Assembly: GCA_017438635.1 (NCBI GenBank)
Contig: JAFRUZ010000017.1
Span: 1-33,117, forward strand
Source of the DNA: Bacilli bacterium
GTDB lineage: Bacteria; Bacillota_I; Bacilli_A; RF39; UBA660
DNA: 33,117 nt
Reading direction: 5' to 3'
The notes under the pieces were generated by a model. The model was given only the letters and a program-made list of their open reading frames with translations, did no database searches and was not told the DNA's origin. The translations under genes were made by a program, and so were the position numbers. Numbering within the stretch: position 1 is the first letter of the stretch; the number at the start of each line of letters is the position of its first letter. Positions 1-33,117 of this stretch are shown one piece after another.

Positions 1-19
1 AACGAAGGAGGAAATTATT

Positions 20-1027
20 ATGACAGTAGTGTCAATGAGTTATTTATTAGAAGCAGGAGTTCACTTCGGACATCAAAAAAGAAGATGGAATCCAAAAATG
101 AAAGAATATATTTATACATCAAGAGATGATATTTATATTATCGATTTACAAAAAACAGTTAAATTAATTGAAGAAGCATACGATGCTTTAAAGAAAATTG
201 CTGAAAAAGGTGGAACAGTTCTATATGTAGGTACTAAAAAACAAGCTGTAGAAGCAATGGAAGAAAATGCTACTAGAACAAACATGTTCTTTGTAAATGA
301 AAGATGGCTTGGAGGTACTCTTACAAACTTTAGAACAATTAGAAATAGAGTAAAAAGATTAGATGAAATAGAACAAATGGAAGAAGATGGAATATTTGAA
401 GTTCTTCCTAAAAAAGAAGTAGCTAAAATAAAAAAAGAATATGATAAATTAAATAAAAACCTTCGTGGTATAAGAAATATGAAAAAATTACCACAAGCTT
501 TAATTATCGTAGATCCTAGAGAAGAAGAAATAGCTATAAAAGAAGCAAGAAAATTAAAAATACCAGTATTTGGTATAGTAGATACAAATTGTGATCCAGA
601 TTTAGTAGATTATGTAATTCCTGCTAACGACGATGCAGTTCGTGCAGTAAAACTAGTAATTGGAGCACTTACTAATGCAATAGCAGAAGTAAATGGTAAC
701 GAATTAATGGATTGTGTATCTCCAGAAGATCAAAAGAAAGATTCTAAGAAAGAAAAACAAGATGTTGAAGAAGAAATAAAAGAAGTAAAAGAAGAAAAGA
801 AAGAATCTAAAAAAGTAGAAAAAGAAGAACCAAAGAAAACAACTAAAAAAGAAGAAAAGAAAGAAGAAGTAAAAGAAGAAAAACCAGCTAAGAAAGAAAC
901 TAAGAAAGTTGAAAAAGAAGATTTATCTTCAAAAACTTTAACAGAATTAAAAGCTATAGCTAAAGAAAAAGGTTTAAAAGGTTATAGTACAATGAAAAAA
1001 GCTGATTTAGTAGCAGCATTAAAATAA
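20..1027 (+). CDS. rpsB: 30S ribosomal protein S2 with long charged tail
   Basis: Structural protein of the small ribosomal subunit. The first ~230 residues are a normal S2: [15 protein letters not shown] near the start, then the [14 protein letters not shown] stretch and the [20 protein letters not shown] stretch around residue 190. The protein is 335 aa, whereas S2 is usually about 230-260. The extra C-terminus is a ~65-residue Lys/Glu-rich linker followed by about 34 residues (from [17 protein letters not shown]) that resemble a SAP/Rho-N-like nucleic-acid-binding fold. The start is set by AAGGAGG at 5-11; an ATG at 35 is a less likely alternative. It is followed 14 bp later by tsf, the usual operon order. 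The upstream promoter is outside the window. Confidence 0.97.
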
Positions 1028-1041
1028 GGAGGATAAAAGTT

Positions 1042-1917
1042 ATGTTTACTGCACAAGACGTAAAAAGTTTAAGAGAAAAAACTGGAGCTGGAATGATGGA
1101 TTGTAAAAAGGCTCTACAAGAAACAAACGGGGATATGGAAGAAGCAATAACTTGGTTAAGAGAAAAAGGAATTTCTAAAGCTGCTAAAAAAGCATCTAGA
1201 ATTGCAGCAGAAGGTTTAACTAAAGCTGTAGAAAAAGGTAATAAAGCTGCAATAGTAGAGGTTAATTCTGAAACAGACTTTGTAGCAAAAAATGAAGCAT
1301 TTACAAGTTTCGTAGATAATTTAGCTAATACTATAGTAGAATCAAATGTTTCTACTTTAGAAGAAGCAAATGAATTAAAAATTGATGGTGAAACAGTTGC
1401 CAATACAATTATAAATTTAACTGCTAAAATCGGAGAAAAAATATCTTTCAGAAGATTTGAATTAGTTGAAAAGAAAGAAACCGAAGTATTTGGAATATAT
1501 TCACATATGGGTGGAAAAATCACAACTTTAGTAGTACTTGAAGGAGCAAGTCCTGACGTTGCTAAAGATGTTGCAATGCATACTGCAGCAATGAGACCAT
1601 CTTACTTAAATAGTGAAGAAGTACCAAGTGATGTACTTGATAAAGAAAAATCAATTATGAAAGAACAACTTCTAAATGAAGGAAAACCTGAAGACAGAAT
1701 TGAACAAATTCTTGTAGGAAAAGTTAAAAAATTCTATGAAGAAGTATGTTTAGAAAACCAAATATTTATCAAAGCTGAAAATAAAGAAACAGTTGGTAAA
1801 TTTGTTGAACAAAATGGTGGAAAACTTGTAAAAATGGTTAGATATGAAGTAGGCGAAGGTATGGAAAAAAGAAATGAAAACTTTGCTGAAGAAGTTGCAA
1901 ATCAAATAAATGGATAA
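1042..1917 (+). CDS. tsf: Elongation factor Ts
   Basis: Guanine-nucleotide exchange factor for EF-Tu in translation elongation. The N-terminal UBA-like domain (VKSLREKTGAGMMDCKKAL, residues ~7-25) and the signature SETDFVAKNEAF (~77-88), which inserts into EF-Tu, are both present. At 291 aa the length is normal. The RBS is TAAGGAGGA at 1025-1033, overlapping the rpsB stop, so the two genes are co-transcribed. A strong hairpin terminator begins at its own stop codon. The usual next gene, pyrH, is absent here. Confidence 0.98.
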   Translation: MFTAQDVKSLREKTGAGMMDCKKALQETNGDMEEAITWLREKGISKAAKKASRIAAEGLTKAVEKGNKAAIVEVNSETDFVAKNEAFTSFVDNLANTIVESNVSTLEEANELKIDGETVANTIINLTAKIGEKISFRRFELVEKKETEVFGIYSHMGGKITTLVVLEGASPDVAKDVAMHTAAMRPSYLNSEEVPSDVLDKEKSIMKEQLLNEGKPEDRIEQILVGKVKKFYEEVCLENQIFIKAENKETVGKFVEQNGGKLVKMVRYEVGEGMEKRNENFAEEVANQING

Positions 1918-1939
1918 AGTTATCTTGTGATAACTTTTT
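1916..1939 (+). terminator. Intrinsic terminator after tsf
   Basis: Nine-bp perfect stem AAAGTTATC (1916-1924) / GATAACTTT (1929-1937) with loop TTGT, followed by T residues. It overlaps the tsf stop codon and ends the rpsB-tsf transcript. Confidence 0.85.
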
Positions 1940-1958
1940 CTTGTTTTTAGAGGTGTTT

Positions 1959-2489
1959 ATGAAAATAATATTTTTAGATATAGATGGAGTAATGCTTCCA
2001 ATAGGAAGTAAGGATAAACTAATACCAGAAGATAAAATACTTCTTTTAAAAGGACTTATTGAAGAGACAGATTCTAAAGTAGTATTATCTTCAACGTGGA
2101 GACTTAATGCTAATAGAAAGTTTTATGAAGATGAAGACTATGAAAACTTAGTAAAATCATTAAAGAAACACGAAATAGAAATATACGATCATACTCCTGC
2201 TAAACAGATAAAAACAATAAAAAGACAGTTAGTAACAAAAAGTGGTATGACAATAGTAAACTATGTAACAGATCCAAATTCCACTAGAGGAGCAGAAATA
2301 AGTGATTGGTTAAAAGAAAATGAAACATCTTCTTTTGTCATACTAGATGATCAAGATTTTTACTTTGATTTATTTGGTTTGAAAGATAACTTTGTTAAAA
2401 TAAATAATCCATATATGGGATTAGAACAAATAGATGTAGAACAAGCAAAAAATATTCTAAATGTAAAAATAAAAGTAAGAGAAAAATAG
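1959..2489 (+). CDS. HAD-fold phosphatase-like protein (RNA-repair SAK-type)
   Basis: A small haloacid-dehalogenase-fold protein of 176 aa. Visible motifs are FLDIDGVMLP (motif I, with the nucleophile and acid/base Asp of the DxD pair at residues 7 and 9), VVLSSTWR (motif II Ser/Thr) and FVILDDQDFYF (acidic metal-binding motif). The arrangement resembles the HAD domain found in 'Swiss army knife' RNA-repair proteins, which suggests a nucleic-acid or nucleotide 3'-phosphatase; the substrate is unknown. An upstream in-frame TTG at 1941 exists, but AGAGGTG at 1949-1955 points to the ATG at 1959. It occupies the place where pyrH usually lies between tsf and frr. Confidence 0.7.
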   Translation: MKIIFLDIDGVMLPIGSKDKLIPEDKILLLKGLIEETDSKVVLSSTWRLNANRKFYEDEDYENLVKSLKKHEIEIYDHTPAKQIKTIKRQLVTKSGMTIVNYVTDPNSTRGAEISDWLKENETSSFVILDDQDFYFDLFGLKDNFVKINNPYMGLEQIDVEQAKNILNVKIKVREK

Positions 2490-2502
2490 AGATTATTATA
2501 TC

Positions 2503-2530
2503 TTTACATACAAAATAAATATAGTATAAT
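2503..2530 (+). promoter_or_regulatory. Sigma-A promoter of frr
   Basis: TTTACA (2503-2508), 16-bp spacer, TATAAT (2525-2530), upstream of the frr RBS AAAGGAG at 2541-2547. frr therefore appears to have its own transcript rather than being part of the rpsB-tsf operon. Confidence 0.75.
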
Positions 2531-2555
2531 ATAATTAACTAAAGGAGAGATGATT

Positions 2556-3101
2556 ATGGAGAATGATTATATAAGTTTAGCAAAAGAAAAAATGGATGGG
2601 GCTATTAAAAGTGTCGAAGAAAGATTTACTAGTGTTAGAGCAGGAAGAGCTAATCCTAGCATGTTAGATGATGTTTTTGTAGAAGCATATGGGTCAAAAA
2701 TGCCTCTTAAACAAGTAGCAACTATATTTGTCCCAGAAGCACGACAAATAAGTATTAAGCCATTTGATAAAACCCTTCTTGGAGCTATAGAAAAGGCTGT
2801 TTATGAAGCAAATTTAGGACTTACCCCAAACAATAATGGAGAATCTATATTTTTAACAATTCCACCTTTAACAGAAGATAGAAGAAAAGATTTAGTTAAA
2901 CAAGTAAAAGAATATGCAGAAGATGGAAGAATAAGAGTTAGAAATATAAGAAAAGACATGATAGATATGATAAAAGAAGATGATCATTCTGAAGATGAAG
3001 AAAGAAATATTATCGATAAACTTCAAGAAATAGTTAATGATTATAACAAAAAAATAGAAGATTTAACAAAAGAAAAAGAGAAAGATTTAATGGAAATATG
3101 A
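2556..3101 (+). CDS. frr: Ribosome recycling factor
   Basis: Releases post-termination ribosomes from mRNA together with EF-G. The whole 181-aa family length is present: the N-terminal helix with RAGRANPSMLD (~residues 31-41), the beta domain with ARQISIKPFDK, and the C-terminal helices with LTEDRRKDLVKQVK and RVRNIRKDMID. Two ATGs exist at 2550 and 2556. The RBS AAAGGAG (2541-2547) is only 2 nt from the first but 8 nt from the second, so 2556 is chosen. It has its own promoter and terminator. Confidence 0.96.
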   Translation: MENDYISLAKEKMDGAIKSVEERFTSVRAGRANPSMLDDVFVEAYGSKMPLKQVATIFVPEARQISIKPFDKTLLGAIEKAVYEANLGLTPNNNGESIFLTIPPLTEDRRKDLVKQVKEYAEDGRIRVRNIRKDMIDMIKEDDHSEDEERNIIDKLQEIVNDYNKKIEDLTKEKEKDLMEI

Positions 3102-3120
3102 TGTATATCATATTTTTTTT
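3094..3120 (+). terminator. Intrinsic terminator after frr
   Basis: Stem AAATATGAT (3094-3102) / ATCATATTT (3107-3115) with loop GTAT, running into a T tract. Confidence 0.85.
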
Positions 3121-3162
3121 ACAGATTTACAACACATTTAAGTAAAGTGAAGCAAAAAACTG

Positions 3163-3190
3163 TTGCAATGATATGAAAATGTGGTATAAT
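3163..3190 (+). promoter_or_regulatory. Promoter of the surface-export island
   Basis: TTGCAA (3163-3168), 16-bp spacer, TATAAT (3185-3190) with an extended -10 TG at 3182-3183. The predicted transcript start is near 3197, leaving a leader of about 107 nt before the TasA-like gene. Confidence 0.75.
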
Positions 3191-3200
3191 TTTATTAGAT

Positions 3201-3276
3201 AGCATATGGAAATATATATAAAATAAAGAGACAAATAGTCTAGTGAATTATGATAAAGTAATTATCATCATATGCT
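3201..3276 (+). promoter_or_regulatory. Structured 5' leader (three-way junction)
   Basis: Right at the predicted mRNA 5' end, AGCATATG (3201-3208) pairs perfectly with CATATGCT (3269-3276). The helix encloses a small hairpin (AGAC 3229-3232 / GTCT 3238-3241) and a 7-bp hairpin (ATGATAA 3250-3256 / TTATCAT 3262-3268) whose last base directly abuts the closing helix. This looks like an mRNA-stabilising or regulatory leader. No known riboswitch class is recognised. Confidence 0.5.
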
Positions 3277-3303
3277 TGATTAAAAAGTAAAGGAGGTGGG
3301 ACG

Positions 3304-4005
3304 ATGGAAAAGGATAGAAGAGCTAGAGTAATAGCAATTGCAGCACTTCTAGTAGGAGTAGTAGGTCTTTCATTAGGTTTCGCTGCATTTACTAACACAT
3401 TAACAATTAAATCATCTGCAGAAGTTGTAGTAGATAGTTCAGTATTCAATGTTGTTTTCTCTAAACAATCTGGATCTGTAGTTGATGGAAGTGTAACTCC
3501 AACACTTAGTCCTGCAAACGGACCTGCAAGTTTCACTGGAGCTAACGCTACTATCACTAACAGTGGTACTGGAGCACCAAAAATTGAAGGTTTAAAAGCT
3601 ACATTTACTGCACCAGGACAAAGCGTTACTTATTCATTCTATACTAAGAATGCTGGAGCACTTAAAGCATATCTAACAAGCGTTAATTTTGCAGAAGTTA
3701 CAACCGGTGCAACTAAAACATGTACTGCTAAATCAGTACAATCACCAGCAACACCTGCAACAGCTAGTTTAGTTGCTGCTGCTTGTAATGGTATTAGCTT
3801 AACAGTAACTCTAGGAAGTGAAAGTTTCACTCAAACAACTGCAAGAAATGCGTTTACAACAGCAACAGCACATGACTTAGAAGCTGATGGTTATGAAACA
3901 GTTACAGTTGTAATAGCTTATGCAGCTGGTTCAGCTCAAGCCGATGGTGACTTTGATGTTGCATTTGGTGATGTTACTTTAAATTATAGTTCAGTAGCAA
4001 GTTAA
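3304..4005 (+). CDS. TasA/camelysin-like secreted matrix protein
   Basis: A 233-aa exported protein with an N-terminal signal of the SipW-dependent type: charged MEKDRRAR, a hydrophobic stretch to about residue 28, then GFAAFTNT at the likely cleavage region. The rest is a Thr/Ser/Ala-rich beta-sandwich-like sequence without further membrane segments, as in TasA and camelysin biofilm-fibre proteins. The G/C content and codon use (many GCT, GCA, ACT, GGT) differ visibly from the very AT-rich neighbours, typical of an abundant protein. RBS AAAGGAGGTG at 3290-3299. A SipW-type peptidase follows about 110 bp downstream. Fibre formation is inferred from the family and context. Confidence 0.75.
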   Translation: MEKDRRARVIAIAALLVGVVGLSLGFAAFTNTLTIKSSAEVVVDSSVFNVVFSKQSGSVVDGSVTPTLSPANGPASFTGANATITNSGTGAPKIEGLKATFTAPGQSVTYSFYTKNAGALKAYLTSVNFAEVTTGATKTCTAKSVQSPATPATASLVAAACNGISLTVTLGSESFTQTTARNAFTTATAHDLEADGYETVTVVIAYAAGSAQADGDFDVAFGDVTLNYSSVAS

Positions 4006-4042
4006 TAGATTATAAAAAAATTCATTAAATTTATATATATAC

Positions 4043-4078
4043 TTATAGGCACAGGCTGCTTATAACTTGTGCCTATAA
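4043..4078 (+). promoter_or_regulatory. Hairpin between TasA-like gene and sipW
   Basis: Perfect 11-bp stem TTATAGGCACA (4043-4053) / TGTGCCTATAA (4068-4078) with a 14-nt loop. No clean T tract follows, so it is more likely an attenuator or 3'-end stabiliser that lets the abundant first gene be expressed above the peptidase than a full terminator. Confidence 0.55.
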
Positions 4079-4112
4079 TATATTTTAACAAGATTATTTG
4101 GGAGGTAACAAA

Positions 4113-5240
4113 GTGAAAAGGGGATATAAAAAGTTACTAATTTTCGAACTATTTATTTTCATTATTTTGTTCCTAAATAGTTTTGTATGGAATATATTAT
4201 CCGGTTACAAAATAAGTATATTTTTACTCGTAGTTTTATTCATTTTTCGGGGCGTTTTTGGATTTGAAAAAGACAAACATAGACATACAAAAGATTTTCT
4301 TATGGAAGTAATAATCTTCTTGATATCATTCTTCATTTTGTATTATTTGTTTGGAATTATAATAACTTTTTACGCAAATAACAGTTATTACACATTACTA
4401 GGTATAGTAGATTTCATTATACCTGCACTTATGTATGCAGTATTGAAAGAATACTTTAGATACATGATAATGTGTAAGTCAGAAGGTAGTAAATTGTTGT
4501 TTATTACAACAGTTGTTATGTTTGTGCTATTAGATACAACAACAGCTCTTTATTACAGAAACTTTGGTACAAACTATAACGTATTCTTATTCATAGCATT
4601 AACGCTATTACCTGCTATAAGTAGTAACTTAATTTTATGTTACTATACTACTAGAATTGGATATAAACCATTAATTTTATATTCATCAGTAATGGCAGTA
4701 TACAAATACCTACTACCAATTCTTCCTAATCCAAACGAATACATTTCATCAATTATAACTTTTATAGTACCGTTAGCCTTAGGTTATAGGTTCTATAAAA
4801 TTTCTAACATAGAACATGAGAGAGAGATTACTACAGAATACAGAGATAAGAAAATTAGACCATTAATTCTTTCAACTATTATAGTAATAATACTAGTATA
4901 CTTTACTTCAGGTTATTTCCATTACTGGGCAATAGCTGTAGGAAGTGGAAGTATGGAACCTGAAATATATAAAGGTGATGTAGCAATAATAGAAAAGATT
5001 GATGGACAATATCAAAAATTAAAAAAAGGGCAAGTAATAGCCTTTAAGTATGACGGTATAATTATTGTTCATAGATTAATAAACATAATTGAAGATCAAG
5101 GACAGTACTACTTTTATACAAAAGGTGATGCAAACCCTAAACCAGATAATTATATGGTAAAAGAAGAAATGATTGTTGGAGTAGTAAATCACAAAATACC
5201 ATACATCGGAATACCAACAGTTTGGTTAAATGAATTGTAG
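4113..5240 (+). CDS. sipW: Signal peptidase I, SipW/archaeal-ER type, with extra membrane domain
   Basis: Membrane signal peptidase of 375 aa. The C-terminal ~120 residues hold the catalytic part: GSGSMEPEIYKGDVAII with the catalytic Ser, and IIVHRLINI where a His replaces the Lys of ordinary bacterial type I peptidases, the hallmark of SipW/ER-type enzymes; KGDANPKPD follows. The first ~240 residues add several hydrophobic segments not found in Bacillus SipW, which is about 190 aa. The start is the GTG at 4113 with GGGAGGT at 4100-4106; an upstream TTG at 4098 lies before that RBS. It probably matures the TasA-like protein and the two modular proteins downstream. Confidence 0.85.
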   Translation: MKRGYKKLLIFELFIFIILFLNSFVWNILSGYKISIFLLVVLFIFRGVFGFEKDKHRHTKDFLMEVIIFLISFFILYYLFGIIITFYANNSYYTLLGIVDFIIPALMYAVLKEYFRYMIMCKSEGSKLLFITTVVMFVLLDTTTALYYRNFGTNYNVFLFIALTLLPAISSNLILCYYTTRIGYKPLILYSSVMAVYKYLLPILPNPNEYISSIITFIVPLALGYRFYKISNIEHEREITTEYRDKKIRPLILSTIIVIILVYFTSGYFHYWAIAVGSGSMEPEIYKGDVAIIEKIDGQYQKLKKGQVIAFKYDGIIIVHRLINIIEDQGQYYFYTKGDANPKPDNYMVKEEMIVGVVNHKIPYIGIPTVWLNEL

Positions 5241-5254
5241 TAGGAGGTGAGAAA

Positions 5255-6577
5255 ATGAAGAAAAAAGCAAAAAGAAAAGCAGAAGAAGACAAATTTGAAG
5301 ATATAGAAGACGAAATAGAAAACGCAATGAACGATGTAGAAGAACAAGATGAAGAAGTAGATCTTGAAGCAGAAAAAGAAGTCGAAGAACCTGAAGAATC
5401 TGCTGTAGTTGAAGAAACTAAAGAAGACGTTGAAGATACTCCTGCAGAAAACAATGAAGAAGCAGAATTAGTTGAAGTTGTTGAAGAAGGAAAGAAAAAA
5501 GTACCGTTCTTCAAATTTGATAACAATGCTTACATGAGTTATGAACGAAAAGTATTAATCTATCTTATCCTAGTTCTAGGATGTGCAATTCTATCTACTA
5601 TTTTTCTAACAAGATCATTTTCCACTGGAAAACAAGAACATATATCTTATAGAGAACAAAGTAGTCTAGATTATAAAGTATATTTAAAGAAAAACGACTT
5701 CTATGAAACAAAATATCTAGATAAAGATATGGTTTATGTAGCAAGTTTGATCAAAAGAATAGATGTAAATATTAAGTATTTATTCGATATAGATGAAAAG
5801 AGTAATATAAATTTTGATTATGATATCATTGGTAAATTAGCAATTACAGATAATGATGAAAAAGATGTATTCTTTGAAAAAGAGTACACATTATTAGAAA
5901 ACAAAAAAGATGGCATGAAAGATTCAAAGAATTATGGTATCAATGAAAATGTAAGTATCAATTATGACTACTACAATAATTTAACCAATAAATTTAGATC
6001 AGATTATGGGATAGAAACAAAGAGTAATTTAATAATTTATTTCAAAGTAAATCAAAAGAGTGCTGAAGATAATAAGTATAAATTAGATACTAATAGTACT
6101 ATGTCTTTAACAATACCATTATCAGAAAAAGCTATTAATATAAAAATGGATACTAAAGAAATAAATAAAGAAAGTCAATTATATAGAGATACAGCAGTAG
6201 TTGTAAGTAATTATATATATGCAATAGTAAGCGTTATACTTATCATAGTTTTAGCAATATTTATTGGACCACTTATTAAACTATTATTAAATATGAGAAC
6301 TAAGAAATCTACTTATGATAAGTATGTAGAAAGAGTATTAAATGAATATGATAGACTTATCGTAGAAACTACAACACCTCCAAATATGAATGTTAATAAC
6401 ATAGTAAGAGTTCATTCATTTACTGAATTACTTGATGTAAGAGATAATTTAAGTCTACCAATCAAATATTATGTAATAAATAATCATCAAAAATGTAACT
6501 TCTATATTAATCACGGTGATGAACTATATTTATTAGTATTAAAAGCAGTAGATATAGAGGAAAAAAATAAAAAATAA
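5255..6577 (+). CDS. DUF5305-like membrane protein of SipW cluster
   Basis: A 440-aa protein with a very acidic N-terminal cytoplasmic region (to ~residue 80), a membrane segment at ~99-118 (VLIYLILVLGCAILSTIFL), a ~210-residue outer domain with DYKVYLKKNDFYETKYL, and a second membrane segment at ~325-345. A cytoplasmic C-terminal tail of ~90 residues with VRVHSFTELLDVRDNLSLPI follows. This layout matches my recollection of the DUF5305 family, which occurs beside signal peptidases and TasA/camelysin-like genes; its biochemical role is unknown. It starts 14 bp after sipW with RBS AGGAGGTG, so it is in the same operon. It may be an accessory or anchoring factor for fibre assembly. Confidence 0.6.
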   Translation: MKKKAKRKAEEDKFEDIEDEIENAMNDVEEQDEEVDLEAEKEVEEPEESAVVEETKEDVEDTPAENNEEAELVEVVEEGKKKVPFFKFDNNAYMSYERKVLIYLILVLGCAILSTIFLTRSFSTGKQEHISYREQSSLDYKVYLKKNDFYETKYLDKDMVYVASLIKRIDVNIKYLFDIDEKSNINFDYDIIGKLAITDNDEKDVFFEKEYTLLENKKDGMKDSKNYGINENVSINYDYYNNLTNKFRSDYGIETKSNLIIYFKVNQKSAEDNKYKLDTNSTMSLTIPLSEKAINIKMDTKEINKESQLYRDTAVVVSNYIYAIVSVILIIVLAIFIGPLIKLLLNMRTKKSTYDKYVERVLNEYDRLIVETTTPPNMNVNNIVRVHSFTELLDVRDNLSLPIKYYVINNHQKCNFYINHGDELYLLVLKAVDIEEKNKK

Positions 6578-6603
6578 AAGGTTTTCAAATGAAAGCCTTT
6601 TTT
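6577..6603 (+). terminator. Terminator after the DUF5305-like gene
   Basis: Stem AAAGGTTTTC (6577-6586) / GAAAGCCTTT (6591-6600), one G-U pair, loop AAAT, followed by T residues. Ends the TasA-like/sipW transcript. Confidence 0.8.
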
Positions 6604-6688
6604 ATTAAAATAAAACTTAAATAGATGATTATAGATTAAAAATATGTTATAATAATATAATAGGAATACTATAAAAGGAGGTGCAAAT

Positions 6689-7630
6689 ATGAAACAAAAA
6701 AATAAACTTAATAAAACAAATAAAAATTATCTTGTTATAACTCTTTTTGCGCCTCTAACAGCCTTAATAGTCTTATTAATAACCTTAGGATATTCAGCAT
6801 TCCAAAGTACAGGAATGGTAAAGGATGCAGCAGCAACAGTAAGGCCAGAAACATTTGTAAGAGTAACAAATTTGGAAGTAGATACAACATCTAATGCAAC
6901 AGTGATAAGTAAAGACTATAGCAGTGTAGGACATACTAACGGATATATTACTTCAATTTATAGCCAAGTAACATTTACAAGAACAACATCATCAGTAAAG
7001 TATGCAATAGATGTAACAAATTTTGGTAATGTAGAAATGGGTCTTGCCAGTATAACAGGACTTCCTAATAATTTAGATTATGAACTTGATACAAATGTAT
7101 ATGATATAGGTGAAAAGATATGTAATAGTAATAATCAATGTACTCTTGGAGCAAAGAAAACAATATATGTAACAATAAAATATAAAAGTGGAAGTGGAAC
7201 AAATACAAGTACAACCCTAAATGCTAATTTTAATTTAAACTTTAAAGAATTACATAATATCTATTACAATAATACAGCAATAGATTATGTAATAGATGGC
7301 GGAAACAAAACAGTATCTTTAGGAAACAACCCTCCAACATATATAAGAGTAACAGGAACTCTTACAAATAGTAGTTATACATCACCAAATGTAACCTTAA
7401 CAGCAGTAACAAGTGATATATACATAATAGAAGTTCATAAAGTATATGTAGATAACATAGCACAACAAGATACAGTAGATGATGGGGGAAATATAACAGT
7501 TAATTTAGGAAATAATGCTCCTGCAAATGCTTCAGATATAACAATAACAGGAACTTATAATACTAGTTCATATTCTAATCCTAACTTAACCTTAAACAAT
7601 GTAACAACGGATATTTATATAACTATCTCA
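6689..7630 (+). repeat. Duplicated module, copy 1
   Basis: Colinear with 8457-9398 at a constant offset of 1768 bp, measured at both the start codon and the end of the module, so there is no net insertion or deletion. The RBS context (AAAGGAGGTGCAAA) is duplicated too. After residue 17 the proteins differ at only about 20 positions in ~300. Similarity stops abruptly after the sequence encoding TDIYITI. Confidence 0.9.
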
Positions 7631-8416
7631 AGTGGTGGCGGTGGCAATGGTACTTGGACAGAACCCGTTGAAGATCATACTGTAACAGTATATGATCCTG
7701 ACAATATGACTATTCCACCAAGCAGTACCATTAAATATGAAGAAGTAGCTGGACAACCTCAAATTTCAACAGATTCAAGTGGTAATATAACTCGCTTTGA
7801 ATATACAAATATTGATACAACTAATGGAATGAGTTTACCTTCTGGGGGAGTTGATACTGGAGTATTAGCATTCGATGGTCGTGACTTTACTGCAACACTA
7901 ACTGCAACCTTATCATTTTCAAGTTGTACCAAAAGTATTTGCCCTATACTAGGAGCCGCTACTAAAACAACTTCAGTAAATGGAACATTAATATATGAAA
8001 TGAGAGTAGCTTCTTCTGGATATGGTCACAATGCTTCAGGTACTAATCAAAGTCCGCCATATAACAAATTTAGATTTGGACGTTATGAAAATAGTAACGC
8101 TACTGGTAGTGATGATTTTAATATCAATAGTAGAGTTACATCATCTACATCAAGCGGTAGATATGGTTACAATTCAAGTACCGGTACAGTTAAACTTACA
8201 TTTAAACTATATTATACAAATGGTGTCTTCTCATCAGAAATATATGATGCTTCAGGTAATATACTAGCTAAACCTCACAATAATATGACAATTACATTTA
8301 GCGATACAAGTGGATCCACTTTTAATGACATAACTGTAGAAGTAGGACATTTCCAACATAACACAGAATATACTCACACATTCGCAATTCATGAGTTCCA
8401 AGTAGTGAAATCCTAG
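6689..8416 (+). CDS. Exported modular surface protein A (TasA-like N-module)
   Basis: A 575-aa exported protein. N-terminal: basic Lys/Asn stretch, hydrophobic segment at ~17-36, then GYSAFQSTG, the same pattern as the SipW-type signal of the upstream matrix protein. Residues ~45-190 resemble a TasA-like beta-sandwich (KYAIDVTNFGNVEMGL). Residues ~190-313 contain two ~60-residue repeats, each with a GG(N)xTVxLGNN motif and ending SDIYII / TDIYIT. After a GGGG linker (~316) comes a unique ~255-residue C-terminal domain, Thr/Ser-rich with a Cys pair (SSCTKSICP), function unknown. RBS AAAGGAGGTG. No LPXTG anchor is seen. The N-terminal 313 residues recur in the next gene. Confidence 0.7.
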   Translation: MKQKNKLNKTNKNYLVITLFAPLTALIVLLITLGYSAFQSTGMVKDAAATVRPETFVRVTNLEVDTTSNATVISKDYSSVGHTNGYITSIYSQVTFTRTTSSVKYAIDVTNFGNVEMGLASITGLPNNLDYELDTNVYDIGEKICNSNNQCTLGAKKTIYVTIKYKSGSGTNTSTTLNANFNLNFKELHNIYYNNTAIDYVIDGGNKTVSLGNNPPTYIRVTGTLTNSSYTSPNVTLTAVTSDIYIIEVHKVYVDNIAQQDTVDDGGNITVNLGNNAPANASDITITGTYNTSSYSNPNLTLNNVTTDIYITISSGGGGNGTWTEPVEDHTVTVYDPDNMTIPPSSTIKYEEVAGQPQISTDSSGNITRFEYTNIDTTNGMSLPSGGVDTGVLAFDGRDFTATLTATLSFSSCTKSICPILGAATKTTSVNGTLIYEMRVASSGYGHNASGTNQSPPYNKFRFGRYENSNATGSDDFNINSRVTSSTSSGRYGYNSSTGTVKLTFKLYYTNGVFSSEIYDASGNILAKPHNNMTITFSDTSGSTFNDITVEVGHFQHNTEYTHTFAIHEFQVVKS

Positions 8417-8456
8417 AACAAATAATATAGCAAAGTAAAATAAAGGAGGTGCAAAA

Positions 8457-9398
8457 ATGATAAACAAAAATAAACATAATAAAACAAAAAATAAGTATTT
8501 TAATATTACTCTTTTTGCGCCTCTTATTGCTTTAATAGTATTATTTATAACCTTAGGATATTCAGCATTCCAAAGTACAGGAATGGTAAAGGATGCAGCA
8601 GCAACAGTAAGACCAGAAACATTTGTAAGAGTAACAAATTTGGAAGTAGATACAACATCTAATGCAACAGTAATAAGTAAAGACTATACTAGTGTAGGAC
8701 ATACTAATGGATATATAACTTCAATTTATAGCCAAGTAACATTTACAAGATCAACATCCTCAGTAAAGTATGCAATAGATGTAACAAATTTTGGTAACGT
8801 AGAAATGGGTCTTGCCAGTATCACAGGACTTCCTAATAATTTAGATTATGAACTTGATACCAATGTATACGATATAGGAGAAAAGATATGTAATAGTAAT
8901 AATGAATGTACTCTTGGAGCAAAGAAAACAATATATGTAACAATAAAATATAAAAGTGGAAGTGGAACAAATACAAGTACAACTCTAAATGCTAACTTTA
9001 ATCTAACTTTTAAAGAATTACATAATATTTATTACAACAGTACAGCAATAGATTATGTAATAGATGGAGGGAACAAAACAGTATCGTTAGGAAACAATCC
9101 ACCAACATATATAAGAGTAACAGGGACATTAACAAATAGTAGTTATACATCACCAAATGTAACATTAACAGCAGTAACAAGTGATATTTATATAATAGAA
9201 GTTCACAAAGTATATGTAGATAACGTAGTACAACAAAATACCGTAGATAATGGTGGAAATATAACAGTAAACCTAGGAAACAATGCTCCTACAAACTCTT
9301 CAGATATAACAATAACAGGATCTTATGGTAGTTCCTCTTATAATAATCCTAATCTTATATTAAACAACGTAACGACAGATATTTATATTACAATAGGT
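8457..9398 (+). repeat. Duplicated module, copy 2
   Basis: Second copy of the module at 6689-7630. Nearly all substitutions are silent or conservative, consistent with recent duplication or ongoing gene conversion. Confidence 0.9.
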
Positions 9399-10202
9399 TC
9401 AGCACCTGTTCCAATAACTATAAGTGAAAAGATAGAAAGTGTAATTGAAGGAATAACACCTGATAGTAATGGCATGTATACTGGAGCCGCAGGATCTGGT
9501 TGTACTAATAAAATAATAGATGATGGCACATCAGATCATAATCTTAGATATGTTGGATCAGATCCATGTAACTATGTAACATTTAATGGTGAAACATGGA
9601 GAATAATTGGAGTATTCTACAACATGGGTTCAGATCCTTTGGTAAAATTAGTTAATGGAACAGCACCATATAGCACTTCAGTCAAGTTTAATAATAATAA
9701 CAAGAATGGTGGTAACGTATGGGGATCAAATAGCTTGTCCAGTTCAATGCAAAGCATTTCTGCAGCTTCTAACAGCATGGTTCAAAGTGTACAGTGGAGA
9801 ATTGGAGGACCTCAATACAACTCAAATACCGCGGCATCCTTCTATTCTAGTGAAACGAGTAAAACAAGTTCAAGCGTTTCTATTGGATTAATAAATGCTG
9901 CAGACTTTGGATATGCTACAGACAATATAAGTTCATGTAGAAGTTCAAACTTAGGTAGCTGGACTGTTGCAAACTGTGTAACAGATCATAACTGGTTATA
10001 TTTAGATAATTATAATAGTTTTACAGTAACAACTGTAGGTACTGGTAACTCAATCTACAGAGTAACAACAGGTAAAGTTATTGTTTCTACAACGATTAAT
10101 ACTAATTCGGCAGCAAGAGCAGCACTATACTTAAAAGCAGATATTCTATATGATTCAGGTGATGGATCAAGTGGAACCCCATATACATTGAAAACAAGTT
10201 AA
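8457..10202 (+). CDS. Exported modular surface protein B (same N-module, different C-domain)
   Basis: A 581-aa paralogue of the preceding gene. Residues 1-313 repeat the SipW-type signal, TasA-like sandwich and two ~60-residue repeats nearly unchanged. The C-terminal ~265 residues are unrelated to those of protein A. They contain SGCTNKIIDDG, then LRYVGSDPCNYVTFNGETWRIIGVF, a motif common in large surface proteins of gut Firmicutes, and then a Ser/Asn-rich region with several Cys (SSCRSSN, ANCVTDHNW). It is probably a ligand-binding or fibre-associated domain. RBS AAAGGAGGTG. A terminator follows. The pair suggests one export/assembly module carrying exchangeable tips. Confidence 0.7.
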   Translation: MINKNKHNKTKNKYFNITLFAPLIALIVLFITLGYSAFQSTGMVKDAAATVRPETFVRVTNLEVDTTSNATVISKDYTSVGHTNGYITSIYSQVTFTRSTSSVKYAIDVTNFGNVEMGLASITGLPNNLDYELDTNVYDIGEKICNSNNECTLGAKKTIYVTIKYKSGSGTNTSTTLNANFNLTFKELHNIYYNSTAIDYVIDGGNKTVSLGNNPPTYIRVTGTLTNSSYTSPNVTLTAVTSDIYIIEVHKVYVDNVVQQNTVDNGGNITVNLGNNAPTNSSDITITGSYGSSSYNNPNLILNNVTTDIYITIGSAPVPITISEKIESVIEGITPDSNGMYTGAAGSGCTNKIIDDGTSDHNLRYVGSDPCNYVTFNGETWRIIGVFYNMGSDPLVKLVNGTAPYSTSVKFNNNNKNGGNVWGSNSLSSSMQSISAASNSMVQSVQWRIGGPQYNSNTAASFYSSETSKTSSSVSIGLINAADFGYATDNISSCRSSNLGSWTVANCVTDHNWLYLDNYNSFTVTTVGTGNSIYRVTTGKVIVSTTINTNSAARAALYLKADILYDSGDGSSGTPYTLKTS

Positions 10203-10221
10203 AAGTGGTTTCCACTTTTTT
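10201..10221 (+). terminator. Terminator after surface protein B
   Basis: AAAAGTGG (10201-10208), loop TTT, CCACTTTT (10212-10219), then T residues. It overlaps the stop codon. Confidence 0.85.
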
Positions 10222-10229
10222 ATTTAAAA

Positions 10230-10265
10230 CAAACTCTTGTTCGTTATTTAAAAATAAGTTATAAT
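10230..10265 (+). promoter_or_regulatory. dinB promoter with LexA/DinR-type box
   Basis: -35 TTGTTC (10237-10242), 17-bp spacer, -10 TATAAT (10260-10265). Overlapping the -35 is C-AAAC-TCTT-GTTC-G (10230-10243), which differs by one base from the Gram-positive SOS dyad CGAAC-N4-GTTCG. The placement fits LexA repression of the translesion polymerase gene. Confidence 0.6.
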
Positions 10266-10284
10266 AAATTAAAGAGGTGATAAG

Positions 10285-11469
10285 ATGGAAAGAATTATAA
10301 TGCATATAGATGTAAATAACGCCTTCTTATCATGGACTGCAGTAGATTTATTAGAAAAAGGATATCCTATCGATATAAGAGAGATTGAAGCAATAATCGT
10401 AGGGGATAAAACAAAAAGAAGCGGTATTGTCTTAGCAAAAAGCCCGCCTGCTAAAAAGAAAGGTGTAGTAACTGCAGAGACAATATACTCCGCTAAAAGA
10501 AAATGTCCTAATTTAAAAATGTTCCCTCCAAATTATTACATGTATAAAGAAAAAAGTAATAGTTTATTTAAATTATTGTCTAAATATACACCTGATATTG
10601 AAGTAGCATCAATAGATGAATGTTATTTAGATTACGGAAAAGTAAAAAGTATGTATGGAGATCAGCTAGAATTTGCCAAAAACTTACAAAAAGAAATATT
10701 TGATACTCTAAAATTTACCGTCAACATAGGTATAGCAAATAACAAACTATGTGCCAAAATGGCATCAGACTTTTCAAAACCCAATAAAATACATACATTA
10801 TATGATTATGAAGTAAAAGAAAAAATGCATCCTCTTCCAATAGAAGATCTTTTTGGAGTAGGGAAACAAACATCTAAAAAACTAAGAGATATAGGTATAA
10901 ATACAATTGGAGATCTCGCTAATAAAAAAGAACAAGATTTAAGAAGAATATTTAAAAACCAGGCTCATTATCTAATTCAAATAGCAAATGGTATAAGTAA
11001 TAGTGAAGTAGATTCTAGTACCTGGATACCCAAAGGAATAAGTAATGAAATAACTCTTGAAGAAGATACATCCTCTATAGCAGAATTAAATAAATACTTA
11101 AGTGTCTTATCAGAAATGGTATCAAAACGAATTAGAAGAGAAAACAAATACGCTAGCACCATATGCGTAATACTAAAAGACTCTAGCTTTAAGAGATATT
11201 CACATCAAAAGAAACTAAAAAACCCAATAAGTAGTTATGATGAAATATATAAATATTCAAAAGAAGTTTTGGAAGCATTCTATAACAATGAACCAATAAG
11301 ACTAATAGGTATAAGACTAGATAATTTAAAAGAAGAAAAAAACTATCAAACATCACTCTTTGAAGAACCTAAGGAAGATGAAATAGATAAAATAATGGAT
11401 AGTATTAATAACAAATATGATAAAAGCGTTATAAAAAGAGCATCAAATATTGATAACAAACGTTTTTAG
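10285..11469 (+). CDS. dinB: Y-family DNA polymerase (Pol IV/DinB type)
   Basis: Translesion DNA polymerase acting at stalled replication forks. Catalytic acids are visible: D9 in MHIDVNNAF, and D111/E112 in ASIDECYLDY. The thumb region FGVGKQTSKKLRDIGINTIGDLA is a helix-hairpin-helix, followed by the little-finger domain (ITLEEDTSS onward). Near the C-terminus QTSLFEE (~residues 350-356) matches the beta-clamp binding motif QxxLF. Length 394 aa is typical. RBS AGAGGTGA at 10273-10280. Likely SOS-controlled through the upstream box. pgk follows after 26 bp. Confidence 0.93.
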   Translation: MERIIMHIDVNNAFLSWTAVDLLEKGYPIDIREIEAIIVGDKTKRSGIVLAKSPPAKKKGVVTAETIYSAKRKCPNLKMFPPNYYMYKEKSNSLFKLLSKYTPDIEVASIDECYLDYGKVKSMYGDQLEFAKNLQKEIFDTLKFTVNIGIANNKLCAKMASDFSKPNKIHTLYDYEVKEKMHPLPIEDLFGVGKQTSKKLRDIGINTIGDLANKKEQDLRRIFKNQAHYLIQIANGISNSEVDSSTWIPKGISNEITLEEDTSSIAELNKYLSVLSEMVSKRIRRENKYASTICVILKDSSFKRYSHQKKLKNPISSYDEIYKYSKEVLEAFYNNEPIRLIGIRLDNLKEEKNYQTSLFEEPKEDEIDKIMDSINNKYDKSVIKRASNIDNKRF

Positions 11470-11495
11470 AGTTATTATATAGTAAAGGAGGGTAT

Positions 11496-12656
11496 ATGAA
11501 AACAATAGAGAATATTAACCTACAAGGTAAAAAAGTTATACTAAGATCTGATTTAAATGTAACAATAAAAGATGGAAAAATTATAGATGATACTAGAATA
11601 AAAGCAAGTTTAAAAACAATAGAATACATATTAAATCAAAATGCTAAATTATTAATAATGTCACATTTAGGAAAAGTAAAAACAGAAGAAGATAAAGAAA
11701 AAAATGATATGAGAATAGTTTATGATAGATTAAATGAACTATTACCAGACAAAGTATCTTTTATAAACGATACAAACTATAAAAATATTGAAGAAACTTT
11801 ATCAAAGATAGACTATGGTAAAGCATTATTAATGCAAAATACAAGATATGAGGATTTAGTGAATAAAAAAGAATCTAATTGTGATGAAGAATTAGCCAGA
11901 AACTGGGCTTCTCTCGGAGATATATTTATAAATGATGCATTTGGTACAATTCATCGTAAACATGCCTCAAATTATGGAATATCGTGCTATTTACCTAGTG
12001 CAATTGGTTTCTTAATACAAGAAGAACTAGATCATTTAAATATACTAGATAATCCAGAAAAACCATTCATAGTAATAATGGGTGGTGCTAAAGTATCTGA
12101 TAAAGTAGAAATAATAGATTCTATGATGAAAAAAGCAGATTATATTTTAATTGGAGGAGCAATGGCTAACACTTTCCTAAAAGCAAAAGGTTATGAAATA
12201 GGAAGTAGTTTATATGAAGAAGAAGCAATAGTTACTTGTAAAGAATTATTTGAAAAGTATGATAATAGAATAATTCTTCCAGTTGATTTCTTTGGAAAAA
12301 CAAATGATAAAAAAGAATTAGAAAACCTAGAAAACATTTCAAAAGATTTCCAAATATTAGATATAGGAACAGAAACAATCAACAATTATAAAAAATTATT
12401 ACAACAAGCAAAGACAGCATTTTGGAATGGTCCACTAGGACTATATGAAGAAGAAGATTTTAGATATGGTACAAAAGAAATATTAGAATATATTAAAGAT
12501 AATGTAAAAACAGTAATCCTTGGAGGAGGAGACATAGTATCTGCTTCAAATATCTTAGGATATACCAAAGACATAACATTTGCATCTACTGGAGGAGGAG
12601 CTACTTTAGAGTATTTATCTAATCATAAAGAGCCAGGATTAATAAATATGGAGTAA
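11496..12656 (+). CDS. pgk: Phosphoglycerate kinase (divergent)
   Basis: Glycolytic enzyme converting 1,3-bisphosphoglycerate and ADP to 3-phosphoglycerate and ATP. Family motifs: LRSDLNV (residues 16-22), DDTRI (R34), MSHLGK, QNTRYED, NDAFGTIHRKHAS, GGAKVSDK, WNGPLGLYE, LGGGD and STGGGATLEYL. Two active-site positions are unusual: the Arg of SHLGRP is Lys (K60), and the Ser/Thr after GGGD is Ile. Length 386 aa is slightly short. RBS AAAGGAGGG at 11484-11492. The next gene, a TIM homologue, starts after a 1-bp gap. It may still be active, but the substitutions together with the dead-looking partner raise the possibility of a second, specialised set. Confidence 0.88.
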   Translation: MKTIENINLQGKKVILRSDLNVTIKDGKIIDDTRIKASLKTIEYILNQNAKLLIMSHLGKVKTEEDKEKNDMRIVYDRLNELLPDKVSFINDTNYKNIEETLSKIDYGKALLMQNTRYEDLVNKKESNCDEELARNWASLGDIFINDAFGTIHRKHASNYGISCYLPSAIGFLIQEELDHLNILDNPEKPFIVIMGGAKVSDKVEIIDSMMKKADYILIGGAMANTFLKAKGYEIGSSLYEEEAIVTCKELFEKYDNRIILPVDFFGKTNDKKELENLENISKDFQILDIGTETINNYKKLLQQAKTAFWNGPLGLYEEEDFRYGTKEILEYIKDNVKTVILGGGDIVSASNILGYTKDITFASTGGGATLEYLSNHKEPGLINME

Positions 12657-12657
12657 T

Positions 12658-13359
12658 ATGAAAAGAGTAGTAGTATTAAATCATAAATCATATCTAAAAC
12701 ATAATGATATAAAGAGTTATCCTATAGAAATCAATGATTACATTAGAAGTGATCAAACAGTAATAATATGTCCTAGTAGTCTTTATATTCCATATTTCAA
12801 AGGTAAATATAACTTTAAACTAGGAAGCCAAAACATAGAATATGAAAACATAACTGGAGAAATAACTGGTTCTGTTTTAAAATCAATGGAAGTAAGATAT
12901 ACCTTAATTGGTACAAATGATAGAAAAAATACAAAAGAAGAGAACATAAATAAAAAAATAAAAGAAGCTTTAAACAATAACATAAGACCTATAGTAGTAG
13001 TTGGAGAAACTTACTATGAAAAAGAGTTAAAGAAAACCGCTAACGTTATAAATCAACAAATAAATGACTATTTTAAGGGTATTGATGTAAAACAGGATAT
13101 AATCATATGTTACTCTCCAAATTGGTCATATACAGGTAAACAAATACCTACTAACGAATATATATCTGAAGCAGTAGAACTAATTAAAAATATAATCAAA
13201 CGCAAGTATAACGAAAATATAAAAGTTATATATGGTGGAAATATAACATTTAATAATGTAAAAGAACTTGATAAAATTAAGGCTATAGATGGTTATTTGA
13301 TTGGAAAGATAAGTACAAATATTAATGAGATAAAAAAACTTTTAAATACAATGGAATAA
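12658..13359 (+). CDS. Triosephosphate isomerase homologue lacking catalytic His and Glu
   Basis: A 233-aa TIM-barrel clearly related to TpiA: LNHKSY (K10 = catalytic Lys position), GSQN (56-59), GEITG, RPIVVVGET (110-118), IPTNEY and VIYGGN (190-195) all align. However, the electrophile motif IGHSERR reads IGTNDRK (T86 for His), and the general-base motif YEPVWAIGTG reads YSPNWSYTGK (S153 for Glu). The phosphate-binding GGS is GGN. Loss of both residues should abolish normal isomerase chemistry, so this is either a pseudoenzyme or has a new activity. No frameshift or stop is present, so it is maintained as a protein. It is coupled to pgk with a 1-bp gap. The call of TIM ancestry is firm; the function is unknown. 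Confidence 0.85.
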   Translation: MKRVVVLNHKSYLKHNDIKSYPIEINDYIRSDQTVIICPSSLYIPYFKGKYNFKLGSQNIEYENITGEITGSVLKSMEVRYTLIGTNDRKNTKEENINKKIKEALNNNIRPIVVVGETYYEKELKKTANVINQQINDYFKGIDVKQDIIICYSPNWSYTGKQIPTNEYISEAVELIKNIIKRKYNENIKVIYGGNITFNNVKELDKIKAIDGYLIGKISTNINEIKKLLNTME

Positions 13360-13406
13360 GTTCGACAAAACAAGACAAAAAAAACTCTAGAACTTATTCT
13401 TTTTTT
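13354..13406 (+). terminator. Terminator of dinB-pgk-tpi operon, with 0A-box-like site
   Basis: Ten-bp perfect stem GAATAAGTTC (13354-13363) / GAACTTATTC (13390-13399) with a 26-nt A-rich loop, followed by a T tract (13400-13406). TTCGACA (13361-13367), the exact reverse complement of the Spo0A box TGTCGAA, lies across the stem-loop border, with a weaker CAAGACA 10 bp downstream. It may serve both as terminator and as Spo0A site. Confidence 0.65.
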
Positions 13407-13448
13407 GTAGTAAAATTAACCTAGCGTGGTAGTAAGAAAGGAGAAACT

Positions 13449-14222
13449 ATGGAAAAAATTAAAGCAGTTCTAATAGATGATAATATATCTCTAGTAGAAA
13501 TGATTAAAGAGTATTTTAGTAGTAATCACGCAGGAATTGAAGTAATATATACTGCAAGCAATGGTAAAGAAGGGTTCGACATAATTAATAAAAAACAAGA
13601 TGAATATGAATTAATAATTCTAGATTTAGTAATGCCCAAACTAGATGGTCTTGGAGTTTTAGAAGAAATGAGGAAAGCAAATATTGATAAAAAAGTAATT
13701 GTACTGACATCATACAGTAGCCCAGATATGATAAGAAAAGTATCAGAGTACGGAGCAAGTTACTATTTATTAAAACCATTTGAACTTCCAGAATTAGAAA
13801 AGAAGATTATCGAAACAGTTGATAAAGAAAAAGAAGTTAACAAATCAATAAATCTTTATAAACACAATCTTCAAGTATCTATAACAAATATACTGCATGA
13901 ACTTGGAGTACCATCTCATATCAAAGGATATCAGTATATAAGAGAATCAATTATGATAGTATATGATAGACCAGATATTGTCGGAGGTATAACAAAAGAA
14001 TTATATCCAGAAGTAGCAGAAAAATATGACACAACTGTATCAAGAGTAGAAAGAGCAATAAGGCATGCTATTGAAGTGTCATGGAACAGGGGTAGTTGGG
14101 ATTTAATGGAAGAAATATTTGGGCATAGTATAGATATAGATAAGGCCAAACCTACAAATAGTGAATTCATTGTAACTATTGCAGATAAATTAAAATTAGA
14201 GTTTGAAAAAGTAATTGTATAG
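13449..14222 (+). CDS. spo0A: Sporulation master regulator Spo0A
   Basis: Phosphorylation-activated transcription factor that commits the cell to sporulation. The receiver domain (~1-125) has acidic D10/D11, phospho-acceptor D59 in [11 protein letters not shown]87 in VLTSYSS and K109 in LLKPF. The C-terminal DNA-binding domain (~145-257) carries the family hallmarks [21 protein letters not shown] (recognition helix) and [15 protein letters not shown]. Length 257 aa and all key residues are intact, so it is expected to be functional. RBS AAAGGAG at 13437-13443. It stands as a single gene between two terminators; spo0A is often next to spoIVB, which is not seen here. Confidence 0.97.
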
Positions 14223-14244
14223 ATAAGATATTCTTATCTTTTTT
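14221..14244 (+). terminator. Terminator after spo0A
   Basis: AGATAAGA (14221-14228), loop TAT, TCTTATCT (14232-14239), T tract. Confidence 0.85.
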
Positions 14245-14245
14245 A

Positions 14246-14274
14246 TTTACAAAAAAAAGGTAGAATGATAAAAT
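14246..14274 (+). promoter_or_regulatory. Promoter of the PrsW-like gene
   Basis: TTTACA (14246-14251), 17-bp spacer, TAAAAT (14269-14274), 30 bp before the start codon. Confidence 0.6.
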
Positions 14275-14304
14275 TAAATCGTGTAAAAAGAAGGAGTGTA
14301 GTAT

Positions 14305-15198
14305 ATGAATTATTTATTATATATAGCTATATTACCAGTAGCTTTACTATTATATTATATATATAAAAAGGATACACACAAAGAACCAGGTAATGTATTA
14401 GCTAAAATATTCTTTTTCGGAGTACTTGCAATAATACCTGCGGGGATCTTAGAAGTAATAGTAGGACCTTTTTTCCCAATAGAAAACTATAGAAGTATAC
14501 CTCTACTATTTCTAAATGTATTTATTGCCGTTGCTTTAATAGAAGAATTTGTAAAATGGTTAGTAATAAAACTTATAATATATAAGAGTGAACACTTTGA
14601 TGAAACTTTTGATGGAATAGTATATGCAGTATTTGCTTCACTAGGATTTGCATGCCTTGAAAATATTATGTATGTTATAACCAGTGGTGCCGGAACTGGT
14701 ATTGTAAGAGCAGTAACAGCAGTACCACTACATGCTTGTACAGGAATTATTATGGGTTATTTTATAGGAAAGGCAAAACTATCTGCAAAGAATGGTCAAG
14801 CATCACAAGAAACAACAAATATAATACTAAGTTTATTAATACCAACTACTGTTCATGCTATATATGACGGTCTTATATTTACTAAAAGAATGGAATTTAT
14901 TATTGCATGGGGAGTATTTATAATAGCAATATATATAATTTGCTTCATATTAGTTAAAAAATCTACTAACTCAAATGAATCAACGGAAACAGTATCAGTA
15001 GTAAAAACTATACCAGTAACTGATAGTACTGAATCAATAAATAACGAAGCTCCAGTAATAGAACCTGCACCTCAAATAATAACTCAAGAAGTTACTGATC
15101 AAAATACAGATAATTCTAAAGGAATTTTTTGTACTCATTGTGGGAATAAGATAGATGGTAGCAATTTCTGCCCAAAATGTGGACATAAGAATAATTAA
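14305..15198 (+). CDS. PrsW-family intramembrane protease with C-terminal zinc ribbon
   Basis: Polytopic membrane protein of 297 aa. The membrane domain (~1-215) has the PrsW motifs: EEFVKW (EExxK, ~residues 76-81), FDGIVYAVFASLGFACLENIMY with the ExxxN part, AVPLHACTGIIMGYFIG, and PTTVHAIYDG. PrsW in Bacillus starts the proteolysis of an anti-sigma factor (RsiW). Here a ~50-residue Thr/Glu/Pro-rich linker leads to a zinc ribbon, FCTHCGNKIDGSNFCPKCG (two CxxC pairs), which is not part of the classic protein and would lie in the cytoplasm if the topology follows PrsW. The target is unknown. Its position next to spo0A suggests a stress or developmental role, but this is weak evidence. Confidence 0.82.
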   Translation: MNYLLYIAILPVALLLYYIYKKDTHKEPGNVLAKIFFFGVLAIIPAGILEVIVGPFFPIENYRSIPLLFLNVFIAVALIEEFVKWLVIKLIIYKSEHFDETFDGIVYAVFASLGFACLENIMYVITSGAGTGIVRAVTAVPLHACTGIIMGYFIGKAKLSAKNGQASQETTNIILSLLIPTTVHAIYDGLIFTKRMEFIIAWGVFIIAIYIICFILVKKSTNSNESTETVSVVKTIPVTDSTESINNEAPVIEPAPQIITQEVTDQNTDNSKGIFCTHCGNKIDGSNFCPKCGHKNN

Positions 15199-15218
15199 AA
15201 GCACTAAGTGCTTTTTTT
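15197..15218 (+). terminator. Terminator after the PrsW-like gene
   Basis: AAAAGCAC (15197-15204), loop TAA, GTGCTTTT (15208-15215), T tract. Confidence 0.85.
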
Positions 15219-15219
15219 G

Positions 15220-15248
15220 TTGACTTTTTTGTGGCCACGTTCTATAAT
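15220..15248 (+). promoter_or_regulatory. Strong sigma-A promoter with palindrome in spacer
   Basis: TTGACT (15220-15225), 17-bp spacer, TATAAT (15243-15248). The spacer contains the 8-bp palindrome GTGGCCAC (15231-15238), conspicuously G/C-rich for this DNA and a candidate repressor operator. Drives the ATPase-gpmI pair. Confidence 0.7.
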
Positions 15249-15281
15249 TAAAGTAGAAAAATAGTAAAGAGGAGGCATTTT

Positions 15282-16553
15282 ATGGAACGAAAGATTATGA
15301 ACGACCTAAAAAAATGGAAGATGGATATATACAAAAAACCGTTGTTATTAAACGGAATATCAGGATGCGGAAAAACACACACAGTACTTGAATTTGGTAA
15401 AAGTGAGTATAAAAACCTAGTATACTTTGATTGCCAAGACAATTTAGAGTTAAGTTACGTCATTGAAAAGAATACTACACCAGATAAACTAATACGTGGT
15501 CTATCAGCAATCTCACTTGAGACCATAATGAAAGAAGATACACTTATTATCTTTGATAACGTTACAGAAAAGATAATTACAGCAGTAAAAAAACAATTTG
15601 CTAGTAATGAATATCATATAGTAATGATAACTAGTAACAACAAATTAGTAAAAAAACACAAAGCAGAAGGTGTTAGTTACAAAAAAATGGATTTAGTATC
15701 TTTCCCAGAATATTTAAAATATGTAGGCAAAGAACAAATGATTGATTTCATAATAGATTCATTTAAAAGCAATAAACCAATGGCTTTCCACAGTTTAGCA
15801 ATGGAATTATACAATGATTTTGTATTAACTGGAGGATATCCTGGAGCTATAGTTAATTACAAAGAATATGAAGATCATAATATACTAAGTAATGTTCATG
15901 ATAAAAACATAAAACTAATGAAATATAAACTTATTGGTCTAGATAATTTAATAGATATAAAAAGAGGACAAGAAGTATATGACAATATTTCAATCCAACT
16001 TTTAAAAGATAATAAAAAATTCCAATATGGAAGTATAAAAGCTGGCGGAAGAAGTAAAGAATATGAAAAATCTATTGAATTTATGGAAGAAAACAGTTTA
16101 ATAATAAAAAGCACTAGAGTTACAGAATTAACAGTACCTCTATCAAAATCAAAAGATGAAGAAAGTTTCAAATTATATTACAATGACTCTGGAGTTTTAT
16201 TTAAAAAACTAAATATAAGTAGTAATAGATTAGTAACTAACGAAAAATTATTAGAATTATTATATGAAAACAACATAGTAAGTACTTTAACAAGCAATGG
16301 ATTTAATATTTATCATTACCATTCTGGAGGTAAAGCTTTTATTGATTTGGTAATTCAAACTAGAACAGGAAAAATTACTCCAATAGAAATAATGCATGGA
16401 GAAGATAATACTAAATCAAAAAGCCTTACTCTATCTATGAAAAAATATAATTTAAATTTAGGTGTTAGATTCACTTCTGGAGATTTTAAAATGAAAAATA
16501 ATATAAAATATATCCCTTATTATGCAGCCTTTTGTATTGTAGAAAGTTTATAG
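15282..16553 (+). CDS. AAA_14/DUF4143-type ATPase
   Basis: A 423-aa P-loop ATPase of the archaeal-type AAA_14/DUF4143 group, common in anaerobic Firmicutes, biological role unknown. Visible: Walker A GISGCGKT (~residues 25-32), Walker B TLIIFDNVT (~88-96; the usual Asp-Glu is Asp-Asn here), DFVLTGGYPGAIVNY (~185-199), and a C-terminal restriction-nuclease-like region FIDLVIQTRTGKITPIEIM (~355-373). In the latter the ExK Lys of the PD-(D/E)XK core reads Met, so nuclease activity is unlikely. RBS GAGGAGG at 15270-15276. gpmI begins 8 bp after its stop, so the pair shares the upstream promoter. Confidence 0.75.
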   Translation: MERKIMNDLKKWKMDIYKKPLLLNGISGCGKTHTVLEFGKSEYKNLVYFDCQDNLELSYVIEKNTTPDKLIRGLSAISLETIMKEDTLIIFDNVTEKIITAVKKQFASNEYHIVMITSNNKLVKKHKAEGVSYKKMDLVSFPEYLKYVGKEQMIDFIIDSFKSNKPMAFHSLAMELYNDFVLTGGYPGAIVNYKEYEDHNILSNVHDKNIKLMKYKLIGLDNLIDIKRGQEVYDNISIQLLKDNKKFQYGSIKAGGRSKEYEKSIEFMEENSLIIKSTRVTELTVPLSKSKDEESFKLYYNDSGVLFKKLNISSNRLVTNEKLLELLYENNIVSTLTSNGFNIYHYHSGGKAFIDLVIQTRTGKITPIEIMHGEDNTKSKSLTLSMKKYNLNLGVRFTSGDFKMKNNIKYIPYYAAFCIVESL

Positions 16554-16561
16554 GATAACAG

Positions 16562-18064
16562 ATGAAAAAAGTTATATTTACCATCTTAGATGGTTTTGGT
16601 ATAAGAGAAGAAACAAAAGGTAATGCAGTAAAAAATGGTAATACAAAGGCTATAGATAAATTAATAAAAGAATTCCCAAATTCAAGGTTAAAAGCAAGTG
16701 GAGAAGAAGTAGGCCTTCCAAAAGGTCAAATGGGGAATAGTGAAGTTGGTCATATTACAATTGGTTCAGGGAGAGTTGTAAATCAACCACTTCAAAAAAT
16801 AAACAAAGCTCTAGAGGATAAATCGTTTTATAACAATAAAGAAATATTAAAAGCAATAGAACACGCTAAAAAGAACAATTCAAAACTTCATATTTTAGGA
16901 CTTCTTTCTGATGGTGGAGTTCATTCTCACATAAATCATATATTTGCCTTAATACAAATGGCAAAAGATGAAGGAATTGATAATCTATATATTCATGCTT
17001 TCTTAGATGGTAGAGATGTAGGATATAATTCAGCAGGAGAGTATATTGAAAAACTAGAAAACTATCTAAAGAAACAAAAAACAGGTAAACTTGCTACTAT
17101 TTCTGGAAGATTCTACTCTATGGATAGAGAAAAAGCTTGGGATAGGACTAAACAGAGTTATGATGCTTTAGTTAATAAAAAAGGTCCAATAAATAGTGAT
17201 TATAAAGTAGTTCTTGAAGAAAACTATAAAAAAGGAATATATGATGAGTTTATACCTCCAACAATAATTGATGAAAACGGAATAATTGAAGATAATGACA
17301 GTATGATAGTTGCAAACTTTAGACCTGATAGAATACCTCAATTAATTGGAGCCTTTGCAAATGATGATTTTTCACACTTTAAAACACAAAAATTAGAAAA
17401 TTTATACATAGTAACAATGATGCCTGTATCAGACACCTTAGATATTCCATCGGCATTTAGTCATGACAAAATAAACAATACTCTTGGAGAAATACTTTCA
17501 AGAGAAAACTATAGAGTATTAAGAATTGCAGAAACAAGTAAATATCCACATGTAACACACTTTATAGATGGTGATAAAGATGTAGATTTAAAATATACAA
17601 CAAAAATAATGATTCCAAGACAAAATGTAGATACATATGATCAAAAACCAGAAATGAGTGCTGAAGAAGTAACAGAAAAAATAAAACGTTTAATTAATGA
17701 CTATGATTTTGTAATAGTGAATTATGCCAATGGAGATATGGTAGGACATACTGGTAATTATGAAGCGGCTTTAAAAGCAGTAGAAGAATTAGATAGATGT
17801 GTAAGACATTTATATGAACTATGTTTCCAACAAGATATTCTCTTAATCATCACTGCGGATCATGGAAACTGTGAAGAAATGATAAGACCAGATGGTAAAC
17901 CACACACATATCATACAACCAATAAAGTACCGTTTATTGTATGTGATAAAAAATATAAAGTAGAAGATGGAGAACTATCTGATATAGCACCATCAATATT
18001 AAATATCTTAAATATAGATATCCCAAAAGAAATGACTGGGAACATTATAATTAAAGAAAAATAA
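16562..18064 (+). CDS. gpmI: 2,3-bisphosphoglycerate-independent phosphoglycerate mutase
   Basis: Interconverts 3- and 2-phosphoglycerate using two Mn ions. All metal ligands are present: LDGFG (D9), MGNSEVGH (phosphoserine nucleophile, ~residue 60), GDMVGHTG (D, H), TADHGN (D, H) and HTYHTT (H). Substrate residues are also there: GVHSH, FLDGRD, SGRFYSMDRE, NFRPDR and ETSKYPHVT. Less usual are MDREKAWDR in place of MDRDxRWDR and HFIDGD where FFxGG is normal. At 500 aa the length is close to normal and it is probably active. The ribosome binding site is weak. The ATPase gene directly upstream is an unusual operon partner. Confidence 0.93.
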   Translation: MKKVIFTILDGFGIREETKGNAVKNGNTKAIDKLIKEFPNSRLKASGEEVGLPKGQMGNSEVGHITIGSGRVVNQPLQKINKALEDKSFYNNKEILKAIEHAKKNNSKLHILGLLSDGGVHSHINHIFALIQMAKDEGIDNLYIHAFLDGRDVGYNSAGEYIEKLENYLKKQKTGKLATISGRFYSMDREKAWDRTKQSYDALVNKKGPINSDYKVVLEENYKKGIYDEFIPPTIIDENGIIEDNDSMIVANFRPDRIPQLIGAFANDDFSHFKTQKLENLYIVTMMPVSDTLDIPSAFSHDKINNTLGEILSRENYRVLRIAETSKYPHVTHFIDGDKDVDLKYTTKIMIPRQNVDTYDQKPEMSAEEVTEKIKRLINDYDFVIVNYANGDMVGHTGNYEAALKAVEELDRCVRHLYELCFQQDILLIITADHGNCEEMIRPDGKPHTYHTTNKVPFIVCDKKYKVEDGELSDIAPSILNILNIDIPKEMTGNIIIKEK

Positions 18065-18073
18065 TAAAAAAAC

Positions 18074-18109
18074 AAAAGCAAATTACTATAAAAAGTAGTT
18101 TGCTTTTTA
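18074..18109 (+). terminator. Terminator after gpmI
   Basis: Fourteen-bp stem (AAAAGCAAATTACT 18074-18087 / AGTAGTTTGCTTTT 18094-18107, one T-G pair) with loop ATAAAA and a T tract. Confidence 0.9.
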
Positions 18110-18119
18110 TTATCCAAAT

Positions 18120-18148
18120 TTGACAAATAAGTGCATTTCTGATAAAAT
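18120..18148 (+). promoter_or_regulatory. Promoter of the ankyrin gene
   Basis: Consensus -35 TTGACA (18120-18125), 17-bp spacer, TAAAAT (18143-18148). Confidence 0.7.
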
Positions 18149-18184
18149 ATGTAACTGTCACGCAAAAAAAAGAGGTGTATTAAT

Positions 18185-18868
18185 ATGTTTTATGATGAAA
18201 TACAAGCTATAGAAAAGTGTGAAGAAGAACCGTCCCAGATATTCAATCTAATAGATGAGGGACACTTAGAAACATTAGAAAAAATACTAAGGAAAAAATG
18301 GGCATCTGTTAATATAACAAATTCTCATGATGACGATATATTAAGTTATTTACTAGAAAAAGGTCACTATGAAACAGTGCTTAAACTAATGAAAAAGCAA
18401 GATTGGAATGTAAACCATCAAAATAAAGATGGTAATACATTTGCACACATCCTTGTTTCTAAAAAGTATTTGGAAGTAATAGATATAACTAAAGAGTTAT
18501 ATAAAAACAAAAGATTCATTCCCAATATAAGAAATAAAAATGGTGAAACAATCTTAGATATATCTTTATACAAAGATAATATTTATACTGCAGTAAAAAT
18601 ACTAAAAGATAAGAGATTTAACAACATAGATTTAATGTCATTTAAAAATCTATATGAAAAATATGTAAAAAACGATAAATATGGTACATATTCAAAAATA
18701 AATAACTTACAAGTAATCATAGATAACTTAAAAGATAGACAATTATTACCAAAATTAAATAAAGTAATAGATACTCTATCAAATGACTTAAATGACATAA
18801 AAAAATCATTAAAACAAGGAAATATAGAAACATTAGATAATGTAATATATAATGTCTTAGATAATTAG
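18185..18868 (+). CDS. Ankyrin-repeat protein
   Basis: A 227-aa soluble protein with about three ankyrin-type repeats between residues ~40 and ~140: ILSYLLEKGHYETVLKLM, NHQNKDGNTFAHILVSKKYLEVI and NIRNKNGETILDISLYKDNIYTAVKIL. The C-terminal ~85 residues are predicted helical and highly charged. No signal peptide. Ankyrin repeats bind proteins; the partner cannot be inferred. It has its own promoter and terminator. RBS AGAGGTG at 18171-18177. Confidence 0.7.
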   Translation: MFYDEIQAIEKCEEEPSQIFNLIDEGHLETLEKILRKKWASVNITNSHDDDILSYLLEKGHYETVLKLMKKQDWNVNHQNKDGNTFAHILVSKKYLEVIDITKELYKNKRFIPNIRNKNGETILDISLYKDNIYTAVKILKDKRFNNIDLMSFKNLYEKYVKNDKYGTYSKINNLQVIIDNLKDRQLLPKLNKVIDTLSNDLNDIKKSLKQGNIETLDNVIYNVLDN

Positions 18869-18895
18869 GTAAATTATTGATTAATTTACCTTTTT
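18868..18895 (+). terminator. Terminator after the ankyrin gene
   Basis: GGTAAATTA (18868-18876), loop TTGAT, TAATTTACC (18882-18890), T tract. Confidence 0.9.
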
Positions 18896-18926
18896 ATTTT
18901 ATAATCTTAAACGGGAAGTGATTCTT

Positions 18927-20339
18927 ATGAACATGCCATCATTAAAAGAAGCAAGAAAAAGAACAAATAAAGAAGTAATAACTGAAAAGTATAAAAAGAA
19001 TAAAGAATTGGGAAAAACTTTAAAAAATAAAACATTTCATATAAAGACATATGGTTGTCAAATGAATGAACATGATAGTGAAAACATGATAGCTATGTTA
19101 AAAGAATATGGAATGAAAGAAGTAGAAGACTTTGAAAATGCTGATTTAATCATTTTAAATACCTGTTCTATAAGAGAAAATGCTCATAATAAGGTATTTG
19201 GTATGTTAGGCAGAATAAAACATTTAAAAGGCATAAAAAAAGATATCATAGTAGGTATGACAGGTTGCATGGCTCAAGAAGAAGTAGTAGCAAATACTAT
19301 ATTAAATAAATATAAATGGATGGATTTTGTACTGGGAACTCATAATATTCACAAATTACCAGAAATAGTAGAAATCTCTTTCAAAGAAAGAAAACTAAAG
19401 ATAGAAGCACCATCTATTGAAGGAGATATTATAGAAAACATGCCTGCAGATAGACAAAATAAATACAAAGCTTATGTAAATATAATGTATGGATGTGATA
19501 AATTCTGTACTTATTGTATAGTTCCTTATACAAGAGGTAAACAAAGATCTAGAAACAAAGATGATATCTTAAAAGAAGTAAAAGATTTAATAAAAGAAGG
19601 ATATAAAGAAGTAACACTTCTAGGACAAAATGTAAATGCTTATGGAAAAGATAGAAAAGATAACTATAATATGGCTAATTTACTAGAAGATGTAGCAAAA
19701 ACAGGAATAGAAAGAGTAAGATTTATGACATCACATCCATGGGATTTCACAGATGAAATGATAGATATAATAGCAAAATACCACAACATAATGCCAAGTA
19801 TACACTTACCAGTTCAGTCTGGTAACACAAGAATTCTAAAATTAATGGGTAGAAGATATACTAAAGAACAGTACCTTGACTTATTCCATAAATTAAAAGA
19901 TAAAATAGATAAGGTAGCAATTTCTACTGATATAATTGTAGGTTTTCCAGGAGAAACAGAGGAAGAATTTGACGACACGCTAGAACTAGTTAATGAATGC
20001 AAATTCGATCTAGCATATACATTTATTTTCTCTCCAAGAGTAGGAACACCTGCTGAAAAAATGAAAGATGATATATCAATAGAAGAAAAAGAACAAAGAT
20101 TATACAAACTAAACGAATTAATTAATAAATATGCTCTAGAAAATAATAAAAAACTTGAAGGGAAAATAGTAGACGTTTTAGTAGAAGCAGAAAGTGATAA
20201 ATTAGGGTATTTAATGGGATATTCTGATACTAATAAACTAGTTAATTTAAAAGGAAATGAAGACCTTATAGGTAAAATAGTAAAAGTTAAGATACTTGAG
20301 GCTAAAACATGGAGTTTAAACGGAGAATATGTAGAATAA
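18927..20339 (+). CDS. miaB: tRNA-2-methylthio-N6-dimethylallyladenosine synthase
   Basis: Radical-SAM methylthiotransferase modifying A37 of tRNAs that read UNN codons. N-terminal UPF0004 domain with three cluster-binding Cys (TYGCQMN, LNTCSIRE, TGCMAQ), radical-SAM CxxxCxxC in YGCDKFCTYCIVPYTRG, and a C-terminal TRAM domain. Length ~470 aa, as expected. The upstream in-frame GTG at 18918 lies inside the RBS region (GGGAAG 18913-18918), so the ATG at 18927 is preferred. In Bacillus miaB precedes ymcA(ricA)-cotE-mutS. Here the cotE homologue still follows, but no ricA is seen and a repeat-bounded cassette lies between. Its last ~40 coding bases are part of a 55-bp repeat. Confidence 0.97.
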   Translation: MNMPSLKEARKRTNKEVITEKYKKNKELGKTLKNKTFHIKTYGCQMNEHDSENMIAMLKEYGMKEVEDFENADLIILNTCSIRENAHNKVFGMLGRIKHLKGIKKDIIVGMTGCMAQEEVVANTILNKYKWMDFVLGTHNIHKLPEIVEISFKERKLKIEAPSIEGDIIENMPADRQNKYKAYVNIMYGCDKFCTYCIVPYTRGKQRSRNKDDILKEVKDLIKEGYKEVTLLGQNVNAYGKDRKDNYNMANLLEDVAKTGIERVRFMTSHPWDFTDEMIDIIAKYHNIMPSIHLPVQSGNTRILKLMGRRYTKEQYLDLFHKLKDKIDKVAISTDIIVGFPGETEEEFDDTLELVNECKFDLAYTFIFSPRVGTPAEKMKDDISIEEKEQRLYKLNELINKYALENNKKLEGKIVDVLVEAESDKLGYLMGYSDTNKLVNLKGNEDLIGKIVKVKILEAKTWSLNGEYVE

Positions 20340-20351
20340 CATATTCTTTTT
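20297..20351 (+). repeat. 55-bp direct repeat, left copy (miaB 3' end and terminator)
   Basis: Identical at all 55 positions to 20865-20919. Contains the last codons of miaB, its TAA stop (20337-20339) and its terminator. Confidence 0.95.
20325..20351 (+). terminator. Terminator of miaB
   Basis: GAATATG (20325-20331), loop including the stop codon, CATATTC (20340-20346), T tract. An identical terminator lies in the right-hand repeat at 20893-20919. Confidence 0.8.
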
Positions 20352-20361
20352 CATTGATATA

Positions 20362-20370
20362 TGCTATAAT
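20362..20370 (+). promoter_or_regulatory. Extended -10 promoter inside the cassette
   Basis: TGCTATAAT (TG-n-TATAAT) just right of the left repeat. No convincing -35. It would give the cassette gene its own transcription. Confidence 0.5.
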
Positions 20371-20387
20371 CACAATAGAGGTGTAGT

Positions 20388-20867
20388 ATGAAAAAGAAAA
20401 AAAGAAATAAATCAAAAACAAATAAAAAGTATTGGTTAATACCTACTATAAGTTATGGGATTAGTATAGGTTTACTGATTTTATTAGTCAATGTAGGGGG
20501 GGTTGGAGAGATTGGGACAATATTGTGGTTTGTAGTCACTATAATAGGAATAATAAGCAGTTTTTTTATGAAAAGTAAACAATGGTCTATTGCTGCAATA
20601 GGATTTTTAGTATTTGCTGGAATTGCGCTTACAAGAGGAATTATAAATGAAACAGATTTTGGATGTACCTTTATTGGAATTAGTGGTGGTCTTGATTCCA
20701 ATGAAATAAGTGGAATTACATATCGCGGTTTCAATAAATATGATTGTAAAACACAGAATACAATAATTACAATATTGGCGATAATACAGTATATATTTTT
20801 AATATTGGGAACAATTGGCTTTGTAAAAGCAGTATATTTATCGACTAAAAAAGATAATAATAAATGA
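20388..20867 (+). CDS. Small membrane protein in repeat-bounded cassette
   Basis: A 159-aa protein of unknown function. Basic N-terminus (MKKKKRNKSKTNKK), then four predicted membrane segments (~17-36, ~43-60, ~66-84, ~129-150). A loop of ~45 residues between segments 3 and 4 has two Cys (DFGCTF and KYDCKT) that could form a disulfide if external. RBS AGAGGTG at 20378-20384. The TGA stop (20865-20867) is the first three bases of the right 55-bp repeat. Codons ~37-39 contain a G7 run (20496-20502), very unusual here and able to frameshift the gene. Could be an immunity or small-molecule membrane protein, but nothing identifies it. Confidence 0.6.
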   Translation: MKKKKRNKSKTNKKYWLIPTISYGISIGLLILLVNVGGVGEIGTILWFVVTIIGIISSFFMKSKQWSIAAIGFLVFAGIALTRGIINETDFGCTFIGISGGLDSNEISGITYRGFNKYDCKTQNTIITILAIIQYIFLILGTIGFVKAVYLSTKKDNNK

Positions 20868-20919
20868 GGCTAAAACATGGAGTTTAAACGGAGAATATGT
20901 AGAATAACATATTCTTTTT
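20865..20919 (+). repeat. 55-bp direct repeat, right copy
   Basis: Perfect copy of 20297-20351, offset 568 bp. It carries a duplicate miaB 3' end including stop and terminator, just ahead of the cotE promoter region. Confidence 0.95.
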
Positions 20920-20925
20920 TTATCA

Positions 20926-20952
20926 ACAAATATTACCTTTTTGCATACATTA
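20926..20952 (+). promoter_or_regulatory. Sigma-K-like promoter of cotE
   Basis: AC (20926-20927), 16 nt, then CATACATTA (20944-20952). This matches the mother-cell sigma-K consensus AC-N16/17-CATANNNTA; the -10 also fits sigma-E (CATACAHT). In Bacillus cotE has both promoters. Caution: the predicted transcript start (~20959) falls at the RBS, leaving a very short leader. Confidence 0.45.
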
Positions 20953-20969
20953 AAATAGGGAGTGATATA

Positions 20970-21515
20970 ATGGCAAACTATAGAGAAATTGTTACTAAAA
21001 CAGTACTTGGAAAGGCCAAAAAAGCTTTTACTAATCATTATTCTTTAACACCTGAAGAAAAACCTTCTACAATACTAGGATGTTGGGTAATAAATCATAA
21101 ATTCGAAGGATTTCAAGACAATAAAAAAGTAAGAATAAAAGGTACTAGTGATGTTAATATTTGGTATGCTTATGACAAAGACACTAAAACATTAGTATCT
21201 AAACAAACAATCAGTTATGACGAACTGTTAAATGTTTCTAAAAAAATAGAAAGTGATCTAACAGATAGTAGTGAAATAATTGTCAGAAGTTTAAAAGCGC
21301 CAACATGTACAAAAGTAGAGATAAAAGACGGAAATATAGAATATGATATTGAAAAAGAATTAGGAATAGAAATAGTGGGAGATGCTAAAGTTAGAATAGC
21401 AATAGATGACAATGAAGATGAATGGGAAGATTTAACAGAAAACAAAGAAGAAGATGTCATGGAAGATATAGATAAAAGCGTAAAAGAAGATTTTATTGAC
21501 GAAAATAACCTATAA
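20970..21515 (+). CDS. cotE: Outer spore coat morphogenetic protein CotE
   Basis: Organises assembly of the outer spore coat around the forespore. The 181-aa product has the same length as Bacillus CotE and aligns along its whole length: NYREIVTKTVLGKAKKA, EEKPSTILGCWVINHKFEG, VNIWYAYDKDTKTLVSKQTISY, LKAPTCTKVEI, VGDAKVRIAI, and an acidic tail. The start is the ATG at 20970 with AGGGAG at 20957-20962; an upstream in-frame ATG at 20877 lies in the duplicated miaB 3' end and should be ignored. The miaB-cotE order matches Bacillus, supporting orthology. It implies a genuine sporulation pathway. Confidence 0.93.
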   Translation: MANYREIVTKTVLGKAKKAFTNHYSLTPEEKPSTILGCWVINHKFEGFQDNKKVRIKGTSDVNIWYAYDKDTKTLVSKQTISYDELLNVSKKIESDLTDSSEIIVRSLKAPTCTKVEIKDGNIEYDIEKELGIEIVGDAKVRIAIDDNEDEWEDLTENKEEDVMEDIDKSVKEDFIDENNL

Positions 21516-21533
21516 AATAATTATAGGTTTTAA
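21507..21533 (+). terminator. Terminator after cotE
   Basis: AACCTATAA (21507-21515), loop AATAA, TTATAGGTT (21521-21529), T residues. Confidence 0.8.
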
Positions 21534-21534
21534 T

Positions 21535-21557
21535 TTGTCAACTTTTTAGGTTGACAA
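21535..21557 (+). promoter_or_regulatory. Inverted repeat over rpsP -35
   Basis: Perfect 8-bp arms TTGTCAAC (21535-21542) and GTTGACAA (21550-21557) with a 7-nt loop. The right arm contains the -35 hexamer, so this may be an operator; it could also be a second part of the cotE terminator region. Confidence 0.35.
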
Positions 21558-21579
21558 ACATAGTTTTATGTAGTACAAT
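21551..21579 (+). promoter_or_regulatory. Sigma-A promoter of rpsP-khpA
   Basis: TTGACA (21551-21556), 17-bp spacer, TACAAT (21574-21579). Confidence 0.8.
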
Positions 21580-21607
21580 ACATTTGCATTGAAAGGAGCG
21601 AAAAAAT

Positions 21608-21880
21608 ATGGCAGTAAAAATTAGATTAACTAGAATGGGTGCTAAGAAAAGACCAAGTTATCGTATTGTAGCTACAGATACAAGAAGTCCAAGGGATGGA
21701 AAATACTTAGAATTAATAGGATTCTATAATCCACTTTCTAATCCTGCAGAAATAAAAATAGATGAAGAAGTAGCAATAAAATGGATTAATAACGGAGCAA
21801 TTTTAACTGACACAGTAAAAGATTTGTTTAAAAGAGCTGGAATTATGAAAAAAATCCATGAAGAAAGAAAAAATAAATAA
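21608..21880 (+). CDS. rpsP: 30S ribosomal protein S16
   Basis: Small-subunit assembly protein, 90 aa, full family length. Starts [21 protein letters not shown], followed by the typical [16 protein letters not shown] and an alpha-helical C-terminus. RBS AAAGGAG at 21592-21598. The stop TAA overlaps the ATG of khpA by one base (TAATG), the usual rpsP-khpA arrangement. Confidence 0.98.
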
Positions 21881-22128
21881 TGGAAATTCAAAAACTAATT
21901 GAAGACATAATCTTATCTTTGGCAGAAGATAAAGAAATGGTCAAAGTAAAAGAATTCCCTTCAGATAATGAAAAAGAAATGTTATTTGAAGTAGTTATTT
22001 CTGAATCTGATATGCCTAGAGTAATAGGCAAAAATGGAAAAGTAATAAATTCAGTAAGAACAATAGCGCAAGCTAGTAGCTATTTAAAAGAAAATAAACA
22101 AATAAAAATTAATATTGATAGTATTTAA
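21880..22128 (+). CDS. khpA: KH-domain RNA-binding protein KhpA
   Basis: An 82-aa single KH domain protein (YlqC/KhpA) that acts with KhpB on RNA and cell-size control in Firmicutes. The RNA-binding GxxG loop is seen in RVIGKNGKVINSVR (~residues 47-60). Translationally coupled to rpsP. In many Firmicutes rimM-trmD-rplS would follow; here the tRNA-Ala and prophage come next. Confidence 0.93.
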   Translation: MEIQKLIEDIILSLAEDKEMVKVKEFPSDNEKEMLFEVVISESDMPRVIGKNGKVINSVRTIAQASSYLKENKQIKINIDSI

Positions 22129-22132
22129 TCTA

Positions 22133-22160
22133 TTGACAAAGATAAAAAAACAAGTATAAT
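22133..22160 (+). promoter_or_regulatory. Promoter of tRNA-Ala
   Basis: TTGACA (22133-22138), 16-bp spacer, TATAAT (22155-22160). Confidence 0.8.
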
Positions 22161-22192
22161 TATAAGTGTCCTTGAAAAAGGATCGCTTATCT

Positions 22193-22269
22193 GGGGAATT
22201 AGCTCAGCTGGCTAGAGCACCTGCCTTGCACGCAGGGGGTCGCGGGTTCGAATCCCTTATTCTCCACCA
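22193..22269 (+). tRNA. tRNA-Ala (anticodon UGC)
   Basis: Complete cloverleaf with encoded CCA (22267-22269). Acceptor GGGGAAT / ATTCTCC contains the G3-U70 pair (22195/22263) that identifies alanine tRNAs. Anticodon TGC at 22227-22229 in loop CTTGCAC. T loop TTCGAAT. The T stem GCGGG / CCCTT has a C-T mismatch (22243/22257) plus a G-T pair at its base, which is unusual and falls in the 3' half likely replaced by phage DNA on integration. The only tRNA in the window. Confidence 0.95.
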
Positions 22270-22281
22270 ATATGTATTTTT

Positions 22282-22311
22282 CCCTTATTTTATAAGGGTT
22301 TTTATTTTTTT
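22282..22311 (+). terminator. Terminator downstream of tRNA-Ala
   Basis: CCCTTAT (22282-22288), loop TTT, ATAAGGG (22292-22298), long T tract. Confidence 0.85.
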
Positions 22312-22331
22312 AGGTACTATTTAGGTACTAT
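22310..22331 (+). repeat. 11-bp tandem repeat near the prophage end
   Basis: TTAGGTACTAT occurs twice in direct tandem (22310-22320, 22321-22331). Short direct repeats beside an attachment core are typical arm-type binding sites for tyrosine integrases with an N-terminal arm-binding domain; that role is inferred. Confidence 0.5.
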
Positions 22332-22345
22332 TTTTTTTATATTTT

Positions 22346-23449
22346 TTATAAATTATCTAGTAAATTAACTATTTCATCTTGTATATTTGGGAATAAATGC
22401 ATATAAGTTTTTTGCATCACATCTATAGTGTGTCCCATGCGTTCTGACATCATTATAAAAAACCTTGTAGCATCTGTTTGCCCTGACTTAAGATACTCAT
22501 TTATTAACAATGATACATGACTATGTCTGAATTCATGCATTGTTATCTCATTTATTCCACTTAAATTAAAATACTGTCTCTTATGCCTGTCTATAGTTGT
22601 CTGTGGTAAAAATCTACTACCACCAAAAACAAACCATTGATTTGAAAAATCTTTATATTTAGTCATGCTTTGCTTATATAACAATAATTGTCTTTTTAAA
22701 GTAGAGCTCATGCTTATTGTTCTTGGTTTGTTAGTTTTAGGAGATGTTATCTTATAAACGCTTGCAGTTTTCACAGATAGAGTTTTATTTATAAGTATAG
22801 TTGATTTATTAAAATCTATATCTTTCCAGGTCAATGCTTGCATTTCTCCTTTTCTACAACCAGTATAATATGCAAATATAAAAAATGTTTTCCACAATTC
22901 GTCATCTATGACAGAAATAAACTTATTAAATTCATTATAAGTTATATAACGTATTTTTTCTATAGATGCAACTTCTTCTTTTTTTACTTTAAAACGTCCA
23001 TACATGCTAACGGGGTTATAAGCTAGGCCATAGTTTTTTACAGCAAAATCCATAATGTTTTTCAAAACAGAATATATTTTGTTTAAATATGAGGCCGTAG
23101 AAACGCTTTTTTTTAGGATTTCAGCCCATTTCCTGATAACTGAGGTATTTATATCAGAAATATAATAATCGACAAAAAATGGGCGAATATGGGCGTTATA
23201 TGCATTTATATAAGTAGTATAAGTCGACTCTTTCCTAACCTCATATAAACTATTAAAATAATCTTTGGCAACTAATACAAAAGGTTTTCTTATTGGATTA
23301 TCTCTTTTTAAAAGAAATAATGCCTCTTCTTCTTGGGCTTCTTTTTTGGTAGCATACCTTTTAGATTTATATGGTTTTCTATCTTTGTATACTTTAAAGT
23401 ACCACGATCTACCGTCTTTTGTTTTATTTTTATCTTTATAAACTGCCAT
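22346..23449 (-). CDS. int: Phage integrase (tyrosine recombinase)
   Basis: Site-specific recombinase of 367 aa. The N-terminal ~55 residues (GRSWYFKVYKDRKPYKSKRYATKKEAQEEEA) are an AP2-like arm-binding domain; ~60-160 form the SAM-like core-binding domain; the catalytic domain follows with R in TGCRKGEM, HEFRHSH (H-x-x-R), MGH and the nucleophile Tyr in KTYMHLF. All catalytic residues are present. RBS GGAG (minus strand) before the ATG at 23449. It points toward tRNA-Ala, whose 3' end it most likely uses as attB. No convincing promoter of its own is seen; transcription may come from the immR operon. Confidence 0.95.
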   Translation of the reverse strand: MAVYKDKNKTKDGRSWYFKVYKDRKPYKSKRYATKKEAQEEEALFLLKRDNPIRKPFVLVAKDYFNSLYEVRKESTYTTYINAYNAHIRPFFVDYYISDINTSVIRKWAEILKKSVSTASYLNKIYSVLKNIMDFAVKNYGLAYNPVSMYGRFKVKKEEVASIEKIRYITYNEFNKFISVIDDELWKTFFIFAYYTGCRKGEMQALTWKDIDFNKSTILINKTLSVKTASVYKITSPKTNKPRTISMSSTLKRQLLLYKQSMTKYKDFSNQWFVFGGSRFLPQTTIDRHKRQYFNLSGINEITMHEFRHSHVSLLINEYLKSGQTDATRFFIMMSERMGHTIDVMQKTYMHLFPNIQDEIVNLLDNL

Positions 23450-23466
23450 TTTTTATCAACTCCAAT

Positions 23467-23482
23467 CTTTACAAATGTAAAG
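23467..23482 (+). promoter_or_regulatory. Palindrome over the small-RNA -35
   Basis: CTTTACA-AA-TGTAAAG (23467-23482), a perfect 7-bp-arm palindrome containing the -35 TTTACA and lying in the leader of int. Candidate operator controlling the small RNA, or both divergent units. Confidence 0.45.
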
Positions 23483-23496
23483 TTTTTTTATATAAT
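23468..23496 (+). promoter_or_regulatory. Rightward promoter of the predicted small RNA
   Basis: TTTACA (23468-23473), 17-bp spacer, TATAAT (23491-23496); predicted start near 23502. Transcription runs away from int. Confidence 0.7.
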
Positions 23497-23501
23497 AGAG
23501 T

Positions 23502-23587
23502 ATGTAAAAGGAGAATGTCTTCCTTGGTCGGTTGATATAATCTTTTTACATATATTTGGCTCTGCATTGCCGTGCAGGGCTTTTTTT
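23502..23587 (+). ncRNA. Predicted antisense-type small RNA of the prophage
   Basis: About 86 nt between a good promoter and a GC-rich terminator, with no usable ORF. The 5' end (TATGTAAAAGGA, 23501-23512) pairs with TCTTTTTACATA (23541-23552; 12 bp, one G-U), closing a 28-nt mostly unpaired loop. The loop holds GTCTTCCTTGGTCG (23517-23530). This is complementary, with one G-U pair, to CGACCAAGGAGGAC at 25249-25262, which covers the RBS of the excisionase-like gene starting at 25266. It would therefore block that gene's translation. It is also antisense to any leftward read-through transcript entering int. Function is inferred from base pairing only. Confidence 0.65.
23559..23587 (+). terminator. 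Terminator of the small RNA
   Basis: GCTCTGCA (23559-23566), loop TTGCCG, TGCAGGGC (23573-23580; one T-G pair), then seven T. Read on the other strand there is no T tract, so it serves the rightward transcript. Confidence 0.85.
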
Positions 23588-23588
23588 A

Positions 23589-24023
23589 TTAACTTAATTG
23601 ATTTAATAATGATACTATTGCATCATATTGTGGGAAACCACTTTCGATTGTGTATGCATATCCATTTTTTACAACTGCATCAAAATCATAATCCATAGCA
23701 CTAACTTCAAGTTTTTGATTTTTTTCTGCTTTTTTGTATGCATCGCTATTTTTATCAAATTGATATATTTCTATTGCTTTTTCATTTGAAAGCAATTTGA
23801 AACCATCTTTTGCTCCAACTAATTCGTAAGAAGCTTCTGTTTTCTCTACAGTAATATTTAATGCTTCTATTTTAGATTGGATATTAGATAAATTGATGTT
23901 TTCTTTTGTTTGTGTAGGCACTGTGTTTGAACTATCAGATACTTCTGAAGTTTTCTCTTTTCCACAACCTGTTAATAACAAGCATACAACTAATGCAATA
24001 ACAATTAATCCTTTCTTTTTCAT
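23589..24023 (-). CDS. Prophage lipoprotein (lysogenic conversion or exclusion candidate)
   Basis: A 144-aa predicted lipoprotein: signal MKKKGLIVIALVVCLLLTGC with lipobox LLTGC (Cys at residue 20), then an acidic/Thr-rich linker and a globular domain with AIEIYQFDKNSDAYKKAEKNQKLE and YAYTIESGFPQYDAIVSLLNQL. It would be anchored outside the cell membrane. It sits between int and the ImmA/ImmR genes, a position where phage TP-J34 of Streptococcus carries the superinfection-exclusion lipoprotein Ltp; no sequence relation to Ltp is claimed. RBS AAAGGAG. Expected to be expressed in the lysogen. Confidence 0.65.
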   Translation of the reverse strand: MKKKGLIVIALVVCLLLTGCGKEKTSEVSDSSNTVPTQTKENINLSNIQSKIEALNITVEKTEASYELVGAKDGFKLLSNEKAIEIYQFDKNSDAYKKAEKNQKLEVSAMDYDFDAVVKNGYAYTIESGFPQYDAIVSLLNQLS

Positions 24024-24066
24024 TTTTTTACTCCTTTCCTAATACATATTTATAAAAACTCCTGTA

Positions 24067-24378
24067 CTAGCAAGTTTCTATCAGATATTTAATATATTTG
24101 TCTGCCTCATCTTCATATTTATCGATTTTTAAAGCAAACAGATCGTTATCATATTGCTCTAACTGATTAAGTTCTATATGTGCTAATTCATGCAATATAG
24201 TCTTTTTTCTTTTGTAATATGATAAGCACTCATTAACTATAATTACAAATATACCTTTATGTTGAAACACAAAGCCGTTAATTCCTTTTGGTAGTTCTTT
24301 ATACCTTATAGTTGCATTTATATAATCTAATAATTCTTTTTGTGTAATATTTCCTTTTAATAAATTATATATATTCAT
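24067..24378 (-). CDS. ImmA/IrrE-type metallopeptidase
   Basis: A 103-aa zinc peptidase of the ImmA/IrrE (DUF955, now Peptidase_M78) family. The zinc motif HExxH is seen in ILHELAHIELNQ (~residues 62-73), and the third-ligand region in YEDEADKYIKYL. In ICEBs1 and related elements ImmA cleaves the partner repressor ImmR to start induction. The same pairing is present here: the repressor gene is immediately upstream on the same strand with a 42-bp gap. RBS GGAG 8 nt before the start. Confidence 0.85.
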   Translation of the reverse strand: MNIYNLLKGNITQKELLDYINATIRYKELPKGINGFVFQHKGIFVIIVNECLSYYKRKKTILHELAHIELNQLEQYDNDLFALKIDKYEDEADKYIKYLIETC

Positions 24379-24420
24379 AATACTTACTCCTTTCGAGAAT
24401 AAGCACCTATACTAGCATAC

Positions 24421-24786
24421 TTAATCTTCCCCTAACTCCTCATCTATTTCTTTCTTTGTTTCTTCTAATATGGTTTTTATAATCATTTTGTCTTTATCCG
24501 ATAAATGATCTTTATATTTGCTAAATAATATTTCGGTCTCGTCTATAGTTTTAGATTGATCGAAATCTTCAATTAAATTAGATTTTTTGATACCAAAATA
24601 ATTTGCAAGCATTTCTATATTATCAATTCTTGGATATTTTTTTGCGTTCATCCAGTCACTAAATGTAGAAGGAGTTATTTCCAAATCACTACATACGTCT
24701 GAAGCAGTCTTGCCAGAAACTTTTAAATAATATCTTAAATTATGAGCCAAAACTTCCTTGTTGCCTAAATTGGATATATCCGACAT
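24421..24786 (-). CDS. ImmR-like phage repressor (XRE helix-turn-helix)
   Basis: A 121-aa repressor: N-terminal HTH (SGKTASDVCSDLEITPSTFSDWMNAKKYPRIDNIEMLANYFGI, ~residues 24-66) and a charged helical C-terminus (~75-121) without a self-cleavage domain, as in ImmR proteins that depend on an external ImmA peptidase. It likely represses the divergent early promoter and itself through the ACGCTAAAAG sites; one such site lies on its own -10 region. RBS GAGGAG on the minus strand. Confidence 0.85.
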   Translation of the reverse strand: MSDISNLGNKEVLAHNLRYYLKVSGKTASDVCSDLEITPSTFSDWMNAKKYPRIDNIEMLANYFGIKKSNLIEDFDQSKTIDETEILFSKYKDHLSDKDKMIIKTILEETKKEIDEELGED

Positions 24787-24809
24787 ATTATCATCTCCTC
24801 TCTGTATAT

Positions 24810-24838
24810 ATTATACGCTAAAAGAGTACAAAAATCAA
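24810..24838 (-). promoter_or_regulatory. Repressor promoter (leftward)
   Basis: On the minus strand: -35 TTGATT (24838-24833), 17-bp spacer, -10 TATAAT (24815-24810). Operator site 1 overlaps the -10 and spacer. Confidence 0.65.
24813..24829 (+). promoter_or_regulatory. Operator-like site 1
   Basis: ATACGCTAAAAGAGTAC, matching site 3 at 15 of 17 positions. On the repressor promoter, suggesting autoregulation. Confidence 0.55.
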
Positions 24839-24854
24839 TAAGATATGTAAAATT

Positions 24855-24871
24855 TTACGCAAAAAGTGAAA
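24855..24871 (+). promoter_or_regulatory. Operator-like site 2
   Basis: TTACGCAAAAAGTGAAA, a weaker match, midway between the two divergent promoters. Confidence 0.4.
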
Positions 24872-24878
24872 AAAAGTA

Positions 24879-24908
24879 TTGACATACGCTAAAAGCGTAT
24901 TATATAAT
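24879..24908 (+). promoter_or_regulatory. Early rightward promoter with operator site 3
   Basis: TTGACA (24879-24884), 18-bp spacer, TATAAT (24903-24908). The spacer is almost entirely the palindrome ATACGC-TAAAA-GCGTAT (24884-24900), so a bound repressor would exclude RNA polymerase. Drives the Cro-like gene and the early operon. Confidence 0.8.
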
Positions 24909-24931
24909 GAAACTGTAAGGAGGAGATAATT

Positions 24932-25156
24932 TTGAAGTGGACGCTAAAAGCCATAAGAACAAATCTAAATTTAACTCAATCAGAAATGGCCGAAAAACTT
25001 GGAGTATCAAAGGAAACATACCAAAATTACGAAAATTATAAGACATATCCTGATGTTCCTGTAATAAAAAAAATAATAGAATTATCAAATATTGATTTTG
25101 ACGACATTATTTTTTTGCCAAATCAATACGCTAAAAGCGAAGACAAGGAGGTGTAA
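24932..25156 (+). CDS. Cro-like XRE regulator
   Basis: A 74-aa HTH protein divergent from the repressor: TLKAIRTNLNLTQSEMAEKLGVSKETYQNYENYKTYPD (~residues 4-41) is a clear XRE HTH. Probably represses the lysogeny promoter to favour lytic growth. The start is a TTG at 24932 behind AAGGAGGAG (24917-24925); no ATG is available in frame before the HTH. Its codons 3-8 overlap operator-like site 4, and its end overlaps site 5. Confidence 0.8.
   Translation: MKWTLKAIRTNLNLTQSEMAEKLGVSKETYQNYENYKTYPDVPVIKKIIELSNIDFDDIIFLPNQYAKSEDKEV
24939..24955 (+). promoter_or_regulatory. Operator-like site 4 (inside cro start)
   Basis: GGACGCTAAAAGCCATA: keeps the core ACGCTAAAAGC. Lies 55 bp after site 3, in the first codons of the Cro-like gene. 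Confidence 0.4.
25126..25142 (+). promoter_or_regulatory. Operator-like site 5
   Basis: ATACGCTAAAAGCGAAG: identical to site 3 in the first 14 positions. Lies at the end of the Cro-like gene, just before the RBS of the next ORF, where a bound repressor could act as a roadblock. Confidence 0.5.
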
Positions 25157-25158
25157 AT

Positions 25159-25245
25159 ATGCCAGTGTGGTTGCAAACAATAACAGTACTATTAACTTTT
25201 ATAGTTGCAATTACCTATATAGGTAATAAATACCATAAAAAATAA
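25159..25245 (+). CDS. 28-residue single-span membrane peptide
   Basis: MPVWLQTITVLLTFIVAITYIGNKYHKK: one hydrophobic span (~5-21) and a basic tail. RBS AAGGAGGTG (25145-25153), 5 nt before the ATG, 2 bp after the Cro-like stop. The strong RBS and operon position support real translation. The role is unknown; a small-membrane regulator of a partner protein is possible. Confidence 0.55.
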   Translation: MPVWLQTITVLLTFIVAITYIGNKYHKK

Positions 25246-25248
25246 GAT

Positions 25249-25262
25249 CGACCAAGGAGGAC
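25249..25262 (+). promoter_or_regulatory. Predicted small-RNA target over an RBS
   Basis: CGACCAAGGAGGAC includes the SD AAGGAGG (25254-25260) of the gene at 25266. It pairs along its full length with loop 23517-23530 of the predicted small RNA (13 Watson-Crick pairs and one G-U). Confidence 0.6.
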
Positions 25263-25265
25263 TAT

Positions 25266-25469
25266 ATGAAATCAAAAGAAGATATATTAAACCAATTATA
25301 TCTTACAGCAGAGGATTTATTAATCTTAATACCTGAAATGAAATATCATAGAGCACTTGATGTTATTAATGAGGTGCGAAAAGAAATGGAAGAAAAAAAA
25401 TACTTTCTTCCAATATCAAGAAAAAAACTAGCATTAACAAAGCTAGTTAAAAAGAAAATGGGAATATAG
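25266..25469 (+). CDS. Excisionase-like small DNA-binding protein
   Basis: A 67-aa basic protein: YLTAEDLLILIPEMKYHRALDVINEVRKEMEEKKYFLPISRKKLALTKLVKKKMG. The helix-turn-helix-like layout followed by a conserved Pro/Arg wing and a basic C-terminal helix resembles DUF3173/excisionase-like proteins of phages and Tn916-type elements. It probably helps the integrase in excision or activates early functions. RBS AAGGAGG at 25254-25260, which is the predicted target of the small RNA. Second-tier early gene of the rightward operon. Confidence 0.55.
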   Translation: MKSKEDILNQLYLTAEDLLILIPEMKYHRALDVINEVRKEMEEKKYFLPISRKKLALTKLVKKKMGI

Positions 25470-25484
25470 AAGGGAGCCAAAAAT

Positions 25485-25595
25485 ATGTTAAAAAGATTAG
25501 CAATTGATTTAGGAATAGTATTAGGAGTTTTAGCATTTTTCCTAGGAGTGCAATTACTAAGTAATTACGTACACTATGGAACATTCTTATTTTAA
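25485..25595 (+). CDS. 36-residue membrane peptide
   Basis: MLKRLAIDLGIVLGVLAFFL followed by GVQLLSNYVHYGTFLF: one long hydrophobic span. RBS AAGGGAG at 25470-25476. Follows the excisionase-like gene by 15 bp. Function unknown. Confidence 0.5.
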   Translation: MLKRLAIDLGIVLGVLAFFLGVQLLSNYVHYGTFLF

Positions 25596-25606
25596 AGCAC
25601 AAAAAA

Positions 25607-25642
25607 AGTTGATTAAGGTAGTTATTCGAAATCAACTCTTTG
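25607..25642 (+). terminator. Weak hairpin after the first early genes
   Basis: AGTTGATT (25607-25614) / AATCAACT (25630-25637) with a 15-nt loop, followed by CTTTG only. Perhaps a partial terminator dividing immediate-early genes from the replication block; the rest of the 108-bp gap holds only AT-rich sequence and the next RBS. Confidence 0.35.
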
Positions 25643-25703
25643 TAATAAAAATTACGTGTAAATTATAACACAAATTTATAAAAAAATCAAATATGGAGGT
25701 AAC

Positions 25704-26396
25704 ATGAACGAAATAAATAGTTTTACTTTTTATAAAAATTATTATGAACTTTTAGACAACCTCCCAAAAGAAGATAAATACATCATGCTAGAGGCAATAG
25801 TTGATTATGTTTTTAAAGATAAAGAACCTATATTAGATGGGTTAAATAAAGCGATATGGAACAACCTTAAAATGCCAATAGATACAAGTAAAAATAACTC
25901 ATTAAGAAGCATAGGAAAAGGAGCGCCAAAAGGGAACAAAAACGCAGAAAAAAACAAACCGAAAACAAACCAAAAACAAACCAAAAACAAACCGAAAACA
26001 AACCGAAAGGGTAACCGAAAACAAACAAATAATATTTCTACTTTCTTATTTCTTATTTCTAATTTTAATTATTTAGATAAGGGATTGTTAAGGGAGAAGA
26101 TAGAAGAATGGTTAACATACAAAGAAGAGCGAAACGAAATATACAAAGAGACAGGTTTAAAGTCATTATTAAAACAAATTGAAAATAATTGCAGAACATA
26201 TGGAGAAGAAGCAGTTATCGAACTTATTGATGAATGTATGGCTAAAAACTGGAAAGGCATTATTTGGGAAAAATTAAAAGATAGAGAAAAGCTTCCTGAT
26301 TGGTGGGATAAAACTAATAAAGATTTTAAGGAGGAATTAACTGATGAAGAGCGAAGAGAACTTGAAGCAATTAAAAATGGCACTTACAGAGCATAA
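25704..26396 (+). CDS. Phage replication initiator-like protein (DUF6291-type N-domain)
   Basis: A 230-aa protein. The N-terminal ~65 residues (FTFYKNYYELLDNLPKEDKYIMLEAIVDYVFKDKEP) match the DUF6291-type domain found in phage replisome organisers. A Lys/Asn/Thr/Gln linker (~75-110) encoded by 11-bp DNA repeats follows. The C-terminal half (LLREKIEEWLTYKEERNEIYKETGLKSLLKQIE and NWKGIIWEKL) is helical and typical of phage replication proteins that load a helicase. As in lambda O, the origin seems to lie inside this gene. RBS GGAGG at 25695-25699. Confidence 0.7.
   Translation: MNEINSFTFYKNYYELLDNLPKEDKYIMLEAIVDYVFKDKEPILDGLNKAIWNNLKMPIDTSKNNSLRSIGKGAPKGNKNAEKNKPKTNQKQTKNKPKTNRKGNRKQTNNISTFLFLISNFNYLDKGLLREKIEEWLTYKEERNEIYKETGLKSLLKQIENNCRTYGEEAVIELIDECMAKNWKGIIWEKLKDREKLPDWWDKTNKDFKEELTDEERRELEAIKNGTYRA
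25954..26085 (+). other. Candidate phage replication origin: 11-bp iterons plus AT-rich zone
   Basis: Five copies of CAAACC(G/A)AAA(A/G) begin at 25955, 25966, 25977, 25988 and 25999, exactly 11 bp apart. A degenerate sixth (GTAACCGAAAA) lies at 26011. Then comes an almost pure A/T stretch to ~26079 with TTTCTTA, TTTCTTA, TTTCTAA in tandem (26042-26062). Eleven is not a multiple of three, so the spacing is kept at the DNA level, one helical turn per site. Iterons next to an unwinding region inside the initiator gene is the lambda-type origin layout. Confidence 0.6.
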
Positions 26397-26580
26397 GCCA
26401 TTGTTGATACATATAGAAGACAATTACGAACTTATTTTGAGATGGGATACATCAATATCAAATTACAGAGGATATTCTAAAAAGCTAAATACAGAAATTG
26501 GAATATGGTATATGGAATACTTGCTAAGAATTGCAAACGGAAAAGAGAAAGGGGTTAGTTTAAAAGTTTATGGGGATTAG
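26344..26580 (+). CDS. Hypothetical phage protein (78 aa)
   Basis: Unrecognised. Overlaps the end of the replication gene by 53 bp in another frame; RBS AAGGAGG at 26328-26334 lies inside that gene. Small, mixed charge (IEDNYELILRWDTSISNYRGYSKKLNTEIGIWYMEYLLRIANG), probably a soluble alpha/beta fold. Likely co-translated with the early operon. Confidence 0.55.
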   Translation: MKSEENLKQLKMALTEHKPLLIHIEDNYELILRWDTSISNYRGYSKKLNTEIGIWYMEYLLRIANGKEKGVSLKVYGD

Positions 26581-26821
26581 TCAATGCGATCTAATTTTGA
26601 AAACGATGTTACAAAATAGATTAAAAAAATATTGGTATGCTAAAGACTTCCAAAGTGGAAAGCAATTTGTTGGATATGAAGCATCGGCACGTATGAGTGA
26701 TTTAATAAGACTTTATCCAAACATTGTTATAGCAGAACGAGATGGAAGATTTAGAACATTAAGAATAAACTGGAAAAACAAACAAGAAATAAAAGAACTA
26801 AGATCATTGAAAGAATGGTAA
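26570..26821 (+). CDS. Small winged-helix-like phage protein
   Basis: An 83-aa basic protein: SQCDLILKTMLQNRLKKYWYAKDFQSGKQFVGYEASARMSDLIRLYP and then IVIAERDGRFRTLRIN. The helices followed by a beta-wing (RDGRFRTLRI) resemble winged-helix proteins common in phage early regions. The start ATG overlaps the previous gene by 11 bp and lacks a strong RBS, so translation is probably coupled. Function unknown. Confidence 0.5.
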   Translation: MGISQCDLILKTMLQNRLKKYWYAKDFQSGKQFVGYEASARMSDLIRLYPNIVIAERDGRFRTLRINWKNKQEIKELRSLKEW

Positions 26822-26837
26822 TAGAAAGGAAATTAAT

Positions 26838-27440
26838 ATGGAAAAAATAATTTATGAAGATATTGCAAAAGCAAACGAAACTATAAAAACAACCGACATT
26901 AAAGGCAAAGAATATGCCGAAGTAAATCAAAGAATAAAAGCATTTAGGATGTTATATCCGCAAGGAGTAATCGAAACAGAAATGATTTCCAATGAAAATG
27001 GAATATGTATTTTTAAAGCGTTTGTTGGATATAGAGAAGGTAATGAATTATACAAATTAGCAACAGGAACAGCATACGAAAAAGAAAACAGCACGTTTAT
27101 AAACAAAACATCATACATTGAAAACTGCGAAACATCAGCAGTAGGTAGAGCATTAGGAATGGCAGGATTTGGAATAGATACAAGTGTAGCAAGTGCAGAG
27201 GAAGTACAAAATGCAATAGCAAATCAAGAAAGCACTAAATCTAAAACAACTATTTTTGCTACACCAAAACAAATTGAATTAATCAATAGTTTGGAAATAG
27301 ATACTAAAAAAATGTATAAATATTACGGAATAAAAAAGACAGAAGAATTAACAATAGAACAAGCAGATGAAATTATTAAAAAGAAAATGAAACAACAAGA
27401 AGATGTAGACAGCAATGGTTGGATGCAAATGCAAGAATAG
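26838..27440 (+). CDS. Phage single-strand annealing protein (Erf/Rad52-like candidate)
   Basis: A 200-aa protein with the pattern KGKEYAEVNQRIKAFRMLYPQGVIETEMI near residue 22, LATGTAYEK, and INKTSYIENCETSAVGRALGMAGFGID (~residues 85-112). This pattern is common in phage recombination operons and fits ssDNA-annealing proteins. The C-terminal ~70 residues (ATPKQIELINSL and TIEQADEIIKKKM) form a small helical domain often found at the end of such proteins. A PD-(D/E)XK nuclease and an SSB gene follow, the usual partners in phage recombination. RBS GAAAGGA at 26824-26830. Confidence 0.6.
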   Translation: MEKIIYEDIAKANETIKTTDIKGKEYAEVNQRIKAFRMLYPQGVIETEMISNENGICIFKAFVGYREGNELYKLATGTAYEKENSTFINKTSYIENCETSAVGRALGMAGFGIDTSVASAEEVQNAIANQESTKSKTTIFATPKQIELINSLEIDTKKMYKYYGIKKTEELTIEQADEIIKKKMKQQEDVDSNGWMQMQE

Positions 27441-27449
27441 GAGGATATT

Positions 27450-27767
27450 ATGGAATTAATAAAAATTGAAAATGGATTAAATATTTTAGATACAGAAACA
27501 GCTAGTAAAATAGTAGAGTTTGAAAAACAAATGAAAGAAATAAAAAAACAAGAGGATGCACTAAAACAATTAATTTTACAAGAAATGGAAGACAAAAAAA
27601 TATTATCACTTAAGGATGAAACTATAGGTCTTGGCATTTCATATATAGCACCAACTGAAAGAGAAACATTAGATAGTAAAAGACTAAGAGAAGAAAAACC
27701 AGAAACATATGACGAATATATAAAATTCACACCAGTTAAATCTTCAATACGAATTAAAGTTGAATAG
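27450..27767 (+). CDS. Hypothetical phage protein of the recombination operon
   Basis: A 105-aa protein: N-terminal coiled coil (ASKIVEFEKQMKEIKKQEDALKQLILQEM, ~18-46), then a beta-rich part with ISYIAPTERETLDSKRLREEKPETYDEYIKFTPVKSSIRIKV. Such genes are commonly found between annealing protein and nuclease in Firmicute phages, but no function is known to me. RBS AGGAGG at 27440-27445. Its stop overlaps the next start. Confidence 0.6.
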   Translation: MELIKIENGLNILDTETASKIVEFEKQMKEIKKQEDALKQLILQEMEDKKILSLKDETIGLGISYIAPTERETLDSKRLREEKPETYDEYIKFTPVKSSIRIKVE

Positions 27768-28350
27768 TTGGGATATTGAGGGACACACACTTGAATACAT
27801 AGACGATATACACCAATATCTAGTCGATGGAGTATGTGTCCCTTCTATTACACAAATTTTAAAAATAAAGTTTGGAAATAAGTATCAAGGTATTTCTACA
27901 CAAATACTAGATAGTGCTTCTAAAAAAGGAACAGAAGTTCATGAAGCAATAGAAAAATTGTGTAAGACAGGAGAAATTGAAGATTTTAAAGAAGTAAAGA
28001 ACTTTCTGTTTTTACAAAAGCATTATGAGTTTGAAGTTTTAGACAATGAAGTTCCAATAATACTGTTTAATCAAAATGGTGATCCTATATCAGCGGGAAG
28101 ACTAGATTTAGTTTTAAAAATAGAAGATGAAATAGGAGGAGCAGATATAAAAAGAACTTCAACATTAGATAAAGAATATCTTACATATCAACTTAACTTA
28201 TACAGAATAGGGTATAAACAATCTTATGGTACAGAATGGAAGTTTTTAAAAGGAATTCATTTAAGAGAAGACAAAAGAAAATTTATTGATATTCCAATAA
28301 ATGAAGAAATAGCATGGAAGATCATTGAGGAGTATTTTAATGAAAATTGA
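27760..28350 (+). CDS. PD-(D/E)XK nuclease, RecB-like phage exonuclease
   Basis: A 196-aa nuclease. Motifs: SASKKGTEVHEAIE (~residues 52-65, motif with catalytic His/Glu region), SAGRLDLVLKIEDEIGGADIKRTS (~108-131) with the D...D-x-K core, and YLTYQLNLYRIGYKQSYG (the QxxxY motif). Likely a 5'-3' exonuclease acting with the annealing protein. The start appears to be a TTG at 27760, overlapping the upstream gene by 8 bp; there is no ATG ahead of the conserved region and the RBS is weak, implying coupled translation. Confidence 0.75.
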   Translation: MNSWDIEGHTLEYIDDIHQYLVDGVCVPSITQILKIKFGNKYQGISTQILDSASKKGTEVHEAIEKLCKTGEIEDFKEVKNFLFLQKHYEFEVLDNEVPIILFNQNGDPISAGRLDLVLKIEDEIGGADIKRTSTLDKEYLTYQLNLYRIGYKQSYGTEWKFLKGIHLREDKRKFIDIPINEEIAWKIIEEYFNEN

Positions 28351-28759
28351 TATTGTTGAAGATTTGAAAAATGTAACAGAAAATTTAGATAAACTTGATA
28401 ACTATTTCAATTCCATGAGTGAATTAGAAAGCAACGTTGATATGAAGTTAAGCGATTTATATCATTGCATCGAAAATAATCAATTAAAAACAAACGAATG
28501 CTATAGGATTGTAAAAGAAATAAAGAAACAACGACAAATAAGAAGAAACCTAAAGAATGATTATGAATTGATGTCAGTGTATAAAAATAATCATGCAAGA
28601 TTAAATAACGAAAACAACAGAAAGCTATTTATGGCTGAGTTATACAAACGGAAAAAGGAGTTAAACAAAAAATATAAAAACAGAGTTTATTCAGAAGAAG
28701 AATTAGATAACATTTTGAGAGGTAAAAATGATAGAAAAAATACTGAAAATCATGCTTAA
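28340..28759 (+). CDS. Helical phage protein, unknown function
   Basis: A 139-aa, highly charged, mainly helical protein, with ECYRIVKEIKKQRQIRRNLKNDYELMSVYKNNHARLNNENNRKLFMAELYKRKKELNKKYKNRVYSEEELDNIL. This general type recurs in Firmicute phage early regions. The start is the ATG at 28340 with GAGGAG at 28327-28332; the in-frame TTG at 28325 lies before that RBS. Overlaps the nuclease gene by 11 bp. Confidence 0.6.
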   Translation: MKIDIVEDLKNVTENLDKLDNYFNSMSELESNVDMKLSDLYHCIENNQLKTNECYRIVKEIKKQRQIRRNLKNDYELMSVYKNNHARLNNENNRKLFMAELYKRKKELNKKYKNRVYSEEELDNILRGKNDRKNTENHA

Positions 28760-29009
28760 GTTTACACATTACGAAAAAGATAAAAAAATATTCAAGAAAG
28801 AGGGATTAGAAATGAAAAAATATAATAAAGAAGAAATTATCGATATAGTAGTAGAGGCACAAATGGAAGTGACAAAAGAAATACATAAAAATGATAAAAA
28901 GATGAACCTAAAAGGTGAAAAAGAGCAATTTATAAACGAAATAATGAATATAAAAGATATGGCTTTATTGTCAGCAATGGCAGTTGCTATAGAAAAAAGA
29001 TTGAGATAA
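28728..29009 (+). CDS. Hypothetical phage protein
   Basis: Up to 93 aa, unrecognised. From the ATG at 28728 (RBS GAGAGG, overlapping the previous gene by 32 bp) the first 28 residues are basic. An internal ATG at 28812 with GAGGG ahead of it would give a 65-aa protein covering KKYNKEEIIDIVVEAQMEV onward, and I cannot decide between the two starts. Mostly helical. Confidence 0.45.
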   Translation: MIEKILKIMLKFTHYEKDKKIFKKEGLEMKKYNKEEIIDIVVEAQMEVTKEIHKNDKKMNLKGEKEQFINEIMNIKDMALLSAMAVAIEKRLR

Positions 29010-29024
29010 AAAGAGGAGGATATT

Positions 29025-29216
29025 ATGACATTAAGAACGTTAGTATTAATAAATGGTTTAGCTGTACTTATTGATTTAATATCATTAACATTTTTGTGGA
29101 TCATGAATATGGACGCATTAAGAAATGTAAATAGATATTTAACAAACGAACAAGAAGAAAAAGAACTTATGGAAGCCATGGAAGAAGTTGAAGAAGAAAT
29201 AGAGGTGTTAGATTAA
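29025..29216 (+). CDS. Small membrane protein with acidic coiled-coil tail
   Basis: 63 aa: one membrane span (TLVLINGLAVLIDLISLTFLWIM, ~5-27) followed by an acidic helix with NEQEEKELMEAMEEVEEEIEVLD. RBS GAGGAGG at 29012-29018. One-span early phage protein, function unknown. Confidence 0.55.
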   Translation: MTLRTLVLINGLAVLIDLISLTFLWIMNMDALRNVNRYLTNEQEEKELMEAMEEVEEEIEVLD

Positions 29217-29217
29217 T

Positions 29218-29442
29218 ATGGAAAAATATTTAATTTATTTCAACGAAACACCTACGAGCAAACAATATATATCATATGTTTATAGAAATAGTTTAAGCAA
29301 AAGTAGTGACATAGGCGATGCTATAGAATTTGATGATAAAGATACAGCGATCAAAATGAAAGACTACTTAAATAGAAGAGACAGTGTATCAAAATATAAA
29401 GTTATGTGTATTAAAACAACAATTGAGGAGGCAATCGAGTAA
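29218..29442 (+). CDS. Hypothetical phage protein (74 aa)
   Basis: A short alpha/beta protein (KYLIYFNETPTSKQYISYVYRN, IEFDDKDTAIKMKDYLN, YKVMCIKTTIEEAIE). Starts 2 bp after the previous stop, with RBS AGAGGTG at 29201-29207; its stop overlaps the SSB start. It resembles the many short phage proteins encoded next to ssb, but no function is assigned. Confidence 0.5.
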   Translation: MEKYLIYFNETPTSKQYISYVYRNSLSKSSDIGDAIEFDDKDTAIKMKDYLNRRDSVSKYKVMCIKTTIEEAIE

Positions 29443-29867
29443 TGAATGTAGTAGTTTTAATTGGAAGAATAATAAAAGATATTGAAGTAAGATACACAGA
29501 AAAAGATTTAGCGGTTAGTAATTTTACAATAGCAGTAAGAAAAGACTATAAAAACGTAAACGGCGAATATGAAAGTGATTTTATAAACTGTGTATCGTTT
29601 GGAAATATATCAGAATACTTAAATAAATATGCAAATAAAGGCGATCTAGTTGCAGTAAAAGGTAGAATACAAACAAGGAATTATGAAGACAAAGAAGGTA
29701 ATAAAAGATATATTACTGAAGTGTTTGTAGATAAAACGACATTACTATCAAGCAGAAAAAATACACAACAAGAAACAAACGAATATAAAGACGCTAGCGT
29801 AAAAACGGAAACAAATGCATTGGATAGCTTAGATATAAAAATAGAAGATAGCGATCTACCATTTTAA
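29442..29867 (+). CDS. ssb: Phage single-stranded DNA-binding protein
   Basis: OB-fold SSB of 141 aa. Start MNVVVLIGRIIKDIEVRYTEKDLAVSNFTIAV, INCVSFGNISEYLNKYANKGDLVAVKGRIQTRNYEDKEG, and a disordered tail ending EDSDLPF. That acidic tip is the docking site for replication and repair partners. It protects ssDNA during phage replication and works with the annealing protein and nuclease. TAATG overlap with the preceding gene; RBS GAGGAGG. Confidence 0.95.
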   Translation: MNVVVLIGRIIKDIEVRYTEKDLAVSNFTIAVRKDYKNVNGEYESDFINCVSFGNISEYLNKYANKGDLVAVKGRIQTRNYEDKEGNKRYITEVFVDKTTLLSSRKNTQQETNEYKDASVKTETNALDSLDIKIEDSDLPF

Positions 29868-29877
29868 GAGGTTAATT

Positions 29878-30051
29878 ATGGATAGAAAGAAAAAAGAATA
29901 TGACTTGTATAGAAAGACCAGACAAGCGGAAGCTATAAAATGGTTAATACAAGACAAAAAAAGGGCTTATAAAATAACAGAACAGATAGAAGAAATTAGT
30001 AAAAAATTTGAATTCTATAGAGGTATTAATAAGGCAATGATTGGGAGGTAA
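29878..30051 (+). CDS. 57-residue basic helical phage protein
   Basis: MDRKKKEYDLYRKTRQAEAI followed by KWLIQDKKRAYKITEQIEEISKKFEF. RBS AGAGG ~5 nt ahead of the ATG; its stop includes the RBS (GGGAGG) of the next gene. Strongly basic and helical, possibly nucleic-acid binding; not recognised. Confidence 0.55.
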   Translation: MDRKKKEYDLYRKTRQAEAIKWLIQDKKRAYKITEQIEEISKKFEFYRGINKAMIGR

Positions 30052-30054
30052 TCT

Positions 30055-30495
30055 ATGACAGGTAACGCACTAAATATAATTAGTTGGTTATATACATTCG
30101 ATGATAAAGAAAAACTATTTGATATAAAAGAGCACAAAGAAAGAAGAAGTTTATCACAAAATGCTTATGCATGGGAGTTGATAGGAAAACTTGCGGATGC
30201 TATGAGAATGTCAAAAGAAGAAATGTATGTAAGAATGTTGCAAAACTACGGACAGTCGTTGCTAATACCTGTTGAATTAAATACAAAACCAAATGGATAT
30301 TTTAAATACTATAAATATCATGGTAGAAGTGTCATTAATGAAAAAGTAGCTGACTGGTATGTCGTATATAAAGGTTCCAGTGAGTTTGATACAAAAGAAA
30401 TGACAATATTTATAGATGGAATAATACAAGAGTGTAGTAATTTAGGTATTCCTACACTTACAGAAGAACAAATAAGAAAAATGAAACTAATTTAA
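30055..30495 (+). CDS. NinB-like phage recombination protein
   Basis: A 146-aa protein. EHKERRSLSQNAYAWELIGKLADAM (~residues 28-52) fits the NinB/Orf-type pattern (K-R-S-x-x-Q-N-x-x-x-W), followed by SKEEMYVRMLQNYGQ and a C-terminal WYVVYKGSSEFDTKEMTIFIDGIIQECSNLGI. NinB proteins aid recombination by loading on SSB-coated ssDNA. Located after ssb, which supports the role. RBS GGGAGG at 30043-30048. Confidence 0.6.
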   Translation: MTGNALNIISWLYTFDDKEKLFDIKEHKERRSLSQNAYAWELIGKLADAMRMSKEEMYVRMLQNYGQSLLIPVELNTKPNGYFKYYKYHGRSVINEKVADWYVVYKGSSEFDTKEMTIFIDGIIQECSNLGIPTLTEEQIRKMKLI

Positions 30496-30628
30496 ACATT
30501 TAAAAAGCACCATCACCTATTTATTATTATTTTTCTTTTAGGTCACAAATCTATAATATTATTCTATTTACTATTTATTCTGCGAGTTTTCGGTGCTTGT
30601 TGGCAGAATAACAAAGAAAGGAAAAATT
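30496..30628 (+). other. Structured noncoding gap with possible pseudoknot
   Basis: The largest gene-free gap in the early operon. ATTCTGC (30577-30583) and GCAGAAT (30603-30609) form a 7-bp stem with a 19-nt loop; the loop contains GGTGCTT (30592-30598), complementary to AAGCACC (30505-30511) upstream. TATAAT occurs at 30552-30557 without a clear -35. Could be an RNA switch, antitermination or processing site, or a middle promoter leader. Confidence 0.4.
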
Positions 30629-30868
30629 ATGTTTGAGAAGATAAAAGATAATTTAATTATAAAAAATCACGAGTTAAAAACAAGATTAAATACAGTATTA
30701 ATTGATAATGAAAGATTATCTGATAAAAGAATAGATGAATTATTAAAAGTTTTAGCAAGAGCGGATGAACTAGAAGAAAAAGACAAGCAAGTAAGACATC
30801 TAGAAGCAAAAGTAGAAGCATTAAAAGAAGTAATAAAGGAACTTAAAAATGGCAAAACACATAAGTAG
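30629..30868 (+). CDS. Coiled-coil phage protein
   Basis: A 79-aa charged coiled coil (MFEKIKDNLIIKNHELKTRL, then NERLSDKRIDELLKVLARADELEEKDKQVRHLEAKVEALKEVI). The start is the ATG at 30629 with AAAGGAAA at 30617-30624; an upstream in-frame start at 30593 would run through the structured gap and is rejected. Function unknown. Confidence 0.55.
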   Translation: MFEKIKDNLIIKNHELKTRLNTVLIDNERLSDKRIDELLKVLARADELEEKDKQVRHLEAKVEALKEVIKELKNGKTHK

Positions 30869-30995
30869 TAGTGAATATAGATATATACCTATAGAAAGTG
30901 CAATAAAAATAGCAGAGTTAGAAGAAAAGATAAGAAAACAAGATAAACAGATAAGGAAGTTATTAAAAGAGAATATAAAATTGAGGTCAAAGTAA
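30849..30995 (+). CDS. 48-residue coiled-coil phage protein
   Basis: MAKHISSSEYRYIPIESAIK followed by IAELEEKIRKQDKQIRKLLKENIKLRSK. RBS AAAGGA at 30835-30840; overlaps the preceding gene by 20 bp and ends 3 bp before the sigma-like gene. It resembles its upstream neighbour in having a short heptad-repeat helix; possibly they interact. Confidence 0.55.
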   Translation: MAKHISSSEYRYIPIESAIKIAELEEKIRKQDKQIRKLLKENIKLRSK

Positions 30996-30998
30996 TTT

Positions 30999-31871
30999 AT
31001 GGATGATGAATTAGTATTAAACAATATTAAATTGATATATAAGTGTATTAAGGACATGAATTGTCATTATGAAACAGAAGATGAATTTCAGAATTATTAT
31101 GATGCAGGGTTAGAAGGTTTGATAAGAGGAGCTAAGACATATGATCCTACTATTTCAAAACCATCAACGTATTTATATAAATGTATTAAACAAGAAATCA
31201 CAAAATACTTTTATACTTCAGAAATGGATTGCAGGAAGATAAATAAAATACATAAAACCTCAATAGATGAAGTTGTATATGACAATAGTGACATAACATA
31301 TGCTGAAATAATACCTGATCCTAATACTAATATAGAGCAAGAAATTGAAGATAAGATAAAAATTGAAGCTATAGTTAAATGCTTGAATTTTATCAATGAT
31401 AAAGATGCCATGGTAATTAAAAAATACTTTGGATTAGATGGCAAAGAACCTATGACAATAAGAGAGATAGCTAAAGAAATGAATATATCTTCATCTATGG
31501 TAGGACATAGAAAAAAACGAGGAATAAGAATGATTAAAAATCACATTGATAAAGTAGAAAGGAATTTACTTATGAACGATAGTCAAAAAACAGTAGATAG
31601 TTTTCAAAAACCAGTCACTATGATAACAGCAGAACAGTATAGAGTTGTTAAACAAGAACAACAAGAAAAATTAAATAATATTAATAATATGCTAGATCAA
31701 GCAAATGAAATGTTATTCGAACAAATGAAAAGGCTGAAAGAGTTGGATACAACAAAAAAAGAAGAGGCATTAGCCGAAATACAAAGAGGGAATGCTTTAT
31801 CTAATGCAAGTAAAACATTATTACAAACAATAGGTATTCAAATGGCAATACAAAAACAAATAGGTTTGTAA
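30999..31871 (+). CDS. Phage sigma-70-like factor with extra C-terminal domain
   Basis: A 290-aa protein. Residues ~30-75 (EFQNYYDAGLEGLIRGAKTYDPTISKPSTYLYKCIKQEI) match sigma region 2; ~130-185 (DAMVIKKYFGLDGKEPMTIREIAKEMNISSSMVGHRKKRGIRMIKNHI) match region 4 with its HTH. After ~190 comes a ~99-residue helical domain (MITAEQYRVVKQEQQEK and ALAEIQRGNALSNASKTLLQTIGIQMAIQKQIG) absent from ordinary sigma factors. It likely directs RNA polymerase to later phage promoters. An in-frame ATG at 31572 preceded by AAAGGAA (31558-31564) could also yield the C-terminal domain alone. Confidence 0.75.
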   Translation: MDDELVLNNIKLIYKCIKDMNCHYETEDEFQNYYDAGLEGLIRGAKTYDPTISKPSTYLYKCIKQEITKYFYTSEMDCRKINKIHKTSIDEVVYDNSDITYAEIIPDPNTNIEQEIEDKIKIEAIVKCLNFINDKDAMVIKKYFGLDGKEPMTIREIAKEMNISSSMVGHRKKRGIRMIKNHIDKVERNLLMNDSQKTVDSFQKPVTMITAEQYRVVKQEQQEKLNNINNMLDQANEMLFEQMKRLKELDTTKKEEALAEIQRGNALSNASKTLLQTIGIQMAIQKQIGL

Positions 31872-32224
31872 TGGCTAGAGGTGGAATAGAAAAGTATCCA
31901 ATCGGACATGAAGTTATATGGAAAGATAGACCTGGAAGAACAAGAATAAAAGTAAAAACAGCCACAAACACTTTTGTTGATAAACGAATAGTGGAATATT
32001 TAAAATATCATCCTGGAGAAGATTTAAAAGGATGCGTGATTATACATTTAGATAGTGATCCATTTAACTTTAACGAAGAAAATTTAGTAAAGATACCTAA
32101 AGAAATACACATGTTTATGTTACACCATGATTTATATTATAATAACGCAGAATTAACAAAAACAGGAATAATAATAGCAAAAACAAGATACGAACTGAAG
32201 AAACAAAAATTGAAAATGAGGTGA
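31871..32224 (+). CDS. HNH-endonuclease-like protein
   Basis: A 117-aa protein with a basic N-terminus (RPGRTRIKVKT) and an HNH-like core GCVIIHLDSDPFNFNEENLVKIPKEIHMFMLHH (~residues 57-88): His, then Asp/Asn and NL as in the beta-beta-alpha metal motif. Its start overlaps the sigma-like stop (TAATG). Could be a free-standing homing-type nuclease or part of DNA packaging or replication. Confidence 0.65.
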   Translation: MARGGIEKYPIGHEVIWKDRPGRTRIKVKTATNTFVDKRIVEYLKYHPGEDLKGCVIIHLDSDPFNFNEENLVKIPKEIHMFMLHHDLYYNNAELTKTGIIIAKTRYELKKQKLKMR

Positions 32225-32228
32225 AGTA

Positions 32229-32579
32229 ATGAAGTTAACAATTAATCCTAACGTAGTAAATGAAGGCAATCAAATGGAAATATTACAATTAGAAGCCGAT
32301 GAAATGGAAATGATAGTCAGATGTAATAATTGTGGAAAACCAACAAAATATGGAATGACAAGGATGTGTAGCGGATTTGTTGGTTGTGATAACAAAATAA
32401 AAGTAGATGGTAAAGAAATAGAATGTTATTTTGATGATCTAATGCCTAGAGTTAGAAAATGTAAAGAAAGTTCTGATAAAAAACTATATGAATTATATAG
32501 AAGCGGAAAAGTTTATCGTTGGAGAGATGGAGCAGATGGAGGTATAAACGATTATGAAAAAGAAGTATCTAACGGATAA
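32229..32579 (+). CDS. Zinc-ribbon phage protein
   Basis: A 116-aa protein with RCNNCGKPTKYGMTRMCSGFVGCDNKI (~residues 31-57) and a further ECYF; the spaced Cys suggest a zinc-binding fold. The C-terminal KLYELYRSGKVYRWRDG is basic. RBS GAGGTGA at 32219-32225. Function unknown. Confidence 0.55.
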   Translation: MKLTINPNVVNEGNQMEILQLEADEMEMIVRCNNCGKPTKYGMTRMCSGFVGCDNKIKVDGKEIECYFDDLMPRVRKCKESSDKKLYELYRSGKVYRWRDGADGGINDYEKEVSNG

Positions 32580-32814
32580 AGAAGAACCTACTTATGATAT
32601 GAGAAATGTATTTCCTGAAATTATAGATGATATACGAATAGTAGGAGATATATCAAAAATTATGAATGAAGAACAATTTAATTATTTAATGAAAAACAGT
32701 AATATTACTGAATATGGATACGATGGGGAGGTTCAGTGTTTAAGGTTAAGATATTTATTCACAATAGATGATATTCAAAACAAAATAGAAGAAATATGTA
32801 AGGAGAAGAAATAG
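32554..32814 (+). CDS. Hypothetical phage protein (86 aa)
   Basis: Unrecognised, charged alpha/beta protein (FPEIIDDIRIVGDISKIMNEEQFNYLMKNS, YLFTIDDIQNKIEEICK). Overlaps the previous gene by 26 bp; GGAGG at 32539-32543 precedes the ATG by about 10 nt. Confidence 0.5.
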   Translation: MKKKYLTDKEEPTYDMRNVFPEIIDDIRIVGDISKIMNEEQFNYLMKNSNITEYGYDGEVQCLRLRYLFTIDDIQNKIEEICKEKK

Positions 32815-32817
32815 ATT

Positions 32818-33117
32818 ATGATTTATGTGGGTTATCAAGGAATAGGTAAATCAAGTATATCGGGCAAAAATAATTGTATTGATTTAGAAAGTGGCAACTT
32901 CTGGGTAGATGAGTACAGAGTAGCAGATTGGTACAAGATATATTGCAACATAGCGGAGCATTTATCTAATCAAGGGTATAAAGTTTTTATGAGTTCTCAC
33001 AAAGTTGTAAGAGAAGAACTAAATAAACGAAATATTGATTTTCAAGTAATATGTCCTAGTTTAAAGTTAAAGGAGCAGTGGATTAATAGATTGCAAGAAC
33101 GATATTTGAGAACGCAT
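32818..33117 (+). CDS. P-loop kinase-like phage protein (partial, cut by window end)
   Basis: One hundred codons read to the edge without a stop. N-terminal P-loop VGYQGIGKSS (~residues 4-13), then CIDLESGNF, and YKVFMSSHKVVREELNKRNI with VICPSLKLKEQWINRL, the layout of phage nucleotide-kinase-like ATPases. RBS AAGGAG at 32800-32805. The C-terminus and full length cannot be seen. Confidence 0.6.
   Translation, partial: MIYVGYQGIGKSSISGKNNCIDLESGNFWVDEYRVADWYKIYCNIAEHLSNQGYKVFMSSHKVVREELNKRNIDFQVICPSLKLKEQWINRLQERYLRTH

Follow-up and report, generated by a model that had tools for sequence, protein, structure and literature searches.

Results

Organization of the prophage locus

The DNA analyzed in this study (the window) is a stretch of 33,117 nucleotides from a Bacilli bacterium. 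It holds the left part of a prophage, which is inserted beside a tRNA gene (22193-22266). The lysogeny module runs in order through an integrase (-), a lipoprotein-like ORF (-), an ImmA-like protease and an ImmR-like repressor. The rightward early operon runs through a Cro-like gene, a 28-aa ORF and a 67-aa gene at 25266. The features considered here are as follows.

22346..23449 (-): tyrosine integrase, transcribed away from the small RNA (PF00589, 1.8e-15; phrog_1, 1.3e-58)
23468..23496 (+): predicted small-RNA promoter TTTACA-17-TATAAT, 11/12 consensus; relatives have -10 and -35 boxes at the same place
23502..23513 (+): 5' arm of a 12-bp stem, from folding; the outer stem covaries among relatives
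23503..23588 (+): predicted small antisense RNA gene, ~85-86 nt, with hairpin and terminator; 5' end placed from the promoter
23517..23533 (+): predicted target-pairing segment of the loop (17 bp, -30 kcal/mol; top non-self site of the window)
23542..23553 (+): 3' arm of the 12-bp stem, from folding; the outer stem covaries among relatives
23558..23588 (+): predicted intrinsic terminator, a 10-bp stem (23558-23581) and then a run of seven T
24067..24378 (-): ImmA-like metalloprotease (Peptidase_M78, 1.5e-7; phrog_87)
24421..24786 (-): ImmR-like repressor (HTH_26; phrog_2967, 4e-16)
24932..25156 (+): Cro-like gene, heading the early operon to which the target belongs (HTH_3, 2.6e-14)
25246..25262 (+): predicted target site in the mRNA, including the Shine-Dalgarno sequence AAGGAGG and beginning just past the stop codon that ends the small upstream ORF
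25266..25469 (+): target gene for a 67-aa small DNA-binding-type early protein, with homologues in all matched relatives

The lipoprotein-like ORF (23589-24023, -), which lies between the small RNA and the ImmA-like gene, is a candidate exclusion or host-benefit gene. On the host side of the window (3304-10202), genes for secreted-repeat proteins adjoin a signal peptidase gene, and two of these proteins (6689 and 8457) are near-identical across their first 300 residues.

A predicted small RNA gene divergent from the integrase gene

An earlier note on this DNA, made from the sequence alone, had proposed a small RNA with a rightward promoter, a 12-bp stem carrying a 28-nt loop, and a terminator ending in seven T. 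All three elements were borne out at the coordinates given above. Folding of 88 nt returned the 12-bp stem and the 28-nt loop at -36.4 kcal/mol, and the terminator was the sole + strand terminator in 22300-25700, where shuffled sequence gave 0.8. Around the small RNA, 20 promoter-like matches were seen against 23 expected in this A+T-rich stretch. Because such matches alone are not above chance, the promoter call rests on its near-consensus quality and on its conservation in relatives; the -10 boxes of the window and of one relative (locus L048) were assigned by eye. The predicted unit thus has its own promoter and its own terminator, as is characteristic of a trans-acting antisense RNA that blocks a ribosome-binding site.

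We also considered how the small RNA may be controlled. Repressor-type operator palindromes TACGCTAAAAGCGTA are present at 24814, 24885 and 25127, around the promoters of the switch, and an operator search of the region found none near the small-RNA promoter. Since the operators flank the switch promoters only, the small RNA is probably not under the control of the ImmR-like repressor. An operator-free promoter is compatible with constitutive expression, without showing such expression. Another palindrome, CTTTACA-AA-TGTAAAG (23467-23482), overlaps the -35 box of the small-RNA promoter, and therefore a regulator other than ImmR may bind there.

Pairing of the loop with the leader of the 67-aa gene

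The earlier note had described a 14-nt pairing between 23517-23530 in the loop and 25249-25262, with one G-U. This pairing was confirmed, and the full duplex is longer, with 17 bp between 23517-23533 and 25246-25262 (three G-U; -30 kcal/mol), spanning the entire Shine-Dalgarno sequence of the 25266 gene. When the loop was matched against both strands of the window, the 25266 leader was its best non-self site, and the next-best site reached -20.5 kcal/mol compared with -30 kcal/mol. A pattern search of the whole 0.9-Mb genome found the 14-nt site without mismatch at two places, the loop and the target leader.

The target gene lies near the front of the lytic operon in a phage that has an integrase, and its product is small, as would be expected of a directionality factor. 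Its AlphaFold model had a pLDDT of 93. Profile searches assigned the 67-aa protein to no Pfam family and no named PHROG family, and so the label "excisionase-like", which it had been given before, was not confirmed as fact. Its homologues match phrog_989, a family of unknown function. A fold search against viral structures returned HTH-type matches and one protein named as an excisionase, all with E above 1e-3, and no usable match was obtained in the PDB. Fold matches to calmodulin-like, pentatricopeptide-repeat and centrin proteins were judged to be chance helix matches and were rejected. Since this is a small early-operon protein of an integrase-bearing prophage, and the RNA that would control it travels beside the integrase gene, it may be a recombination directionality factor, to which we give a little under an even chance. 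A perfect 18-bp palindrome, ATTACCTATATAGGTAAT, lies just 5' of the target gene (25210-25227) and could serve as an operator or fold into an RNA hairpin.

Related phages carry the same RNA design with different loops

A search with the single 67-aa sequence gave no protein match in viral or genome contigs, whereas an alignment query succeeded and found homologues both in viral contigs and in further genomes belonging to the same family. Named phages gave no match to a homologue of the target protein. In the relatives, an RNA built on the same plan occupies the equivalent position, reading away from the integrase gene, and its loop is almost wholly different in each phage. At least 37 different loop/target pairs were found among them, and each loop pairs with the early gene of its own phage at the translation start. 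In G011 (locus L006), for example, a hairpin-terminator unit between the integrase and the next gene has the loop TTTAGTCGTGTGGTTTT, and the L006 target leader AAAACCACACGACTAGA is its complement with one G-U.

In each first-examined relative having both genes, the region upstream of the integrase gene was complementary to the phage's own target leader. We then scanned each target leader without bias against both strands of the surrounding 14 kb. The complementary stretch was on the + strand, 55-84 nt 5' of the integrase start at most loci and at 119 and 131 nt at two. At several loci, a stronger match elsewhere was an inverted repeat beside the target itself. Weak sites of 10-12 nt at L049/L056 and L054 were visible only when the loop was used as the query. 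As a separate observation, the L088 locus contains a 26-bp perfect long inverted repeat 5' of the target gene (TTCCAGTCCTCATTAAGTGCCTGAAA and its complement, ~3556-3868 on the target strand), and long inverted repeats occupy the same position at L007, L035 and L087.

Some loci departed from this pattern. The target gene was present at L034, L040 and L041, but neither a small RNA nor a site was found there. L037 has a small RNA with the loop of its relatives and a target leader without a site; this locus may be a mosaic or recombinant, since its target protein resembles that of L040. At L039 there was no site at the usual target, and the small RNA pairs at 3866 with the next gene of the operon (a 39-aa membrane-type ORF), possibly a target switch. 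No target site was obtained for L113, L114 and L147. At L117, one small RNA has two candidate targets, with sites at int+1270 and int+3158: the small gene of HTH type and an early gene of greater length, whose 228-aa product resembles a recombination protein.

Distant integrases (33-46% identity) were accompanied by an equivalent promoter-hairpin-terminator RNA in which the loops differ again; the majority of these loops pair at the start of a different small gene. The target families of these distant relatives are homologous to that of the window (hhalign probabilities of 97.2, 93.7 and 96.5%). Viral contigs with integrases only ~33% identical (L145, L130, L140 and L147) also have a promoter-hairpin-terminator unit, and the L145 RNA pairs over 14 nt with a site located 40 nt 5' of a small gene; from this group, the RNA family may reach further hosts. 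The hairpin-terminator RNA was not found 5' of int in SpaA1, Wrath, SpsX-DS3, SE-1 or three fecal phage records with distant integrases.

Loops and targets diversify together

Co-diversification was analyzed with three sets of loci. A swap matrix was built from 18 loop types, one locus each, with L039 included though it has no match at its own site. The own pair was the best in 16/18 rows and 16/18 columns. The summed own score was 636.5, the best permutation reached 514, and none of 200,000 permutations attained the own score; in reverse orientation the matrix gave no signal.

For the second set, loci gathered by integrase alone were pooled with the earlier loci, and 54 of them had a terminator-bearing unit and were not chosen for pairing (the terminators of the window, L110/L048, L114 and L118 were added by hand). 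The best complement of the RNA across the entire locus fell within a translation start in 40/54, compared with 122/648 (19%) when RNAs were swapped (Fisher p ~1e-16). Translation-initiation regions make up 12.6% of the sequence of these loci. The best-scoring site was outside a translation start in 14/54, and at some of these (e.g., L117 and L118) the right site was second-best or short.

The third set consisted of 37 curated pairs. The own duplex had a mean of -26.2 kcal/mol compared with -12.0 kcal/mol for swapped duplexes, and the own target was preferred by 37/37 RNAs, in a test that is partly circular as these pairs were picked because they pair; the swap matrix and the 54-locus test are less selected. 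In the curated pairs, the median distance from the end of the site to the start codon downstream of it was 12 nt.

We next examined single bases. Loops and targets of five closely related phages with one target family were aligned in register. Among the 14 base pairs, 8 had changed on both sides and 5 were without a paired change; 97% of cells were paired, and sliding the partner lowered pairing to at most 42%. In a comparison of L096 with L030, paired positions of the loop differ; two of them are matched by changes in the target and the third becomes a G-U, and the target change is achieved partly by a synonymous change within the coding sequence. The outer stem, whose arms were extracted and laid out by hand since MAFFT of the full RNAs did not align the stems, showed compensatory changes in 8/9 pairs, with 88% of cells paired compared with at most 54% when slid. 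This covariation suggests that the stem is kept as a structure and that the loop is free to change with the target. In related prophages, loop and leader therefore change together and not independently, as the proposal from the first sequence had called for. Compensatory change that preserves pairing at a translation start is a property of trans-acting antisense RNAs that block ribosome-binding sites. These results provide comparative sequence support for the RNA unit, its pairing and its co-evolution with the target.

Discussion

Proposed mechanism and alternative explanations

We propose that the small RNA would be transcribed away from the integrase gene under a promoter of its own, and that the conserved stem would present a lineage-specific loop to the early-operon mRNA. 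The loop would pair at the translation-initiation region of a target 1.0-4.5 kb away, either 5' of or over the Shine-Dalgarno sequence or in the first codons. This pairing would hide the ribosome-binding region and repress translation of the small DNA-binding-type protein, which may serve excision as a directionality factor or early regulation. The overall outcome would be a silent prophage and perhaps also repression of the corresponding gene in any incoming phage that shares its loop/target type. We put the probability at about 0.88 that this trans-acting antisense RNA family is real and blocks translation of a small DNA-binding-type early gene. The central proposal of the earlier note, a trans-acting prophage RNA whose loop masks an early-gene ribosome-binding region, is thus supported by the covariation of loops and leaders in relatives.

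The position of the target sites bears on the outcome of pairing. The sites lie over the Shine-Dalgarno sequence itself in the window and at L153, and over the first codons at L026, L030, L096, L097 and L090. Premature termination, RNase cleavage and titration are known mechanisms of phage and plasmid antisense RNAs. The pair described here might likewise act by premature termination, as with the P4 CI RNA, or by RNase cleavage, or the early mRNA might titrate the RNA, and some sites do lie 5' of the Shine-Dalgarno sequence, e.g., at -46 to -30. However, no + strand terminator was found near the target leader, and the sites cluster at ribosome-binding regions and first codons, some of them within the coding sequence. 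We consider such other outcomes unlikely. Translational repression would be the most economical step, since all but a few far-upstream sites lie where a duplex would hinder 30S binding.

The two matching sequences might instead be DNA sites at which a phage-specific protein binds, such as operators or arm sites, or they might be one leader that has been duplicated. A protein with phage-specific sites could also yield co-diversifying matched sequences, and the - strand at 23530-23517 resembles the target leader, which had been the reason for suggesting a duplication. However, the match occurs in antisense orientation only, as the reverse-orientation control indicates, and it sits in the loop of a covarying hairpin within a promoter-terminator unit. 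On the target side, it ends at the above median distance from the start codon and sometimes within the first codons, and all differences in the window duplex are G-U. The duplication also fails on the relatives, in which loop and target are unrelated from one phage to another, always antisense and always inside the promoter-hairpin-terminator unit. DNA sites or a duplicated leader are therefore very improbable. A mainly cis-acting RNA, antisense to a long leftward integrase leader and with a secondary early-gene match, is the least credible explanation: the RNA is divergent from int, 53 nt upstream, and fully complementary to a leftward transcript from the lipoprotein/immunity genes, but it (start 23503) falls short of the integrase start (23449) and its Shine-Dalgarno sequence, and cis complementarity, being automatic, cannot account for co-diversification with a gene 1-4.5 kb away.

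Implications of the loop/target pairs

Usually a single sequence is the only basis for arguing that a phage RNA pairs with its target; in this case, dozens of naturally occurring pairs give direct evolutionary support, and they are a ready orthogonal set for testing. The small RNA would add a layer to the ImmR/ImmA-type switch, and the link between RNA and target suggests that a protein family without a name has a key early role in these gut phages.

These observations raise the question of whether RNA encodes part of the immunity of prophages. We tentatively suggest that the RNAs may constitute an incompatibility system, an RNA-coded form of immunity among temperate phages of uncultured Bacilli, in which the private loop/target pair of each lineage would have diversified under selection to escape the RNAs of resident prophages; this idea is possible, though we would not wager on it. 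It is raised by the near absence of cross-pairing, which resembles the specificity groups of the P1/P7 c4 RNAs and of plasmid antisense RNAs. If it were true, phages of one repressor type would still be distinguishable by their antisense code.

Comparison with known systems

An antisense RNA at a ribosome-binding site is of a known kind; the family adjacent to int has no Rfam entry. An Rfam search at the gathering score returned tRNA only, with no C4 match, and a permissive Rfam search of the region gave sub-threshold chance matches only, none of them to C4. No description of an RNA of this kind next to int was found in a literature search covering mainly open-access papers.

The c4 small RNA of P1 and P7 is reported to use complementary loop sequences to block the ribosome-binding site of an early gene, with a specificity that differs between the two phages (PMC12197685). 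As in c4, the loop of the RNA described here is complementary to the ribosome-binding site of an early gene and varies between related phages. Unlike c4 and the P4 CI RNA, however, it has its own predicted promoter and terminator next to int, lies 1.7 kb from its target and would act in trans. It also differs from c4 in having one long variable loop and in its target, a small HTH-type protein rather than ant/icd. The c4 RNA is processed from the leader of the operon that it controls. Membership of the C4/CI family was rejected, as the Rfam C4 covariance model was unmatched and the cis leader arrangement is not seen here.

Prophage-encoded antisense control of phage genes is also known from P22 sas, BTP1 STnc6030 and lambda OOP, and in some cases of this group superinfection exclusion results. 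Those RNAs are encoded on the strand opposite their targets, which makes the complementarity complete, whereas the complementarity here is 10-20 nt, at a distance, and maintained by co-evolution. ColE1 RNAI and R1 CopA are stem-loop RNAs in which the loop sets specificity and diversifies together with the target. Specificity would likewise be set by the loop in the present RNAs; RNAI and CopA are cis-encoded and control replication, whereas the RNAs here are trans-encoded and directed at an early prophage gene. Trans-acting small RNAs that block ribosome-binding sites, including the prophage-encoded DicF, pair imperfectly at the start of a distant mRNA. Small RNAs of the DicF type regulate mostly host genes, whereas the predicted partner here is the phage's own gene, with a private sequence in each phage.
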